A stretch of DNA of 64,000 bases from Halorhodospira halochloris (GTDB taxonomy: Bacteria; Pseudomonadota; Gammaproteobacteria; Nitrococcales; Halorhodospiraceae). The stretch covers positions 2,524,501 through 2,588,500 of the forward strand of contig NZ_AP017372.2 in assembly GCF_002356555.2 (NCBI RefSeq). The letters are read 5' to 3'. A model generated the notes under the pieces. It was not told where the DNA came from. It saw nothing but the letters and a program-made list of their open reading frames with translations, and searched no databases. The first letter of the stretch is position 1. Each line of letters starts with the position of its first letter. A program made the position numbers and the translations under genes. Shown here in pieces: positions 1 through 64,000 of the stretch.

Positions 1-95
1 ATACGCTGCTCAGCCCCCAACGTCAGCGGTGCGAGCATAATAAGCAAAGGCAATGATAGCTTCGCAGCCCACAATAGGCGGCGTTGTTTTACCAT
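1..95 (-). CDS. N-terminal fragment of an exported protein (cut by window edge)
   Basis: Reading the minus strand from an ATG at position 95 gives 31 residues that run off the window. They form a typical signal peptide: a basic start (MVKQRR), a hydrophobic stretch (LLWAAK, then LSLPLLIMLAPLTL) and a small-residue cleavage region (GAEQ). It begins 8 bp after the pgi stop codon, so it is probably the last part of the ugd-pgi transcript. The mature protein lies outside the window, so no function can be assigned. Confidence 0.55.
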   Translation of the reverse strand, partial: MVKQRRLLWAAKLSLPLLIMLAPLTLGAEQR

Positions 96-103
96 ACCCA
101 CCG

Positions 104-1699
104 TTAGCCCCACCTCTTAATCCAGTCGATAGCCCCGGCTGTAGCCGGATTCAACTGATCTACCCCAGATTCGCCGCGTAGCACCGGCACCAATTGCTTA
201 GCCAGCTGCTTACCCAGTTCGACCCCCCACTGGTCAAACGGATTAATCCCCCAGATTGCTGCCTGGACAAAGACCCTATGCTCATGCATCGCCACCAAAC
301 GGCCGAGGGTGCGGGGATCGAGCCGTTTGAACAATACCAAGGTTACCGGGCGATTACCGCTATAGTGCCTATGCTCGGCGGCAGCTTCAGCAGCTGAGGG
401 CGTGCGGCCGAGCGCCAGAGCCTCCGCTTGACCAAGCACATTGGAGAGGATCAAGGCTTGGTGATCAATTGGACAGTCCTGCTCATCAACCGGGCTAACT
501 AGCTCGGTTATCACACGCCCGGTGCCTTGATGCAGCCACTGGAAAAAGGAGTGCTGGGCATTAGAGCCGATCTCGCCCCAGAATATTGCCCCCGTACTGC
601 AGTCGACCTGCTCACCCGTTTGGGTAACCGACTTACCCAAGCTCTCCATATCAAGCTGCTGCACATAGGCCGGGAAGCGTCGCAAGCCCGGATGGTAGGG
701 CAGTAAGGCATGGCCACTAGCCCCACGCAGGCTAATCTGCCAGACCCCCAGCAGACCGAGCATGACCGGTATATTCTCCGCCATCGGGGCGCTGCGAAAA
801 TGGGTATCCATATCGTGCATACCCTGCAGCAGCTCGCGGAAGTTCTCCATGCCGATCACAGCTGCTAAGGGTAGACCCATGGCCGAAGGCAGCGAGTAGC
901 GTCCCCCAACCCACTCCCAGACAAAGAAGCGGTTCTGAGGTGGAATACCGAAATCTGCCATGGCCTGATCATCTACCGATATCCCCACGAATTGCTCGGC
1001 AACCGCATGACCTGCTGCCTGCTCCAGCCATTGCCATGCACTGCGCGCATTGGTCAATGTCTCTTGGGTAGTAAAAGACTTGGAAGCCACCACGAACAGG
1101 GTCGTAGCCGGGTCGATCCGGGACCATGCCGCAAGCAACTCCCGGCCATCCACCCCGGATACTGTATGCAGACGTAAACCGCCCTGAGCATAAGGGGCCA
1201 AAGCCTCATAAGCCATGGTGACACCACACTCAGAGCCGCCAATACCAATACTGACAATGTCGGTGATCGGCCTACCATCAAAGCCGAACACCTGACCGGC
1301 CCGCAACGCAGTCACCAACTCACCCATGCGCGCGAGCTGCTCATGGACCTGCGCAGTGATATCCTCACCTTCCACCTGCAGTGTTGCATCTGCAGGCTGT
1401 CGCAACGCCGTATGGAGAGCCGGCCGACCCTCCGACAAATTAACCACATTGCCGCTGAACAGCGCCTCCACCTGCTCGTTGAGCCGGCGCTGCTCAGCTA
1501 GGCGAAACAGCCCCTGCCAGTCTTGGTCATCAAGGGCGTGTCGCGAGAGATCTACCAACAGATCCTCCAGAGCACAGCTGTAGCGCCTAAACCGATCAGA
1601 ATCAGCGGCGAAAAGATCGCTTACCAGCGGCTCGCCATATTCCTCGATGCGTGAGATTAATTCGCGCCACGCAGAACACTGTCCAAGATGATTAGACAT
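104..1699 (-). CDS. pgi: Glucose-6-phosphate isomerase
   Basis: This cytoplasmic enzyme interconverts glucose 6-phosphate and fructose 6-phosphate in glycolysis and gluconeogenesis. The 531-residue protein is close to the usual size of about 550. It shows the SIS-domain phosphate-binding stretch SIGIGGSECG near residue 150, ASKSFTTQET near 206, the signature GGRYSLPSAMGLPLA near 267 and HQGTGRVITEL near 395. The ATG at 1699 lies 3 bp after the stop of ugd, so the two are almost certainly co-transcribed. The pairing links hexose-phosphate supply to UDP-sugar synthesis. The family is very well conserved, so the call is secure. Confidence 0.97.
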   Translation of the reverse strand: MSNHLGQCSAWRELISRIEEYGEPLVSDLFAADSDRFRRYSCALEDLLVDLSRHALDDQDWQGLFRLAEQRRLNEQVEALFSGNVVNLSEGRPALHTALRQPADATLQVEGEDITAQVHEQLARMGELVTALRAGQVFGFDGRPITDIVSIGIGGSECGVTMAYEALAPYAQGGLRLHTVSGVDGRELLAAWSRIDPATTLFVVASKSFTTQETLTNARSAWQWLEQAAGHAVAEQFVGISVDDQAMADFGIPPQNRFFVWEWVGGRYSLPSAMGLPLAAVIGMENFRELLQGMHDMDTHFRSAPMAENIPVMLGLLGVWQISLRGASGHALLPYHPGLRRFPAYVQQLDMESLGKSVTQTGEQVDCSTGAIFWGEIGSNAQHSFFQWLHQGTGRVITELVSPVDEQDCPIDHQALILSNVLGQAEALALGRTPSAAEAAAEHRHYSGNRPVTLVLFKRLDPRTLGRLVAMHEHRVFVQAAIWGINPFDQWGVELGKQLAKQLVPVLRGESGVDQLNPATAGAIDWIKRWG

Positions 1700-1702
1700 G
1701 GT

Positions 1703-3049
1703 TCACTCACCTTTATGTCGTATGCTCTCGCCTCTACCGATACCGTAGTAGGTAAAGCCCATGGCCTCCATAACTGAAGGGGTATAAACATTACGGCCGT
1801 CAATAATAACCGGTTGCCTAAGGGCCTGACGTATCCTCTCAAAGTCGGGGCTTCGAAATACCTGCCACTCAGTACAGACAACCAGTGCGTCCGCATCCTC
1901 TAGCGCATCGTACTGATTATCACACAGCTCCAAATCTGCCCGCTCACCATAGATCCGTTCCACCTCATCCATGGCCTCCGGATCATAGGCCTGAACCTGG
2001 GCGCCGGCATCCCAAAGCGCTTCCATCAGCACTCTGCTTGGCGCCTCGCGCATATCGTCAGTATTCGGCTTGAAGGCAAGGCCCCACAGGGCAAAGGTAC
2101 GCCCCTGCAGTTCATCTCCAAAGTACTCGCGGATGCGCTGCATGAGGATATCCTTCTGATTCCGGTTCACGCGCTGTACCGCCTCGAGCAGCTCGGGCTG
2201 GTAATCATACTCCTGAGCGGTATGTGCCAACGCCTGGACGTCCTTGGGAAAGCAGGAACCGCCAAACCCACAACCCGGATAAATGAAGTGATAGCCTATG
2301 CGCGGATCTGAGCCTATCCCGATCCTTACCCTTTCAATATCAGCCCCCAAGCGTTCGGCAATATTAGACAGCTCATTCATGAAACTTATCTTAGTGGCGA
2401 GCATGGCATTGGCAGCATACTTGGTCAGCTCCGCTGAGCGGATATCCATACTGATCAGACGATCATGGTTGCGGTTAAACGGTGAATAGAGCGCTTTCAT
2501 AAGCTCTGCAGTGCGCGGATTATCGACCCCGACTATGATCCGATCAGGCTTGACAAAATCATCTATAGCAGCCCCCTCCTTGAGAAACTCCGGATTAGAG
2601 ACAACATCGAATTCAAGGCTGCTACCGCGCTCCCTGAGCTGTTGACCAACAACACTACGCACTTTATCAGCAGTACCGACGGGAACCGTCGATTTATCGA
2701 CGATTATTCGATAATCGTCCATGTGCTGGCCGATGGTTTGCGCCACATTAAGAACATAATGCAGATCTGCCGAGCCATCTTCATCCGCGGGAGTTCCCAC
2801 AGCGATAAACTGGAACAAACCATGGTTTACCCCCTCAGCGGGATCAGTAGTAAAGCGCAGTCGTCCCTCTTCCTGGTTGAAGGTCAACATATCATCGAGC
2901 CCAGGCTCGTATATTGGCACCTCGCCGTTCTGTAGCTGAGCAACCCGCTCGGCGTCTATGTCAACGCAGACCACATCGTTGCCAGCGTCCGCAAAACAGG
3001 TCCCTGTTACCAACCCGACATAGCCGCTTCCGAAGATAGTGACCTTCAT
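1703..3049 (-). CDS. ugd: UDP-glucose 6-dehydrogenase
   Basis: The enzyme oxidises UDP-glucose to UDP-glucuronate with two NAD+, supplying precursors for capsule, exopolysaccharide or LPS. The 448-residue protein has an N-terminal Rossmann motif ([17 protein letters not shown]), the catalytic-cysteine motif GGSCFPKD near residue 260 and a C-terminal UDP-binding domain ([19 protein letters not shown]). It is 3 bp upstream of pgi in the same direction. About 300 bp upstream, across a palindromic repeat, is a sugar-nucleotide epimerase likely to use its product. UDP-N-acetylmannosamine dehydrogenase is a related family, but the GGSCFPKD context and the length fit Ugd best. Confidence 0.95.
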
Positions 3050-3100
3050 TTTTTACTCCATATCTATAATTTAAACGCTTAACCGAAAATAACCTCATAG

Positions 3101-3248
3101 GGGCACCTCTAAAACTTCCCGGAGCCTTCATCTGCCCCGGCGTGGAGGTCTTAGCGCCAGGGATGGCGCCATGAAGCCTCCAAGGACGGATTCACGGCGT
3201 CCTCCACACCGGGGCAGATGAAGGCTCCGGGAAGTTTTAGAGGTGCCC
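3101..3248. repeat. Long palindromic repeat, copy 1
   Basis: A 48-nt left arm (3101-3148) pairs with a 48-nt right arm (3201-3248) at 47 of 48 positions, the exception being C at 3141. Between them is a 52-nt loop (3149-3200). This is the longest copy here: the complementarity extends through the outer GGGCACCTCTAAAAC. The loop holds GCGCCAGGGATGGCGCC, a small inner hairpin. The element lies between the epimerase stop and the ugd start, both minus strand. The loop is shared with five other copies in the window, while the middle of the arm is copy-specific. Confidence 0.95.
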
Positions 3249-3297
3249 ATCGGGAGCTTATACACACTTGTTCGGTACCACTAACCATCCTCTTGAG

Positions 3298-3321
3298 CCA
3301 TTTTCTGCCCCGGTTTAGAGG
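3298..3321. repeat. Relic of the palindromic repeat family
   Basis: The stretch GCCATTTTCTGCCCCGG looks like a left arm of the family but is joined directly to TTTAGAGG, the outer end of a right arm. Loop and most of the second arm are missing. A 16-base string TGCCCCGGTTTAGAGG here (3306-3321) recurs with one change at 5641-5656. The rest of the 3050-3352 gap holds only copy 1 and no gene. Confidence 0.55.
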
Positions 3322-3352
3322 ACCACGAGTCTCGCAGCTACCCATACCTGGC

Positions 3353-4363
3353 TTAAGCGTTATAAAAATCCCTATACCACTTGATAAAACTAGCCATACC
3401 ATCCTCTATCGTAGTAGTCGGCCGCCATCCGGTGGCCTGGTATAGATCGCCTATATCGGCATAGGTCTGCTCAACATCGCCCGGCTGCATGGGCATGAGG
3501 TTACGTTGAGCAGTACGGCCACAAATCTTCTCGATAACGCCGATAAAGTCGTTCAATGCCACGGGCGAATTATTGCCGATATTATAGAGCCGGTACGGCG
3601 CGAAGCTGCTGGCTGGATCGGGGGCATCTGTGGAGAAACTCGGATTTGCTCCGGGAATCTGCTCGGCTACCCGAAGCACGCCCTCAGTGACATCGTCAAT
3701 GTAACTGAAATCGCGGCGCATATTGCCGTAGTTGTAAACGTCTATAGGCTCGCCGCTGAGAACCGCGCGGGTAAACTTAAAGGGGGCCATATCAGGCCTC
3801 CCCCACGGGCCATAGACCGTAAAAAAGCGCAAGCCGGTCACTGGCAGCCCGTATAGATGGGCATAAGTATGCGCCATCAACTCGTTAGACTTCTTGGTAG
3901 CCGCATATAATGAAACAGGATGATCGACGTTATCATGAACCGAAAAAGGCATCCGCGTATTGGCGCCATAGACCGAGCTTGAGGAGGCATAGACGAGATG
4001 CTCAATGCCGTGGTGACGGCACCCCTCAAGGATGTTACAGAACCCTACCAGATTGCTATCGACATAGGCGCGGGGGTTTTCCAATGAGTAGCGCACTCCA
4101 GCCTGAGCAGCTAGGTGGATGACGCGATCAAACCTACCATCACGAAAGACCGCTTCAACTCCTGAGGCATCAGCGAGATCGATTCGCGCTAGATAAAAAT
4201 CGCCGCTCTGCTGCTCTAGCTCAGCCACCCTGGCATTCTTAAGCGCCACATCGTAGTAGTCGTTGAGGTTGTCTAGGCCTACTACCTGAACACCTTCGGC
4301 AAGCAGGCGCTGCGCCACATGCATGCCGATAAACCCGGCAGCACCGGTAACCAATACGCGCAC
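3353..4363 (-). CDS. NAD-dependent sugar-nucleotide epimerase, probably UDP-glucuronate 4-epimerase
   Basis: This is an extended short-chain dehydrogenase of 336 residues. It has the N-terminal NAD motif GAAGFIGMHVAQ and the catalytic Tyr/Lys in LYAATKKSNE near residue 150; VTGLRFFTVYGPWGRPDMA is the usual epimerase signature. The string LDNLNDYYDVALKNARV is typical of bacterial UDP-glucuronate 4-epimerases (UDP-GlcA to UDP-GalA). The neighbouring ugd makes UDP-glucuronate, which supports that substrate. The two genes are separated by about 300 bp containing a palindromic repeat, so they may or may not be co-transcribed. Exact substrate cannot be read from sequence; a UDP-glucose 4-epimerase is less likely. 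Confidence 0.85.
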   Translation of the reverse strand: MRVLVTGAAGFIGMHVAQRLLAEGVQVVGLDNLNDYYDVALKNARVAELEQQSGDFYLARIDLADASGVEAVFRDGRFDRVIHLAAQAGVRYSLENPRAYVDSNLVGFCNILEGCRHHGIEHLVYASSSSVYGANTRMPFSVHDNVDHPVSLYAATKKSNELMAHTYAHLYGLPVTGLRFFTVYGPWGRPDMAPFKFTRAVLSGEPIDVYNYGNMRRDFSYIDDVTEGVLRVAEQIPGANPSFSTDAPDPASSFAPYRLYNIGNNSPVALNDFIGVIEKICGRTAQRNLMPMQPGDVEQTYADIGDLYQATGWRPTTTIEDGMASFIKWYRDFYNA

Positions 4364-4558
4364 GTCACTCTCCTTTCACTGCATTACGCCCCGAGTTATA
4401 AGTCCAGCGGGGAACTGCACCAAACTCCGGTTAGCCCTTCAAGTCCTCAACTGACACACACTAAGCACCTCTCTTACTAGTACTTAGCTAAAACCCAGCA
4501 GTTGGCATATCATGACGCAGATGGGGTAGAGTTTGCTATAGTTGAGGAGAATTTGATT

Positions 4559-5053
4559 ATGAGCAATCGTCAAGCTCTCGGCTTGGCAACCGCAGGTGCC
4601 GTTATTGCGCTGGTAATTGTCTCCGCGATAGAGCACTTGGGGATATTGCAACCGTGCGCGCTATGCTGGACTCAGCGATTAATCATGGGACTCTTTGCGC
4701 TGGTAGCCATAACCGGCTTAGTACTCTGGCCGCAAAGCAAACTAGGCAGATACGCCTGCGGCGGCGCCGCTGTTCTAGTCGCAAGCGCTGGGGCCGGTGT
4801 CGCAATTAGACACCTCTACGTGGTGGGGAACCCGGATGTGGTCGAGTGCGGAATGAGTCCCGACATGATGCTTAGCATGCTGCCGCTGAACGAAATTGTG
4901 GTTGAGTTTGTCACCGGCCACAGTGACTGTGCTCAAGCAGGCAGCCTGCTGTGGGTGCCTTTGCCCTTATGGAGCTTAGTGGCCTTTGTCTTGTTCGGCG
5001 CACTCGCCGGATATGCTTTGCTTAAACCCCACTCAGACCGGCGCAGTGACTAA
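4559..5053 (+). CDS. dsbB: Disulfide bond formation protein B
   Basis: This inner-membrane quinone reductase reoxidises periplasmic DsbA. The ATG at 4559 is chosen because GAGGAG sits about 10 bases upstream and the resulting 164-residue protein matches family length; an upstream TTG would add an unlikely 19-residue tail. Four membrane segments are visible. The first catalytic pair is in QPCALCW (C33, C36) and the second periplasmic pair is C97 and C124, the E. coli arrangement. It is followed after 46 bp by a secreted thioredoxin-fold lipoprotein, giving a small periplasmic disulfide module. Confidence 0.93.
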   Translation: MSNRQALGLATAGAVIALVIVSAIEHLGILQPCALCWTQRLIMGLFALVAITGLVLWPQSKLGRYACGGAAVLVASAGAGVAIRHLYVVGNPDVVECGMSPDMMLSMLPLNEIVVEFVTGHSDCAQAGSLLWVPLPLWSLVAFVLFGALAGYALLKPHSDRRSD

Positions 5054-5099
5054 GAATGGCACGGTATCAAGCATTAATGCAGTTGAAGGAGTTGCCTAT

Positions 5100-5600
5100 A
5101 TGACTAAACGCTTGGCCACCATAAAGATCCTCTTTTTAGCCTTGCTACTCGCCGGCTGCCCTAATGATGCCCCGGGTGAATCGACCGATACATCTGCTTC
5201 GGAGCTGGAACAGTTCCAGGACAGCCATTATATAACCGAGGGCGACGGTGACATGATCGTCTACGCCTTTACCGACCCCCAATGCCCGGCTTGTGATCAG
5301 CTCCATCAGCGCGTCGCAGAAGGAGCCACACCCAATATTGAATGGCGCTGGATTCCGGTAGGCTTCCTTGGCCAAGGCGCGCGGCGTGATGCGGCCAACC
5401 GCATCGAAGAGGCCCTTGATGTAGATGGTGAAATGGCCGAAGAAGAGAACCGCCAGCTTGCCGTTAGCTTAGGGGTGCGCAGTGTGCCGACCATCTTTTA
5501 CCGCCACCCCAATGGCGAGACCTACCATTTCAGCGGCGGCAATCAGCAGCAGTTGAGCGGCCTGGAAAGCGTTGCCGAACAGTACCGGGAGGAACAGTAG
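5100..5600 (+). CDS. Thioredoxin-fold lipoprotein, thiol:disulfide isomerase-like (DsbC/DsbG type)
   Basis: The ATG at 5100 has AAGGAG about 8 bases upstream. The protein of 166 residues begins with a lipoprotein signal (LFLALLLAGC), so it should be lipidated and face the periplasm. A thioredoxin fold follows, with the redox motif DPQCPACDQLH and a cis-proline loop SVPTIFY. It lacks the N-terminal dimerisation domain of DsbC and DsbG, so it is short for that group. The location right after dsbB suggests it exchanges disulfides in the periplasm. Whether it is an oxidase, isomerase or reductase is not determined by sequence. Confidence 0.8.
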   Translation: MTKRLATIKILFLALLLAGCPNDAPGESTDTSASELEQFQDSHYITEGDGDMIVYAFTDPQCPACDQLHQRVAEGATPNIEWRWIPVGFLGQGARRDAANRIEEALDVDGEMAEEENRQLAVSLGVRSVPTIFYRHPNGETYHFSGGNQQQLSGLESVAEQYREEQ

Positions 5601-5640
5601 CGGCCTCCCGTTTTAGCAAACCGGTATGCGCGCCCCCGGT

Positions 5641-5679
5641 TGCCCCGATTTAGAGGCATGGCGCCAAGGATGGCGCCAT
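5641..5679. terminator. Hairpin between convergent genes, relic of the palindromic repeat
   Basis: TGCCCCGATTTAGAGG (5641-5656) is followed by the 9-bp-arm hairpin ATGGCGCCA, loop AGGA, TGGCGCCAT (5658-5679). The hairpin matches the inner hairpin of the long palindromic repeats. It ends immediately before the trxB stop codon and about 58 bp after the lipoprotein stop, so it may act as a bidirectional terminator. There is no clear run of T residues. Confidence 0.5.
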
Positions 5680-8855
<3,176 letters not shown>

Positions 8856-8906
8856 ATCCCCAAAAAAAGCTCCTCAACGCTGCCTACGGTGACCTCCACT
8901 AGGGAT

Positions 8907-9046
8907 CCTCTAAAACTTCCCTGGCGCCATCATCTGTCCCGGTTTGGAGGGCGCCGTGAATCCATCCCTGGAGGCTTCTTAGCGCCCTCCCTGGCGCCAA
9001 GACCTCCACACCGGGGCAGATGATGGCGCCAGGGAAGTTTTAGAAG
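8907..9046. repeat. Long palindromic repeat, copy 2 (loop inverted)
   Basis: Arms of 44 nt (8907-8950 and 9003-9046) pair at 41 of 44 positions around a 52-nt loop (8951-9002). The loop is the reverse complement of that in copies 1, 3, 4 and 5, and carries more changes than the others. The copy-specific arm includes TGGCGCCATCATCT. It fills the gap between two minus-strand genes and ends 6 bp before the stop codon of the unrecognised ORF at 9053. Confidence 0.95.
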
Positions 9047-9052
9047 CACCCG

Positions 9053-9577
9053 CTAGGAGCCCTCGAGTTGCTCCGCGGCGATCACGATAAGCTCATAAAA
9101 CACCGGCATGCGCTGCGCAGCCCGATCCAATATCTGCGCCGTATAACCATAAAACTCTCTACCCCCACAACAGTTTATAGGGAACAACTTGGGCAGAATA
9201 CGCACCTCTTGCGGGGAAAGGTACCCCCTAACCCTACTACAGCCATAATAATGCGCCATGCTCAAGGCGGCAGCCATAGCCGCGGCATAGAGCATGGGGA
9301 AACGCTCACTGTAAATATCATGCAGGTATTTGAGCTCGCCCTGCTCAACACCATCATTGTCCGGCAAGGCGCAGCTAGGATTGATGGTAAGATCCTTGAT
9401 CAGCATATCGTCCTGGCTTAGCAACAAGATGGCGGTCGCCGCCACATCCCGCTCTATCCCCGGCGGAGCGCCGTTACCATCAACGCGGCTGCGCGTGACA
9501 TAGATCCAAATCCCCTCCTTGCCCTTCTCGCGCTCAAATCTATAATACTTCTGGAATGTTTGCACGGGTGTGCTCAT
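9053..9577 (-). CDS. Unrecognised 174-residue protein
   Basis: I do not recognise this family. The protein has no signal peptide or membrane segment and looks soluble. Features seen are a charged N terminus (YYRFEREKGKEGIWIYV), an alanine-rich helix (YAAAMAAALSMAHYYGCSR) and a cysteine pair (INCCGGREFYGY). The start is the first ATG at 9577. Codon use looks like the neighbours, so it is probably a real gene. Palindromic repeat copy 2 follows directly; upstream and divergent is the molybdate operon, about 115 bp away. Any role in molybdenum or nitrogen metabolism would be a guess from position only. Confidence 0.7.
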   Translation of the reverse strand: MSTPVQTFQKYYRFEREKGKEGIWIYVTRSRVDGNGAPPGIERDVAATAILLLSQDDMLIKDLTINPSCALPDNDGVEQGELKYLHDIYSERFPMLYAAAMAAALSMAHYYGCSRVRGYLSPQEVRILPKLFPINCCGGREFYGYTAQILDRAAQRMPVFYELIVIAAEQLEGS

Positions 9578-9639
9578 CGACCAAGCCCCATATACCTAAC
9601 AAATATGATCTAGCACCATAATATATTAGAGTTGATGGC

Positions 9640-9656
9640 TTGGCGCGGAAATTGCC
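9640..9656 (+). promoter_or_regulatory. Sigma-54 (RpoN) promoter for modABC-nifQ
   Basis: TTGGCGCGGAAATTGCC matches the -24/-12 consensus TGGCACG-N4-TTGCA at nearly every position. The GG (9642-9643) and GC (9654-9655) are separated by exactly 10 bases, as required. The predicted start of transcription is about 12 bases downstream, leaving roughly 25 nt before the modA ATG. I found no TGT-N10-ACA NifA site in the preceding 100 bp. Confidence 0.75.
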
Positions 9657-9692
9657 TTAATCAACTAGAAAGCAACACCTAGGCATTTTTTC

Positions 9693-10463
9693 ATGAAGAA
9701 TACTGCTCAGCTTACTACCATCACCGCGCTTTGCTGCACCATACTCCTCACCCCGCTAGTAGCCGCAGCGGAGCTGCGAGTTGCCAGCGCGGCAAATTTC
9801 TTGAGCACCATCAAGGAGCTCGCCGCACAATATGAGGACCAGACGGGACAGCAAATAAGAATCAGCAGCGGCTCATCCGGCGCCCTCTACGCCCAGATCA
9901 GCAATGGCGCACCGTTTGATCTGTTCTTCTCAGCCGATGTCAAACGCGCCGAGGCCTTGGTCGACGACGGCATGGCATACGCCGACTCACGCTTCACCTA
10001 TGCTCTGGGCATACCCATCTTATGGTCGGATCGAGAGGACTGGCTTGAAGATCCGCAGGAGACCCTGCGCGCGGGGGATTTTCGCTTTATCACCATCGCC
10101 GAACCGCGTAATGCCCCCTACGGGGCTGCAGCCAAGCAAATCCTCTCAGACCTAGACCTGTGGCAACGCTTTACCCAAGAGGGGCGCATAATCAGGGCAC
10201 AGAATCTTACCCAGGCCTACTCCCATGTTGCCTCCGGCGCCGCTGATCTGGGCTTTTTAGCCTTATCCCAGCTCAAGGATAAAGAGGGCGAGATCCCCGG
10301 CTCCTTCTGGCGACCACCCGCTGAACTCTTCTCCCCCATTGAGCAGCAGGCAGTAATACTCAAGCGAGCTGAAGATCACAACGCTGCCCGTGAGTTCACG
10401 GACTGGCTACGCGGCGACGAAGCCAGAGATATGATTGAGCAGGCCGGCTACGCGATCCCCTGA
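9693..10463 (+). CDS. modA: Molybdate ABC transporter, periplasmic binding protein
   Basis: ModA captures molybdate (or tungstate) in the periplasm. The 256-residue protein has a clear signal peptide (LCCTILLTPLVAAAE) and then the family start LRVASAANFLSTIKELA. The ligand-binding serines lie in SSGSSGALYAQI, and DLFFSADVKRAEAL and APYGAAAKQIL are further family signatures. It heads a four-gene set modA-modB-modC-nifQ, with 23 bp to modB. A sigma-54 promoter precedes it. The Shine-Dalgarno sequence is weak (AGG about 10 bases upstream of the ATG). Confidence 0.95.
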   Translation: MKNTAQLTTITALCCTILLTPLVAAAELRVASAANFLSTIKELAAQYEDQTGQQIRISSGSSGALYAQISNGAPFDLFFSADVKRAEALVDDGMAYADSRFTYALGIPILWSDREDWLEDPQETLRAGDFRFITIAEPRNAPYGAAAKQILSDLDLWQRFTQEGRIIRAQNLTQAYSHVASGAADLGFLALSQLKDKEGEIPGSFWRPPAELFSPIEQQAVILKRAEDHNAAREFTDWLRGDEARDMIEQAGYAIP

Positions 10464-10486
10464 CCAGAGCGAAGGAACCTGGGTAA

Positions 10487-11176
10487 ATGTTCGGCATCAG
10501 CGACAATGACCTTACCGCGCTGTGGATAACCCTCAAGTTGGCGGTTATCAGCACCAGCATTCTCATGCTCTTAAGCGCCCCCTTGGCCTGGTGGCTAGCC
10601 CATACCCAGCGGCGTAGTAAGGTGATTATCGAGGCGCTGGTTGCCATGCCGCTGGTTCTGCCACCGACGGTCATGGGCTTCTACCTGCTGGTCCTGTTAG
10701 GGCCTCGCGGGGCGGTAGGCGGCTTTCTCGAGGATATTGGGGTCGGCCACTTAGCATTCACCTTCACCGGCCTGGTGATAGGCTCGATGATCTACTCGCT
10801 ACCATTCGTTGTCCAACCCTTGCAAAACGCCTTCGCCAGCGCCGGCGGCCGCATGCTCGAGACCGCTGCCACCCTACGAGCCAACCCCCTAGATCGCTTT
10901 ATTAGCGTGGTTATACCTCTAGCACGACGCGGCATACTCACCGCGGCAGTTCTCTCGTTCGCTCATACCTTGGGGGAATTCGGCATGATCCTGATGATCG
11001 GTGGCAATATCCCCGGCCAGACACAAGTAGCCTCTATCGCTATCTACGACCATGTCGAGGCCATGGACTACGCCTCGGCGCACAGCCTATCTTTATTGCT
11101 AGTAGCCTTAGCATTCATCCTGCTCATGAGTGTCTACGCCCTAAATAGACGCTTCAAGGTAGTAGGGATCGGCTGA
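10487..11176 (+). CDS. modB: Molybdate ABC transporter, permease
   Basis: This is the inner-membrane channel subunit of the molybdate importer. The 229-residue protein has about five hydrophobic segments and the cytoplasmic ABC-contact (EAA-type) loop near GRMLETAATLRANPLDRF, followed by HTLGEFGMILMIGGNIPGQT, which is diagnostic of ModB. Its last base overlaps the modC start codon, so the two are translationally coupled. Length is standard for the family. Confidence 0.95.
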   Translation: MFGISDNDLTALWITLKLAVISTSILMLLSAPLAWWLAHTQRRSKVIIEALVAMPLVLPPTVMGFYLLVLLGPRGAVGGFLEDIGVGHLAFTFTGLVIGSMIYSLPFVVQPLQNAFASAGGRMLETAATLRANPLDRFISVVIPLARRGILTAAVLSFAHTLGEFGMILMIGGNIPGQTQVASIAIYDHVEAMDYASAHSLSLLLVALAFILLMSVYALNRRFKVVGIG

Positions 11177-12243
11177 TGGCCATTGAGGCGGAATTCTTCC
11201 TTGACCGCGGCGATTTCACTCTAGATGTCGAGCTCGACATCCCAGGCCAGGGCGTAACCGCCCTGTTTGGCCGCTCCGGCTCCGGCAAAACAACCATTCT
11301 GCGCTGCCTAGCCGGGCTGGAGCGCATCCACACAGGACGACTCTTTTTCAATGGCGAGACCTGGCAGGATAAACGCCAATGGTTACCGGTGCACAAGCGC
11401 CCTTTAGGTTATGTCTTCCAAGAGGGTAGTCTCTTTCCCCATCTGCGGGTGCGCGACAACCTTCTCTATGGCTTCAAACGTCTCCCCGCCGAACAGCGCC
11501 ACCTCAACCTCAATGAGGTTGCCGGCCTGCTCGGGCTGACAGGTTTGCTCGAGCGTTACCCCGACTCCCTCTCCGGTGGCCAACGTCAGCGCACCGCAAT
11601 CGGCCGCGCCCTGCTCACCAGCCCACAGTTATTGCTGCTTGATGAACCGATGGCCTCGCTCGATGCGGTCAGCAAGGAGGAGATACTCCCCTACCTGGAA
11701 AGGCTCCACGACGAACTTGCTATCCCGATGGTCTATGTCAGCCACTCAATCGAGGAGGTCGCCCGCCTAGCCGATCATATGGTACTACTTGATAATGGCC
11801 GCGTCCTCGCCCAAGGGCCCCTGCAAAGCCTGCTGACCCGGACTGACCTGCCCATGGCCCATAGCCAACAGGCCTCTGCGGTAATCGAAGGGCAGATCAC
11901 CGGCCATTGCGAGCAAGACCACCTGACCGAGTTGGGCTTTGACGGAGGCGGGCTGCTCGTCCCCCTACAGGATCGCGCCGTCGGAGATAGGCTGCGGGTT
12001 CGCATCATGGCCCGAGATGTAACCATAGCGCTATGTCGGCCAGAGTCGAGCACCGCCCTCAACACACTGCGCGCCCAGATTACTGAGATCAGCCCTGACC
12101 CCCAGCCCAGCCACGTCATAGTCCGGCTAGTGATAGGTGAGCAGGCCTTATTGGCTCGAATCAGCGCGCGCTCCTGCCGGGAGCTGGAGCTTGCCCCGGG
12201 TCAAGCGGTATGGGCGATGATCAAGGGCATAGCTGTTACTTGA
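11176..12243 (+). CDS. modC: Molybdate ABC transporter, ATP-binding protein
   Basis: ModC powers molybdate import. The 355-residue protein has the Walker A motif FGRSGSGKTTILRCLAGL, the ABC signature LSGGQRQRTAIGRAL, the Walker B LLLLDEPMASLD and the switch histidine in YVSHSIEEVARLAD. A C-terminal Mop/TOBE domain (about residues 290-350) can bind oxyanion and is typical of ModC rather than of sulfate or Fe3+ importers. It starts inside the last codon of modB and is followed, after 82 bp with a small hairpin, by nifQ. Confidence 0.96.
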   Translation: MAIEAEFFLDRGDFTLDVELDIPGQGVTALFGRSGSGKTTILRCLAGLERIHTGRLFFNGETWQDKRQWLPVHKRPLGYVFQEGSLFPHLRVRDNLLYGFKRLPAEQRHLNLNEVAGLLGLTGLLERYPDSLSGGQRQRTAIGRALLTSPQLLLLDEPMASLDAVSKEEILPYLERLHDELAIPMVYVSHSIEEVARLADHMVLLDNGRVLAQGPLQSLLTRTDLPMAHSQQASAVIEGQITGHCEQDHLTELGFDGGGLLVPLQDRAVGDRLRVRIMARDVTIALCRPESSTALNTLRAQITEISPDPQPSHVIVRLVIGEQALLARISARSCRELELAPGQAVWAMIKGIAVT

Positions 12244-12263
12244 TGGTTAGGGAAATCAGTGAC

Positions 12264-12280
12264 GGCGCTTGGGGAGCGCC
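12264..12280 (+). terminator. Small stem-loop between modC and nifQ
   Basis: GGCGCT pairs with AGCGCC around the loop TGGGG, followed by a moderately T-rich stretch. The stem of 6 bp is short, so it is more likely a partial terminator or processing site that lowers nifQ expression than a full stop. Confidence 0.35.
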
Positions 12281-12325
12281 TGGGTTATTAATGTTTTCTG
12301 TCGAGCTTGAGGAGTCACGAATAGC

Positions 12326-12931
12326 ATGTCCAGCCAACCCCACACAGTGAGCCACTTACCAAGCAGTGCAGAACGCCGTGCCGCATTACTGGCACTGCCT
12401 GGTCAGGGCGAACCCTTTGATCGCCATTTGCTGGCTAGCACCCTAGCGCAGGCGCTACAGGAATCAGAGCAGCCGCCCCAGCAATCCTTGAACGTGCTTC
12501 TTGGCCTCGGCAGTAGTGATCTAACCAGCCTGCTGGATTATACCTTCCCCGGTTTCGCCGACCTGGAACCGCAGGCCAGCTATTGTGACGATCCCGGCGA
12601 ACCGGCGATTGAGGAGCCCGACCTACGCCAACTACTGCTCGACCATCGCAGTCAGCAACACCCCGAGGAGGCTTGGTTGGCGTCGATCATCGCTCGCCGC
12701 GCCCTGCAGCCGGGGCACCTATGGCAAAGCTTAGGCCTGGATGATCGCGCTCAATTATCAAAGATGCTGCACCGCCATTTCCGCTCTCTAGCGGAGCAGA
12801 ATAACCATAATATGCGCTGGAAGAAGTTCTTCTACCGTCAGCTCTGCGCATCGGAGGGCGTTCTTATCTGCAAATCACCGATATGCGGCGACTGCCCTGA
12901 CTATAGTGAGTGTTTTATTCTGGATGATTGA
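12326..12931 (+). CDS. nifQ: NifQ, molybdenum donor for nitrogenase cofactor synthesis
   Basis: NifQ carries an Fe-Mo-S cluster and supplies molybdenum to the NifEN/NifH machinery that builds FeMo-cofactor. The 201-residue protein has the diagnostic C-terminal cysteine motif C-x4-C-x2-C-x5-C (C182, C187, C190, C196 in CKSPICGDCPDYSEC). The preceding RWKKFFYRQLC helix is also typical. The N-terminal half is weakly conserved, as usual. Placement directly after modABC, behind a sigma-54 promoter, fits a molybdenum supply operon for nitrogen fixation. No nitrogenase structural gene is in the window. Confidence 0.9.
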   Translation: MSSQPHTVSHLPSSAERRAALLALPGQGEPFDRHLLASTLAQALQESEQPPQQSLNVLLGLGSSDLTSLLDYTFPGFADLEPQASYCDDPGEPAIEEPDLRQLLLDHRSQQHPEEAWLASIIARRALQPGHLWQSLGLDDRAQLSKMLHRHFRSLAEQNNHNMRWKKFFYRQLCASEGVLICKSPICGDCPDYSECFILDD

Positions 12932-12950
12932 TTAAGCGCGAAATTAGATT

Positions 12951-13009
12951 GGGATATGCTATTGACATATCCCTGGCTGGAGTTAGAGTGGGATATCTCA
13001 ATTAGATAT
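12951..13009 (+). promoter_or_regulatory. Promoter and paired inverted-repeat operators of vapBC
   Basis: GGGATATG and CATATCCC (12951-12973) form a perfect 8-bp inverted repeat with a 7-base spacer. ATATCT and AGATAT (12993-13009) form a second one. A consensus -35 TTGACA (12962-12967) lies inside the first repeat, with TAGAGT at 12984-12989 as a possible -10. Two similar operators over the promoter are what is expected for autorepression by a VapBC complex. Confidence 0.65.
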
Positions 13010-13028
13010 ACACAAAGAGGCGAAATCG

Positions 13029-13259
13029 ATGGAGCGAGTAAGCATCTTCAAAAGCAACAAAAGTCAGGCATTACGGCTCCCAAAGCCCGTAGCTTACCCT
13101 GAGACGGTTAGGCAGGTAGACATTTTTATCCTGGGCCGCACCAGGATCATTACTCCGGCTGGCGAGTCATGGGATACCTGGTTCGAGAGTGACGGCGTTT
13201 CCGACGATTTCATGACAAGTCGTGAGCAGCCGGGCCACCAAGAGCGTGAGCCCCTTTGA
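13029..13259 (+). CDS. vapB: VapB-type antitoxin
   Basis: This small DNA-binding protein of 76 residues should neutralise the PIN-domain toxin encoded next. The N terminus (RVSIFKSNKSQALRLPKPV) matches the AbrB/MazE-like swapped-hairpin fold of VapB antitoxins, where NKSQALRLPK is the family hallmark. The C-terminal part is acidic and probably wraps the toxin. Its stop codon overlaps the vapC start. Upstream inverted repeats fit autorepression by the complex. Confidence 0.9.
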   Translation: MERVSIFKSNKSQALRLPKPVAYPETVRQVDIFILGRTRIITPAGESWDTWFESDGVSDDFMTSREQPGHQEREPL

Positions 13260-13660
13260 TGCTGAAGTACATGCTCGATACGAATATCGCCATTTATACC
13301 ATCAAGAATCGCCCACAGGAGGTTCGAGAGGAATTTAAGGCGCATGACGGTCAGATGTGTATTTCGGCCGTCTCCCTGATGGAGCTTATATACGGTGCGG
13401 AGGCCTCTGCGGCTGTTGATCGAAACTTACGCGACATAGAAGGGTTTGCCGCTCGCCTTGAAGTCCTTAACTATGACAACGATGCGGCTGTGCATACCGG
13501 GCAGCTTCGGGCCGAGCTTAGGAAAGTGGGCCGACCTATTGGTCCATACGATGAAATGATCGCTGGCCACGCCCGCTCAAAAGGTTTGGTTGTTGTTACG
13601 AACAATACAAAGCAGTTTGAAAACGTGCCAGGCATACGCTTGGCAAACTGGGTGAATTGA
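13259..13660 (+). CDS. vapC: VapC-type PIN-domain ribonuclease toxin
   Basis: VapC toxins are Mg2+-dependent RNases, commonly cutting initiator tRNA or rRNA. The 133-residue protein keeps the acidic PIN residues: D in MLDTNIAIYTIK, E in SAVSLMELIYGAE, D in IGPYDEMIAGHARSKG and the final VVTNNTKQFENVPG (an N replaces the last D, as in many VapC). The ATG at 13259 overlaps the vapB stop (TGATG), so an alternative TTG one codon earlier is less likely. The pair appears intact and functional. Confidence 0.92.
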   Translation: MLKYMLDTNIAIYTIKNRPQEVREEFKAHDGQMCISAVSLMELIYGAEASAAVDRNLRDIEGFAARLEVLNYDNDAAVHTGQLRAELRKVGRPIGPYDEMIAGHARSKGLVVVTNNTKQFENVPGIRLANWVN

Positions 13661-13784
13661 TCACCTTGAGCCTCCCCACGGCTATACAGCCTTTGCCGGG
13701 CAAACTAAAAGGCGAGGTGCCGCACTATACGGCCAACCTCGCTTGGAGTACTCCCTGTTCTTTACATCATCTTAGATGTACGCC

Positions 13785-14261
13785 TCAGAACGGAATCTCA
13801 TCATCAACAAACTCTCCGGAGTCCTCCGGCATAGAGCTCTGTCCCTGACTGCCGCCCTGTCCAGCCGCAGCGGGGGCACCCTGACCCGGGCGTTCACCGC
13901 CCATTTGGCCATCAGCGCCGGCACCGCGGCTATCGAGCATCTGCATCTCGCTAGCGATTATCTCCGTCGTATAGCGGTCCTGCCCATTCTGATCCTGCCA
14001 CTTGCGCGTCTGTAGCCGCCCCTCGACGTAAACCTTGCTGCCCTTGCGCAGATACTCGCCGACTATTTCACCGAGCCGGTTGAAAAAAACCACCCGGTGC
14101 CATTCAGTCCGCTCCTGCTGTTCGCCAGTTTGCCGATCCCGCCAAGTATCCGTAGTGGCTAAGCTGACATTCGCCACCGCACTGCCTGAGGCGGTATAAC
14201 GAACCTCGGGATCCCTTCCCAGATTGCCGATCAAGATGACTTTATTTACGCCCCTTGCCAT
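13785..14261 (-). CDS. ssb: Single-stranded DNA-binding protein
   Basis: SSB coats single-stranded DNA during replication, repair and recombination. The 158-residue protein starts with the canonical [20 protein letters not shown] and has an OB fold to about residue 110, with [22 protein letters not shown] flexible Gly/Gln-rich linker follows, then the acidic tip EFVDDEIPF, which recruits partner proteins. It is divergent from uvrA, the classic gammaproteobacterial arrangement, though here a palindromic repeat lies in between. No LexA box (CTG-N10-CAG) was found in the gap. Confidence 0.97.
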
Positions 14262-14461
14262 GGCCGAGCACCTCCATTCCGTAGCTCGTAAATCGAAAAA
14301 ATTCTGCCGCTCAGCGGCCTTGCCAACCGCCGTCGGCCTCCTGTGCCAAATAGTGACGGCTGGTTACGCTAATTTAAAGGTTTTGGCTAGCCAGGGGAAC
14401 CGACAAAATGCGCTTAGGTTAGCCTTGGCTAGGCTAGTAACTGAGCTAGGTGCAAGAGGTG

Positions 14462-14601
14462 CCTCTAAAACTTCGCCGGCGCCACCATCCGCCCCGGTGT
14501 GGAGGACTTGGCGCCAGGGATGGAGCCATGAAGCCTCCAGGGATGGATTCACGGCGTCCTCCACACCGGGGCGGATGGTGGCGCCGGCGAAGTTTTAGAG
14601 G
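14462..14601. repeat. Long palindromic repeat, copy 3
   Basis: Perfect 44-nt arms (14462-14505 and 14558-14601, 44 of 44 paired) flank a 52-nt loop (14506-14557). The loop differs from the consensus at two bases (first base A, and GGAGCC for GGCGCC). The copy-specific arm includes CGCCGGCGCCACCATCC. It lies in the 423-bp gap between the divergent ssb and uvrA genes, where a shared terminator role makes no sense. The rest of that gap holds no gene. Confidence 0.96.
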
Positions 14602-14644
14602 TTCCCAAGAAGCTCAAGCCTGGCACTAGAGCATAGAAAATCCC

Positions 14645-14650
14645 TATACT
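14645..14650 (+). promoter_or_regulatory. Candidate -10 element for uvrA
   Basis: TATACT lies 35 bases before the uvrA ATG. The best -35 (TGGCAC, 18 bases upstream) is poor, so this is only a candidate. It falls just downstream of palindromic repeat copy 3. Confidence 0.35.
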
Positions 14651-14684
14651 GGGGGATTATCCTAACAGATCAGCTAACTCAAGA

Positions 14685-17534
14685 ATGGACTATATCCGCA
14701 TCCGCGGCGCACGAACTCACAACCTGCGCAACGTCGACGTCGACATCCCCCGCAACCAACTCGTAGTCATCACCGGCCTCTCCGGCTCGGGCAAGTCATC
14801 ACTTGCCTTCGACACCCTCTACGCCGAGGGCCAGCGCCGCTATGTCGAATCCCTCTCGGCCTACGCCCGGCAGTTTCTCTCTATGATGGATAAGCCCGAC
14901 GTTGACCATATCGAAGGGCTGTCACCGGCCATCTCGGTAGAGCAGAAACGCGCCTCGCACAACCCCCGCTCCACGGTGGCGACAGTCACCGAAATCCACG
15001 ACTACCTGCGCCTGCTCTTCGCCCGCGTCGGCACTCCGCACTGCCCCGAGCACGGCATCGCCCTGCATGCCAGCTCGGTCAGCGAGATGGTGGACAGGCT
15101 GCTGGCCGAACCGCAGGGCAGCAAGATGATGCTGCTCGCCCCGATCGAGCACCCCAGCGGCAGCGCTCAACAGACCTGTGAACAGCTACGCGCTCAGGGC
15201 TTTATTCGTGCCCGCATCGACGGAGTGATCCGCGAACTGGAGCAGACACCCCAAGTAAGTGCCGATCAGGATCACCAGATTGAGGCAGTCATCGATCGTT
15301 TTCGTATCCGCGATGACCTCGCCGGGCGCCTAGCCGATTCGCTAGAGACCGCCCTAGCCATCAGTGACGGCATAGTGCGGGCAGGCTGGCTAGACGAGCC
15401 CGAGCGCGAGCCACTGACCTTCTCCACCCGCTACTCCTGCCCGCAGTGTGGCTACAGCGTCGAACCCCTTGAGCCGCGGATGTTCTCATTTAATAACCCC
15501 AACGGTGCCTGCCCGAGCTGTGACGGGCTTGGAGTAGAGCACCATTTCGATCCCGCCAAGGTCGTCAGCCGCCCGCAACTCGCCCCTGCCGAGGGCGCCA
15601 TCCGCGGCTGGGACAGGCGCAACGCCTACTACTTCAACCTGCTCGAGGGGCTTGCCGAGCACTACGGTTTTGACATTACCACCCCCTGGGAGAACTTAAC
15701 CGACGAAGTCCGCGAGGTAATGCTCTACGGCTCAGGAGATGAGGAGATTGAATTCCGCTACCCAACCCGTAGCGGCGAAACCGTCCACTGCCACCCATTC
15801 GAGGGGGTTATACCCAACCTGCAACGCCGTTACCGGGAAGCAGAATCGGCCACTGTCCGCGAAGAGCTTGGTCGTTACATCAGCGAACGTCTCTGCCGGG
15901 AGTGCCAGGGCAGCCGCCTTAACGAGCGCGCCCGCAACGTCAGCGTCGCTGGCTATAAACTAGCTGAACTGGCCGCGCTGCCTATCCATGAGGCTCACCA
16001 GCGTTTCGGCAACCTCGAGCTGACCGGTTCCCGCGCGACAATTGCCGCCCCGGTGATCGATGAGATCCGCCGCCGTCTCGGCTTCCTCGACGATGTCGGG
16101 CTCGGTTACCTGACCCTGGAACGTTCGGCGGACAGCCTCTCCGGCGGCGAGGCGCAGCGCATCCGCCTAGCCAGCCAGATCGGCGCCGGCTTGGTCGGCG
16201 TACTCTACGTCCTCGATGAGCCCTCGATTGGCCTCCACCCGCGCGACCATAACCGGTTGCTGGCGACCCTGCGGCGCCTGCGCGATATGGGCAACAGCGT
16301 CGTAGTAGTCGAGCACGAAGAGGACTCGATCCGCGCCGCCGATCACCTGATCGACATGGGCCCCGGCGCCGGCGTCCACGGTGGTGAGGTGGTTGCCACC
16401 GGCACCCCGAAGCAAGTCGCCGCCAATCCGGCATCGGTTACCGGGGCCTTTCTCAGCGGTCAGCGCCGCATAGAGATCCCCCACCGCCGCCGCTCGCCCG
16501 ACTTCACAGAGCCGCTACGCATCCGTGCTGCTAGCGGCCACAATCTCAACAACCTAGATATCGAACTGCCGCGCGGCCTGCTGATCGGCGTTACCGGCGT
16601 CTCGGGCTCCGGCAAATCGACCTTGATCAACGACACCCTCTACCGCCAGGCCGCCAAGCAGCTCAATGCTGCCCACACCGACCCTGCTGCCCATGCGGGC
16701 ATTGATGGCCTAGAGTACTTCGATAAGGTAGTTGATATCGACCAGAGCCCCATTGGACGGACCCCGCGCTCCAACCCGGCAACCTATACCGGCCTATTCG
16801 GCCCGATCCGCGAACTCTTCGCCGCCACCCCAGAGGCCCGCTCCCGTGGCTATAAGCCCGGGCGCTTCTCATTTAACGTCCGCGGCGGGCGCTGCGAGGC
16901 CTGCCAGGGCGAAGGCGTGGTGCGGGTGGAGATGCACCTGCTGCCCGATCTCTACGTCGCCTGCGACGCCTGCAAGGGCACCCGCTTTAACCGCGAGACG
17001 CTGGAGATTCGCTATCGCGGCTATACCATCCATGAAGTACTCGAGATGAGCGTTGAGCAGGCGCGCGAGTTTTTCGAGGCCGTCCCCACAGTCCGCCGCA
17101 AGCTCGACATGCTCAGCGAGGTCGGCCTCGACTACCTTTGCCTCGGCCAAAACGCCACCACACTCTCCGGCGGCGAGGCGCAACGGGTCAAACTAGCCCG
17201 CGAGCTCTCGCGCCGCGAACACGGCCGCACCCTCTATATCCTGGATGAGCCGACCACCGGGCTGCACTTTGCCGATGTCGAGCAGCTGCTCGGTGTACTC
17301 CAGCAGCTCTGTGATAACGGCAACACGGTGATCGTTGTCGAACACGATCTCGATATCATCAAATGCGCCGATTGGGTCATCGACCTCGGCCCGGAAGGCG
17401 GCGCAGCGGGTGGCAACCTGGTAGCGGCTGGAACCCCCGAGGATATTGCTGAGGCAGAGGGCTCCTATACTGGGCAGTACCTCCGCCAAGTACTAGGTAA
17501 GACATACGCGAATCTCATACTTGAGGGCGATTGA
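14685..17534 (+). CDS. uvrA: Excinuclease ABC subunit A
   Basis: UvrA finds bulky DNA damage and loads UvrB in nucleotide excision repair. The 949-residue protein has two ABC ATPase modules: Walker A motifs [13 protein letters not shown] near residue 31 and [13 protein letters not shown] near 640, and signatures [17 protein letters not shown] and [17 protein letters not shown]. Two zinc-binding regions are complete ([10 protein letters not shown]...CPSCDG and CEACQGEG...CDACKG). Length and order match the family. It is divergent from ssb. Confidence 0.98.
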
Positions 17535-17598
17535 AAAACCACCTTACTTTCACTAAGTTAACGACGAGACTTAGGACAAATACTGTTCGGGGCTCGAA

Positions 17599-18069
17599 AT
17601 GCTTGCGGGCAGAACTAAGGCGTACTCAATAAGTGCAGCAGTCTACTTGGTGTTGTATAGCTCAGCCGGCTTAGCCGACTCCGCTGGCACTCAAGAGAGC
17701 GGATCCTTTACGGCTGATGTCGAGGTGATCCCCGCAGCCGGTGTCGACTCTACTAATATCAATCCCTCACTGGCGCTCAATGACGGTGCCCCCATCACCC
17801 CGGGCGAAACAGCCAGTGGTGAAGTTGAGCTAAAAATACTTGGTTTAGGGCCCATAGAGATAAGCTACTCACAAGAGCTAACCGAACACCCCTCTGGTGC
17901 GGATTCGGGTGACGGCAGCTCCACCGAGCTTAATCTCCCCGATGACAAAACCGAATTGGTGGCGTTTTACAAGACCCGCACAGATGAGATAAAAGCTGAA
18001 ACTCAGGAAGATGCTGAGGCGGGCCGTTACCAGTGGCACGTCACCGTTACCGCGGCCTACGATTGGTAA
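17599..18069 (+). CDS. Pilin-like exported protein
   Basis: The 156-residue protein has a signal peptide (SISAAVYLVLYSSAGLAD) and then an acidic beta-rich domain starting GSFTADVEVIPAAG. It ends YQWHVTVTAAYDW. This layout, and the C-terminal strand ending Tyr-Asp-hydrophobic, match the two pilin-like proteins at 22080 and 22746. It is on the opposite strand, convergent with the usher gene, so it has its own promoter. It may be a minor subunit or an adhesin-like tip partner of the same pilus. Sequence identity to the other two is low, so the assignment rests on layout and position. Confidence 0.6.
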   Translation: MLAGRTKAYSISAAVYLVLYSSAGLADSAGTQESGSFTADVEVIPAAGVDSTNINPSLALNDGAPITPGETASGEVELKILGLGPIEISYSQELTEHPSGADSGDGSSTELNLPDDKTELVAFYKTRTDEIKAETQEDAEAGRYQWHVTVTAAYDW

Positions 18070-18163
18070 CCACCCCTTGGCTTACCCAGCCCCCGTTCCC
18101 CGACCCCCCCCTCTAAAATAAAAAACCTGGCTTGCTAAATCCCATTGCCGGATGAGCGGCCAG

Positions 18164-21091
18164 TCACTCGCCCTCTATTTGCAACTCCCTTTGGTGCTCC
18201 CAGTGGGCCACCTCGTCGAGCGGCGCGCGGTCCGTCGGCACGACCACCCGGGTTCCATCGGCCAGCTCTCCGTTAAGCATGCGTACCTCCTCGACCAGCG
18301 CCTCCAGGCCGCCCTCGACCTGTTCGGCACCCAAGCGCTCGATGACATGCGCTAGATGCTCGCGTAACTCGTGCTCGGCGTCATAGTCGAAGCTGATCTG
18401 CTCGACGGGATGCGCCGGTGAGGCAAGCTGGATGATCTCGCCACCGTCATGGATTGTCATATCCATATTGCTGACCAGGTCACCATCTCCCTCGACGGTT
18501 ACCTGCTGCGCCGTGGCCTCCTGCGGCGCACCCAGTCGCTCGGCCTGGCCCTCAGACGCCTGCACCAGATAGTCCCCTGGCGGCAACTGATCGAGGATAT
18601 AGAGTCCGTCGTAGGCACTTCGGGCAGTGCTTATCAACTCCCCTGTTTCGGTATCTAACGCCTCGAGCTCGAAGCCGGAAGCCTCAACAGGAGCCTCGAC
18701 TCCACGGCGGCGCTCCACCACTCCATCGATCTCGCCGGTCACGTGCAGCTCGAAATCGACCGGCAGAACCCGCCCAGGCCGCGGCACAAAACTGACTCCT
18801 CGGCTCGCCGGCTGAACAAATGGATTGTCGATACTACCTACATCCACCTCTACATTGACCGGCTCGTGCGGTTCCAGCCGCGCCACCCATGCCTCTCCAT
18901 CGGCGTCGGTGGCACCACACGCACGCTCAGCGCAGACCTCAACCCCCTCAACCGGCTCCCCATCTTGGTGGATATTGGCCATAACCGCCCCGCGATCGTA
19001 GCCTCTGCCGGCCTCAGGGTCAGGCACCCAGCCACCGTCGGGATGGGGCAGGCCGCCAACATCCAGACCGACAGATACTTGCCAGCTACCCTCACTATCT
19101 ACCTCACCACGCCCCGAGAACCGCCAGTACTCCCGAGTAATACGGGACAGGCCCAGTCTGAGGCTGTGCGGGCGATCGTTGAAACTACCACGCAGGCGAG
19201 CACTGCCACGCCAGTCCTCGTTGAGGTTCTGACTGTACTCGGCGTTGGCGTTATTCAGCTCGGCATCTGGGGCCAGATCATAATTTAATCCCAGATTAAT
19301 GCGCCCTTCCCGGTGACGCCCCCAACGGGTTCGCACGTTGCCGCTAGCAATTATATCCTCATAGTCTTCCCGGCTTACGGTTAATGAATGGCGCAGCATC
19401 AGACCATTGAGCCTAATATTCTCTCGAGTCCGCAGCCTCTGCCAGATAGAATCACCCCCTGCCGACTCCTGGTGCTCGTAGCGCAGCCGGGTGCGCAACC
19501 CCCCCACTGAACCGGCAAGATGAAGTTCATGTTTGTGGCGCAAATCACCGCTGACCCGCTCGCGGATCTCGTCGGTAGCCAAACCAGCAACGTGGGTATA
19601 CTCATAGCTCAAATCTATTGGCCCTAGCCCACGATCCAGAGCCAATTGCCAGGCCCGTCCATTTCCGCTTTCCCAAGCTCCACGCAATCGGCCCCAAACC
19701 CCGAAAGCACTAAACGCGGCATCGGCACCTGCCACCTCGCCATGGGCTGAATAATCGTCCTCCTCTGGATCAAGGTAGTGGATATCAGCACCAACGCTTA
19801 GGCTCTCAGTAACACCCACATCAACTCGGCCAGCCGCGCTTTGATCGTAATCGTCTTGAGGATCATCCTCGTAGATGCTCTTGCCCTCCCGGGTAGCATC
19901 CAGGCTGTAGTGAACCGTACCGGGTGGCAACAACCCCGGACCTATCTCTATGGTGCGGGTGATTGTTTCACGCTCACCATGCGGACCGTAGAGCTCGATG
20001 GTGTAGTGGTTGGTGCCTGAACGGGCATCAATATCATCAAACTCATGGCGATCTGTCTCCACGTCTTGAGCGAAATCGACAAGATCATCGTCCCGGTAAA
20101 GCTCGACGTCCCAACCCTGGGGCACCTCAATCTCGATGCTCTGGTCAGTAAAGGTGGTACGCGCCACGCCCTCGGGGCGATTGGTTACGGTTACGCCCAT
20201 GCCGGAACTACCGCGGCGGAGCAGATCGTAGCGTGGCGGATTAACCCGACCCAACTCGTAGCGCTCCAGTGCCGGATGGCCCACCTGCTGCCCGAGGGTA
20301 CCGTCAAAACGGCGAATGTAATCGTCATCGTTAGCCAGCAGCCGCCACTCCGAGTCGTGCCAAAGCAGGTCGCCGGCCCCGGCAAGATCAGCACTTGTGG
20401 AACTTCGCTCTTCGTTAAGACGTTGATCAAGACTCAAGGACCAGGCCGGGCGGGTAAGTGCACGCGGCGGCAGTTCCTCACGCGGCAACCACTCCTCGCC
20501 TTCTTCCCCCGGCGCATCATCGCGCAGCTGCGCCCAGCGGGCCTCGCGCTCCAGGCGCCTGAGTACAGGCATATCCTCCCTGGCGCGGATATGAACCTCG
20601 GCACTACGCGGTCGATAATCGAAATCTACCGGAAGGAACTCCTGGATGGCCGCTTCACGAAAGTAGAGATCGTCGTGCTCTTGGATCCAATCAGCTTCAT
20701 CGAGGATCAGTGGGTCTTCATCGATCTCACCCATCCCGCTAGCGGTATCGAATGATACCTCTCTATCTTGCTCGAGAATCCACCCAGAGACCTCCCCCTC
20801 CAGTGGATCGACATCGAGTGCAAGTTCAAGGTGACGGGCCAGCTGACCCAGGGGATAATAGATGTCGTCTTCTTTCTGGAGCATATACTCGCTCTCAGAG
20901 AGGGTATAGCCCTCCAGCTCAAGGCGCAGGACCATATCCTCGGCCCCTGCAGCCTCATCCTCTTCCTGGAGACGCTCAACAGAGAGCGGCGCAGGGACAC
21001 TAGGCGACCAGAGTATTAGGCCGATGGCAAGCAGCCACGCTGCCCACCCAGGCCGCCAATCGAGCCTACCCCCCCTCAGCCAAAGCACCAC
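18164..21091 (-). CDS. Outer-membrane usher-like protein of a chaperone-usher pilus
   Basis: This 975-residue protein is the probable outer-membrane assembly platform. A signal peptide (AWLLAIGLILWSPSVPA) is followed by an N-terminal periplasmic domain, then a plug-like beta domain (IEVPQGWDVELYRDDDLVDF). A long barrel with many alternating strands follows, starting near YSLDATREGK. Two Ig/carboxypeptidase-regulatory-like domains lie near residues 690-860 (EPHEPVNVEVDVG, LYILDQLPPGDYLVQASEG), before an unusual helical acidic tail. The alternative (CS1-type) ushers are the best match in style. It begins 1 bp after the chaperone stop. Strong Asp/Glu enrichment fits a halophile. Exact usher subfamily is uncertain. 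Confidence 0.75.
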   Translation of the reverse strand: MVLWLRGGRLDWRPGWAAWLLAIGLILWSPSVPAPLSVERLQEEDEAAGAEDMVLRLELEGYTLSESEYMLQKEDDIYYPLGQLARHLELALDVDPLEGEVSGWILEQDREVSFDTASGMGEIDEDPLILDEADWIQEHDDLYFREAAIQEFLPVDFDYRPRSAEVHIRAREDMPVLRRLEREARWAQLRDDAPGEEGEEWLPREELPPRALTRPAWSLSLDQRLNEERSSTSADLAGAGDLLWHDSEWRLLANDDDYIRRFDGTLGQQVGHPALERYELGRVNPPRYDLLRRGSSGMGVTVTNRPEGVARTTFTDQSIEIEVPQGWDVELYRDDDLVDFAQDVETDRHEFDDIDARSGTNHYTIELYGPHGERETITRTIEIGPGLLPPGTVHYSLDATREGKSIYEDDPQDDYDQSAAGRVDVGVTESLSVGADIHYLDPEEDDYSAHGEVAGADAAFSAFGVWGRLRGAWESGNGRAWQLALDRGLGPIDLSYEYTHVAGLATDEIRERVSGDLRHKHELHLAGSVGGLRTRLRYEHQESAGGDSIWQRLRTRENIRLNGLMLRHSLTVSREDYEDIIASGNVRTRWGRHREGRINLGLNYDLAPDAELNNANAEYSQNLNEDWRGSARLRGSFNDRPHSLRLGLSRITREYWRFSGRGEVDSEGSWQVSVGLDVGGLPHPDGGWVPDPEAGRGYDRGAVMANIHQDGEPVEGVEVCAERACGATDADGEAWVARLEPHEPVNVEVDVGSIDNPFVQPASRGVSFVPRPGRVLPVDFELHVTGEIDGVVERRRGVEAPVEASGFELEALDTETGELISTARSAYDGLYILDQLPPGDYLVQASEGQAERLGAPQEATAQQVTVEGDGDLVSNMDMTIHDGGEIIQLASPAHPVEQISFDYDAEHELREHLAHVIERLGAEQVEGGLEALVEEVRMLNGELADGTRVVVPTDRAPLDEVAHWEHQRELQIEGE

Positions 21092-21092
21092 C

Positions 21093-21953
21093 TCACTCGA
21101 TGACGACTGTCCGTTCCGCCTTTACATGGCCACCGACCTCGCCGAACCCCTCGCCCTCGTCTTCAAAGGCGCGGTAGACGACCCGCAGCTCATCGCCAGG
21201 GGCCAGATCGTGCTCATCCAGCGAGAACGGCAGGACCCGCTCCTCCATCGAGCTGGAGATCACGGCGCGCCCCCGCTCCAGGATTGGTTCGTCGTCACCA
21301 GGCCGATAGACCTCCAACGAGCCGTAGATGCCGCGATCACCGTTGCGCGCTACGGTGACCTGCAGGGCGTCTTCGTCCTCGTCGTCTTCGGCCGCCTCGA
21401 AGCGGGCGCCGCGGATCTGCGGCTCACCCTCCGGCTCGCCCACCTGGATCCCCACCGGGATGGTCATGGCGAAGAGCGCCTGAATATCCACGGCGACCTC
21501 ATCGTCCTCCAGCTCCTCCTCGGCGAAGGCAGGGGCATCCGCACTCGGCATGGTCCGAACCGCGAAACGGGCCCGGTACTCGCCCGGCTCCACGTCGTCG
21601 GGGACCCGCGACATGATGCGCACTGTCTGGCTCTCGCCTGGACCTAGGGTCATCTGGCGGGGGTGGTGGCGAAGCAGATCCGCACCGTGGTGTTCGCGCT
21701 CTCCGGCGGCCGGCTCGACTGGGTCAATCAGCTCCGAACGCCCGTAGGCGTCCGACTCCACGTCGGCGACCACTACCCGGTACTCCTGGACCTCGTCGCT
21801 TTGGTTGAAGACCTCAACCTGGGCGCTGCGCTGCTGATCATCGAAGAACAGCCGCTGCGGGGCGATCTGGATCGAAGCCGCGACTTGCGTCGCAGTAACG
21901 CCCAATGCCAGTCCGATTGTCGCGCTCGAGTACCAGCTCGCCGCCCGCTTCAT
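21093..21953 (-). CDS. Periplasmic pilus chaperone, PapD-like
   Basis: The 286-residue protein has a signal peptide and an N-terminal Ig-like PapD domain (SIQIAPQRLFFDDQQRSAQVEVFN). A long loop follows, then LGPGESQTVRIMSRVP and EPGEYRARFAVRTMP, the usual chaperone strands F and G region. The second domain (about residues 165-285) is acidic, including a DDEDED run. Such chaperones bind pilin subunits in the periplasm by donor-strand complementation. The gene follows two pilin-like genes and abuts the usher, the standard operon order. Confidence 0.82.
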   Translation of the reverse strand: MKRAASWYSSATIGLALGVTATQVAASIQIAPQRLFFDDQQRSAQVEVFNQSDEVQEYRVVVADVESDAYGRSELIDPVEPAAGEREHHGADLLRHHPRQMTLGPGESQTVRIMSRVPDDVEPGEYRARFAVRTMPSADAPAFAEEELEDDEVAVDIQALFAMTIPVGIQVGEPEGEPQIRGARFEAAEDDEDEDALQVTVARNGDRGIYGSLEVYRPGDDEPILERGRAVISSSMEERVLPFSLDEHDLAPGDELRVVYRAFEDEGEGFGEVGGHVKAERTVVIE

Positions 21954-22037
21954 GGATGCCCTCCTGTTCGTCTCAATCTATTCGTAGCGCCAAGGGACAT
22001 ACTGCTGGATCCAGCTTCCGAACCCATCACACAAGAA

Positions 22038-22066
22038 CCCCGCCTCCCAAAAAGAGGGACGCGGGG
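22038..22066 (-). terminator. Stem-loop between second pilin and chaperone genes
   Basis: CCCCGC and GCGGGG, plus TCCC and GGGA with one mismatch between, form a strong stem around an A-rich loop. Read on the minus strand it lies 14-42 bases after the pilin stop and is followed by TTCTTG. It could partly terminate or protect the pilin mRNA, so that pilin is made in excess over chaperone and usher. Confidence 0.5.
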
Positions 22067-22079
22067 GCAACAAACACCA

Positions 22080-22628
22080 CTATTGGTCGTAGGCGACCGT
22101 TACGGTGAACTCGTTCTTGTAGAGCCCGGCTTCCTCAGGGGCCGTCTCCTCGGCCCTATCACCATATTCGATCCACTGGGTGTCCTTACCATCTTCCCCT
22201 AAGGAAATCGGGTCACTCCCATTTTCATCTTCAAAACTGAACGAGGAAGTAAGGGGAATGATCGCCGTGTTGTCCCCGTTCTCAAGCTCCAGCTTCACGG
22301 TCTGGCCCTGGGCGTTATCGATATCGCCCTCAAGGTGGATGTGATACTCCCTGCCGGGCTCACCCTTGACATCGATATCAACGCCATCTACAGACGGCTC
22401 GGGAAGTTCCTCCCCGACAAAGACCGTTCCCTCTTCCCAGATGATGTCTCCCGAGGCCTCGACCGATATCGGGTTATGCACCGTGATATCCGTCGTGAAG
22501 CTCTCCTCCACCAGAGTGTCATCATCCCCGTCGTCCGCCAGCACCGGCGCGCTCACAAGCACCGCTGCGGCGGAGACGAGCGCCGGTACGGCCCATCGGC
22601 TCCGACGTTTTCCTGTTTCGGCCTTCAT
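22080..22628 (-). CDS. Pilin-like exported protein (second gene of pilus operon)
   Basis: The 182-residue protein has a signal peptide (WAVPALVSAAAVLVSAPVLA) and an acidic beta-rich domain. It contains TTDITVHNPISVEASG, which resembles VKLNVYEPISVGVSD in the neighbouring gene at 22746, and ends KNEFTVTVAYDQ. A Tyr near the end of an alternating hydrophobic strand is typical of chaperone-usher pilins. GAGGGG lies about 7 bases upstream of the ATG at 22628. Stem-loops lie on both sides of the gene. It may be the major or a minor subunit. Confidence 0.7.
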   Translation of the reverse strand: MKAETGKRRSRWAVPALVSAAAVLVSAPVLADDGDDDTLVEESFTTDITVHNPISVEASGDIIWEEGTVFVGEELPEPSVDGVDIDVKGEPGREYHIHLEGDIDNAQGQTVKLELENGDNTAIIPLTSSFSFEDENGSDPISLGEDGKDTQWIEYGDRAEETAPEEAGLYKNEFTVTVAYDQ

Positions 22629-22667
22629 TTCGAACCCCTCTAACAGGTTGCATCACCGACCGGATTA

Positions 22668-22690
22668 GGGAGGCGGCCTGCCCGCCTCCC
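22668..22690 (-). terminator. Stem-loop between first and second pilin genes
   Basis: GGGAGGCGG and CCGCCTCCC form a perfect 9-bp stem with a 5-base loop. It sits about 56 bases past the first pilin stop on the minus strand. No T-run follows, so it is more likely an mRNA-stability or attenuation element than a full terminator. Confidence 0.55.
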
Positions 22691-22745
22691 ACTCCGGCAA
22701 TCACCGGATCAGGCCCGTAGGCCTCGAAGATCCGTGCAAACCTCG

Positions 22746-23174
22746 TTAGAGGTCGTACTCGGCCGTCGCCTCGACGGTGATATCATACTCGCCAGCATCC
22801 TCGGCGGTCACATTCAGGGTGCCGGTGATATCATCCTCGCCAACCTTACCGGAGCCGTCGGGAACGCCGTCGTTCAGGTCCAGACCTTCCTCTGCGTCGT
22901 ATTTGTGCTCCGTCCAGTAGGTGAATTCAGCCTCATCCTCGCCGCTCACCGAGAAGCTATAGTCATCGCTAGCATTCTCACCCTCGACGAAGGTCTCGGG
23001 GAGCTCTGCCTCGTCGGAAACTCCCACCGAGATCGGCTCATATACGTTGAGCTTAACGTCGAAGGAGTCCGTGGCATCCTCGTGCACGTCCGCCATCACA
23101 TTACCGGCCCCGATGGCCAGAACCGAGCCCATAGTCGCAACAAGAGCGCCCTTAATTACTCGATCGTATTGCAT
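22746..23174 (-). CDS. Pilin-like exported protein (first gene of pilus operon)
   Basis: The ATG at 23174 is chosen because AGGAAGGA lies just upstream; an in-frame start 20 codons earlier would add a non-signal tail. The 142-residue protein has a signal peptide (GALVATMGSVLAIGAGNVMA) and an acidic domain with DVKLNVYEPISVGVSDEAE. It ends YDITVEATAEYDL. It shares the PISV motif and the C-terminal Tyr-Asp-X ending with the next gene. As the first gene with its own strong ribosome-binding site and a stem-loop behind it, it is a good candidate for the major subunit. Confidence 0.72.
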   Translation of the reverse strand: MQYDRVIKGALVATMGSVLAIGAGNVMADVHEDATDSFDVKLNVYEPISVGVSDEAELPETFVEGENASDDYSFSVSGEDEAEFTYWTEHKYDAEEGLDLNDGVPDGSGKVGEDDITGTLNVTAEDAGEYDITVEATAEYDL

Positions 23175-23430
23175 GATCCTTCCTCCGGTTGTTGGTTTCA
23201 CGCCGCAAAATTCAATTCTCTTACCTGACGCCAACCCTGCCGTTGGGTTTTAGGCTCTCCCTCGCGTAACGTCAGGAATATGATGAACACCCGTTGCGCC
23301 GCTGAAAATCGAACGAGTTTATGAAATTTACAGAAAATTTTGTCCTGGTTTTTAATAAAACCGTGTCACTCTTTTGCGCTCTAACTCATACGATTTTCTG
23401 ATAGTATAGTCCGGCTCCCAACCCAGAGTA
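23175..23430 (-). promoter_or_regulatory. AT-rich upstream region of the pilus operon
   Basis: This 256-bp gap lies between the regulator stop and the first pilin start. Positions 23310-23420 are markedly AT-rich (runs of A and T, TTTTAATAAAA) compared with the surrounding genes. It must hold the pilus promoter, but no single -35/-10 pair stands out. No gene was seen. Confidence 0.4.
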
Positions 23431-24216
23431 CTAGTACCTATCGAGAAGGTTATTGCGCGCCCACATAGCGGCCTCTACCCTGTTCTTTACCTCTAGCTTG
23501 CGGAATATGCTATATAGGTGAGACTTTACCGTATGTGTGCTAATCGACAGCTGACTAGCAATATCATCATTACTTGTACCCTCGCCTAAAGCACGCAGTA
23601 CAAGCATCTCCTTGACTGTAAGCAAATCGAGGCGGCTTCTTTCGATCTCCGCATAGCCGCTGCGAACACTTTTTACAAACCTGTTCAGTGCCTCGCGCGG
23701 GAACCAGATCTCGCCCGCAAGCATTGCACTTATCCCCCGCTCCAATAGTTCAGGAGGGGCATCATCACGAAGAACACCTACTATCAGGTCGCAGTGTAAA
23801 AATTGTTCAACATCAGTGCTCTGGGGCACATTGATCAAGCCGAGATAGATATCATTGATCGCCGCAACATCAGTCTTGGCACTCCTAGTGCCTAGCCGCT
23901 GCACCTCCTCCCCGGCAGTGTACATATCCAGCAGGATAAGCCTTGGCCTCCCGCCCCCTCCCAAGCCTTCACCTGCCTGCACAGCCCCATACAATTGCTC
24001 CGGGCGGATTACTTCACAGGTGCAAACCCCTGCTCCGGTAAGATGTTCGCTCAGTAGGCGGCTCTGCACCCCTGGCTGACAGATCAGATAGACGAGATCC
24101 GCACCAGATTCGAGACTTTTACTGTGCCGAGGCGAACTTGAGACACTCTCATGGATGCCGTTTGCTATCTTATCATTGTCTACAGTAGATAGGCTGCTCT
24201 CGCGACTACTATACAT
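23431..24216 (-). CDS. LuxR-family regulator, CsgD/VpsT-like
   Basis: The 261-residue protein has an N-terminal receiver-like domain (residues about 35-160) and a C-terminal LuxR helix-turn-helix (LTVKEMLVLRALGEGTSNDD, then STHTVKSHLYSIFRKLEVKN). Between them, EIWFPREALNRF resembles the W[FLM][TS]R motif that binds cyclic di-GMP in VpsT, with Pro in the third position. The ATG at 24216 is preferred because GAGGGGGAGGG lies just before it. It is directly upstream of the pilus operon on the same strand, so it probably controls pilus or biofilm genes. The receiver acidic pocket is incomplete, as in CsgD. Confidence 0.8.
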   Translation of the reverse strand: MYSSRESSLSTVDNDKIANGIHESVSSSPRHSKSLESGADLVYLICQPGVQSRLLSEHLTGAGVCTCEVIRPEQLYGAVQAGEGLGGGGRPRLILLDMYTAGEEVQRLGTRSAKTDVAAINDIYLGLINVPQSTDVEQFLHCDLIVGVLRDDAPPELLERGISAMLAGEIWFPREALNRFVKSVRSGYAEIERSRLDLLTVKEMLVLRALGEGTSNDDIASQLSISTHTVKSHLYSIFRKLEVKNRVEAAMWARNNLLDRY

Positions 24217-24578
24217 TATTACCCTCCCCCTCATGTTAGCTGGGTATTAATCACCAGCAGCGCTTTATATCCTTAAAACCACTGCTTATAACCATAGCTA
24301 GCGCATAGTAATCGCTCCGAATGCTATCTAAGCGATTAGTTATGGGTCAACTCAGAAGACATCAATTGATTAATAACTGCAAAAATGAGGAGATGCTCAG
24401 GTTTTGTTTATATCAAATTTTTTCTAGCAAAAGGCCTTTTCTATTTTAATACATGCAAAATGATGAAAGCTGCCCATCATGGCGCCCTTCCTGACACCCT
24501 TGACCCCGCAACCAAGCTGCCGCGGGGCTTACAGAAAGGGATTTATATAAATTATACCGCTATCACGCCAAAGAGGGA
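24217..24578. other. AT-rich intergenic region upstream of the CsgD-like regulator
   Basis: About 360 bp without a convincing gene. It contains AAAAGGCCTTTT (24429-24440), a perfect 12-base palindrome within an AT-rich stretch, and a weak hairpin CCCCGC/GCGGGG (24504-24527). Long AT-rich leaders are typical of csgD-type master regulators, so complex promoter control is plausible. A 66-codon plus-strand ORF here has no ribosome-binding site and looks spurious. Confidence 0.4.
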
Positions 24579-24720
24579 CCTCTAAAAGCGCCCCTGGGGC
24601 CACTCAACTGCCCGGTGTGGAGGTCTTGGCGCCAGGGATGGCGCCATGAAGCCTCCAGGGATGGATTCACGGCGTCCTCCACACCGGGCAGTTGAGTGGC
24701 CCCAGGGGCGCTTTTAGAGG
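24579..24720. repeat. Long palindromic repeat, copy 4
   Basis: Perfect 45-nt arms (24579-24623 and 24676-24720, 45 of 45 paired) flank a 52-nt loop (24624-24675) that is identical to the loop of copy 6 when that is reverse-complemented. The copy-specific arm includes CCTGGGGCCACTCAACT, unlike any other copy. It lies downstream of the GH65 gene and upstream of the regulator. Confidence 0.97.
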
Positions 24721-24725
24721 GGGCG

Positions 24726-24850
24726 TTTTTAGAGCTCCCCAACGGGGCACCGAAAAAACTCCTCGTAAGCCACTCGGCTAGCCCGGCTTGGAGGTCTTGG
24801 CGCCACGGATGGCGCTATGAGCCCCAGGGATGGTAACTCACAGCGCCCGG
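24726..24850. repeat. Decayed second palindromic repeat next to copy 4
   Basis: TTTTTAGAGCTCCCC (24726-24740) repeats an arm end. Positions 24769-24850 then hold a left arm (GCCACTCGGCTAGCCCGG) and a degraded loop (TCTTGGCGCCACGGATGGCG, then CCCCAGGGATGG). The right arm is missing. It looks like an older copy that lost one arm. Confidence 0.7.
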
Positions 24851-24909
24851 AACCGCAGAGGCACAAAGACATACGGGGACCTGTTAGATATTACGAAGGA
24901 ACCCTCCCA

Positions 24910-27339
24910 TCACTCGTAATAAGAGAGCTCCAGCGACTGACCCTGCTCAAGGGTATAGAGCTTGTCCCGATAGCCAATCGTGATCGGCGGGCAAAGACCC
25001 TCCTCAAGGCTTACCACCAGGCGGGTGTGGTTGACCAGGATGGTCAGCCAGTGACCTCGATAATGGACTTTGTGCTGCGTCTGTTTTAAGCCCTGCGGCA
25101 ATAACGGATTGAGCCACAGCACCCCGTCGCGCAGTTCCAGGCCAGTATAACCGCGCAGCACCAGATCGACTGTGCCCGCCATGGCGCCTAAGTGAATGCC
25201 CTCCTTGGTGGTGCCACCCTGGACATCCGCGACATCGCTCATCAGGGCGTTATCGAACAGATCCCAAGAGCGCTGCCGATCAGAGCGGGCCAGCACCCAG
25301 GAGTGGACGATATTACTCAGGGTGGAGCCGTGCGAGGTGCGCGCCTCGTAGTACTCGATATTGCGCCTAATCATCTCCGGCGCAAAATTATAACCCAGGC
25401 GATTAAACAGCTCCTCCAGCTTTTCAGCGGAGAAGAGATAGAAGAGCATCAGCACATCGGCCTGCTTGCTCGCCTTGTAGCGATTGACATCCTCGCCTTC
25501 TGCCTCAAGGATTCGATCAAGGCGATGGATGTCGCCATACCGCTCGCGGTAGCCTGCCCAGTCCAGCTCTTCAAGCTGCTCGTAGCCCTCATATTGACTG
25601 ATGATGCCATCGTCGTGGAAAGGCACGAACATCTTGCGGCTGATATCGTCCCAGCGCTGCAGCTCGGCCTCGTCAATGCCCAGATACTCCAGCAAATCTG
25701 AGCGCAGCGTCGGCGATAGGGCATCCAGGGCCTGCTGCGCAGTAAGCAGACACCAAACCGCCATAACATTGGTATAGGCGTTGTTATCGAGGCCCGCCTC
25801 TTCCCGATCCGGATAGCGCGTATGGAACTCATCCGGGCCGACCACGCCACAAATCTCGTAGCGCTGCTTAGTCGGGTTGAACTGCGCTAGGCTCGACCAG
25901 AACTGTGCGATGCTGAGGATCATCTCCGCCCCGGCAAAACCGAGGAACTCAGAGTCGCCGGTGACCTCGTAATAACGCCACGTGTTGTGGACGATGGCGG
26001 CGTTGACATGGCGCTGCTTATAAGTGGTATCGGGTAGCCAGCGCCCAGATTTGGGGTTGAGATGGAGGAACTGGCTCTCCTCGCGCCCATTACTGCCACT
26101 CTGCCAGGGGTACATTGCCCCGCGCAGGCCCAGCTCGCGCGCGCCCCAGCGCGCCTCGGGCAAGCGCCGGTAGCGGTACATCAGCAACGAGCGGGTAATC
26201 TCCGGCATGTGCAGATTGAGCAGGGGCAGGATAAACAGCTCATCCCAGAAGATGTGGCCGCGATAGGCCTCGCCATGCAGCCCCCGCGCTGGGACTCCGA
26301 CATCCAGGTCGATGGTGTGCAGCGAGGTGGTCTGGAGAAGGTGGAATATGTGCAGACGCAGCACCAATTGCTGTTCTAGAACGCCGTTGGTATCCGCCTC
26401 CAACTCAATATCCCACCAGTGCCAATACCGCTCCCAGGCCTGGCGCTGACATTCGAGCAGCTTTTGGAATCCTTCGACACGCTGAACAGCCCATTCGGCA
26501 TCGAGGGCCGGCTCGCAGATAGCACGATCCCGCCCGGTATAGAAAGCGGCTATTTTCTCCACCTCGAGGATCTCGCCTTGCTGACACTCCAACTCAATGT
26601 CGTGGCCGATGAATCCGTTCTCCTCTACCAGCTGACGCTCGACCCCGCTCGCCAACTCACCGCCACGATAGACACGGGTCCGGGCAGCGTGGGCCATATC
26701 GAGGCGCGATTGATTGGTCATGCTGCGCAACGTGACTGAGTCGGTAGCCGACTCGCGCGCCTCAAGTACTTCCAGGTGCTTGGTTTCGAGCTGGCGGTAG
26801 CGAGCCACGCCGAGATTCTCGACCCCACCATCAATCCCTGAGCGGATGACCAGCTTCCCCGACCAATTCAGCGGCTCGAACTGCCAATGTAACGCTGCGA
26901 GATGGCTGTCCCCCATATGGACTAGGCGCTGACTGGTCAAGCGGGTCTCCCGTCCAGCTGGATCCCGGAACCAGAGCCGATAGGTCAGGGTGCCGTGGCG
27001 AATATCGAGAACCTGCTTATACTCCAGCCACTCAACCTGATCGAAGTCAAGCCAATCGCCATCGGCCGGCTTAAAGTTAAGGCAGAGCCAGTTGGGCAGA
27101 TTGACCAGGTCCTCGTTCTCTACATTGCGCCCCGATACAACACTGGTGGCCCTATTGAAGCCACCAGCCATATAACTACCTGGATAGTGGGTGTCGCCGG
27201 CGCTTGCCCCTTCAAAGGCACCACGAGTGGCAAAACGGCCATTGCCCAATGTGCACAGCGCCTCACGGTGCTGCTGTTGCTCGGGATTCCACCCGTCGTA
27301 CTCCATCTGCCAGCCCAAGGTCTTGGGAAGTAACATCAT
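24910..27339 (-). CDS. Glycoside hydrolase family 65 phosphorylase (trehalose/kojibiose-type)
   Basis: Family 65 enzymes mostly split alpha-linked glucose disaccharides with phosphate, giving beta-glucose 1-phosphate. The 809-residue protein has the N-terminal domain (ALCTLGNGRFATRGAFEGAS), the (alpha/alpha)6 catalytic barrel with RGHIFWDELFILPLLNLHMP, and the general-acid glutamate in GVVGPDEFHTRYPD. The C-terminal beta-sandwich follows. Its start codon overlaps the stop of the trehalose-phosphatase gene, and a beta-phosphoglucomutase lies upstream. That set fits breakdown of trehalose or a related disaccharide to glucose 6-phosphate. Substrate specificity within the family cannot be read reliably. 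Confidence 0.88.
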   Translation of the reverse strand: MMLLPKTLGWQMEYDGWNPEQQQHREALCTLGNGRFATRGAFEGASAGDTHYPGSYMAGGFNRATSVVSGRNVENEDLVNLPNWLCLNFKPADGDWLDFDQVEWLEYKQVLDIRHGTLTYRLWFRDPAGRETRLTSQRLVHMGDSHLAALHWQFEPLNWSGKLVIRSGIDGGVENLGVARYRQLETKHLEVLEARESATDSVTLRSMTNQSRLDMAHAARTRVYRGGELASGVERQLVEENGFIGHDIELECQQGEILEVEKIAAFYTGRDRAICEPALDAEWAVQRVEGFQKLLECQRQAWERYWHWWDIELEADTNGVLEQQLVLRLHIFHLLQTTSLHTIDLDVGVPARGLHGEAYRGHIFWDELFILPLLNLHMPEITRSLLMYRYRRLPEARWGARELGLRGAMYPWQSGSNGREESQFLHLNPKSGRWLPDTTYKQRHVNAAIVHNTWRYYEVTGDSEFLGFAGAEMILSIAQFWSSLAQFNPTKQRYEICGVVGPDEFHTRYPDREEAGLDNNAYTNVMAVWCLLTAQQALDALSPTLRSDLLEYLGIDEAELQRWDDISRKMFVPFHDDGIISQYEGYEQLEELDWAGYRERYGDIHRLDRILEAEGEDVNRYKASKQADVLMLFYLFSAEKLEELFNRLGYNFAPEMIRRNIEYYEARTSHGSTLSNIVHSWVLARSDRQRSWDLFDNALMSDVADVQGGTTKEGIHLGAMAGTVDLVLRGYTGLELRDGVLWLNPLLPQGLKQTQHKVHYRGHWLTILVNHTRLVVSLEEGLCPPITIGYRDKLYTLEQGQSLELSYYE

Positions 27340-28130
27340 TGCCCCTCTTGCAGCAAAAGCTCAAAAAACTGTTTTACCTCTTCCACGCTGCTTAACTGAT
27401 ACTGAGCCGCTGTTTCTCGCTCCAGCTCGCCAACAAAGATGCCGATGCCCTTGCCCTGCAAGGCCTTAAAGGCGTCTTCATCAGTCCAGTCATCACCCAG
27501 ATAGAGAGGTGTCACCCCGGGCTTATCCAGCCCCAGTGCCTCAAGCAGCCACAGCACTGCCCGCCCCTTGTCCCAGGGCACGTCAGGCTGCAGCTCGAAG
27601 ACCATTTTGCCGTGCCCCAAGCGCAGCTTCGGGTGCGCGGCGACTATCTCTTGCACCGTTGCCGCGAGCTGCTCGCGCTCTCCCTCAGCGACATGCCGGA
27701 AGTGGACAGCCAGGGCAAAGGCCTTACGCTCCAGCGCCCAGCCGGCAATATTGGCCAACCTCCCTTCGAGCTCTGCCTGGGCCTTATCAAGCTCCTCGAC
27801 ACAGGCCTCGCCCTCGGCATTGCGTTGCTTCAAGCCCCCCGGCCCGGCAATATCGAAGCCGTGGCTGCCGGCATAGTAGACCTGCTCTAAGCGCGCAAAC
27901 CCCTGCAGGGTGGGCAGATCACGGCCACTGACCAGCGCCACGCTGTGCCGCTCGGCAAGGCTCGCCAGCAACTCACGCATCCGCTCATCAAGCACCGCCT
28001 GACTAGGATCATCGACGATCGGCGTCAGGGTGCCGTCGTAATCAAGGAACAGCGGGATCTGCTCGCCGGCCAGACGGTCTAGCAGCTCTCTTTTTACTTC
28101 TGGTTCAAACAGGTGCATCGGTCTACTCAT
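27336..28130 (-). CDS. otsB: Trehalose-6-phosphate phosphatase
   Basis: This HAD-family phosphatase removes phosphate from trehalose 6-phosphate. The 264-residue protein has the nucleophile motif FLDYDGTLTPIVDDP near residue 32, SVALVSGRDLPTLQG, and the C-terminal LYLGDDWTDEDAFKAL with the metal-binding aspartates. The ATG at 28130 is preferred over one 18 bases upstream because GAGGGGAG lies just before it. It overlaps the GH65 gene by 4 bases. No trehalose-6-phosphate synthase gene (otsA) is in the window. Confidence 0.92.
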   Translation of the reverse strand: MSRPMHLFEPEVKRELLDRLAGEQIPLFLDYDGTLTPIVDDPSQAVLDERMRELLASLAERHSVALVSGRDLPTLQGFARLEQVYYAGSHGFDIAGPGGLKQRNAEGEACVEELDKAQAELEGRLANIAGWALERKAFALAVHFRHVAEGEREQLAATVQEIVAAHPKLRLGHGKMVFELQPDVPWDKGRAVLWLLEALGLDKPGVTPLYLGDDWTDEDAFKALQGKGIGIFVGELERETAAQYQLSSVEEVKQFFELLLQEGQ

Positions 28131-28142
28131 TGCACTCCCCTC

Positions 28143-28161
28143 GTGCACAGTTGTTGTGCAC
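28143..28161 (-). promoter_or_regulatory. Inverted repeat upstream of otsB
   Basis: GTGCACA and TGTGCAC form perfect 7-bp arms with a 5-base spacer. They lie 13-31 bases upstream of the otsB start, in the otsB-bpgm gap. It could be an operator for a dimeric regulator or a short mRNA hairpin near the ribosome-binding site. Confidence 0.45.
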
Positions 28162-28199
28162 TCTCTCTAATCGGCAGCTAAAACGCAGCGCTCTCGAGC

Positions 28200-28943
28200 T
28201 TATTTCAACTCGGTGATTTCGCTAACAGTTACATCGGCGCCATGCTCGATAAGATCAGCATGATTGCCATGGCGGGCCACCCCTACGACCACGGCAAAGC
28301 CCCCCGCAGCGCCTGCTTGGACGCCTGAGATGGCATCTTCAAACACCACACTTGCACTAGGCTCGACATCCAGCCGCCTGGCTGCCTCGATGAAGATATC
28401 CGGATCCGGTTTACCTTTAAGGCCGAGCTCGCGCGAGACTGCACCATCAACCCGGGCATCGAACAGCTCTTCGATGCCGGCGGCACGAATCATCGCCTGG
28501 CAGTTAAGGCTGGATGAGACGATGGCCGTCTTAACGCCAGCTTGGCGCCACTCTTTGACCCGCTCCAACCAGTCAGGAAAGACTTCCACCCCATCCCTAG
28601 CGAGCACTTGCTGAACCAGGGCATCTTTGCGGCTGCCCAGCCCATGCACTGTATCTAATTCCTGCAGATCGCCGTGTTCACCCTCAGGCAACTCGATGCC
28701 ACGTGCTGCTAAAAAGCTTCTCACCCCGTCGTGGCGGGGCAGGCCATCGACGTAGGCAAAGTAATCCCCCTCTTCATCAAACGGCACGAAGGGCTCTCCG
28801 CGCTCGACCGAATAACGCTGCAAAAATTCGTCAAACATCTCTTTCCAAGCCCGCGCATGAACCGTAGCGGTCCGCGTAACAACGCCATCCATGTCGAATA
28901 TCGCCGCTTGATACCCAGGAATTTCTACTTTTATGGCGCTCAT
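28200..28943 (-). CDS. Beta-phosphoglucomutase-like HAD hydrolase
   Basis: Beta-phosphoglucomutase converts beta-glucose 1-phosphate to glucose 6-phosphate, completing the pathway from a GH65 phosphorylase. The 247-residue protein has the nucleophile motif AIFDMDGVVTRTA with the second Asp as acid/base, VSSSLNCQAMIRAAG (motif II), GKPDPDIFIEAARRL (motif III) and VVFEDAISGVQAGAAGG (motif IV). These are strongly typical of the family. ATG at 28943 is used. It is divergent from the glrK sensor kinase. Confidence 0.88.
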   Translation of the reverse strand: MSAIKVEIPGYQAAIFDMDGVVTRTATVHARAWKEMFDEFLQRYSVERGEPFVPFDEEGDYFAYVDGLPRHDGVRSFLAARGIELPEGEHGDLQELDTVHGLGSRKDALVQQVLARDGVEVFPDWLERVKEWRQAGVKTAIVSSSLNCQAMIRAAGIEELFDARVDGAVSRELGLKGKPDPDIFIEAARRLDVEPSASVVFEDAISGVQAGAAGGFAVVVGVARHGNHADLIEHGADVTVSEITELK

Positions 28944-29049
28944 CAAAGAGCTCTCTCTATGTTATATAGGGCGTATCCGCGTCAGAAGAGCAAAGACCCT
29001 ATCGCTTTATGCCTTAGCTATTCAACCTTTTTGCAAATATCATTCCTTA

Positions 29050-30549
29050 ATGAACAGAGCAGCCCCACAATTTGGAATTAGAGACGCTAAAGACTCTCTC
29101 AGCCGCCTTTTTGGACGACCGAAGTCTCTACTGCGGCTGGTCCTAATCGGCTTCGCACTGGTCAGCGCACCCCTGATCCTGGCACTTGGCGTCGCCGCCT
29201 GGTCAGTCGACCGCATTGCCGACGAGGGCCAGGTAGCGGTTTATGAAGCCATCGGCGTCACCCAAGAGAGTGCTCGCATGGCGCGCCTGGCCACCGACAT
29301 GGAGCGCGCAGCGCGGCAGTATCTTATCTTCGACGACCCGACTTCATTGCAAGACTATCGCAGCTGGCGCCGCGAGCTTGCCGCCGCCGGCGGCCTGCCG
29401 GGCAGCATAGGCCCGGCTGAGGCCGATTGGATCCACCGTGGCGTGCGCATAGTCGAGGCAACACTGCTCGCCACTCTGCTGCTCAAAGAGCAGCCGGAAA
29501 TAGACGCCCACCACAACATCCACCAACTGATCATGGCCTTACACCGCTCGGTCGGGGCAGTATCCAGCGCCGGTTATGAGCGCATCGACCACGAGGTCGA
29601 ACAAATGGCCGACTTCTCAGCCCAGGCCCGCGAGGTATTAATCTGGCATCTGCTCGCCGCTATCCCGGTGACAGTTATATTTTCCATTTATTTCTCCCGG
29701 CGCATCCACCGCCCCATTTACGCCCTCGGCGATTCCATTCGCCGCCTCGGTGCTTCACGCTTTGACGAACCTGTTGCGGTCAGTGGGCCCCGCGACCTCG
29801 AAAACCTGGGCAGCGAGCTAGACTGGCTGCGTCGGCACTTGTCAGATCTGCAAACACAACGCCAACGTTTTCTGCGCCATATCTCCCATGAATTAAAGAC
29901 CCCCCTTGCCGCGATTCTCGAAGGGACCGAGCTGCTCCGGGATGCGCAGATCGCGGGCAACCCAGGCCAGTCCCGGGAGATAGCCGATATAGTCCGAGAA
30001 AACGGCCATGAATTACGCCGCCAAATAGATAACCTGTTAAGATTCACCCGGCACGGCGAGTCGGCCTCGCCAGAAGAGGAAGTCAAGGTTATAGATATCG
30101 CTGATCTTATCCGGGAAGTCGCCGACAGGCACCTGCTTAGTGCGCAAAGGCGCAGCATAGAGATAGACCTCGACCTTGAGGAGCAAAGCCTTGAGGCCGA
30201 CAAGCGACAACTTGCTACGGTTGTTGATAATCTGCTCGCTAACGCGCTGCGCTTTTCCCCTGACGAAGGGAGGATTAGCGTAACCCTTAAGGAGAAAAAC
30301 GACCTCATCGAGCTTTGTGTAAGCGATCAAGGCGAGGGAATAACGCAGCAAGAGCGGCAAACGATATTTGAACCATTCCGCCAGGGCGAAACTACTGGCA
30401 AGGGTTCAGTAAAGGGTAGCGGTTTGGGGCTATCACTGGTGCGCGAGTGTGTGACCGAACTCGGTGGTCAAGTTAGCGCCCAAACAGCCCCAGAGGGTGG
30501 TGCCCTGCTGCAGGTCGTGCTGCCCAAGCGAGAGTTGAAGCACAGATGA
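29050..30549 (+). CDS. glrK: Sensor histidine kinase, GlrK/QseE-like
   Basis: This inner-membrane kinase partners the sigma-54 activator encoded next. The 499-residue protein has two membrane segments ([20 protein letters not shown] and a second near residue 195), a periplasmic sensor between them, and a HAMP region. The phospho-acceptor histidine is in [19 protein letters not shown], followed by ATPase boxes [25 protein letters not shown] and [11 protein letters not shown]. The ATG at 29050 gives the normal N terminus; upstream starts overlap the divergent gene. Its stop overlaps the start of glrR by 4 bases. Confidence 0.88.
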
Positions 30550-31904
30550 GCGAAAAGACCCGCGTACTAGTTGTTGATGATGATCCAAGCCTTTGCCGGC
30601 TGTTGGAGATGCGTTTACAAACCGCCGGTTATCAACCGGCCACTTGTGAAAGCGGGGAGAGGGCCTTGGCTGAGCTGGAGCAAGAGCCGGCCGATGTGGT
30701 GGTAGCCGACTTAAAGATGGGCGGCATGGATGGCCTTGCCCTATTCGACGCAATCCGCGGACGCTGGCCCACCCTGCCGGTAATCATCCTCACCGCCCAC
30801 GGCTCTATACCGGATGCGGTAGAAGCTACCCGGCGCGGGGTACACGGTTTTCTGACTAAGCCTTTCGACGCCGAAGAGCTATTGGATCTGCTGGAGAAGG
30901 CGGTAAATGTTACCGGCGGCTCAGAGTCGGCGCGCGAGTCGGCCCAGCGCCACGGCATTCACACCCGCAGTCCGCGCATGGAAGCCGAGCTTGAACGCGC
31001 CCTGCTAGTCGCCAACTCAGAGGCCAACGTCTTAATCCGCGGCGCTAGCGGCACCGGCAAAGAGGTGATCGCTCGGGCTATTCATAACGCCAGTCAGCGC
31101 GCACAGGGGCCTTTCGTTGCCGTCAACTGCGGAGCGATCCCCGAAACTCTCTTGGAATCCGAGCTCTTTGGTCACGTCAAAGGCGCCTTTACTGGGGCCG
31201 AGCGGGATCGTGAGGGGCTCTTCCGCGAGGCCGACGGCGGCACCCTGTTTCTTGATGAGATCGGTGATATGCCGTTACAGCTGCAGGTCAAGCTGCTCCG
31301 CGCCCTCCAAGAGCAGGTAGTGCGGCCCCTGGGTGGCCGCGACGGCGTCTCGGTAAACGTCAGGGTCCTCTCCGCCACGCATCGCGATCTTGATAAGGCG
31401 CTAGCCGAGGGGGAGTTTCGCGAGGATCTCTACTTTCGCCTTGCTGTAGTTGGCCTAGAGCTACCCTCCCTGGCTCAGCGCCGTGAGGACATACCGCTAC
31501 TAGCCAAGCAATTCTTAAGCGAGGCCAATGAGCGCCACGGCCGTGAGGTCCGTGATTTGTCGCCCGAGGCCTTGGAGATGCTGTCGCAGGCCGAGTGGCC
31601 TGGCAACATCCGGCAACTCCAGAACGTGATCGAACAGTGTGTCGCCCTCAGTACCAGCGACGTCATTCCCGGTGACCTAGTGCGCCAAGCACTGCGCCAG
31701 GACACCCAGCCTGCGGTTCCACCGCTAGCCCAGGCACGCGAATCGTTTGAGCGCGAGTATCTGATAAGGCTGCTCAAGCTGACCGAGGGCAACGTCAGCC
31801 GGGCAGCCAAACTAGCCGGGCGTAATCGTACTGAGTTTTACCGTCTGCTCGGTCGCCATGAGCTGCGGGCGGCTGACTTCAAGCCTGCTAAAGGAGGTTC
31901 CTAG
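30546..31904 (+). CDS. glrR: Sigma-54-dependent response regulator, GlrR/QseF-like
   Basis: The 452-residue protein has a receiver domain (acidic [10 protein letters not shown], phospho-acceptor D in [15 protein letters not shown] in [10 protein letters not shown]). A sigma-54 AAA+ domain follows, with Walker [16 protein letters not shown], the sigma-54 contact loop [12 protein letters not shown] and Walker [14 protein letters not shown] Fis-type helix-turn-helix lies at the C terminus ([20 protein letters not shown]). In enterobacteria GlrR activates the small RNA gene glmY. No target is identified here. Confidence 0.93.
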
Positions 31905-32024
31905 CCAAATTTTCGGGGTGCCCTAATGTCATGGCCCACCGAGGCAGCCAGTCTCAGTGGGGAGCACTTAGAGGTTAGTAACAACAAATCGTAGTATAAG
32001 ATCATCAGCCAAAGGGAGAAAACA

Positions 32025-33293
32025 ATGGCCACAGCCAGCAAGCCCTGGACAGAGCCCATGCCAGAAGAGCAGTTTGCGCGGATGCGCGATGTTCTTGCCG
32101 CGCCGAGCCCGATTGGGCTTGAAGCGGGGATGACTTTAGGCGTCATAAAACCCTACTTTGACTCCTTCGCCCCCGCGGGCTGGGCAGTACGACAATTCCA
32201 AGGCCATGCCGGGATTGTCCTTGACTCACATCCGGGCGAGGACGAGCGGTTTAAGATCATGGTGGTTGGCCATGCTGACAAGATCCGCCTCCAAGTGCGC
32301 AGTATCGGCGACGATGGCAAAATCTGGGTGGACAGCGATTCGTTCCTGCCTGGAACGCTGATAGGCCACGAAGTCACCTTGTTTAGTGAGGACCCTGACA
32401 GCCCCGGTGCATTCCGGCGCATTGAAGGCGGCACCATAGAGGCGCTAGGCGCCATCCATTTTGCCGATGAAGCGGTGCGCACCGGCTCCAAGGGGGTTAA
32501 GAAAGAGCAGCTCTATCTCGAACTGCAGGTCCACGGCGATAAGCAGAAGAAGCAGATCGAGAATCTCGGTATCCGCCCGGGCGACCCAATCCTACTTAAC
32601 CGCCCGATTCGCCGCGGCTTTAGCCCTGATACGTTCTACGGTGCCTATCTGGATAACGGCTTAGGCTGCTTTGTCACCGCCGAGGTGGCACGCCTGATTG
32701 CCGAACAGGGCGGCACAAAAAACGTGCGTATGCTCTTTACCATGGCCAGCTATGAAGAGATTGGCCGCTTCGGTAGTCGCGTAATGGCTGGCGAGCTCAA
32801 GCCTGATGCGATCATCGCGGTGGATGTCAACCAAGATTATGTCGCCGCCCCCGGGGTTGGGGATAAACGCTTCCAGCCATTGAGCATGGGCAAAGGCTTC
32901 ACTTATGCAACGGGGGCGATAGCCAGCGATCAGCTCAACGCCATCCTCCAAGAGGTTGCCCGCCACCAAGAGATCCCCTATCAGCGCGATGTTTGCGGGA
33001 GGGACACCGGCACTGACGGTATGGCTGGTGTTCTAGGCAACGTCGACTGCGTTGCAGCATCCATAGGCATGCCGGTGCGCAACATGCACACCATCTCCGA
33101 GGTAGGGCATACCGGTGATGTGCTTGCTGCTATCCATGCCATAACCGGCGCCGTGCAGGAACTCGACCGCCGCGATGATGGCCAGGGCTCGCTGCGCCAA
33201 ACGTTCCGCACCGGCCACCCACGCCTCGATCAGGCCAGCGGCCTGGAGCATCAGTGGCCGGCCGAAACGGATGAGGACAAAAAAGATAAATAG
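32025..33293 (+). CDS. M42-type metallopeptidase
   Basis: The 422-residue protein has the dinuclear-metal ligands expected for M42/M18-type aminopeptidases: VVGHADKI, LDNGLGCFVTAE, the catalytic pair in MASYEEIGRFGSR, VDVNQDYVA and a final MHTISEVGHTGDV. There is no signal peptide, so it is cytoplasmic and probably trims peptides. AAGGGAG lies 8 bases before the ATG. The sequence after about residue 395 is a charged tail (AETDEDKKDK). It is convergent with rhlE, with palindromic repeat copy 5 in the gap. Confidence 0.85.
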   Translation: MATASKPWTEPMPEEQFARMRDVLAAPSPIGLEAGMTLGVIKPYFDSFAPAGWAVRQFQGHAGIVLDSHPGEDERFKIMVVGHADKIRLQVRSIGDDGKIWVDSDSFLPGTLIGHEVTLFSEDPDSPGAFRRIEGGTIEALGAIHFADEAVRTGSKGVKKEQLYLELQVHGDKQKKQIENLGIRPGDPILLNRPIRRGFSPDTFYGAYLDNGLGCFVTAEVARLIAEQGGTKNVRMLFTMASYEEIGRFGSRVMAGELKPDAIIAVDVNQDYVAAPGVGDKRFQPLSMGKGFTYATGAIASDQLNAILQEVARHQEIPYQRDVCGRDTGTDGMAGVLGNVDCVAASIGMPVRNMHTISEVGHTGDVLAAIHAITGAVQELDRRDDGQGSLRQTFRTGHPRLDQASGLEHQWPAETDEDKKDK

Positions 33294-33320
33294 AGGGCGT
33301 AATACAACGGGGGCAACCAT

Positions 33321-33427
33321 AGCCATTTAGCTGCCCCCGGGGCGGAGGTCTTGGCGCCACGGATGGCGCCGTGAAGCCTCCAGGGATGGATTCACGGCGT
33401 CCTCCACACCGGGGCAGCTAAATGGCT
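33321..33427. repeat. Long palindromic repeat, copy 5 (short arms)
   Basis: Left arm 33321-33348 and right arm 33401-33427 pair around a 52-nt loop (33349-33400). The outer 12 bp (AGCCATTTAGCT with AGCTAAATGGCT) is a perfect, copy-specific match. Nearer the loop there are two mismatches and one extra C. The CCTCTAAAAC ends found in other copies are absent, so this copy seems truncated. It lies between two convergent genes. Confidence 0.93.
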
Positions 33428-33451
33428 CACGTGACTCGCGAAGGGGCTTGG

Positions 33452-34654
33452 CTAGCGCCTAGCACCCTGCCTCTGCCGTGCCGCACCCCCGCGTCCAGCT
33501 GGCTGACGGCGCTGCCTGTTGCTGGGCTCGAAGCCGTCCATCACCTCCAGCGGGATAGAGGCCTTGACCGTGCGTTGGATTGCTTGCAACTGGCGACGCT
33601 CATTACTACCGACGAACGACCAGGCAAAGCCATTATCCCCACCCCGGCCAGTCCGACCGATACGGTGAACGTAGTCATCCGGGTTGTTGGGCAGATCATA
33701 GTTAACCACATTGGGTAATCCGGAGATATCCAACCCGCGGGCTGCCACATCGGTTGCCACCAGGGCCCGCACCGAACGCTTTTTGAAGGCGTTGAGCGCC
33801 CGGCCCCGCTGTCCCTGACTCTTATCGCCATGGATTGACTGGGCCTTGATACCGTCGCGCTCCAGTTCCTCGGCCAGCCGGTCGGCACCACGCTTGGTTT
33901 TGGTAAAGACCAGCACCTGCCGCCAGTCGCGCGAATCAATCAAATGGGTCAACAGCTCGCGCTTACGGTTGGAGTCGACTAGATACGCCGCCTGCTCAAC
34001 GGCAGATGCCGCAGAGTTTGTGCCGGAACTCTCAATTACCTGCGGCTCATCAAGAAAACGCCGCGCCAGCCCGGCCACCGCGCCTGAGAAGGTGGCGGAG
34101 AAGAGCAGGGTTTGGCGATGCGGGCGTAAGGCCTTGGCGATCTGCTCGATAGCCGGCTTGAAGCCCATATCTAGCATCCGGTCGGCCTCGTCAAGGACGA
34201 GTATATCAACACCGCGCAGATCGACATTGCCGCGCTCCATGTGGTCTATCAGCCGCCCCGGTGTGGCCACGACGATATCCACCCCGCGCCGGAGGGCAGC
34301 GGTCTGCTTGCCCATGGGCGCACCGCCGTAAATCTCGGTACAGCGCAGCGGCATATGGCGACCATAGGTGGTTACGCTCTTGCCAACCTGTGCTGCCAGC
34401 TCGCGAGTAGGGGTCAGCACCAAGGCACGAATGCGGCGCTTGCTCTGTAGCTCGGCGCCATCATTGACGCGTTGCAGCATCGGCAGAGTAAAGGCGGCCG
34501 TCTTGCCGGTGCCAGTTTGGGCGCTTGCCATAACGTCACCGCCCGCGAGAACCGCAGGAATAGCCTGACTTTGGATCTCGGTCGGGGTGTCATAGCCTTC
34601 CTGCTTGACAGCACGCAGGATATCGGCGGAAAGGCCCAGGGAATCAAAAGACAT
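33452..34654 (-). CDS. rhlE: DEAD-box RNA helicase
   Basis: This RNA helicase remodels rRNA and mRNA structures. The 400-residue protein starts with the Q motif (MSFDSLGLSADILRAV, YDTPTEIQSQAIPAVL). It has motif I ASAQTGTGKTAAF, motif Ia PTRELAAQ, motif II VLDEADRMLDMGF, motif III FSATF and motif VI HRIGRTGRGG, with a short basic tail. The layout matches RhlE. A long leader of about 200 nt precedes it, as seen in other self-regulated helicase genes. Confidence 0.93.
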   Translation of the reverse strand: MSFDSLGLSADILRAVKQEGYDTPTEIQSQAIPAVLAGGDVMASAQTGTGKTAAFTLPMLQRVNDGAELQSKRRIRALVLTPTRELAAQVGKSVTTYGRHMPLRCTEIYGGAPMGKQTAALRRGVDIVVATPGRLIDHMERGNVDLRGVDILVLDEADRMLDMGFKPAIEQIAKALRPHRQTLLFSATFSGAVAGLARRFLDEPQVIESSGTNSAASAVEQAAYLVDSNRKRELLTHLIDSRDWRQVLVFTKTKRGADRLAEELERDGIKAQSIHGDKSQGQRGRALNAFKKRSVRALVATDVAARGLDISGLPNVVNYDLPNNPDDYVHRIGRTGRGGDNGFAWSFVGSNERRQLQAIQRTVKASIPLEVMDGFEPSNRQRRQPAGRGGAARQRQGARR

Positions 34655-34931
34655 AAACGCTCCTCAAAATAAAAACAAGCCAAGGCGCCAGTGCGCAATT
34701 GGGCACCAGATATGGAAAGGGTAATATCGGGGAAAGGCCTTGGCGGGACGATCCACGACCGGTTCGAGGCTACCGGACCGTAAATCGCTGAGCGTTTAGG
34801 CGGTATCCTGGGCCCCAAAAAAGTGGGCCTCTGCAAACACAGTTACAAAACTAACACACTATCTACTAGACTGCTAGCGAAGAATTCAGCGCAAATTGCG
34901 CAGCTTCTTTAACAGAGCCTGTTTAACCCTC
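34655..34931 (-). other. Divergent intergenic region, rhlE leader
   Basis: The 277-bp gap between rhlE and the FGGY kinase holds no gene. On the minus strand, GGCCC and GGGCC around a T-rich loop (34810-34828) make a short hairpin about 160 bases upstream of the rhlE start. This may be part of a structured leader, but the evidence is thin. Confidence 0.3.
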
Positions 34932-36218
34932 ATGGTCAAAATTAAAACACCTTACCAGTCACCACTAGCCACAGGGCTCGATATCGGCACCTCAGGCTGT
35001 CGCGCAGTTGTGATCGATGGCGACTGTCAGCCGCTCGCCTGGGGGCGAGAGGACTGGCCGAACAGCGACATGCCCGCCAGCCCCGAACAATGGTGGCAAA
35101 CGGCCGTAGCAACGCTCGCTCAGGTATGCAACAAATTCGGCAGACGGATTCGATCTGTGACAGTCGTTGGGACTTCAGGCACTGTACTACTAGCCGACCC
35201 TAACGGTACCCCAGCTACTCAGGCAATGCGCTATAACGAACCTGCTGAGCGGAGTTGGAGTGATCACATCGCTCACTTCGCCCCAGCAGCGAGCGGCGCC
35301 CACGGCAACCACTCAGGATTGGCACGCGCACTCCAGCTTGCTGCTACACAAGGCCTCAAAAAAGAAGGCTTCTTAATCCACTCTCAAGCCGACTGGGTCG
35401 CTGCCAGGCTGTGCAATCAATTCGGCTGGTGCGATGAGAACAATGCCCTAAAACTAGGCTATGACCCGGTAAACCGCAACTGGCCGAGCTGGCTCAACCG
35501 GCTCCCAATACCGGCCAATGCTTACCCGAGCGTCTACCCCAGCGGTAGGCCAATTGCCCAGATCAACCCCGCCAGCGCAGCCTGCGCGGGGCTAAGCAGC
35601 AACTGCCAAGTCATCACCGGGACCACCGATTCGATTGCTGGCTTTCTAGCGGCTGGCGCCGATCGATCGGGTGAAGCGGTTAGCTCCCTAGGCACGACCT
35701 TGGCCCTGAAGATGAGCTCAGAGACAGCGATTTTCTCGCCCAAACACGGTGTCTATAGTCACCGCCTCGGCGAGTCTTTCCTGGTCGGCGGGGCCTCCAA
35801 CTGCGGCGCCGGGATTCTCAAGCGCTATTTTACTCCTGAGCAGCTAGATGAACTGAGCGCCAAGATCGATCCCGAGCGAGACACCGGCCTCGACTACTAC
35901 CCACTGCCCTGCCCTGGCGAACGCTTCCCGCACTATGACCCGCACCTTGAACCTCGTCTTGAACCTCGCCCAGCAAGCGATGCCGAGTTTCTGCAAGGGC
36001 TCCTGGAGGGGCTAGCTGCGATTGAGGCGAGCGGCTACCGCCGCCTCCACGAACTCGGTGCCCCGCAGCTTAAGAGAGTCGTTAGCGTCGGCGGCGGGAC
36101 TGCCAATCTAGCCTGGCAACGCATCCGCCAGCGCTACCTCGGTGTGCCGGTCAGCGCTGCTACCCAGACCGAAGCCGCCTTTGGTGCAGCGCTCCTCGCC
36201 CACCGTTGCATAGAGTAG
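34932..36218 (+). CDS. FGGY-family sugar kinase, D-ribulokinase-like
   Basis: FGGY kinases phosphorylate sugars such as ribulose, xylulose or glycerol. The 428-residue protein has the N-terminal phosphate motif ATGLDIGTSGCRAVVIDG and, in the C-terminal half, VITGTTDSIAGFLAAGADR and SVGGGTANLAWQRIRQRYLG. It is shorter than most FGGY enzymes (about 500), matching the compact D-ribulose kinases of cyanobacteria and plant plastids. The ATG at 34932 gives the family start; an earlier TTG would add 12 residues. If it makes ribulose 5-phosphate it could feed the Calvin cycle of a phototroph, but that is inference. Confidence 0.75.
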   Translation: MVKIKTPYQSPLATGLDIGTSGCRAVVIDGDCQPLAWGREDWPNSDMPASPEQWWQTAVATLAQVCNKFGRRIRSVTVVGTSGTVLLADPNGTPATQAMRYNEPAERSWSDHIAHFAPAASGAHGNHSGLARALQLAATQGLKKEGFLIHSQADWVAARLCNQFGWCDENNALKLGYDPVNRNWPSWLNRLPIPANAYPSVYPSGRPIAQINPASAACAGLSSNCQVITGTTDSIAGFLAAGADRSGEAVSSLGTTLALKMSSETAIFSPKHGVYSHRLGESFLVGGASNCGAGILKRYFTPEQLDELSAKIDPERDTGLDYYPLPCPGERFPHYDPHLEPRLEPRPASDAEFLQGLLEGLAAIEASGYRRLHELGAPQLKRVVSVGGGTANLAWQRIRQRYLGVPVSAATQTEAAFGAALLAHRCIE

Positions 36219-36263
36219 CGCTGCAGTTTATCGTCAACCCGTCAGCCTTCGCAGGAGCAGAAT

Positions 36264-37622
36264 ATGCATGAGCGCAACGCAGCCCTGATTCAGCGTGATT
36301 TAAACGTCCTTTGGCACCCTTGCACCCAGATGAAGGATCATGAGCAGATCCCTTTGCTGCCCGTCGAACAAGGCCGGGGTGCATGGCTCAAGGACCTCGA
36401 GGGGCGCTGGTATCTGGATGCGGTCAGCTCCTGGTGGGTCAACCTATTCGGCCACTGCAATCCGCAAATCAACGCGCGCATTAAAGAGCAGGTTGACCAG
36501 CTCGAACACGTAATCCTCGCCGGCTGCTCCCACGAGCCGGCCGTTGAACTCGCCGAACGGCTGGTAAGCATCACCCCGCAAGGGCTAACCCGCTGCTTCT
36601 ATACCGATAACGGCTCATCCGCGGTGGAAGTCGCGCTGAAGATGAGCCACCACTACTGGCGCAATATCGGCAAGCCGCACAAGACCAAATACATCAGCCT
36701 GGCCAATAGCTATCACGGCGAGACCCTGGGGGCACTCGCCGTCGGTGATGTGGCGCTGTTTAAGTCTACTTACGAACCACTGCTGATGGAGTCGATAACC
36801 GTACCCGGCCCCGACTCTTTCCACCGCGATGAGGGGGTCAGTTGGGCCGAGCACGCCGAACAGATGTTTGTGCATATGGAGGCGGCGCTAGAGAACCACG
36901 CCGAAGAGTGCGCTGCGGTAATTGTCGAGCCCTTGCTCCAGTGCGCCGGCGGGATGCGCATGTACCACCCGCGTTACTTAGAGCTACTGCGTGAGGCTTG
37001 CGATCGCCACGGCGTTCACTTGATCGCCGATGAGATAGCTACCGGTTTTGGCCGCACAGGCACTATGTTCGCCTGCGAACAAGCCAACATCAGCCCCGAC
37101 TTCATCTGCCTCTCTAAGGGCCTAACCGGCGGCTACTTGCCCCTCGCCGCAGTGTTGATGGGTGAAGATATATACGCCGCTTTCTATGACGATTTCACCA
37201 AACTGACTGCATTCCTCCACTCCCATAGCTATACCGGCAACCCCATAGCCTGTGCCGCAGCGCTGGCCACTCTTGATATATTCGCCAACGATGACGTGAT
37301 CGGGCAGAACCGCCAGACCGCCGAACTTATGGCTGAGGCAGCCCAACCCCTGATCGACCATCCACACGTCGGTGAGGTGCGCCAGGTCGGCATGGTACTG
37401 GCTGCTGAGATGGTTAAGGACAAGGCCCACATGACCCCCTTCCCTTGGCAGGAGAGGCGCGGCTTGCATATCTTCCGGCACGCCTTGGAGCGCGGGGTAT
37501 TGATGCGCCCCCTCGGCCACACGGTTTACTGGATGCCGCCTTATGTCATCTCGCCAGATGAGGTCGCCCTGCTCGGTGAAGTTGCTGCCGAGGGCATAGA
37601 TAAGGCCACCCGCAACCCCTAA
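36264..37622 (+). CDS. bioA: Adenosylmethionine-8-amino-7-oxononanoate aminotransferase
   Basis: BioA makes 7,8-diaminopelargonate in biotin synthesis, using S-adenosylmethionine as amino donor and PLP. The 452-residue protein starts with DLNVLWHPCTQMKDHE, which is typical, followed by AVSSWWVNLFGHCNPQIN. The PLP lysine is in FICLSKGLTGGYLPLAA. The PLP-phosphate contact YTDNGSSAVEVALKM is also present. It is about 20 kb from the bioBFHCD operon in this window. AGGAG lies 8 bases upstream of the ATG. Confidence 0.96.
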   Translation: MHERNAALIQRDLNVLWHPCTQMKDHEQIPLLPVEQGRGAWLKDLEGRWYLDAVSSWWVNLFGHCNPQINARIKEQVDQLEHVILAGCSHEPAVELAERLVSITPQGLTRCFYTDNGSSAVEVALKMSHHYWRNIGKPHKTKYISLANSYHGETLGALAVGDVALFKSTYEPLLMESITVPGPDSFHRDEGVSWAEHAEQMFVHMEAALENHAEECAAVIVEPLLQCAGGMRMYHPRYLELLREACDRHGVHLIADEIATGFGRTGTMFACEQANISPDFICLSKGLTGGYLPLAAVLMGEDIYAAFYDDFTKLTAFLHSHSYTGNPIACAAALATLDIFANDDVIGQNRQTAELMAEAAQPLIDHPHVGEVRQVGMVLAAEMVKDKAHMTPFPWQERRGLHIFRHALERGVLMRPLGHTVYWMPPYVISPDEVALLGEVAAEGIDKATRNP

Positions 37623-37634
37623 AACCTGCTTGTG

Positions 37635-37657
37635 CACCACCTCGTCCCGGAGTGGTG
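37635..37657 (+). promoter_or_regulatory. Hairpin overlapping the rsmE ribosome-binding site
   Basis: CACCAC and GTGGTG pair around an 11-base loop, just after the bioA stop. The right arm contains part of the purine-rich site (GTGGTGGAG) 6-14 bases before the rsmE ATG. Folding could hide that site and lower rsmE translation. Confidence 0.4.
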
Positions 37658-37665
37658 GAGTTTTT

Positions 37666-38388
37666 ATGGTTCGCCTATACGTTCAGCAGTCGCTCACCCC
37701 TGGTGAGGAGATCGAATTGCCGCCCAACCCCGCCGCTCATGTCAAGGCGCGGCGGTTGAGCAGCGGTGATGCAGTGACCCTATTTACCGGCGAGGGCGGC
37801 GAGTATCCCAGCCTGCTGACAAGTGTTCAGCGGCGGCAGATAACGGCCCAGGTAGGCGATCACCAACCGGTGGAACGCGAGCTCCCCTATCCGGTTATGG
37901 TGCTCCAGGCTGTTATAAAGGGCGAACGGATGGACACGGCGGTTGAGAAGGCCACCGAGCTCGGTGCTAGTGCCATCATCCCCACGCTGACCCAGCGTTG
38001 TGTGGTTCGCCTGGACGATGATAAGCGTGCATCGAAGCGCCAGAGGCATTGGCAGGCGGTCGCCGCCAGCGCTTGTGAACAGTGCGGACGCAATCGACTG
38101 CCTTGGATCTGCAAGCCGACCCCGCTTGAGCAGGTCTGGCCACTGCTTGAGGGCTACAACTCCCGGCTGCTGCTTAATCAGCAAGCCCAGCAGACCCTTG
38201 CTGCACAGCTCAAGCCAGAAGCTACAGCACTGCTGATCGGCCCGGAAGGCGGGCTCAATGGCAGCGACATTGAGTTAGCAGAGCAGCTAGGTTTTCGGGC
38301 GGCCTATGCCGGGGCCCGCATTATGCGCTCCGAAACTGCAACCATTGCGGCAATGAGCCGTGTATCAGGCTATTTTGAAGAGCTATAA
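37666..38388 (+). CDS. rsmE: 16S rRNA (uracil1498-N3)-methyltransferase
   Basis: RsmE methylates U1498 of 16S rRNA. The 240-residue protein begins MVRLYVQQSL and has the N-terminal PUA-like domain (HVKARRLSSGDAVTLFTGEGG). A SPOUT methyltransferase fold follows, with KGERMDTAVEKATELGAS, LLIGPEGGLNGSDIELAEQL and ARIMRSETATIAAMS. The ATG at 37666 fits the family start and follows GTGGTGGAG. It is 43 bp after bioA on the same strand. Confidence 0.94.
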   Translation: MVRLYVQQSLTPGEEIELPPNPAAHVKARRLSSGDAVTLFTGEGGEYPSLLTSVQRRQITAQVGDHQPVERELPYPVMVLQAVIKGERMDTAVEKATELGASAIIPTLTQRCVVRLDDDKRASKRQRHWQAVAASACEQCGRNRLPWICKPTPLEQVWPLLEGYNSRLLLNQQAQQTLAAQLKPEATALLIGPEGGLNGSDIELAEQLGFRAAYAGARIMRSETATIAAMSRVSGYFEEL

Positions 38389-38458
38389 GGGCAGACTTCT
38401 CGAGGGGTTAAAGGATCACCTAAAACCAACTTAGCCATGCAGTTGCCCCTTCAAGGAT

Positions 38459-38600
38459 CCTCTAGAGCTTCGCCTGAGCCACATGGTTGCCCCGGTGTGG
38501 AGGACGCCGTGAATCCATCCCTGGAGGCTTCATGGCGCCATCCCTGGCGCCAAGACCTCCACACCGGGGCAACCATGTGGCTCAGGCGAAGCTCTAGAGG
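38459..38600. repeat. Long palindromic repeat, copy 6 (loop inverted)
   Basis: Perfect 45-nt arms (38459-38503 and 38556-38600, 45 of 45 paired) flank a 52-nt loop (38504-38555). The loop is the exact reverse complement of that in copy 4. The outer arm reads CCTCTAGAGCTTCGCCTGAG, with TAGAG where others have TAAAA, and both arms carry the matching change. It sits between convergent rsmE and the CheA-like gene. Confidence 0.97.
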
Positions 38601-38630
38601 CGTCCCCAAGATGCCACCACATGCCGACCA

Positions 38631-41003
38631 TTACTGCGCCTTTACCAAAGCCCGCTCTATGGCCTCCGCCAACTGCTCACGTGAATAGGGCTCGATCAAT
38701 AAGGCGGCAGGCTCCATGCCACGCTCTTCCAAGCGCTGCCGATCCCGCTCCACTGTGGTGACCGCAACCACCTGCTGCACAGCCACTCCTGCCTCTTCCT
38801 CAAGCCGGCGCAGCGCATCTAGGCCGGCATCACCCCAGCCCATCTGCACATCGATAACTACCACGTCGGGCTGGTGGCTGCGTGCCAACATCACTGCCTC
38901 GGCCAAACTATTCGCCTCAAGCATGGTGAAGCGCTGGTACCCTATTAAATAGGCAGTAATCCGCCGCAAGGTGCGCGAATCGTTAACTATCAAGGCCCGC
39001 TGCCGCTCCGGTTCAACACTCGCCTGCTCATCAGCAGGGCCATCCCCTGAGAGCACCTCCATAGCAGGCAGACGCAAGGTAAACGTAGTGCCACTACCGG
39101 GTATTGTCTCAAGCTCGAGTACGCCGTCTAGCTCACGGCTTGCCTCTAACGCCTCGCCCATGCCTTCCCCGGGCAAATCTGAGTAATCTTGATCTGTTGC
39201 CAGACTCACCCCGGGCAGGGCAATTAGGCTTAGGGCCTCGTCATTACTCAACTCCGCAAGCGGCTCCTCCGGGTCATAATCCGAGAGCAGGCGCTGCAGA
39301 CCGGTTAAATCGAGTCCGCCGCCATCATCACTGACCGTGATAAGCAGCTCGCTGGCTTCCCGCCAAGCGCGTAGCCGCAACGTCCCCCGTCCCGACTTAC
39401 CCTGCTGGAGGCGCCGCTGGGCCGACCCGATGCCGTGGATCACTGCATTGACGGTCAGAGGCTTGAGGACATTACAAATATTTACGACGGCAGCAGTGGA
39501 CAACCGGCCTTCTTCAGCAGCGACCTCCAAGTCCACAGCGCGCTGATATTCAGCAGCTACCTGTTCAATGCTATCCAGCAACTGCTCGTATACTGCCCCA
39601 AGAAGGCCCAGGAGTTGGGGCTGAATCTCGCGAACCCCTGCCGTTACCTCCTCACTCGGGACCGCTTCGCAGGAGCCAGCATGGCCTTGCTCGCCACCAT
39701 CCCCTGGCGGCAGACTTTTACTGCCATGCAGGGCATGTCTCAGCCGGTCTAGCTCCTCAGCCAGGGATTCCAGGCTAGTGCGCAAGCGTTCCGCAGAGTG
39801 CTGATCAAAGCCATCGGCTAAGGCTGCGGCTACCTCATGTTCGATTTCACGGCAGTGATCGGCAAACCCCTGGAGGCCGGCAAGTCCTGCGCTGCGCTTG
39901 AGATTATGGAGTATGCGCTGGATCGTAAGGCCGGCTTGAACATCACCGTGACGCCAGCGCTTGAGGGCCGTACCTAATTGGGCCAGGGCGGGTTCGACTT
40001 CCTCGTAAAACAGCTCCTGCAGTTCCACAGAAGGCTCATCTTCAGGGCCCAAATCAGCCGGCAGGAAAATTTGTCTACCAACTGCCTCTGCTGAAGTGCC
40101 TGACGAATCGGGCAGAGCCAGCTCCGTTCGCGGCATACGCATCAACGAATGCTTTAGTTCAGCAACCCGGCCGACTACTACCGGTGCCACGCGTACCCTG
40201 CTGAACATGACCTCATGCAGCGAGCAAGCGGGCAGTCCAGAGGTATTACCGCCCTGGGCCAACCTGCGCAGTTCGCGGTCAAAAGCGACCAGTGACCGCT
40301 TATCTGCCGTCTCCAAGGCACCACCCTCGGCCAATGCCTCAATAACCCCCAAAGCCAACCAACAGGCAGCTCCTGCCGCGCTATCGCCGAGCGCCCTTTC
40401 TAAAGGCAGCAGGATATTTTGCAGAGCAGACAAACCGCGGTGCTCATTACCGCGCAACAGCTCAAGCAAACCGATTTGATATGGCCAACGCGCCCGAGCA
40501 ACCAGGGCGCTCGGGTCCTCCACCCAGCCGTAAGGCGCTTGAGCATCTACACAGTGGCGCAGCAAGGCTAAGCTGTCATAGCGTGGTGCTCCTCGAGCAC
40601 AGCGCAAGGAGTCAATCGCAGCAGCTATATCGCTTATCGGGTCGTGGCCCGCAGCCACGTCCTCCAAGATATCGTTCCAACCCAATAGGCTGTGGAGCAG
40701 ACTGTGGCGCAGCCTTTGACAATCCTCTGGATCTGCATATGGATCCGCCCAGGCGTCCAATAGCCGATCAAAACCCGCATCGACCTCTTCACTAAAGCGC
40801 TCTAACTCGGCAACGCCCAGAAATCGGAAACCGCTCTGTAAACGCTGCAACACCGCACGGACGCCTTCCAAGGCAAGTGGGTCATCACCGGCCTGCTGCA
40901 TGCGCACAACAGCCGTATCCACCGCATCACGCAGCTGCGGTAGAAGGCGCATAAGATCTCGATGCGCCGCTGCGGGTGTTACCATCGCCTGTCTATATTC
41001 CAT
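38631..41003 (-). CDS. CheA/ChpA-like hybrid histidine kinase with receiver
   Basis: The 790-residue protein is soluble. Residues 1-300 are helical and not recognised. Residues about 325-430 form an HPt domain with phospho-histidine H366 in RILHNLKRSAGLAGLQ. A CheA-type ATPase follows (LTVNAVIHGIGSAQ, ITVSDDGGGLDLTGL), but the CheW-like domain of true CheA/ChpA is absent. The C-terminal receiver keeps the phospho-Asp (VVVIDVQMGWGD) but has IVNDSRT at the acidic site and LIEPYS where the conserved Lys is expected. It may be a degenerate relative of type IV pilus kinase ChpA/PilL. Partners are unknown. It is divergent from gshB. Confidence 0.75.
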   Translation of the reverse strand: MEYRQAMVTPAAAHRDLMRLLPQLRDAVDTAVVRMQQAGDDPLALEGVRAVLQRLQSGFRFLGVAELERFSEEVDAGFDRLLDAWADPYADPEDCQRLRHSLLHSLLGWNDILEDVAAGHDPISDIAAAIDSLRCARGAPRYDSLALLRHCVDAQAPYGWVEDPSALVARARWPYQIGLLELLRGNEHRGLSALQNILLPLERALGDSAAGAACWLALGVIEALAEGGALETADKRSLVAFDRELRRLAQGGNTSGLPACSLHEVMFSRVRVAPVVVGRVAELKHSLMRMPRTELALPDSSGTSAEAVGRQIFLPADLGPEDEPSVELQELFYEEVEPALAQLGTALKRWRHGDVQAGLTIQRILHNLKRSAGLAGLQGFADHCREIEHEVAAALADGFDQHSAERLRTSLESLAEELDRLRHALHGSKSLPPGDGGEQGHAGSCEAVPSEEVTAGVREIQPQLLGLLGAVYEQLLDSIEQVAAEYQRAVDLEVAAEEGRLSTAAVVNICNVLKPLTVNAVIHGIGSAQRRLQQGKSGRGTLRLRAWREASELLITVSDDGGGLDLTGLQRLLSDYDPEEPLAELSNDEALSLIALPGVSLATDQDYSDLPGEGMGEALEASRELDGVLELETIPGSGTTFTLRLPAMEVLSGDGPADEQASVEPERQRALIVNDSRTLRRITAYLIGYQRFTMLEANSLAEAVMLARSHQPDVVVIDVQMGWGDAGLDALRRLEEEAGVAVQQVVAVTTVERDRQRLEERGMEPAALLIEPYSREQLAEAIERALVKAQ

Positions 41004-41054
41004 GGGTTCGTTACAATGATGGTTATGGATTGATTGACCATGAGATAACTAACC

Positions 41055-41999
41055 ATGACCACCCAAATCGGCGTCGTGATGGATCCCATCACCAACATCA
41101 AGCCCCACAAGGACTCGACCCTGGCGCTCCTTCTCGAGGCCCAGCGCCGCGGCTATGAGCTTGTCTACTTCGAGCCCACAGACCTTTTCATCGACAACGG
41201 CAAGGCATTCGGCTGCGCCCGCCGGATAACTGTGGCAGATTCAGCCAACAGCTGGTTCACTTTAACAGAACCGAGGAACATCAACCTCGCCGAACTGAGC
41301 TGGATTCTGATGCGTCAGGACCCACCAGTTGACGCACGCTTCGTAACTGCCACACACATACTCTCTCTAGCCGAGCAGCACGGCGCCAAAGTAATAAACA
41401 GCCCGCGCGCACTGCGTGAGGGCAACGAAAAAATACTCGCCCAGTGGTGGCCTCACCTCTGTCCACCTACCCGGATTGCTGCTGACATCGCCCTGCTCCG
41501 CGAATTCGTCGCTGAGCAGGGCAAAACCGTTCTGAAGCCCCTCGATGCAATGGGTGGCTCTTCAATATTTGTTGTCGACCCCGAAGACGCAAACCTGAGC
41601 GTTATTTTAGAGACGCTTACTGCCGCAGGCACTCGTTGTGCCCTAGCGCAGGCCTATCTGCCGGCAATAACCGCTGGTGACAAGCGCATCCTGGTCTTCG
41701 ACGGCAAGCCTTTCCCTTACGCCCTAGCCCGCATTCCCGCGGCCGGAGAAACCCGGGGCAACCTCGCCGCAGGTGGGCGTGGCGAAGGAGCAGAGGTGAC
41801 CGCACAAGAGCGAGCCCTCTGCGCCGAACTGGCACCAAGACTGCTGAATATGGGAATTCGCTTCGCCGGCCTGGACGTGATTGGTGACAAGCTGACCGAG
41901 ATCAACATAACTAGTCCCACCTGCATTCGCGAAATAGACAAGATATTCAATGTCAATGCAGCTGCGGAGCTCTTTGACTGCTTGGAGAGGCACCCATGA
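41055..41999 (+). CDS. gshB: Glutathione synthetase
   Basis: GshB joins gamma-glutamylcysteine and glycine using ATP. The 314-residue protein starts IGVVMDPITNIKPHKDSTLALLLEAQ and has the ATP-grasp motifs TVLKPLDAMGGSSIFVVD, ITAGDKRILVFDGKPFP and FAGLDVIGDKLTEINITSPT. These match gammaproteobacterial GshB very closely. Its stop overlaps the start of apbE. It heads a long run of same-strand genes through cnoX. Confidence 0.97.
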   Translation: MTTQIGVVMDPITNIKPHKDSTLALLLEAQRRGYELVYFEPTDLFIDNGKAFGCARRITVADSANSWFTLTEPRNINLAELSWILMRQDPPVDARFVTATHILSLAEQHGAKVINSPRALREGNEKILAQWWPHLCPPTRIAADIALLREFVAEQGKTVLKPLDAMGGSSIFVVDPEDANLSVILETLTAAGTRCALAQAYLPAITAGDKRILVFDGKPFPYALARIPAAGETRGNLAAGGRGEGAEVTAQERALCAELAPRLLNMGIRFAGLDVIGDKLTEINITSPTCIREIDKIFNVNAAAELFDCLERHP

Positions 42000-43093
42000 T
42001 CAATCGCACGCCCCCAAAAAGATCGCCCTATACGCCGGCCCTAACCCTTATCACAGGCCTAGCAATACTCAGCGGATTGGTGCTTTTGAACAGCTGTGAG
42101 CGCCCGCAAGAGGCGGAGAGTTTGAGCTTTTCTTCGCTCGGCACAGTTGTCGAGATTAAGATCACTGACCCCGGCGCCGCTGACCAACAACAGGCTTTAC
42201 AAGCGGCCCGCGCCCAAATAGATCAGATTCACGGTGCCTGGCACCCTACTTTCGGCTCCGAGCTAGGACCTCTGAATGAAAACCTGGCCAAGGGCGAGTC
42301 GACAAAGGTAAGCGCAGAGCTAATAGAATTGCTTAACCGCGCCCGTGAGGTTGAGCAGGCCAGCAGCGGCAAATTCAGCCCGGCGATTGGCGGCCTTACC
42401 GAACTATGGGCTTTCTCTAGCCATGATGGACCGCTGAAAGAACCCCCTGATCGGGATAAGCTGCTTGAGTGGGTAGAAAAGTCTCCCCGCCTTAGCGACC
42501 TAGTTATCACTGAAGATAGGGAAGTATCTACTAAAAATACGGCAGTACAACTAGACCTCGGCGCCATAGGCAAAGGCTACGCAGCCCAGCAAGCCATCAA
42601 CGCCCTTACCGAGGCGGGAGTCAAATCTGCAGTAGTGAATATAGGCGGCGATCTAGTCACTCGGGGGCACCCCGAAATGGAGAGTACTCGTAACTGGCGA
42701 ATCGGGGTTAAGGATCCGCGCAGCGAAGATATTCTGGCCACTGTGGAGGCAGCTGCCGATGAGGCGATCTTTACCTCAGGGGATTATGAGCGGGCCTATG
42801 AGCACGAGGACAGCCTGTATCATCACATCTTGGACCCAACCACTGGTTATCCAGCTATGGGCAGCCGTTCAGTTACCGTAATCGACACCGACCCAGTGTG
42901 GGCCGATGCTGCTGCAACCGCCTTGTTCATCGCTGGCCCGGAAGGCTGGCAAGATTTGGCTGAACGACTTGGCATAGAACACGTGTTGTTGATAGATAGT
43001 GACGGTAAGGCTTGGATGAGCAGCAGCATGGAGCAGCGCGTGGAGATGCACCGCGATATTGAAACCAATCGAGTCGATGACCTTGCAGAGTGA
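41996..43093 (+). CDS. apbE: FAD:protein FMN transferase, lipoprotein
   Basis: ApbE attaches FMN to threonine in periplasmic flavoproteins such as Rnf and Nqr subunits. The 365-residue protein has a lipoprotein signal (AILSGLVLLNSC) and the family motifs LDLGAIGKGYAAQQAINAL, VVNIGGDLVTRG, FTSGDYERAYEHED and HHILDPTTGYPAMGSRSVTV. It overlaps gshB by 4 bases and the tonB-like gene by several codons, so the three are coupled. Confidence 0.95.
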   Translation: MINRTPPKRSPYTPALTLITGLAILSGLVLLNSCERPQEAESLSFSSLGTVVEIKITDPGAADQQQALQAARAQIDQIHGAWHPTFGSELGPLNENLAKGESTKVSAELIELLNRAREVEQASSGKFSPAIGGLTELWAFSSHDGPLKEPPDRDKLLEWVEKSPRLSDLVITEDREVSTKNTAVQLDLGAIGKGYAAQQAINALTEAGVKSAVVNIGGDLVTRGHPEMESTRNWRIGVKDPRSEDILATVEAAADEAIFTSGDYERAYEHEDSLYHHILDPTTGYPAMGSRSVTVIDTDPVWADAAATALFIAGPEGWQDLAERLGIEHVLLIDSDGKAWMSSSMEQRVEMHRDIETNRVDDLAE

Positions 43094-43943
43094 GGGCAGT
43101 GTGACACAGAGGGGCAGGATACATATTGATGATCGCCTTGGCATGGCGATGTTCCTGGCAGTCTCGGTTCATGCCCTGGTAATACTCGGCGTCGGGCTCA
43201 CTTGGGAAAGCGCACCACTGGAGTCCGACAACTCAATGATGGAGGTTACCATTGCCCATGTCGAAGCGGACTCCCCCCCTGAGGATGCAGACTATCTAGC
43301 CGAAATCGACCAAGACGGCGGGGGTGTTGCCGAACAACCTCAGATACCCTCGCCATTAGCCGGCAGTCCGCTCCCGCCGGCAGAAGCACTGGCCGACGAA
43401 GCCGCCGGCTCGCCGGCTACCGAACAGGCCGAGCGACTAATCACCTCAGTAGACAGTGAACAACCCGCGCCGAGCGACACAGCAGAGCCAAGCGCCGATG
43501 CGGCTGAGCAGGAGCAACACAGTGAGCATGATTCAGCCGCGGCGGAATTTGCACAGCTACAGCAGCGCCTCAGCCAACCGCGGGAGCCTTCGAAGCGATT
43601 TCTTAACGCCCGCACCCAGGCTCATGAGGCTGCCGCATATATGGAAGAGTGGACCCGCAAGGTTGAGGGGGTTGGCAACCTAAACTACCCTAACGAGGCT
43701 CGCCGCCGGGGCCTTTCGGGCCAGCTCATACTAGAGGTTACTTTACAGCCAGACGGCTCGGTAGATGACGTGCGGATAATCCAACCATCCCAATATCGCA
43801 TCCTTGATGAGGCGGCTGTGCGGATTGTCGAACTTGGCGAGCCATTCGCAGAGGTCCCAGATGAAGTCCTCAACGGCCATGACAAGCTAGTGATAACTCG
43901 CACATGGGAGTTTATAGACGGTAAACAGCTGGAAACCCATTGA
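43077..43943 (+). CDS. TonB-family energy transducer
   Basis: TonB proteins carry energy from the inner membrane to outer-membrane receptors. The protein of about 288 residues has one N-terminal membrane segment (MAMFLAVSVHALVILGVGL), an acidic Pro/Ala/Glu-rich spacer and a C-terminal TonB domain (NYPNEARRRGLSGQLILEVT and the YRILDEAAVRIV helix). The spacer is acidic rather than the usual Lys-Pro/Glu-Pro repeat. The start is uncertain: ATG 43077 lies inside apbE, and a GTG at 43101 after GAGGG is also possible. No exbBD in the window. Confidence 0.82.
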   Translation: MTLQSEGSVTQRGRIHIDDRLGMAMFLAVSVHALVILGVGLTWESAPLESDNSMMEVTIAHVEADSPPEDADYLAEIDQDGGGVAEQPQIPSPLAGSPLPPAEALADEAAGSPATEQAERLITSVDSEQPAPSDTAEPSADAAEQEQHSEHDSAAAEFAQLQQRLSQPREPSKRFLNARTQAHEAAAYMEEWTRKVEGVGNLNYPNEARRRGLSGQLILEVTLQPDGSVDDVRIIQPSQYRILDEAAVRIVELGEPFAEVPDEVLNGHDKLVITRTWEFIDGKQLETH

Positions 43944-44005
43944 AGGTTTGCGCTGTCTAGAGTCAACCCTTGTATGCACCGCTGCAATTAGTCGATACTA
44001 GGTAC

Positions 44006-44590
44006 ATGACTGGAAAGCTGGCAACAGAAGAGAGCGCGTGCCTGGCGAATCACTTTTTGATCGCCATGCCCAATCTTGCTGACCCCAACTTTGCTCACAC
44101 AGTAACCCTGCTTTGCGAGCATAGCGCCGCTGGTGCAATGGGCTTAATAATCAACCGTCCAACTGAGGTCAAACTCTGTGACCTCTTTGAGCACCTGGAG
44201 CTGGAGGCGAGCGAAAACAGCCCCCGCGAACAGATTGTCTATGCCGGTGGCCCGGTCCAACGCGACCGGGGGTTTGTCATCCACCCACCCGATGACAACA
44301 ACTGGGATGCAACAGCCCGCATCTCGCCCGAGGTTGCCATCACTACCTCGCGCGATATCTTAGCCGCCTTGGCCCGTGGCGAAGGACCAGAACAGTCTCT
44401 GGTGGCTCTTGGTTACGCAGGTTGGGGGTCAGGTCAGCTCGAAGAGGAATTGGCGCAGAATGCTTGGCTATCGGGGCCAATTGATAGCAAAGTAATCTTC
44501 GAGACGGACACTTCTCGGCGCTGGTACGCAGCTGCGGCGAACATGGGAATAGACATCTCGCTCCTCTCCTCGGAGAGCGGGCATGCCTAA
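44006..44590 (+). CDS. yqgE: YqgE/AlgH family protein (UPF0301)
   Basis: This conserved cytoplasmic protein of about 194 residues has the family strings CLANHFLIAMPNLADPNFAH, GAMGLIINRPTEVKLCDLF and GWGSGQLEEELAQNAWL. Its biochemical role is not firmly known; it was linked to alginate regulation in Pseudomonas. It sits directly before ruvX, overlapping by 8 bases, the standard gammaproteobacterial order. The ATG at 44006 gives the usual length; a TTG 36 bases upstream is less likely. Confidence 0.88.
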   Translation: MTGKLATEESACLANHFLIAMPNLADPNFAHTVTLLCEHSAAGAMGLIINRPTEVKLCDLFEHLELEASENSPREQIVYAGGPVQRDRGFVIHPPDDNNWDATARISPEVAITTSRDILAALARGEGPEQSLVALGYAGWGSGQLEEELAQNAWLSGPIDSKVIFETDTSRRWYAAAANMGIDISLLSSESGHA

Positions 44591-45017
44591 TGAGCGCGAC
44601 CCTGATGGGGCTACAGTGCTTGGCTTTGATCCTGGCGAGAAGCACATTGGGGTGGCTGTAGGCGAGGCTCTCTTGGGGAGCGCCAAGCCTGTTGCCGTAC
44701 TCTCTGCTCAGCACGGCCAACCGGACTGGGGCAAGGTTAAAGACTTAATCGAGCAGTGGCAGCCTAGCTTGGCTGTCGTAGGAGTGCCTAAACACGCCGA
44801 CGACAGCGCGGCAACTAGCACGGCTGCGGCAGAGCGCTTCGCTAACCGCCTGCACGGTAGATTTGGGATAGTGGTTAAGACTATTGATGAGCGCCTATCA
44901 TCCCACGAGGCCGAGCAGAGGCTGCGGGCGCGCGGCCACAAATTCAACCTAAATAGCGTTCATAGCGAAGCAGCTGCGGTGATACTTGAAACCTATTTCG
45001 CACAAGGGGCGGCATGA
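44583..45017 (+). CDS. ruvX: RuvX/YqgF Holliday-junction-resolvase-like nuclease
   Basis: RuvX is an RNase H-fold protein implicated in 16S rRNA 5' end maturation. The 144-residue protein has the metal-binding motif VLGFDPGEKHIGVAVGE, VGVPKHADDSAA and TIDERLSSHEAEQRLRARG, and ends HSEAAAVILETYF. All are typical. It overlaps yqgE by 8 bases and pyrR by 4. Confidence 0.93.
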   Translation: MPNERDPDGATVLGFDPGEKHIGVAVGEALLGSAKPVAVLSAQHGQPDWGKVKDLIEQWQPSLAVVGVPKHADDSAATSTAAAERFANRLHGRFGIVVKTIDERLSSHEAEQRLRARGHKFNLNSVHSEAAAVILETYFAQGAA

Positions 45018-45526
45018 CTGAACCACAGTTAGAAGTCGGCGCATTGCTCGACTGCCTGACTGAGCAGGCAGAGCGTTTGCTCAACCACTATGGAGCAACC
45101 GAACCCATCCTGGTAGGCATTCATACCGGCGGCGTCTGGGTAGCTCGTGAGTTGCAGCGCAGACTGCAAACACCATCGCCTGTCGGCACTTTAGAAGTAG
45201 CCTTTCATCGTGACGACCACGCCACATCAGGCCTTAAAGCAGCGGTGCAGACCTCTGAAGTACCGGCTAGCGTGGATAACAGGGTGGTCCTGCTAATCGA
45301 CGATGTCATTCACACCGGCCGGACCAGTCGCGCTGCCCTTAACGCGCTCTTTGACTATGGCCGTCCAGCGCGAGTTCTCCTAGCAACTTTGGTCGACCGC
45401 AGCGGGCGGGAGTTACCAATCCAACCCGACATAGCCGCCACAACTCTGGAACTGCCAGCAGGGCACAGGCTCAGGTTACTAGGACCGGAGCCGCTGCGGC
45501 TGATTCGCGAACAGGAGGCGGCGTGA
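45014..45526 (+). CDS. pyrR: PyrR-type phosphoribosyltransferase
   Basis: PyrR proteins have uracil phosphoribosyltransferase activity and in some bacteria regulate pyr genes. The 170-residue protein has the PRPP-binding motif [19 protein letters not shown] near residue 96, [19 protein letters not shown] and [14 protein letters not shown]. It overlaps the next gene by 4 bases. In Pseudomonas the same pyrR-pyrB-pyrC' order is known. No attenuator was seen, so regulation cannot be inferred. Confidence 0.93.
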
Positions 45527-46509
45527 GCTTACAGCTCGACTCTCAAGGCCGGCTGCGCCACCTATTGACCACCGAGGGTCTACCGCGGGAACTATTAACG
45601 CGCATATTGGATACCGCTGAGTCCTTTTCTGGAGTTATCGGCAAGTCAGTCAAAAAGGTTCCACTGCTGCGCGGCAGAACCATAATGAACCTTTTTTTTG
45701 AGCCTAGCACTCGAACCCGCACGACCTTTGAGTTAGCAGCCCAACGCCTCTCCGCCGATGTCCTCAACATCGATGTTGCTACCTCTTCGGCGAGCAAGGG
45801 GGAGAGCTTGCTCGACATGCTCCATAACCTCGAGGCCATGCAGTGTGATGCCTTTGTAGTGCGCCACGCCGACAGCGGTGCCGCGGAACTTATAGCTCGG
45901 CACGTCAGACCTGGTGTCGCCATAATAAATGCTGGCGATGGTCGCCATGCCCATCCCACCCAGGCACTTCTTGATGCCTTTACCATCCGCAGCGAAAAGG
46001 GCCCCCTGGAGCCTCTGACGATCGCCATAGTTGGCGACATACTCCACTCGCGAGTCGCCCGCTCCGAGGTGCACGCATTTCTCGGGCTAGGTGCCGGCGA
46101 AGTACGTCTTATCGCCCCACGTACCTTGTTGCCGCGTTGTTTTGACGGCCTGCCGGTGAAGGTCTTTGAGGATATGGATGCTGGGCTTGAAGGGGCTGAC
46201 GTAGTAATAATGCTCAGGCTGCAGCGTGAGCGCATGAGTGGCGCTTTGCTGCCCAGTGAGAGCGAGTTTTTCAAGCGCTACGGCTTGACCGAAAAGCGCC
46301 TTGAGCGCACTAGCCCACAAGCCATCGTCATGCACCCAGGGCCAGTAAACCGCGGAGTAGAGCTCGACCCCAGAGTCGCCGATGGGCCGCGCTCGGTCAT
46401 CCTGCGCCAGGTAACCAATGGTATAGCAGTACGCATGGCGGTTATGTCCATGGTGATCGGGGGACACAGTGATGAGGCTGCCATAAGGAACGAGGAGGTA
46501 AGCAGTTGA
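45523..46509 (+). CDS. pyrB: Aspartate carbamoyltransferase catalytic subunit
   Basis: PyrB makes carbamoyl-aspartate in pyrimidine synthesis. The 328-residue protein starts with GTG overlapping the pyrR stop. It has the carbamoyl-phosphate motif [19 protein letters not shown], the [12 protein letters not shown] loop, [12 protein letters not shown] and [18 protein letters not shown]. The next gene encodes a dihydroorotase-like partner, so this is likely the Pseudomonas-type PyrB-PyrC' dodecamer. No pyrI is present. Confidence 0.96.
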
Positions 46510-47792
46510 GCCGGCTACGCATAACCGGTGGAACCATTGTCGATCCGGCCGCCAACTTGGAACAGCCAAGCGACCTCTATGTCGCCGACGGCATAGTCCT
46601 TGCCCATGGTGATGCACCTGACGGCTTCTCTGCTGACCAGGTTATCGATGCCACCGGCAAGCTAGTCGCTCCCGGCTTGGTTGACATTGCTGCTCGGCTG
46701 CGCGAACCGGGCAGTACCAGCAAGGGTGGTATAATCTCGGAGTCGCAAGCCGCTGCCGCAGGGGGCATTACGACCTTGCTTCAGCCTCCGGACACTCAGC
46801 CCATAACGGATACCCCTTCGGTGGTTGAACTTATCCATAGCCGCTGCAATGAAGCAGCCGCGACCCGAATCCTACCAGTTGGCGCTCTGACCAAGGGGTT
46901 AAAAGGCGAGCAGCTAAGTGAAATGGCGGCTCTGCGCGATGCTGGCTGCCCCGCCCTGGCAGATGGCGGTCGACCGCTGCACAACACTTTGGTGCTACAA
47001 AGGGCGCTGGACTACGCAGCAACCTTCGCTATACCGGTAATGCTAACCCCTGAAGACCCCTATCTCGCAGCCGGTGGGGCCACACATGAAGGCGCCATTG
47101 CTAATCGCCTCGGCCTAGCCGGACAATCGACAGCCACCGAGACAGCGGCCTTAGGACGGCTTATTGCTATAGCCGAGGAGCGTGGAGTGGCAATCCATGT
47201 CGGCCGCCTATCTAGCGCCCGGGGGGCGGAAATGGTAGCTGCTGCGCAACAAAGGGGATTGCCTATCACCGCCGATACCGCCATCCACCAGCTCTACCTC
47301 ACAGAGCACGACTGCGCTGGGTATAACAGTCTCGCCCATACCTGCCCGCCGGCGCGCACCACCGGCGACCGAGAGGTTTTACGCCAGCTGGTCTCGACCG
47401 GGGTAATCGGCTGCCTGTGCTCAGATCACCAGCCCCATGATCCTGACGCCAAGGCCGGCACCTTCGATGCTTGCGAACCGGGCATTAGCAGTCTTGATAC
47501 ATTCTTGGCCCTCACCCTCCGTCTTGTAGATGAGGGATTGCTAACTCTTAAGCAGGCATTCGAGCGTATCACCAGCGGACCAGCTAAAGCCCTCGGCCTT
47601 AACGTGGGCTCGCTGCAGATGGGATCGCCTGCGGACATCTGCATTATCGATCCTAAACTGGCCTGGCAAATTAAGCCTGAGACCATGCACAGCCGCGGCA
47701 AAAATACCCCTTTTGCGAACTGGGAGTTAACTGGCGCCGCTACAACAACCATCGTCGACGGGCGCGTTGTATATCGGCGCCCTAGCGACTAG
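46506..47792 (+). CDS. PyrC', catalytically dead dihydroorotase-like subunit
   Basis: The 428-residue protein has a dihydroorotase fold, with [20 protein letters not shown] and [15 protein letters not shown]. The metal-binding HxH (normally DLHVHLREPG) reads [10 protein letters not shown], so both histidines are replaced (A62 and R64). It should therefore not catalyse dihydroorotate formation. In Pseudomonas, PyrC' of this kind is a structural partner required by PyrB. The TTG start overlaps the pyrB stop (TTGA), consistent with coupled translation. An active PyrC must be elsewhere. Confidence 0.92.
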
Positions 47793-47840
47793 GTCAAATA
47801 TATTTTGGACTTATAAGGCAATTGAAAGCCGGAGGTAGCC

Positions 47841-48698
47841 TTGAGCGATTCCCCTTATGTTATTGATATAACGGCAGACAATTTCAAAGAGCAGGCCATT
47901 GATGCATCTTTGCAACAACCTGTTCTGCTCTACTTTTGGGCCCAATGGTGCGAGCCTTGCAAATCGCTTGGCCCGACATTAGAAAAATTAGCCGATGAGT
48001 TCCGCGGCGGCTTCCGAGTTGCCAAAGTAGACTGCGATCAGGAACAGCAACTCGCCATGCAAGTTGGGGTACAGAGTCTGCCCACAGCACTATTGATCAA
48101 GGACGGTCAGCCGGTGGATCAATTTATGGGTGCAGTGCCTGAAGGTGAACTGCGTAAGTGGCTAGAGCAATACGTTGAAGCGCCGGCCGCCGACCCTATG
48201 GAACAAGCCAAGGAGTTATTGGCTGCCGGCAGATCTGCAGAGGCGCTGCCCTATTTGCGCCAAGCCCACCAGCAGCGTCAGGATGTTGACAGCACCCTGG
48301 AGCTTGCCAAAGCACTGATGCACAGTGGCGAAACAGAGGAAGCGTTCCAGTTAGTAGATGGACTCTCCCCCAACGATCTCCAGGACGCCCGCGCCCAGGC
48401 GATCCTAAAACGCAAAGAGCTAGCCGAACAGGTTAAGGATTTACCTCCCCTAGAGGAATTGGAAAAGCAAGTAGCCGAAAGCCCGGGTAACCACTTGGCC
48501 AAGATCAACCTGGCTATGCGGCTGGTCGTTGCAGGCGGTGAAGTTGAGGCACTTGAGCACTTGCTAGAGGTTTTGCAGCAGGGCGGAGATCATAAAGAGG
48601 ATGCCCATCAGGCAATGCTCAAGGTACTAGCTATACTCGGGCCTGAGCACCCAGAGGCTCGTCGCTACCGGCAGAGACTTTTTCAACTTTTGCACTGA
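47841..48698 (+). CDS. cnoX: Thioredoxin-TPR co-chaperone, CnoX/YbbN-like
   Basis: The 285-residue protein has an N-terminal thioredoxin domain with redox motif WAQWCEPCKSLGPTLEKLA and cis-Pro SLPTALLI, then tetratricopeptide-like helices (residues about 120-285). CnoX holds unfolded proteins under oxidative chlorine stress and passes them to GroEL. The canonical CxxC is intact here, unlike E. coli CnoX. The start is TTG, supported by GGAGG 7 bases upstream. Confidence 0.9.
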   Translation: MSDSPYVIDITADNFKEQAIDASLQQPVLLYFWAQWCEPCKSLGPTLEKLADEFRGGFRVAKVDCDQEQQLAMQVGVQSLPTALLIKDGQPVDQFMGAVPEGELRKWLEQYVEAPAADPMEQAKELLAAGRSAEALPYLRQAHQQRQDVDSTLELAKALMHSGETEEAFQLVDGLSPNDLQDARAQAILKRKELAEQVKDLPPLEELEKQVAESPGNHLAKINLAMRLVVAGGEVEALEHLLEVLQQGGDHKEDAHQAMLKVLAILGPEHPEARRYRQRLFQLLH

Positions 48699-48770
48699 TA
48701 GCGGCAGCTTATAACAGCTACTCACGCAGCAGCCCGAAACACGAGTAGTTATAGCTAGCAGTGATAGCTG

Positions 48771-48800
48771 GAAACCGCCGCGAGGATGCTAGGCGGTTTC
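48771..48800. terminator. Convergent hairpin at the 3' end of cnoX and the transglycosylase
   Basis: GAAACCGCC and GGCGGTTTC form a perfect 9-bp stem with a 12-base loop. The right arm is inside the last codons of the transglycosylase gene. It could serve both convergent transcripts, though there is no T-run. Confidence 0.5.
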
Positions 48801-49565
48801 AAGCCTCATATTGCTGCGCTCAAGCACCCTATGGATAAAAGCCCTGGTTTCATAGGGGGCGCGCCGATTAAGCAGCCAGCGCAGATCATTCAGGTTGTTC
48901 ATGTGTGGATTTGAGGTGATATGGCGATACACATTGCCGGGGCCCCAGTTATATGCAGCCAAGGCTAGCCAGAGCGCCATCGGCTCTCCGTAACTTGAGT
49001 AGCGCTCCCGCAAATGAGCCAGATAGTGGCTACCCAACAAGACATTTACCTGGGGGTCGAGCAGATCCTCGTGATTGATGTCGGCTATATCTCTCTCAGC
49101 AAAACGTTTCGCCCATTCAGACTTGTGGCCGGACATTCGGCTAGCAGTATCTACTGCTGCAACCGGCCTAACCTGCATCAATCCTACAGCCCCAGCGGAA
49201 CTAACAACGCTGGGGCGGAAATCGCTTTCGGTGCGCACTACAGCTCGAATAAGGTCTATATCTAGTCCAGTCGACTCCGCTGCCTCGGCAATTATCTCCT
49301 CAAGCCGCTGCATGGAGATAACTCGATTTGAGTCGACCCGCAGAGCGGGATCGGCATCATCCCCTGCTGTCAGGATTTCGATAACAGCCGGGGTTGCCTG
49401 TGGCATTGATGCTGCGTCCTGCAGCTGCTCATCCACCCCTTGCTCCCAAGCAGCTCCCTTGATTTGCGCGGGAAGATGCGCGGGCCAAGCCTCGTTATGG
49501 TGCACCACAACCACAACCGCCACCAAGCTTGCCACCGACCACGCAGCGCTTAAAAGTACCCGCAT
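48789..49565 (-). CDS. Lytic transglycosylase, SLT domain
   Basis: The 258-residue protein has an N-terminal membrane anchor or signal (LLSAAWSVASLVAVVVVV) and a C-terminal SLT domain. The catalytic glutamate is in AVVRTESDFRPSVVS, followed by AVGLMQVRP, NVLLGSHYLAHLRERY and LALAAYNWGPGNVYRHI. It cleaves peptidoglycan glycan strands with anhydro-muramic products. It is divergent from yggS and convergent with cnoX. Confidence 0.92.
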   Translation of the reverse strand: MRVLLSAAWSVASLVAVVVVVHHNEAWPAHLPAQIKGAAWEQGVDEQLQDAASMPQATPAVIEILTAGDDADPALRVDSNRVISMQRLEEIIAEAAESTGLDIDLIRAVVRTESDFRPSVVSSAGAVGLMQVRPVAAVDTASRMSGHKSEWAKRFAERDIADINHEDLLDPQVNVLLGSHYLAHLRERYSSYGEPMALWLALAAYNWGPGNVYRHITSNPHMNNLNDLRWLLNRRAPYETRAFIHRVLERSNMRLETA

Positions 49566-49718
49566 ACACTCTACCTGTACCCTTGCACACCAAAAACAAC
49601 CATAATCTTAGCACGGAATTTCGGGGTTCGCAGCCATAGCAATCTGCTTGAGGGCGATTCGACGCAACGCGTCTTAACTCGTATTATTATCCGTACTAAG
49701 CTCTCAGGATGTGATGCA

Positions 49719-50417
49719 ATGAATGCCCCCAACCCAGACATAGCAACCAACCTTGAGAGGGTAATCGAACGTATCCGCTCCGCGGAAGTGGCATACGGTC
49801 GTACACCCAACAGCGTCAGTTTGCTGGCAGTAAGCAAAAGGCAACCCGTTGAGGCAATACGGGCAGCCTATCAAGCCGGCCAACTAGCCTTCGGCGAGAA
49901 TTACCTGCAAGAGGCAGCAGAAAAACAATCAACATTTGCCAGCAGCGATATCGAGTGGCACTTGGTCGGCAGCCTACAGTCGAATAAAACCCGAGCGGCC
50001 GCCACAACCTTCGACTGGGTGCACACCATCGACCGAGCCAAAATAGCTCAGCGCCTTAGCGATCAACGCCCTGACGCCTTACCGCCAATTAATATATGTC
50101 TACAGGTGAACATTAGCGAAGAAACCCAGAAAGCTGGCTGTTCACCTGAGGAAGTCTTACCACTTGCAGCCGCGACGGCCGATTTGCCTGGGGTACGTCT
50201 GCGCGGCCTGATGGCTATACCTGAGCCAAGCACTGATTGCACTGAGCAGCGCCGCTCATTTGCCAAGCTGCGCAAGCTTTATGAGCAGCTTCAGGATGAA
50301 GGGTTTAGAATGGACACCCTATCCATGGGTATGTCGCTCGATCTTGATGCGGCAATCGCCGAGGGAGCTAATTATGTCCGTGTCGGCACTGCAATCTTCG
50401 GGCCACGCAACAATTGA
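49719..50417 (+). CDS. yggS: PLP homeostasis protein (YggS/PLPBP)
   Basis: This cytoplasmic PLP-binding protein, related to alanine racemase, buffers free PLP. The 232-residue protein has the PLP lysine in LLAVSKRQPVEAIRAAY, then FGENYLQEAAEK, WHLVGSLQSNKTRAA and LSMGMSLDLDAAIAEGANYV. It is followed by proC (13 bp) and yggT (overlapping), the conserved cluster in gammaproteobacteria. Confidence 0.96.
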   Translation: MNAPNPDIATNLERVIERIRSAEVAYGRTPNSVSLLAVSKRQPVEAIRAAYQAGQLAFGENYLQEAAEKQSTFASSDIEWHLVGSLQSNKTRAAATTFDWVHTIDRAKIAQRLSDQRPDALPPINICLQVNISEETQKAGCSPEEVLPLAAATADLPGVRLRGLMAIPEPSTDCTEQRRSFAKLRKLYEQLQDEGFRMDTLSMGMSLDLDAAIAEGANYVRVGTAIFGPRNN

Positions 50418-50430
50418 CAGGAGGTAGAGT

Positions 50431-51261
50431 ATGCCCAGCAACGCTCAATTAGCCTTTATTGGCGGCGGCAATATGGCCCGCTCGCTGATCGGCGGTCTTT
50501 TAGCAGATGGCTACCCGAGCGATCAGATCCGCATCGCCGAACCTAACGCAGAGCGCCGGGACATGCTAGCCAGTGAACTGGGTATTGTTCCCTCCGCGAG
50601 CAACACCGATGCCGCCACTGATGCAGCGGCGGTTATCCTGGCTGTCAAGCCACCAATAGTGCGTAGCGTTGCTGAAGAACTCAGTGGATTGATACACAAG
50701 CAGCAGTCACTGACCATTTCAGTTGCTGCCGGTGTGCGCATGCAGGACATAGAGCGCTGGCTAGGTGAAGGCGTTGCAGTGGTTCGCACTATGCCCAATA
50801 CACCATCTTTAGTGCGCAGCGGAGCCACGGCGCTACTCGCCAACGCCCAAGTCAATAAAGCTCAACAAGATCTCGCCGAATCGCTAATGCGCGCTGTCGG
50901 CCAAACTCTGTGGCTTGACGTTGAAGAGGATATGGATATCGTTACAGCAACCTCCGGTAGTGGACCTGCTTACTTCTTTCTGCTCATGGAGGCATTGGAA
51001 GATGCAGCGGCAGAACAGGGGCTTGATCGCGAGCGGGCGCGTCTATTGGTCCTGGAAACCGCTACTGGGGCAGCAAGAATGGCATTGGAATCAGAGGACT
51101 CACCTGGCCAATTGCGTCAACGTGTCACCTCGCCTGGAGGCACTACCGAAAGCGCCCTAAACGTACTCAATGATCACGATTTTCACACAGCGATAGGCAA
51201 GGCCGTAAAAGCGGCCGCAGACCGCGCTGAAGAGTTAGGCAACCTGCTTGGGGAACAATAA
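50431..51261 (+). CDS. proC: Pyrroline-5-carboxylate reductase
   Basis: ProC reduces pyrroline-5-carboxylate to proline. The 276-residue protein has the NADPH motif LAFIGGGNMARSLIGGLL, RTMPNTPSLVRSGATALLA and the signature ATSGSGPAYFFLLMEAL, with VTSPGGTTESAL near the C terminus. AGGAGG lies 8 bases upstream. It overlaps yggT by one base. Proline may also matter as a compatible solute in a halophile. Confidence 0.97.
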   Translation: MPSNAQLAFIGGGNMARSLIGGLLADGYPSDQIRIAEPNAERRDMLASELGIVPSASNTDAATDAAAVILAVKPPIVRSVAEELSGLIHKQQSLTISVAAGVRMQDIERWLGEGVAVVRTMPNTPSLVRSGATALLANAQVNKAQQDLAESLMRAVGQTLWLDVEEDMDIVTATSGSGPAYFFLLMEALEDAAAEQGLDRERARLLVLETATGAARMALESEDSPGQLRQRVTSPGGTTESALNVLNDHDFHTAIGKAVKAAADRAEELGNLLGEQ

Positions 51262-51839
51262 TGGGATCGAGTTACTTTACTGACCCACTGATCTTTCTTA
51301 TCGGCACCGCCTTCTATCTATACATATTGGCGGTGATGCTGCGTTTCTTGTTACAAGCGGTAAGAGCGGACTTTTTCAATCCGATATCGCAGTTTCTAGT
51401 CCGCGCCACGTCCCCGACACTTAACCCACTGCGGCGGGTTATCCCCTCGGTGTACGGCATTGACCTTGCTGCCATTGTGCTAATGCTAGCGTTACAGGTG
51501 GCAGCTATCTCCATAGTCTCCTGGCTCTATTTTGGCCAGCAGCCGGCCATGATGCCTTTGTTGCTGGAATCGATTAGCCGAATACTAGGGCTGCTACTAA
51601 ACTTATATACAATTCTTATTCTTGTTGGGGTCATCATAAGCTGGGTCAACCCAACCGCGAGCCATCCAGGCCTCAACCTCCTTTATCAATTAACCAACCC
51701 AGTGCTGCGCCCTATACGTTCACTGCTGCCGGACATGGGGGGACTTGATTTGTCGCCACTAGTGGCGCTTATCCTTATCCATGTAGCCCGGATGATGTTG
51801 GTATACCCGCTGCGCGGCCAAGTGCCTGTTCCTATCTAG
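51261..51839 (+). CDS. yggT: YggT family membrane protein
   Basis: The 192-residue inner-membrane protein has two YggT repeats, each with two hydrophobic segments. The first ends with RFLLQAVRADFFNPISQFLV and the second with NPTASHPGLNLLYQLTNPVL. The latter is the family hallmark. Its exact role is uncertain, with links to cell division and osmotic stress. It overlaps proC by one base. Confidence 0.92.
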   Translation: MGSSYFTDPLIFLIGTAFYLYILAVMLRFLLQAVRADFFNPISQFLVRATSPTLNPLRRVIPSVYGIDLAAIVLMLALQVAAISIVSWLYFGQQPAMMPLLLESISRILGLLLNLYTILILVGVIISWVNPTASHPGLNLLYQLTNPVLRPIRSLLPDMGGLDLSPLVALILIHVARMMLVYPLRGQVPVPI

Positions 51840-51977
51840 GCAACGAAAAGGGCATTTTGCAAACCCGTCGGGCTATCTGGCTGGCCTGGCGGGTATCTTA
51901 ATCCATCTGACGGCTTGTCCTGCCACGCCTAGGCTCGATAAACTGCAACGCTTGTGTCCGCGAGTTATTATTTGTCT

Positions 51978-53126
51978 ATGGTCAGAAGCCCGCCGATCGA
52001 TTCCGTAGGTCTTGTTACTCAGCACAAAGCGGTGTTCGAAGAGCCGCTCGCCCTCGACTGCGGTCGCGAGCTACCCCGCTATGAGTTGGTTTACGAGACA
52101 TACGGTGAACTAAACCGTGATGCCAGCAACGCCATCCTGGTCTGTCACGCACTGTCCGGCAACCACCACGCGGCCGGCTACCATTCAGAGCATGACCGCA
52201 AGCCAGGTTGGTGGGAGACATGCATTGGCCCCGGCAAACCCCTCGACACCAACCGCTTCTTCGTAGTCTGCAGCAACAACCTTGGCGGCTGCCACGGCTC
52301 GACCGGGCCAGCGAGCATCAATCCGCACACTAATAAGCCGTATGGCGACCAATTCCCGGTAGTTACCGTCCGCGACTGGGTGCGAAGCCAAGCAAGCCTT
52401 GCTGACCAACTCGGCATCAAGCAGTGGGCAGCAGTGGCAGGCGGCAGCCTCGGCGGCATGCAGGCACTGCAATGGGCCATAGATCACCCCGAGCGCTTGC
52501 GTCACGCTATCGTTATCGCAGCGGCTCCGCGCTTATCGGCGCAGAATATCGGCTTCAACGAGGTCGCCCGACAAGCTATTATGGGTGATCCCGAATTCCA
52601 CGGTGGGCGCTATTACGATTACGGTGTATCGCCACGGCGTGGCTTGGCTGTGGCGAGGATGCTCGGCCATATCACCTACCTCTCCGACGATGCGATGCGG
52701 GCCAAGTTTGGCCGTGATCTGCGCGGCAGCATGAGTTTCGATTTTGATGAAGTCGATTTTGAGGTCGAGAGCTATCTCCGTTATCAAGGGCAACGCTTCG
52801 TTCAGGACTTTGATGCCAATACTTACCTGCTCATGACCAAGGCCCTCGACTACTTTGATCCCGCCGCAGAGCACAGTGATGACTTTTCCGCTGCAATTGA
52901 GCCGATACAATGTTCCACATTGCTGCTGTCATTCTCTAGCGACTGGCGATTTGCCCCTTCCCGCTCCCGCGAGATACTCCGCGCCCTGTTGCAGAAAGAG
53001 AAACCCGTGAGCTACATGGAGATAGAGGCCACCCAAGGTCACGATGCCTTCTTGATGCCGATCCCCAGATACCTTGAGGCCTTTTCTGCCTACATGGGTA
53101 ATGTTGCCCGGGAGGTAGAGATATGA
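51978..53126 (+). CDS. metX: Homoserine O-acyltransferase
   Basis: MetX activates homoserine with acetyl-CoA or succinyl-CoA for methionine synthesis. The 382-residue alpha/beta-hydrolase has the oxyanion motif [14 protein letters not shown], the catalytic serine in [17 protein letters not shown], aspartate in [14 protein letters not shown] and histidine in [11 protein letters not shown]. The ATG at 51978 is preferred to a GTG 24 bases upstream because [16 protein letters not shown] then lies at the usual distance. It overlaps metW by 4 bases. Gammaproteobacterial MetX paired with MetW often uses succinyl-CoA. Confidence 0.94.
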
Positions 53127-53737
53127 ATCCGCTCCGGCGAGAGCTAGAGATAGTTGCCGATTGGATAGAACCCGGCTCGCGAGTCCTCGATCTGGGCTGT
53201 GGGGACGGAACACTGCTGCAGTATCTAGTGCAACGTAAAGGAGTGACCGCTTACGGCCTGGAAATCGATCCACGCAAGGTTACCAGGTGCATGGATCGCG
53301 GCGTTAACGTGGTACGCGCCGACTTAGACGAAGGTTTGGCGGATTTTCACCGCGATAGCTTCGATCATGTGATCATGAGTCAGACCATCCAAGCTGTTCG
53401 CTACCCCGACAAACTGCTTGAAGACCTGCTTCGGGTCGGCCGCCACGGCATAGTCACCTTCCCCAACATCGGCTACTGGCGGCTGCGCATGCAGTTGCTC
53501 TTGCGTGGCCGAATGCCGCGCAGCCCGGCTCTACCTAATGCTTGGTATAACTCGCCCAATATCCATCTATGCACACTCCGTGACTTCGAACGCTTGTGTT
53601 CGAGCATGGGGATAGAGATTCTCGAGCGTCGCACACTGGATCGCGCCCACCGATCCAACCCGCTGCTCAATCTCTCACCTAATCTCCTCGCCGAGGTGGC
53701 GATTTACCGTTTCGTACGTGGCAGCCAGTCGCGATAA
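53123..53737 (+). CDS. metW: MetW methyltransferase-like protein
   Basis: The 204-residue protein has a Rossmann methyltransferase fold with the SAM motif [18 protein letters not shown], followed by [20 protein letters not shown] and [20 protein letters not shown], typical of MetW. MetW partners with MetX and is required for its activity in some bacteria. The overlap with metX supports that role. Confidence 0.94.
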
Positions 53738-53842
53738 AATCGAACCAGTTGCCAACATTCAAGTTGCGCGTATCACTGTAATCGCAGCAAAATCGACTTA
53801 ACCAGACTTGGGGTCGACCTACTTTACCAACCGGAGCCGTCT

Positions 53843-54520
53843 ATGCAGCCGGAATACGTTCGCTATAACCAGGAGGTGGTGGAAAGGCGCAGCTCTGCCT
53901 ACCAAAATATCGTTATCGCCTACGATCCGAGCGTTGGCCACCTCCTCTATCTTGATGACGATTTGCAAATTGCCGATGCCGACACACCCTACAATCAGGC
54001 AATCATCTCGCCACTAGTGGATAACGACTCCTATGCCGAATCGCTCATTCTCGGCGGTGGAGATGGCGGCGTGCTGCGAGGTCTTCTCGATGCCGGGGCA
54101 CAACGAGCTGTATTAGTAGATATTGATGGCGAAGTAATCGAACTCGCTAAACAATACCTGCCCAACCTGTGTGGCGACGCCTTCGAGCGCGACGGTGCAG
54201 AGGTAATCGTCGGAGATGCCTTTGCCTTCCTCGACGCGCCGGACACCTGGGACGGTATAGTATATGATCTGACCATGGACCCGATTCGAGTTGATCAACC
54301 CAGAACGGATTACATTTGCGAAATCTTTGCCAAGGTCCGCCGACGCCTCCGCCCCGGAGGGGTGATGAGCATGCAATGTTGTGGTGCGAATGAACCGGGC
54401 CTGCGAGAAGAGATCCGTGCCGGTTTAGCTGCAACCTTCCCAGAATGGGGCGACTGGGAGGCAGAGATACCCTCTTTCGATGTACCCTGGGTGTTCGCCT
54501 GGGCAAAAGTAGGAAAGTGA
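53843..54520 (+). CDS. Spermidine synthase-like aminopropyltransferase
   Basis: The 225-residue protein has the decarboxylated-SAM motif LILGGGDGGVLRGLLDAGAQ and VLVDIDGEVIELAKQYLPN, as in SpeE. It is shorter than E. coli SpeE (287), with a reduced N-terminal beta region. The amine-binding stretch reads VYDLTMDPIRVDQPRTDY rather than the usual DxTDP motif, so substrate may differ. Five bases separate it from a deacetylase-like gene, suggesting a polyamine-related pair. Confidence 0.75.
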   Translation: MQPEYVRYNQEVVERRSSAYQNIVIAYDPSVGHLLYLDDDLQIADADTPYNQAIISPLVDNDSYAESLILGGGDGGVLRGLLDAGAQRAVLVDIDGEVIELAKQYLPNLCGDAFERDGAEVIVGDAFAFLDAPDTWDGIVYDLTMDPIRVDQPRTDYICEIFAKVRRRLRPGGVMSMQCCGANEPGLREEIRAGLAATFPEWGDWEAEIPSFDVPWVFAWAKVGK

Positions 54521-54525
54521 TAGCT

Positions 54526-55449
54526 GTGAGTACTTGGCTTGTAACCCACCCAGCATGTCTCGAGCACGACACCAGCAGCGGCCACCCGGAAAGCGCTGCC
54601 CGCCTGCGTACCATCATTGCTGCGCTGGAGGACCCCATTTTCGAGTTTCTGATCCGCGAAGAAGCGCCGATGGCGACTCGCGAGCAACTTGAAGGCGCCC
54701 ACGATCCGGATTACGTGGCCGAAATCCTGGCTAGTGTTCCCGATTCCGGGTATACCCATATAGACCCGGATACGCTACTCAGCCCGCACAGTGGCGAGGC
54801 AGCACTGCGTGCAGCCGGCAGCGTCTGTCACGCCATTGACGGCGTCTTTCAAGGCAAAGCCCAGCGCGCCTTTTGTGCCGTACGCCCGCCTGGCCACCAT
54901 GCCGAGGCGGATAGGGCGATGGGCTTTTGCTTTTTTAATAATGTCGCGGTTGGCGCTGCCCATGCAGTTGGGCAATACGGCCTGGAACGGGTTGCTATGG
55001 TAGATTTTGATGTGCACCACGGCAATGGCACCGAGCAGATAAGCCGGGGAAGGTCGCGCTTTAACTACTTTTCCACCCACCAGCACCCCCTGTTTCCAGG
55101 CACCGGCGTTCCTTCCCAGGACTCTCCCAAGAACATTATCAACGCTACATTGGCCGATGGAGATGGTTCTGAGCGCTTTCGGGAGATCTTTTCCGGCTCG
55201 ATACTCCCGGCGATTGACCAACTTGAGCCGGAGCTGATCCTCATATCGGCGGGCTTTGACGGTCACCGCTCTGACCCCCTTGCTACGCTGCGCCTCGATG
55301 AGACCGATTTTTCATGGGCAACGCGTGAACTTGTCGCCATTGCTCGCCAGCACTGCAACGGTAGGGTTGTCTCTGTGCTTGAAGGAGGCTATAACCTGTC
55401 CAGCGTTGGACGCTGTGCAGCCGCTCATGTCGAGGCATTAATGATGTAG
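54526..55449 (+). CDS. Histone-deacetylase/acetylpolyamine-amidohydrolase family protein
   Basis: This zinc amidohydrolase family removes acetyl groups from lysines or polyamines. The 307-residue protein has the catalytic histidine pair in RPPGHHAEADRAMGF, the zinc ligands in DFDVHHGNGTEQIS and SAGFDGHRSDPLA, and the tyrosine-bearing loop SVLEGGYNLSSVGR. The GTG at 54526 is preferred because AGGA lies upstream and because STWLVTHPACLEHDTSSGHP is the family start. The adjacent aminopropyltransferase makes acetylated polyamines a plausible substrate. Confidence 0.87.
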   Translation: MSTWLVTHPACLEHDTSSGHPESAARLRTIIAALEDPIFEFLIREEAPMATREQLEGAHDPDYVAEILASVPDSGYTHIDPDTLLSPHSGEAALRAAGSVCHAIDGVFQGKAQRAFCAVRPPGHHAEADRAMGFCFFNNVAVGAAHAVGQYGLERVAMVDFDVHHGNGTEQISRGRSRFNYFSTHQHPLFPGTGVPSQDSPKNIINATLADGDGSERFREIFSGSILPAIDQLEPELILISAGFDGHRSDPLATLRLDETDFSWATRELVAIARQHCNGRVVSVLEGGYNLSSVGRCAAAHVEALMM

Positions 55450-55537
55450 AGTGGCGCGTTGCGATAACTGCGTCTGGCCAAACTAGCACCAAGCAAACTG
55501 CAGAACTAGTGTGACGGATAACTTAAGGAACAGCTAA

Positions 55538-55927
55538 ATGAGTAAGCAGAGTGGCCGCTACAAACCCAAGCTAGAGCGATTCCGGCGCACCGGGAAACGG
55601 TCTCACCTGCTCTACTACTTGCCGGTATTCAACGCGGTCAGCGGGGAGAGGATGGGGGTTTTGGCTGATTTATCCCTAGGCGGCCTGCTTATAGTCGGCC
55701 ACCAGCGCCAAGCCATAGGCGAACAGTTGCGCGTGAGGATAGAGGGAGAAAAGGGCAGCAGGCTAGCTGGCGAAATTGGACTAACTGTCGATGCCGAGGT
55801 GCGCTGGTCAGCCCAGGATGTAAACCCTTCTTATTTTGCCACGGGCATGAGATTTCTCAGCATTGACGAGCAGATGCAGCAGCATATCGAAGAAATCCTG
55901 CACAGACTCGGCCATGGTGGCGACTGA
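55538..55927 (+). CDS. PilZ-domain protein, probable cyclic di-GMP binder
   Basis: The 129-residue protein is almost entirely one PilZ domain. The two binding motifs are present: RxxxR in RFRRTGKRSHLLYY and DxSxxG in LADLSLGGLLIVGH. So cyclic di-GMP binding is likely. No other domain is attached. Such stand-alone proteins regulate motility, pili or matrix by partner binding. The partner here is unknown. Confidence 0.88.
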   Translation: MSKQSGRYKPKLERFRRTGKRSHLLYYLPVFNAVSGERMGVLADLSLGGLLIVGHQRQAIGEQLRVRIEGEKGSRLAGEIGLTVDAEVRWSAQDVNPSYFATGMRFLSIDEQMQQHIEEILHRLGHGGD

Positions 55928-56016
55928 AAGCGGATTTTCAGGTCTTAAGGCATTGCAAAGGCCTCACTTGTCTCATCTGCGCTCCCCTGCGCCTCGTGAT
56001 CACTGCGCGGACCACT

Positions 56017-56042
56017 CGCGGCCCCTCCACAACGGGGCCGCG
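56017..56042. terminator. Hairpin between convergent PilZ and PEBP genes
   Basis: CGCGGCCCC and GGGGCCGCG form a perfect 9-bp stem with an 8-base loop in the 150-bp convergent gap. No T-run follows on either strand, so it may slow polymerase or protect 3' ends rather than terminate alone. Confidence 0.5.
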
Positions 56043-56077
56043 ATGATGAAAGAGGTTCGCGGAGACACTGCGTCAAT

Positions 56078-56707
56078 TCAAGCCGGAACCCTTGGATTAA
56101 GGCTGTAAGTGGTGGTTATGCAATCCTGTGCCAGAATATGGCCTCGAATAGCTCCTAACAGTTCAGCACCGCGAAAACCCTCCTCAACCGGTGCTCGTTC
56201 AACATCCAAGGCATAGAGCGTAAAGACGTAGCGGTGGGCTATGGAGTCATTCCAAGGCGGACAGGGACCATCATAGCCGTAGTAGACGCCGCTTAATTCC
56301 TCGCTGCCGGCGAGAAAATCGGTATAGTCATTCACCCCCTGCCGAGCTCCATTAGGCGCATTGGTATCGCGCTTCCCGCCTGGCACTACGCCATCAGCAT
56401 ACGCCCCCTCGGCCAACTCACCGAGCTGCGGGTCAATATCGACTAGTAACCAGTGATAAAAATCGACGCGCGGCAAATCGGCAGGGACCTCTTTGTCCTC
56501 ACGATTGACATCTTCAGCACTACTGGGCGCATCAGGATCATGGCAGATTATGACCAGTGACTTTGTTCCGGCTGGCAAATCCTGCCAAGCAATGTGCGGG
56601 CTTTTATTGGGCCCGAAGGCCATATGATTCTCTTCGTCCGGGACACCAAAGGCATACTTCTGCGCGATTGGCTGACCATCAACAAGCGAGTTACTCAAGA
56701 TTCGCAT
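56078..56707 (-). CDS. YbhB/YbcL family phosphatidylethanolamine-binding-like protein
   Basis: The 209-residue protein has the PEBP fold signatures SLVIICHDPDAPSS and DFYHWLLVDIDPQLG, with GPCPPWNDSIAHRYVFTLYALD. There is no signal peptide, so it should be cytoplasmic. Bacterial members have no well-defined role. It is convergent with the PilZ gene and divergent from the GGCT-like gene. Confidence 0.88.
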   Translation of the reverse strand: MRILSNSLVDGQPIAQKYAFGVPDEENHMAFGPNKSPHIAWQDLPAGTKSLVIICHDPDAPSSAEDVNREDKEVPADLPRVDFYHWLLVDIDPQLGELAEGAYADGVVPGGKRDTNAPNGARQGVNDYTDFLAGSEELSGVYYGYDGPCPPWNDSIAHRYVFTLYALDVERAPVEEGFRGAELLGAIRGHILAQDCITTTYSLNPRVPA

Positions 56708-56799
56708 TGGTCTACCTCCTCAAGCATGTGTATCATTTACCGACTATAGCGTTGATTTATCCACAGATATATTGTACTGCTTTACCTGAGGGGCGGACC

Positions 56800-57249
56800 A
56801 TGACCACACGGGATCGACTCTTTGCCTACGGCACCATCCTCGACAACCCTCAAGATCCACAGGTGCAAGCAGCAATCACGCGCTATACTGATAAGATCGA
56901 CGATGCTTGTGTACCTGGCCGCCTCTACGATCTAGGCGCTTTTCCCGGCGCTGTGCCCTTGCTTGCCGGAAAAGAGCAACAACAGCATTGGGTTAGGGGC
57001 CAAATCCTCGAGATAATCGACTCGCGCCGCGTCTTCAAGGTCCTCGACGCCTACGAAGACGCTGATATAAACCACCCCAAGGCCGGTCTGTTTCGCCGTG
57101 AAAAGGTTGCAGTAACCCCAAATAGCGCCTCAGAAGAGCCCATCACCTGCTACATATACTGGATAAATAAGGTGCCACCTTATGCCCACCGTATAGAAGA
57201 TGGTGACTGGCTAAGTCACACCAAGCGCAAGGCAGGAACAAAAAGATAG
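56800..57249 (+). CDS. Gamma-glutamylcyclotransferase-like protein
   Basis: The 149-residue protein has the GGCT fold: DRLFAYGTILDNPQ at the N terminus and LEIIDSRRVFKVLDAYED, which includes the likely catalytic acidic region. It may act on gamma-glutamyl amines or glutathione-derived peptides. The ATG at 56800 is supported by GAGGGGCGG upstream; longer reading frames overlap the divergent gene. It is convergent with bioD. Confidence 0.85.
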   Translation: MTTRDRLFAYGTILDNPQDPQVQAAITRYTDKIDDACVPGRLYDLGAFPGAVPLLAGKEQQQHWVRGQILEIIDSRRVFKVLDAYEDADINHPKAGLFRREKVAVTPNSASEEPITCYIYWINKVPPYAHRIEDGDWLSHTKRKAGTKR

Positions 57250-57251
57250 GC

Positions 57252-57953
57252 TCAGATGGGATTCTTTAACGCCTCGATTAGCTCCATCAAGCTGCTGACA
57301 TCAAGGTATTCTGCAGCGAGGCTTGGACTCGGCTGGGCAAAGGCTGGCAAACGCCCTAAACGAGGCGCCGGCATGCGCTCATCAAGGGCGGCAACTTGAG
57401 CATCAAGACGCGTATCTTCTGGCTCCAGATCACTTGCCACCCAACCCAAAAGATTGGCGCCATCGTTTAGTATGGCCTCAGCGCTGAGCAGGGCGTGGTT
57501 TATACATCCCAACCGGATACCAACAACTAGTAAAACCGGTAAATTACTGCGCAGGGCCAATGTCCCGACATCCTCGTGGCCTGCTAGGGGGACTCGCCAT
57601 CCTCCTGCGCCCTCAACCAGCGTAAAACGCTGCTCGCTCTGAACTCGTATAGCGGCAGCCAGGCCGTCGACATCTATCCTTTGGCCTTGCTCAGCAGCAA
57701 CGATATGAGGAGCCGCCGCGGCCTCCAGGGCACATGGGTTAATTGTTGAGTAATCTGTCTGGCAATTCAGCAGGCTATGGAATTGCTCAGCATCCTCATT
57801 GCGCAACTGTCCGGCAACATAATGACAGCCTGCAGCAACCGGCTTCATTGCCATGACCTCTACCCCTTGGCGCTGCAGGGCAACTATCAACCCTGCGCTA
57901 ACCAGGGTTTTGCCGACCCCTGTATCGGTACCGGTTACGAACAGGCCCGGCAT
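57252..57953 (-). CDS. bioD: Dethiobiotin synthetase
   Basis: BioD forms the ureido ring of dethiobiotin from diaminopelargonate, CO2 and ATP. The 233-residue protein starts with the P-loop FVTGTDTGVGKTLVSAGL and has MKPVAAGC and TLVEGAGGWRVPL. It overlaps bioC by 19 bases and is last in bioB-bioF-bioH-bioC-bioD. Confidence 0.96.
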   Translation of the reverse strand: MPGLFVTGTDTGVGKTLVSAGLIVALQRQGVEVMAMKPVAAGCHYVAGQLRNEDAEQFHSLLNCQTDYSTINPCALEAAAAPHIVAAEQGQRIDVDGLAAAIRVQSEQRFTLVEGAGGWRVPLAGHEDVGTLALRSNLPVLLVVGIRLGCINHALLSAEAILNDGANLLGWVASDLEPEDTRLDAQVAALDERMPAPRLGRLPAFAQPSPSLAAEYLDVSSLMELIEALKNPI

Positions 57954-58804
57954 GTACCCTCCTGATCACTGCAGTCTGTTGCTGGGCAACTCCATGCGTG
58001 GCCGTATATAACTTCATATGTAGCTGGTACACGGCCTTGCTGATTCCTATGAGCTATTGAGTATGCCGCCTCGACCCGGGCCAAACGATGAGGTGATGTC
58101 AGCCCGCGGCTGCGGTTAGTAGCAAGGTTGGCGGCGCCCAATTTTTTGAGATCGCGCATCGCCTCACGCGGCTGATCATAGGTCAAGGTAATGTTCTCAC
58201 CGCTTACGACCGGCCCGCTAAAACCGGCTGCTAGCATTAAATCGCCAACCGTATGCTTATCGATGAAACGGTGGACATGCTCATAGTCATCAACTTCACT
58301 CCACGCCTCGCGTAACTCATAGAGAGTCTGCGGGCCGAATGTCGAAAAAAAGACAGCGCCTTGGGGGCTGGTAACTCGACGTATCTCCGCCAACGCCCGC
58401 GGCAGTTCATCTGACCACTGCAGAGCGAGATTGGAAACAACCAAATCGAAGGTTGCGTCTGCAAAGGGCAAGCTGTGCAAATCAGCACAGACACAATGCG
58501 GTTTGCGCACCCAAGGTAACCAAGGGGCACGAGGCCGATTATGGCGAAGCATGGCTGGGGCTACATCGAGGGCAAAGACGCTTGCCTGACGAAACTCCTT
58601 GAGCAAAGACCTAGTCACATATCCGGTACCAGCGCCAAGATCTAAAATGCGACTTGGATCTATCTGTGCAGGGCGCAAGCTCTCCAGCAACCGATTGCCT
58701 ACCTCGCGCTGCAGCACAGCCACTTGGTCATAGCTAGAAGCGGCTTTATCAAATCGCTGCCGCACCTTATCCCGCTCGAATGGCTGATTAGTCGATCGGC
58801 TCAC
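57935..58804 (-). CDS. bioC: Malonyl-ACP O-methyltransferase
   Basis: BioC methylates malonyl-ACP so that fatty-acid enzymes can build the pimeloyl chain. The 289-residue protein has the BioC N terminus RDKVRQRFDKAASSYDQVAV, the SAM motif RILDLGAGTGYVTRSLL, and VVSNLALQWSDELPRALAEI. These are diagnostic. It overlaps bioH by 17 bases and bioD by 19. The C-terminal end is rich in Cys and differs from the common form, which may be of no consequence. Confidence 0.94.
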   Translation of the reverse strand: MSRSTNQPFERDKVRQRFDKAASSYDQVAVLQREVGNRLLESLRPAQIDPSRILDLGAGTGYVTRSLLKEFRQASVFALDVAPAMLRHNRPRAPWLPWVRKPHCVCADLHSLPFADATFDLVVSNLALQWSDELPRALAEIRRVTSPQGAVFFSTFGPQTLYELREAWSEVDDYEHVHRFIDKHTVGDLMLAAGFSGPVVSGENITLTYDQPREAMRDLKKLGAANLATNRSRGLTSPHRLARVEAAYSIAHRNQQGRVPATYEVIYGHAWSCPATDCSDQEGTCRACS

Positions 58805-59573
58805 TTATCCTCCGCTGCACAAAATCGTCGATCAATTCAGCAACCGTTAGACTGTGGGTCACATGGGGTAGGTGACCAGCCTCAGGGATGATGCACGATT
58901 CTCCGCCCGCAAGTTGGGCAGCACACTCTAGCGCCGCAGCGGGCACTAGCGGATCGCGGTCGCCGCCAATCCACAAGCTAGGCACCTCGCGCTCGGACAG
59001 GCTATCTAGAACCGAGCGCAGATCGGCCTCAAGCAGAGCATTCAACCCCGCCGCAAGCCCCGCCTGAGTTGCCTGACCAACTCCCCGAACGGCCTGCCGG
59101 TCAGCAGAGGAGGCCTTAGCCAAATTACTTCTAAAGCGTTTCACGACCGCCTGCGGGTTCTTCCCTAAGGCTTCTATCATCGCCTCAAGATCGCTGCGTT
59201 GCACCGCGTCGGACCAGTCTTCAGCAACACAGAAGCGCGGGGTTGCAGCTATCATGATTAACGCTTTAATGGGCAATTCGCGGCGCCACATATCTACTGC
59301 TATGGTCCCACCTAGCGACCAACCGAGCCAAATAGACCCATCCTCGGCGCGGCTTTTGTCATTATTACCGGCTGCAACTGAGCCAATGTTGCTCACCTGA
59401 GCCGTTACCACCCCGTCGAGAGTATTAGCGGCCGGATCGGGGCTCCCACCGTGTCCAGGCAACTCCCATAGGCGGGGCTCCAAGCGAGCGGGAAGGTGGC
59501 TAACTAGCTCGCTGAATATTGAGCTAGTAAAAGACCAGCCAGGCAAACAGTGCAGAGGGTGCACCCGCATCAT
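58788..59573 (-). CDS. bioH: Pimeloyl-ACP methyl ester esterase
   Basis: BioH releases pimeloyl-ACP from its methyl ester. The 261-residue alpha/beta-hydrolase has CLPGWSFTSSIFSELV, the catalytic serine in IWLGWSLGGTIAVDMW, aspartate in GGDRDPLVPAAALE and histidine in EAGHLPHVTHSL. The ATG at 59573 lies just after the bioF stop; an earlier in-frame start would overlap bioF by 71 bases. It sits between bioF and bioC. Confidence 0.92.
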   Translation of the reverse strand: MMRVHPLHCLPGWSFTSSIFSELVSHLPARLEPRLWELPGHGGSPDPAANTLDGVVTAQVSNIGSVAAGNNDKSRAEDGSIWLGWSLGGTIAVDMWRRELPIKALIMIAATPRFCVAEDWSDAVQRSDLEAMIEALGKNPQAVVKRFRSNLAKASSADRQAVRGVGQATQAGLAAGLNALLEADLRSVLDSLSEREVPSLWIGGDRDPLVPAAALECAAQLAGGESCIIPEAGHLPHVTHSLTVAELIDDFVQRRISEPID

Positions 59574-59577
59574 TGAC

Positions 59578-60795
59578 TCAATCCGCCACTGGATGCCGCT
59601 GCATTGTCCTAGCCAGGACCTCAAGCAACTGATCAACATCATCTTCACTATGCTGAGCAGTGAAGCTTATCCGCAACCTTGAGGTCCCCTCCGGCACCGT
59701 CGGTGGTCGTATAGCCGCAACGCGGAACCCGGCCTGCTCTAGTTCGCTACTCCAACTCAAGGCATTTTGTGCGCTGCCGACTATAATCGGCTGAATTGGA
59801 GTAGTAATCTGCCTATTCCCACCTACGGGCAGGCCCAGCTGCTCAGCGCCCAGGCGGAACCGCCGGGCCATGGCTATCACCCTCTCCCGCCGCCAGGACT
59901 CCTGTTGGGCAATGAGCACAGCTTGGTAAGCAGCCGTAGCCACCCCCGGTGGCAGAGCTGTAGTATAGATATATGTCCGGGCCGCCTGCATCAAGGTCTC
60001 AATCAAGCATTTACTGCCGGCAACAAACGCCCCGAAGACGCCAAACGCTTTACCTAATGTGCCCACTAGCACGGGCACTTGCCGGTCAGCGCAGCCGCTT
60101 GCCGATATACTGCCGCGGCCATTCTCCCCCAACACTCCCAGTCCATGAGCATCATCAACAACCAGGATAGCGCCACTCCGATCCGCAAGGCAGGCCAATT
60201 CATTGAGCGGGGCCACATCACCGTCCATGCTGAACACCCCATCGGTAACAACCATCGCCAAAGAGGCGTCGAGTTGCGCGCAGCGGCTGCTGAGTTGAGA
60301 TACATCGGCGTGAGGATAGCGCAGACTTTTAGCACCGGCTAAACGCAGGGCATCGATAAGTGAGGCATGGTTGAGACGATCTTCGCCAACTCGCTCACCG
60401 CGCCTAACAAGGGCACTTATAACGCCTAGATTGGCCATGTAGCCGGTAGAAAAGAGCAACGCCGCCTCGCGGCCGGTAAACTCCGCTAGCGCTCCTTCCA
60501 GTTCAGCATGCTCCCGCCGATGGCCGGTCACCAAGTGCGCAGCACCCGTGCCGACACCGCTACGCCCGGCATATCCGATCATCGCCTGCGCGAGACGAGG
60601 ATCCGTCGCCAGGCCAAGGTAATCATTGCCGCACATAACCCGTATAGAGCGACCGGCGCTAGTGCTCGCCCGCGCCCCGTCATAGCCGTATAGCGGCTCT
60701 ACCTGACGCCACAAACCGCCATCACGCCTACTTTGCAACCACGGCTGCAGTCGGGCATCGAGCCTAGTTACTGCATCGGCGGTGGAGTCTATCAA
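59578..60795 (-). CDS. bioF: 8-amino-7-oxononanoate synthase
   Basis: BioF condenses pimeloyl-ACP with alanine using PLP. The 405-residue protein has [39 protein letters not shown], the aspartate motif [16 protein letters not shown] and the PLP lysine in [15 protein letters not shown]. All are typical. It overlaps bioB by 4 bases. Confidence 0.96.
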
Positions 60796-61772
60796 GGCTC
60801 CAGCTCTGCACAGGCGTGTTCACGCTCTTCTAGGGCCATGCCGAGGCGCTTTAGCAGGCGCAAATCGTGATCAGTATCGGGATTATCAGTCGTCAGCAGC
60901 TTATCGCCAAAAAACATGCTATTCGCACCGGCCATGAAGCACATTGCCTGCAACTCGTCACTCATACCGTCGCGGCCGGCCGAAAGGCGCACATAGGAGC
61001 GCGGCAACAAGATGCGGGACACCGCAATGGTACGCACCATCTCGAACGGATCGAGCGCCTCCACATCCTCCATGGGCGTTCCCGGTATAGGGATAAGCCT
61101 ATTAATTGGGACGCTTTGCGGCTGCACGGGCAGATTGGCGAGGGTTCTTAACAGCTCGATGCGATCATCCCGCGACTCTCCCATGCCAATAATCCCCCCG
61201 CAGCAGACCTGCATCCCCGCTGCGCGTATCCTCTCCAGAGTCTCCAGGCGCTCATCATAGGTCCGGGTAGAGACAACCTCACTGTAGAAATCCGGCGAGG
61301 TATCGAGATTGTGGTTAAAGTAGTCGAGCCCAGCTTCGGCAAGCCTCTGCGCCTGCCCCTCAGCGAGCAGACCGGCAGATAGACAAGCTTCCAAACCCTC
61401 CGCTTTGACCGCCTGAACCATTGCTACTAGCGGCTCGATATCGCGCTCCTTGGGGCCACGCCATGCCGCACCCATGCACAACCTTAGTGCGCCCGCCTCG
61501 CGCGCCCGGCGCGCAGCGCCGCGCACAGCATCGACATCGACCAAGGCCTCCGGATTAAGGCCGGTATCATAGCGCGCGCTCTGCGAACAATAGGCGCAAT
61601 CTTCGGCGCAGGCCCCAGTCTTTACCGACAAGAGAGTACTTGCCTGCACCAGATTTGGATCAAAGTTCTGACGATGGACGCCCTGCGCCGTAAACAGCAG
61701 ATCCGGCAGGCTGCGTTCGAATAATTCGCGTACTTGGCTATAAGTCCAGTTCGGACTGGCTTGCTGAGTCAT
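60792..61772 (-). CDS. bioB: Biotin synthase
   Basis: BioB inserts sulfur into dethiobiotin by radical SAM chemistry. The 326-residue protein has the [4Fe-4S] motif [14 protein letters not shown] near residue 54, [33 protein letters not shown]-type residues and [16 protein letters not shown]. It is first in bioBFHCD and divergent from comF, with a 68-bp shared gap. No clear ribosome-binding site precedes the ATG, and no known biotin operator was recognised. Confidence 0.97.
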
Positions 61773-61840
61773 CTTAGTATGCTATCTTAGCTCTATTGGA
61801 ACGTGACATTCTGACTAGTGATGATAGCAGGGAGGCAACC

Positions 61841-62572
61841 ATGGTCAACTATTTCCGCTATCTGCAACTCAAAAACCCGCTGCAGGCTGCGCTAGAAGCC
61901 TGTTACCCGCCGTTATGCAGGCTTTGTGGCGATAGCGGTGATTCAGGCATAGACCTATGCCTTGGCTGCCAAGAATCATTGCCTTGGAACAGCCCCGCTT
62001 GCCCACGCTGCGCCATGCCGGCTCAGGGTCAAGATTTACCCTGCCGCTGCATCAACGAACCCTGGCCCTTTACTAGCGCTACCGTACCGCTGCTTTACGA
62101 GGGGGCCGTAGCGACCTTGGTCGGTGGCTTTAAGTACCACGGCAACCTGGCGCAGGGGCAGTTGCTCGGCAAGATTCTCTCTAAGGCACTGGAAGCTAGC
62201 GAGAAGAGCTTACCCAGGCACCTTATCCCGCTGCCACTTCATTACCGACGGCTCCGCCAGCGTGGCTTTGAGCAGACCAATGAGCTAGCCAGGGCAATCA
62301 GCAAAGACAACCCGAGCATAATTACAACGCCCATCCTCAACCGCCGTCGGGCCACTTCACAGCAGTCACTGCTTACGGCAGGTCAGCGTCGCGCCAATGT
62401 TGACGAGGCTTTTGCGGTAGACGCCCGCTCTTCTCTACCCAAGCACGTAGCACTGCTCGACGACGTTGTAACCACCGGAGCTACGGCGATCTCCGCAGCA
62501 AAGGCGCTGATCAGTGCCGGGGCCGAGCGAGTAGATCTCTGGGCTGTGGCGAGAGCCAGTATTAATAGCTAG
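61841..62572 (+). CDS. comF: ComF family phosphoribosyltransferase-like protein
   Basis: ComF proteins are linked to DNA uptake in competence. The 243-residue protein has the N-terminal cysteine-rich region (CYPPLCRLCGDSG, LCLGCQES, CPRCAMP) and the PRTase-like motif VALLDDVVTTGATAISAAK near the C terminus. The ATG at 61841 is preferred because GGGAGG lies just upstream; a TTG 45 bases earlier is unlikely. It sits next to the bio operon, a common arrangement. Confidence 0.92.
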   Translation: MVNYFRYLQLKNPLQAALEACYPPLCRLCGDSGDSGIDLCLGCQESLPWNSPACPRCAMPAQGQDLPCRCINEPWPFTSATVPLLYEGAVATLVGGFKYHGNLAQGQLLGKILSKALEASEKSLPRHLIPLPLHYRRLRQRGFEQTNELARAISKDNPSIITTPILNRRRATSQQSLLTAGQRRANVDEAFAVDARSSLPKHVALLDDVVTTGATAISAAKALISAGAERVDLWAVARASINS

Positions 62573-62578
62573 CCTTGA

Positions 62579-62608
62579 ATATCTACTGGAAGCCAAGCCA
62601 GTGGATAT
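62579..62608. terminator. Convergent hairpin between comF and ubiA
   Basis: TATCTACTGG and CCAGTGGATA pair (one G-T wobble) with an 8-base loop, and one more A-T pair outside. It overlaps the ubiA stop codon and begins 7 bp after the comF stop, so it could serve both ends. Confidence 0.4.
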
Positions 62609-63485
62609 CCAAGAAAATCCCCAAAAATACTAGCCCGCCTAGCCACGCGTTATTGAGGAAGGCGCGGAAACAAGCCTGACGTTCACGATTGCGGATAAGG
62701 TACTGCTGATAGACAAAGAGCAAGGCAGCGCCTGTTATCCCGCCGTAATATGCAGCTCCCAAGCCCAGGTGCAGTCCAACCTGGATAAGCGCAATGATCA
62801 TCAACACTTGCAAAAAGCCTATCATCAGCCTATCGAGGTCGCCAAAGAGCACCGCCGTTGACTTGACCCCGATCTGCAGGTCATCGTCCCTATCAACCAT
62901 GGCGTACATAGTATCGTAGACCGTCGCCCAGAGCACCGCAGACAACATCAGCAGCCATACTACCACCGGCAATTCACCGCTCTGGGCTGCGAAAACCATG
63001 GGCACAGCCCAACCGAAGGCCACCCCCAAGTGCACCTGAGGCAAATGAGTGTAACGCTTGGTGAACGGATAAGTGGCTGCCAGCACCACCGCAACCAAAG
63101 ACAGCAGGATGGTGAGCGGATTGGTAAAGAGTACCAGCGCAAACGCCAACAAGCATAACAGCACGAAGACTAATAGCGCCTCGCGCTCACTCACCCGACC
63201 AGTCGCAAAGGGTCGCGTACGGGTACGCTTGACCTGGCCGTCAATATGGCGATCAGCGTAATCGTTGATAACACACCCAGCGGCGCGCATTATCAGCACA
63301 CCGAACACAAATATAACCAGGATATCCAGATCAGGAACACCCTCGGCAGCAAGCCACAAAGACCACATTACCGGCCAAAGCAGCAGGAAATTCCCGATCG
63401 GACGATCTAGTCTAGCCAGTTCGGCATAGGTACGCAGGCGCTCCAGGATCCACGATCCGGTGCTGCTATCTGCTTGCCAACTCAC
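62583..63485 (-). CDS. ubiA: 4-hydroxybenzoate octaprenyltransferase
   Basis: UbiA attaches the isoprenoid tail to 4-hydroxybenzoate in ubiquinone synthesis. The 300-residue inner-membrane protein has many hydrophobic segments and the two aspartate-rich motifs [18 protein letters not shown] and [20 protein letters not shown]. It overlaps ubiC by 20 bases. Confidence 0.96.
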
Positions 63486-64000
63486 CCTCGGCCACCTCCC
63501 TACAGCTTGCTGCCAAGAACACTTCGGTTACCAGGATACTCTGCCGGCCTGCCATTAGAGTAGATCTGCGAGCCCATGCCCCTGGTACAGCATCCTCACC
63601 ATAACGATACAAGCGCCAAGCCAGTGGCTCTTCGCCCTGTAAGCGCGCCACTGCCAAAGGCCCGCGCCGCGCATCCGGCGCTGCAAATATAAGTCTACCC
63701 AAAGGCTGCGCACCAAGGCGAGTAACACTCGCCCAGGGCCCGGGCATCAGCCGCGGCATTACGCTCCGCGCATAGATACGCTGCCCAGCAGTACAGTTTA
63801 AGATTACTTCACGCAACCACACCCACCGCCGCGGATCTTCTCCCAAGGCAAGTGCCTCGTCTGCAGATGGTCGTGCCATCCCCTGCCAGAGGAGAGTTAC
63901 CTCGACATTGCCGAAGCGCTCTAGCTGCGCAGTCAGTGACCCCTTTACAGCAATAAGCTCACGCACCCATACCGGCGGTCGGCACGGCAAGGCAGCTATG
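63466..64000 (-). CDS. ubiC: Chorismate lyase (5' end at window edge)
   Basis: UbiC turns chorismate into 4-hydroxybenzoate, the first committed step of ubiquinone synthesis. About 178 residues are visible, with [36 protein letters not shown] and [21 protein letters not shown], matching the family. The frame stays open to the window end, and the only internal start near the edge is TTG at 63990, so the true start may lie outside. It overlaps ubiA by 20 bases. Confidence 0.9.

Follow-up and report, generated by a model that had tools for sequence, protein, structure and literature searches.

Does the locus at positions 17599 to 24216 of the window, by which we mean the whole stretch of 64,000 nucleotides of Halorhodospira halochloris DNA that was analysed, encode a complete chaperone-usher pilus and, if so, to which of the known groups does it belong? 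One paper sorts chaperone-usher systems into three groups and six clades, and restricts the classical and alternative groups to the beta- and gamma-proteobacteria (PMC9452303). We consider, with a probability of roughly four in five, that the locus encodes all the parts of a chaperone-usher pilus and that this pilus belongs to a group apart from the classical, archaic and alternative ones. The grounds that we computed are the genes themselves, their family, the conservation of the operon, the fold of the usher, its clade and the relatedness in sequence between the pilins and SCPU pilins of archaic type; the pilin fold, the details of the chaperone and pilin A carry less weight.

Organisation of the locus

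All the genes that the earlier note had described are present, as a check of the ORF coordinates confirmed. On the minus strand, the operon runs head to tail from pilin C to pilin B, the chaperone and the usher, and pilin A is convergent with it. Pilin C (22746..23174, minus strand) counts 142 residues from the ATG at 23174, which, judging from the sequence, is more likely to be its start than position 23234, to which the listed ORF extends, since a good ribosome-binding site precedes that ATG. Pilin B, a DUF4402-type subunit of 182 residues (22080..22628, minus strand), is followed by the PapD-like periplasmic chaperone of 286 residues (21093..21953, minus strand). The GTG start of the usher, the predicted outer-membrane assembly platform of 975 residues (18164..21091, minus strand), lies 1 nt behind the chaperone stop. 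The pilin-like subunit A, of 156 residues, is encoded on the plus strand (17599..18069). No two-domain adhesin gene was seen, in keeping with the initial report, which had noticed no classical adhesin gene.

A GC-rich hairpin 3' of pilin C (22668..22690, minus strand; intergenic fold of -59 kcal/mol, z -3.69) may have a role in transcript processing, and another, 3' of pilin B and 5' of the chaperone (22038..22066, minus strand; intergenic fold of -47.3 kcal/mol), is statistically weak, with a z of -1.37. Scans for promoters (7 sites for 3.3 expected) and for terminators (1 site for 5.4 expected) gave no lead.

Fold and domains of the usher

The window usher has no PF00577, PapC_N or PapC_C match in Pfam, and PF00577 has no match in its own genome. 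Searching PDB sequences by phmmer gave 0 matches for the usher as well as for the chaperone, and the usher profile retrieved no usher, its matches being mostly to small domains, SdrD-like ones among them, aligned over the second C-terminal domain (CTD2). The predicted structure is nevertheless that of an usher, with a plugged 24-strand barrel, an N-terminal domain and two C-terminal domains. In the AF2 model (pLDDT 80, pTM 0.60), the secondary structure delimits an N-terminal domain at residues 51-170 (20582..20941, minus strand) and a barrel region at residues 216-682 (19046..20446, minus strand), with 24 strands outside the plug. Counted by hand, the strand list gives 6 strands, the plug and 18 strands, so that the Ig-like plug (residues 314-383; 19943..20152, minus strand) sits between barrel strands 6 and 7. 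Several near-invariant columns of the alignment fall in this plug, which is also where the weak profile matches between the usher family and established ushers are located. When the model was compared with the PDB by Foldseek, ranks 1-17 were all FimD or PapC chains (best E 7.5e-28; 11-14% identity to PDB ushers over the structural alignments), and the first other chain came at E 4.8e-8. VIA aligned it to 9fw9_D with a Z of 24.4 (rmsd 6.8 over 609 residues), against 16.6 for the first non-usher row, and to the FimD translocation domain (3ohn_B) with a Z of 23.3 across residues 213-682. The absence of an usher barrel, which had been named as a ground for refutation, is thus not what structure prediction shows: the barrel is clear in AF2, Foldseek and VIA.

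The usher had also been said to carry extra Ig-like and helical C-terminal domains, and only the second half of this description stands. The Ig-like domains are ordinary, since they correspond to the normal CTD1 and CTD2 by VIA to FimD and by hhalign to PF00577 ushers: CTD1 (residues 701-795; 18707..18991, minus strand) aligns to the C-terminal region of PF00577 ushers, CTD2 (residues 805-881; 18449..18679, minus strand) is called CarboxypepD_reg by Pfam (PF13620, E 3.7e-8), and the structural match to FimD extends to residue 880. What follows is an additional helical tail of about 95 residues (882-975; 18167..18448, minus strand), delimited by the AF2 model and an alignment of 8 ushers, with helices at 909-920, 928-940 and 959-974. 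It is common to the window usher and its relatives of the same genus (L002 and L003), and has no Pfam match at E <= 1.

The chaperone

A PapD-like chaperone adjoining the usher, a hallmark of these systems, is recognised here by sequence. The window chaperone matches Pfam PapD_N at E 0.0012, below the cut-off, which the chaperone of a relative (L004) passes, and hhalign brings it to the chaperones of PF00577 loci at E 4.2e-11. Against PDB sequences, the top match of the chaperone profile is a WxL-interacting protein of enterococci (E 0.0035), with CupB2 and FimC matched only weakly; on our control records it matches 5 of 11 PF00577 places and 4 of 8 alpha places, weakly as well (E 2.3e-10 or worse). 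In the family table (96 unique chaperones among 110 matches), the window chaperone has a Gln at column 170, where Arg is conserved at 90%, and a Ser at column 233, where Tyr is conserved at 85%. Its F1 strand reads E-Y-R, comparable to the Y-R of two control chaperones, although the exact register of the F-strand Arg with known chaperones was not attained.

The pilins

To keep the window's own genus from weighing on the result, we rely on a profile of 63 pilins from outside it, which was searched against the 169 ORFs of the window and matches pilin B at E 5.3e-7 and pilin C at E 5.4e-5; the E-values that both obtain with the full pilin profile are not independent, as that profile contains them. 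Among the 32 control records, which hold 11 PF00577 places (most with short flanks) and 8 alpha places, the genus-free profile also matches, at 4 of the PF00577 places, proteins that Pfam labels as SCPU, the archaic pilin domain (E 4.7e-10 to 7.1e-5), and the full profile matches 5 of the 11 PF00577 places and 0 of the 8 alpha places. Since the profile matches B, C and SCPU pilins with the genus left out of it, pilins B and C are, at the level of sequence, kin to chaperone-usher pilins. In Pfam, 65 of the 70 aligned operon pilins of the family (taken from 146 non-redundant ones) match DUF4402 (PF14352) at E <= 0.01. Pilin B itself does so at E 0.0013 (19.8 bits, below the cut-off of 25.2 bits), pilin C matches no Pfam family at E <= 0.01 and pilin A has no DUF4402 match.

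A lack of the pilin Ig fold had been named as a second ground for refutation; the models do not indicate such a lack, yet the pilin fold is weaker than that of the usher. The model of the pilin is of intermediate quality (pLDDT 67, pTM 0.55). For pilin B, the first five Foldseek chains belong to structures of CfaB, PapA, type 1 tip, Caf1 and Csu, no Foldseek match reaching E 0.001, and 46 of the 50 rows listed by VIA are chaperone-usher subunits, with a best Z of 7.8, where values under 8 can be due to chance. The first six matches of the family's pilins to PDB sequences are Caf1 and FimG, at weak E-values of 0.0037-0.13.

Strand patterns can be seen in the alignment of 70 pilins, where polar and non-polar residues alternate at columns 43-50 and 173-180; the non-polar residue found at columns 44, 46 and 48 is a small one in most cases, big hydrophobics making up 23-29%. 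Of 181 pilins, 148 have a Tyr among their last four residues, which is partly built in, as the seed pilins were chosen by a rule demanding Y or F near the C-terminus. The Gly found exactly 12 residues ahead of this Tyr in 105 of the 148 (for a Gly frequency of 10.6%) was not selected for.

Pilin A is matched by neither the full nor the genus-free profile. Its C-terminal end reads G-x-Y-x(9)-Y-D-W, and in hhalign only its last 16 columns align to the pilin family (probability 92, E 6.2e-7). It is present in the same 3 of 9 genomes of the genus as the usher, and its homologues in the two others (G006, 42% identity; G007, 37%) likewise face the usher operon in a convergent orientation, with a further pilin gene intervening in G006. 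Searched across the whole genome, the pilin profile retrieves only B and C at E <= 1; this search is not exhaustive, since it misses A too.

Relatives and conservation of the operon

A first scan of contigs with the single usher sequence gave 33 pattern matches and 0 relatives; profile scanning confirmed 453, of which the best 80, with distinct ushers, were analysed (5 of these loci are identical in sequence to loci inside the usher profile). These best 80 of 453 are spread over six named phyla and one Bradymonadales, and relatives are found among others in Sphingomonadales, Rhodospirillales, Desulfobacterales, Chlorobiales, Acidobacteriota and marine gammaproteobacteria. One is carried by a Polaromonas plasmid from glacier cryoconite. 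Among the same 80 loci, a chaperone of the same family lies at most 1.7 kb from the usher in 77 and directly beside it on the same strand in 62, while a pilin lies within 5 kb in 75. As this neighbourhood is kept in most of the 80 related loci, the gene set is more than a chance assembly.

Two genome searches with the usher profile matched 36 of 369 and 20 of 299 genomes, many through short CTD2-like domains; reading the rows leaves a full-length or split full-length usher in 11 of 369 and 6 of 299, own genome included. In the usher alignment (41 of 81 ushers), CTD2 matches CarboxypepD_reg in 39 of the 41, and a SPOR domain is present in 10. Some relatives also have SPOR, FlgO and FlgT neighbours, which are, to our knowledge, unusual for pili.

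Place among the usher groups

It had been suggested that the system may be a lineage poorly covered by pilus classifications, and the usher bears this out by lying outside the Pfam usher families and forming its own clade in both trees. At E <= 0.001, PF00577 is matched by 0 of the 41 family ushers (a relative, L016, comes at E 0.0021, below the cut-off), and TcfC, CooC_C and Usher_TcfC match neither the window usher nor the relatives scanned, while the alpha controls do match. The trees take in chosen family members, 31 in a quick tree and 30 in a tree of 46 ushers. In the latter, all 30 group in one clade (UFBoot/SH-aLRT 100/99), apart from the PF00577 and alpha ushers, and the PF00577 controls hold together at 98/88 (SH-aLRT 80 in the quick tree). 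Both trees are midpoint-rooted, with many rows of atypical residue composition and a few long branches, and the control ushers, which bear no clade names, cover part of the published Greek clades.

The main rival, which we regard as unlikely, is that these ushers diverged within the archaic (sigma) clade to the point where PF00577 no longer scores them, and do not form a group of their own. The usher profile is indeed nearer to PF00577 ushers (hhalign E 3.8e-27) than to alpha ushers (2.5e-14), and the distance between the family and PF00577 does not exceed that between alpha and PF00577 (5.4e-23). The pilin matches to SCPU subunits and none to alpha places point the same way, as do the resemblance of E-Y-R to the Y-R of two control chaperones (PMC4654587) and the wide range of phyla, a trait that PMC9452303 states for archaic systems. 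Since the pilin profile does not discriminate between DUF4402 and SCPU, the pilins alone do not separate the group from archaic systems. A neighbour of L147 once taken for a DUF4402 protein is called SCPU by Pfam, which slightly raises the odds of an archaic branch and slightly lowers those of a separate group. Against an archaic branch, the family falls outside the PF00577 set in both trees, and that set has 10 rows, 5 of them taken from places where SCPU subunits occur (L176, L177, L178, L179 and L149); 0 of 41 family ushers match PF00577 at E <= 0.001, and 65 of 70 operon pilins match DUF4402, not SCPU, in Pfam.

The group has no name in Pfam, NCBIfam or the literature searched, and this widespread branch seems nameless because its outer-membrane gate escapes identification as an usher by the protein libraries used. 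We lean, with less assurance than for its separateness, towards a fourth major chaperone-usher group, with a stem in the usher tree of about the length of alpha's and at least six phyla, whose parts would be unnamed or carry other labels (DUF4402 for the pilin, "carboxypeptidase regulatory-like" for the usher). The SPOR domain is of a family known for binding peptidoglycan, and its occurrence in the usher or in an adjacent protein of some members would make for a platform anchored to the cell wall; we know of no described chaperone-usher system with such a platform.

Acidity and the adjoining regulator

The five proteins are, as had been noted, very acidic, with pI values of 4.48 for the usher, 4.37 for the chaperone, and 4.10, 4.05 and 4.05 for pilins A, B and C. 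Salt adaptation does not define the group, however: the window usher ranks first in net acidity among the 112 entries of the family that were compared (counting copies), net acidity peaks in its genus, at 0.095 to 0.109 for a family median of 0.019, and the relatives come from many other organisms. The acidity is a halophile overlay.

The CsgD/VpsT-like LuxR regulator (23431..24234, minus strand) adjoins the locus and had been counted with it. It matches GerE at E 5.8e-19, VpsT-like_REC at E 0.0006 (below the cut-off) and NCBIfam CsgD at 97.8 bits, under the equivalog cut-off of 250. The VpsT-type c-di-GMP-binding motif is W[FLM][TS]R, and at the comparable place, located by eye, the regulator reads W-F-P-R. 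By phmmer, a relative lies near the usher in 1 of the best 80 of 453 loci (L110), as well as in L005, a locus also numbered L141; there is none near the usher in G006 (L139) or G007 (L140). Genome-wide, G006 has only an HTH-level relative, and G007 has two at 43-45%, elsewhere. The regulator is probably outside the conserved system. Overall, what the earlier note keeps is a pilus locus outside the Pfam families and with its own clade, without the salt definition, the regulator and the extra Ig domains.

A proposed assembly mechanism

If the locus works as its parts suggest, the DUF4402-type pilins A, B and C would be exported by Sec, and the chaperone would cap them in the periplasm and pass them to the N-terminal domain of the usher. 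Donor-strand exchange would then join the subunits, the N-terminal segment F-x-[TVA]-x-[ILV]-x-V of one pilin filling in the open Ig fold of the subunit before it; the last strand of that earlier subunit would bear the G...Y motif. Upon movement of the plug, the fibre would exit through the 24-strand barrel. Its role would likely be in attachment, aggregation or biofilm, and its acidic residues may render it salt-tolerant in this halophile; any choice of a major or a tip pilin is for now our inference.

The usher could also be a secretion channel that exports DUF4402 proteins singly, with no fibre, which we find quite improbable. DUF4402 has no stated function, a two-domain adhesin-like subunit is found, by a length rule, in only 6 of the best 80 of 453 loci, and the SPOR, FlgO and FlgT neighbours are atypical of pili; on the other hand, sequence and fold kinship points to polymerising pilins, there are several subunit genes per locus (149 in those 80 loci), and the strand patterns are as expected under donor-strand exchange. 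That the locus is a degenerate, non-functional remnant is very improbable: the usher is in 3 of 9 genomes of the genus (several of them incomplete), the locus is placed elsewhere than in G006 and G007 and some conserved chaperone positions are altered, but the reading frames are intact, the ushers of the genus are 70-73% identical over their full length, and the genes, with pilin A convergent, still follow the same order in spite of the move.

Should the reading of a separate pilus group be true, it would assign a role to a Pfam domain whose function is unknown, allow many unnamed operons to be read as adhesive fibres and widen the range of sequences, a halophile included, for testing donor-strand exchange.

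Comparison with known systems

Among the sets tested, the archaic pili (Csu, CupE; SCPU subunits) are the nearest by usher profile, and they share with the family the pilin-profile matches, the many phyla and the Y-R of the chaperone F1 strand. The family differs from them in an usher outside PF00577 and its clade, in subunits that match DUF4402, in a CTD2 that is CarboxypepD_reg in 39 of 41 ushers and in the SPOR domain of 10 of 41. With the classical type 1 and P pili (FimD, PapC, FimC, PapD, FimG, PapA) it has in common the usher architecture, the PapD-like chaperone and the Ig-type subunits, whereas the window usher lacks PF00577, PapC_N and PapC_C, has 11-14% structural-alignment identity and belongs to its own clade. 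The alternative (alpha) pili, with their TcfC/CooC-type ushers, likewise form a long-stemmed usher clade outside PF00577 and show usher kinship (E 2.5e-14), but the family ushers scanned have no TcfC, CooC_C or Usher_TcfC match, their clade is separate and the pilin profile matches 0 of 8 alpha places. Finally, 65 of 70 operon subunits of the family belong by match to the DUF4402 (PF14352) proteins, which are described as being of unknown function and are taken, in our reading, to be the pilins of the present group.

Organization of the locus

The locus lies between uvrA (14685-17534, plus strand) and three sugar-metabolism genes (24910-28946, minus strand), all named by eye, and the ORF listing places six genes there. 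Pilin-like A (17599-18069) is on the plus strand; the usher (18164-21091), the chaperone (21093-21953), pilin-like B (22080-22628), pilin-like C (22746-23234, probable start at 23174) and a LuxR-type regulator (23431-24234) are on the minus strand, and the GTG start of the usher comes 1 nt after the chaperone stop. Intergenic folding gives a hairpin 3' of pilin C (z -3.69) and another 3' of pilin B (z -1.37); as a guess, these might raise the pilin transcript above that of the chaperone and usher.

The adjoining sugar genes are GH65-phosphorylase-like, trehalose-phosphatase-like and beta-phosphoglucomutase-like by eye, and perhaps serve compatible-solute metabolism. Upstream of the regulator, at 24579-24720, two perfectly complementary 45-nt arms are separated by 52 nt. 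This 142-bp unit has at least 69 matches at E <= 0.001 in the same genome (40 of 339 candidates scored), and since these fall at many places on both strands, it seems to belong to a large family of repeats resembling REPs or MITEs. The genome, a single contig of 2,834,560 bases, also holds a second CsgD/VpsT-like regulator (C1:1715347-1715994), 46% identical to that of the window.

The usher and its fold

The usher escapes the sequence libraries Pfam and NCBIfam: its sole Pfam domain above cut-off is CarboxypepD_reg (806-851), and the usher family PF00577 has no match anywhere in the whole genome. PapD_N in the chaperone (E 0.0012) and DUF4402 in pilin B (E 0.0013) stay under the Pfam cut-off, pilins A and C have no reliable Pfam match, and NCBIfam gives none for the usher, chaperone, B or C and a single chance-level one for A. 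Among the relatives, PapD_N passes the cut-off in locus L004, and DUF4402 in L004 and L006.

The usher model, built from 21 homologues (pLDDT 80, pTM 0.60), runs from an N-terminal domain through 6 barrel strands, an Ig-like plug (314-383) and 18 further strands to a pair of small beta domains and then a helical tail. FimD and PapC likewise have 24 strands, the plug being inserted after strand 6 and before strand 7. FimD/PapC chains fill Foldseek ranks 1-17 (E 7.5e-28 to 3.2e-13), ahead of the best chain of another kind at E 4.8e-8; in VIA, ranks 1-15 are ushers, including 9fw9_D (Z 24.4, rmsd 6.8, 609 residues) and the FimD barrel (Z 23.3), and the best non-usher row follows at Z 16.6. A profile of family ushers matches one of eight PF00577 ushers at E 3.8e-27. 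By predicted fold and profile, the 975-aa protein is thus an usher. The earlier note had given it extra Ig-like and helical C-terminal domains. Because the protein matches the FimD/PapC structures and the PF00577 profile, the Ig-like ones are the ordinary CTD1 and CTD2; the tail past residue 881 is indeed extra, and is common to the window usher and its two genus relatives.

The pilins

DUF4402 matches 65 of the 70 operon subunits. We also used a profile of 63 of these subunits, from which all rows of the window's genus had been taken out. Of the 169 window ORFs, only B (E 5.3e-7) and C (E 5.4e-5) match it at E <= 10, so that A is missed. It also matches proteins at four control loci with PF00577 ushers (E 4.7e-10 to 7.1e-5), all of which Pfam assigns to SCPU, the subunit domain of archaic pili, at E 4.8e-14 or better; these archaic-type loci are L176, L178, L179 and L180. 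The pilin profile therefore fails to separate DUF4402 from SCPU subunits, and these matches suggest a relationship between the families PF14352 and PF05229. With the full profile, 5 of 11 PF00577 places are matched and 0 of 8 control places with TcfC/CooC-type (alpha) ushers; a check of 6 of the 8 rows matched at PF00577 places showed an SCPU protein in every case. At the level of sequence, the operon subunits are kin of known pilins.

The model of pilin B is middling (pLDDT 67, pTM 0.55), with seven strands and no helix. Its top five Foldseek matches, none at E <= 0.001, are chains of CfaB, PapA, type 1 tip (6e14 chain G, presumably FimG), Caf1 and Csu structures. Chaperone-usher subunits make up 46 of the 50 VIA rows, with PapA and FimG at Z 7.8, rmsd 2.8-2.9 over 116-117 residues. 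Caf1 and FimG also lead the six matches of the pilin profile to PDB sequences (E 0.0037 to 0.13). Polar and non-polar residues alternate at 43-50 and 173-180 of the 70 aligned pilins, and a Gly stands 12 residues ahead of the C-terminal Tyr in 105 of the 148 proteins having such a Tyr, a spacing equal to that of the classical pilin rule (G -14, Y -2). Pilin A ends alike, shares 42% and 37% identity with its two homologues in the genus, and, of the 9 genus genomes, occurs in the 3 that have the usher.

The chaperone

Eight family chaperones align in hhalign with five from PF00577-usher loci (probability 97.2, E 4.2e-11). Across 96 family chaperones, P32 (0.96), R34 (0.94), P98 (0.98), a G-E-Y-R motif (0.95 to 1.00) and R203 (0.95) are conserved. 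PMC4654587 presents an Arg in strand F1 as the trait that best characterizes archaic and alternative chaperones. At a tentative register, Y-R occurs in the putative strand F1 of the family chaperones and of 2 of 5 controls, a third control having H-R. The window chaperone deviates from its family, with Ser for Tyr at column 233 and Gln for Arg at column 170.

Spread and conservation of the operon

The two other genomes of the genus with this locus (G006 and G007) retain the order pilin A, usher, chaperone, pilin B, pilin C, and G006 has one more pilin gene, placed between A and the usher. Both loci adjoin ilv-like genes and neither has the LuxR-type regulator. In the window, the usher has a net acidity of 0.109 and pilin B one of 0.170; the family usher median is 0.019.

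Scanning GTDB contigs with the best peptide pattern of the usher profile confirmed 453 usher relatives. The best 80 of these 453, all distinct, come from Pseudomonadota, Thermodesulfobacteriota, Nitrospinota, Chlorobiota, Acidobacteriota and Eiseniibacteriota, according to record titles and tree lineage labels; Lujinxingia (Bradymonadales, without phylum in NCBI) is also among the relatives. Within these best 80 loci, a chaperone lies within 1.7 kb of the usher in 77 and adjoins it on the same strand in 62. A pilin within 5 kb is seen for 75 of the ushers, the loci holding 149 pilins altogether, and 6 loci have a two-domain adhesin-like subunit. The five loci without a pilin match are on contigs of just 3.1 to 5.8 kb, and in four of them the chaperone adjoins the usher.

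The usher of some relatives includes a SPOR domain of its own, or has SPOR, FlgO or FlgT-type proteins for neighbours; none of these was found at the window locus. FlgO and FlgT_M domains are known from flagellar outer rings. Behind the usher, one marine relative has three tandem FlgO-domain genes (L083:10925-12909, E down to 5.4e-44) and another a FlgT_M protein (L075:11198-12223, E 7.3e-13). At L123:4195-6035 the operon adjoins parA/parB-like genes (ParB by Pfam, E 1.6e-36; ParA by eye), as do similar sphingomonad loci, by eye.

Seven plasmid records bear an usher relative, annotated in six as carboxypeptidase regulatory-like (four), SdrD B-like (one) or hypothetical (one). In the two of these that were examined, the chaperone bears the label 'molecular chaperone' or 'hypothetical protein' and the subunits bear that of DUF4402. 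Loci of this group that look complete are seen on plasmids NZ_MG869618.1 and NZ_CP099918.1 (Polaromonas, Pseudoalteromonas).

Proposed mechanism and place among usher groups

Our computation shows homology, operon conservation and the folds, strongly for the usher and weakly for the pilin. The pilins would be exported by Sec and capped in the periplasm by the chaperone, and the subunits would be joined by donor-strand exchange; the fibre would be extruded through the usher barrel and may be adhesive.

No PF00577 match at E <= 0.001 is found in the 41 aligned family ushers; 39 carry CarboxypepD_reg and 10 SPOR. One usher of this alignment has POTRA_2 (E 2e-15) and one, perhaps the same, TPR. 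PF00577 is present in all four PF00577 controls, and TcfC and CooC_C in all four alpha controls (one CooC_C under cut-off), with Usher_TcfC in one. In a tree of 47 ushers, family, PF00577 and alpha ushers all stand apart (SH-aLRT 99, 80 and 100), with stems of 0.88 for the family and 1.08 for alpha; a more careful tree (46 rows, 556 columns) gives UFBoot/SH-aLRT of 100/99, 98/88 and 100/99, respectively. Its PF00577 rows include L050, with PapC_N and PapC_C, and five that come from loci encoding SCPU subunits, and therefore both classical-type and archaic-type ushers, all unnamed, are sampled.

In the open-access literature that our search covered, no title among those listed describes this usher group, which may be described elsewhere. 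No paper in that literature ties DUF4402 to a chaperone and usher or was found for DUF4402 at all, none joins usher and pili with 'carboxypeptidase regulatory-like domain', and those found for usher, pilus and SPOR domain are unrelated by title. The current scheme, as set out in PMC9452303, has three groups and six clades. Profile comparison gives a mixed picture, with E 3.8e-27 between family and PF00577 ushers, 5.4e-23 between PF00577 and alpha, and 2.5e-14 between family and alpha; by these values, which depend on alignment depth, the family is no further from PF00577 ushers than alpha is.
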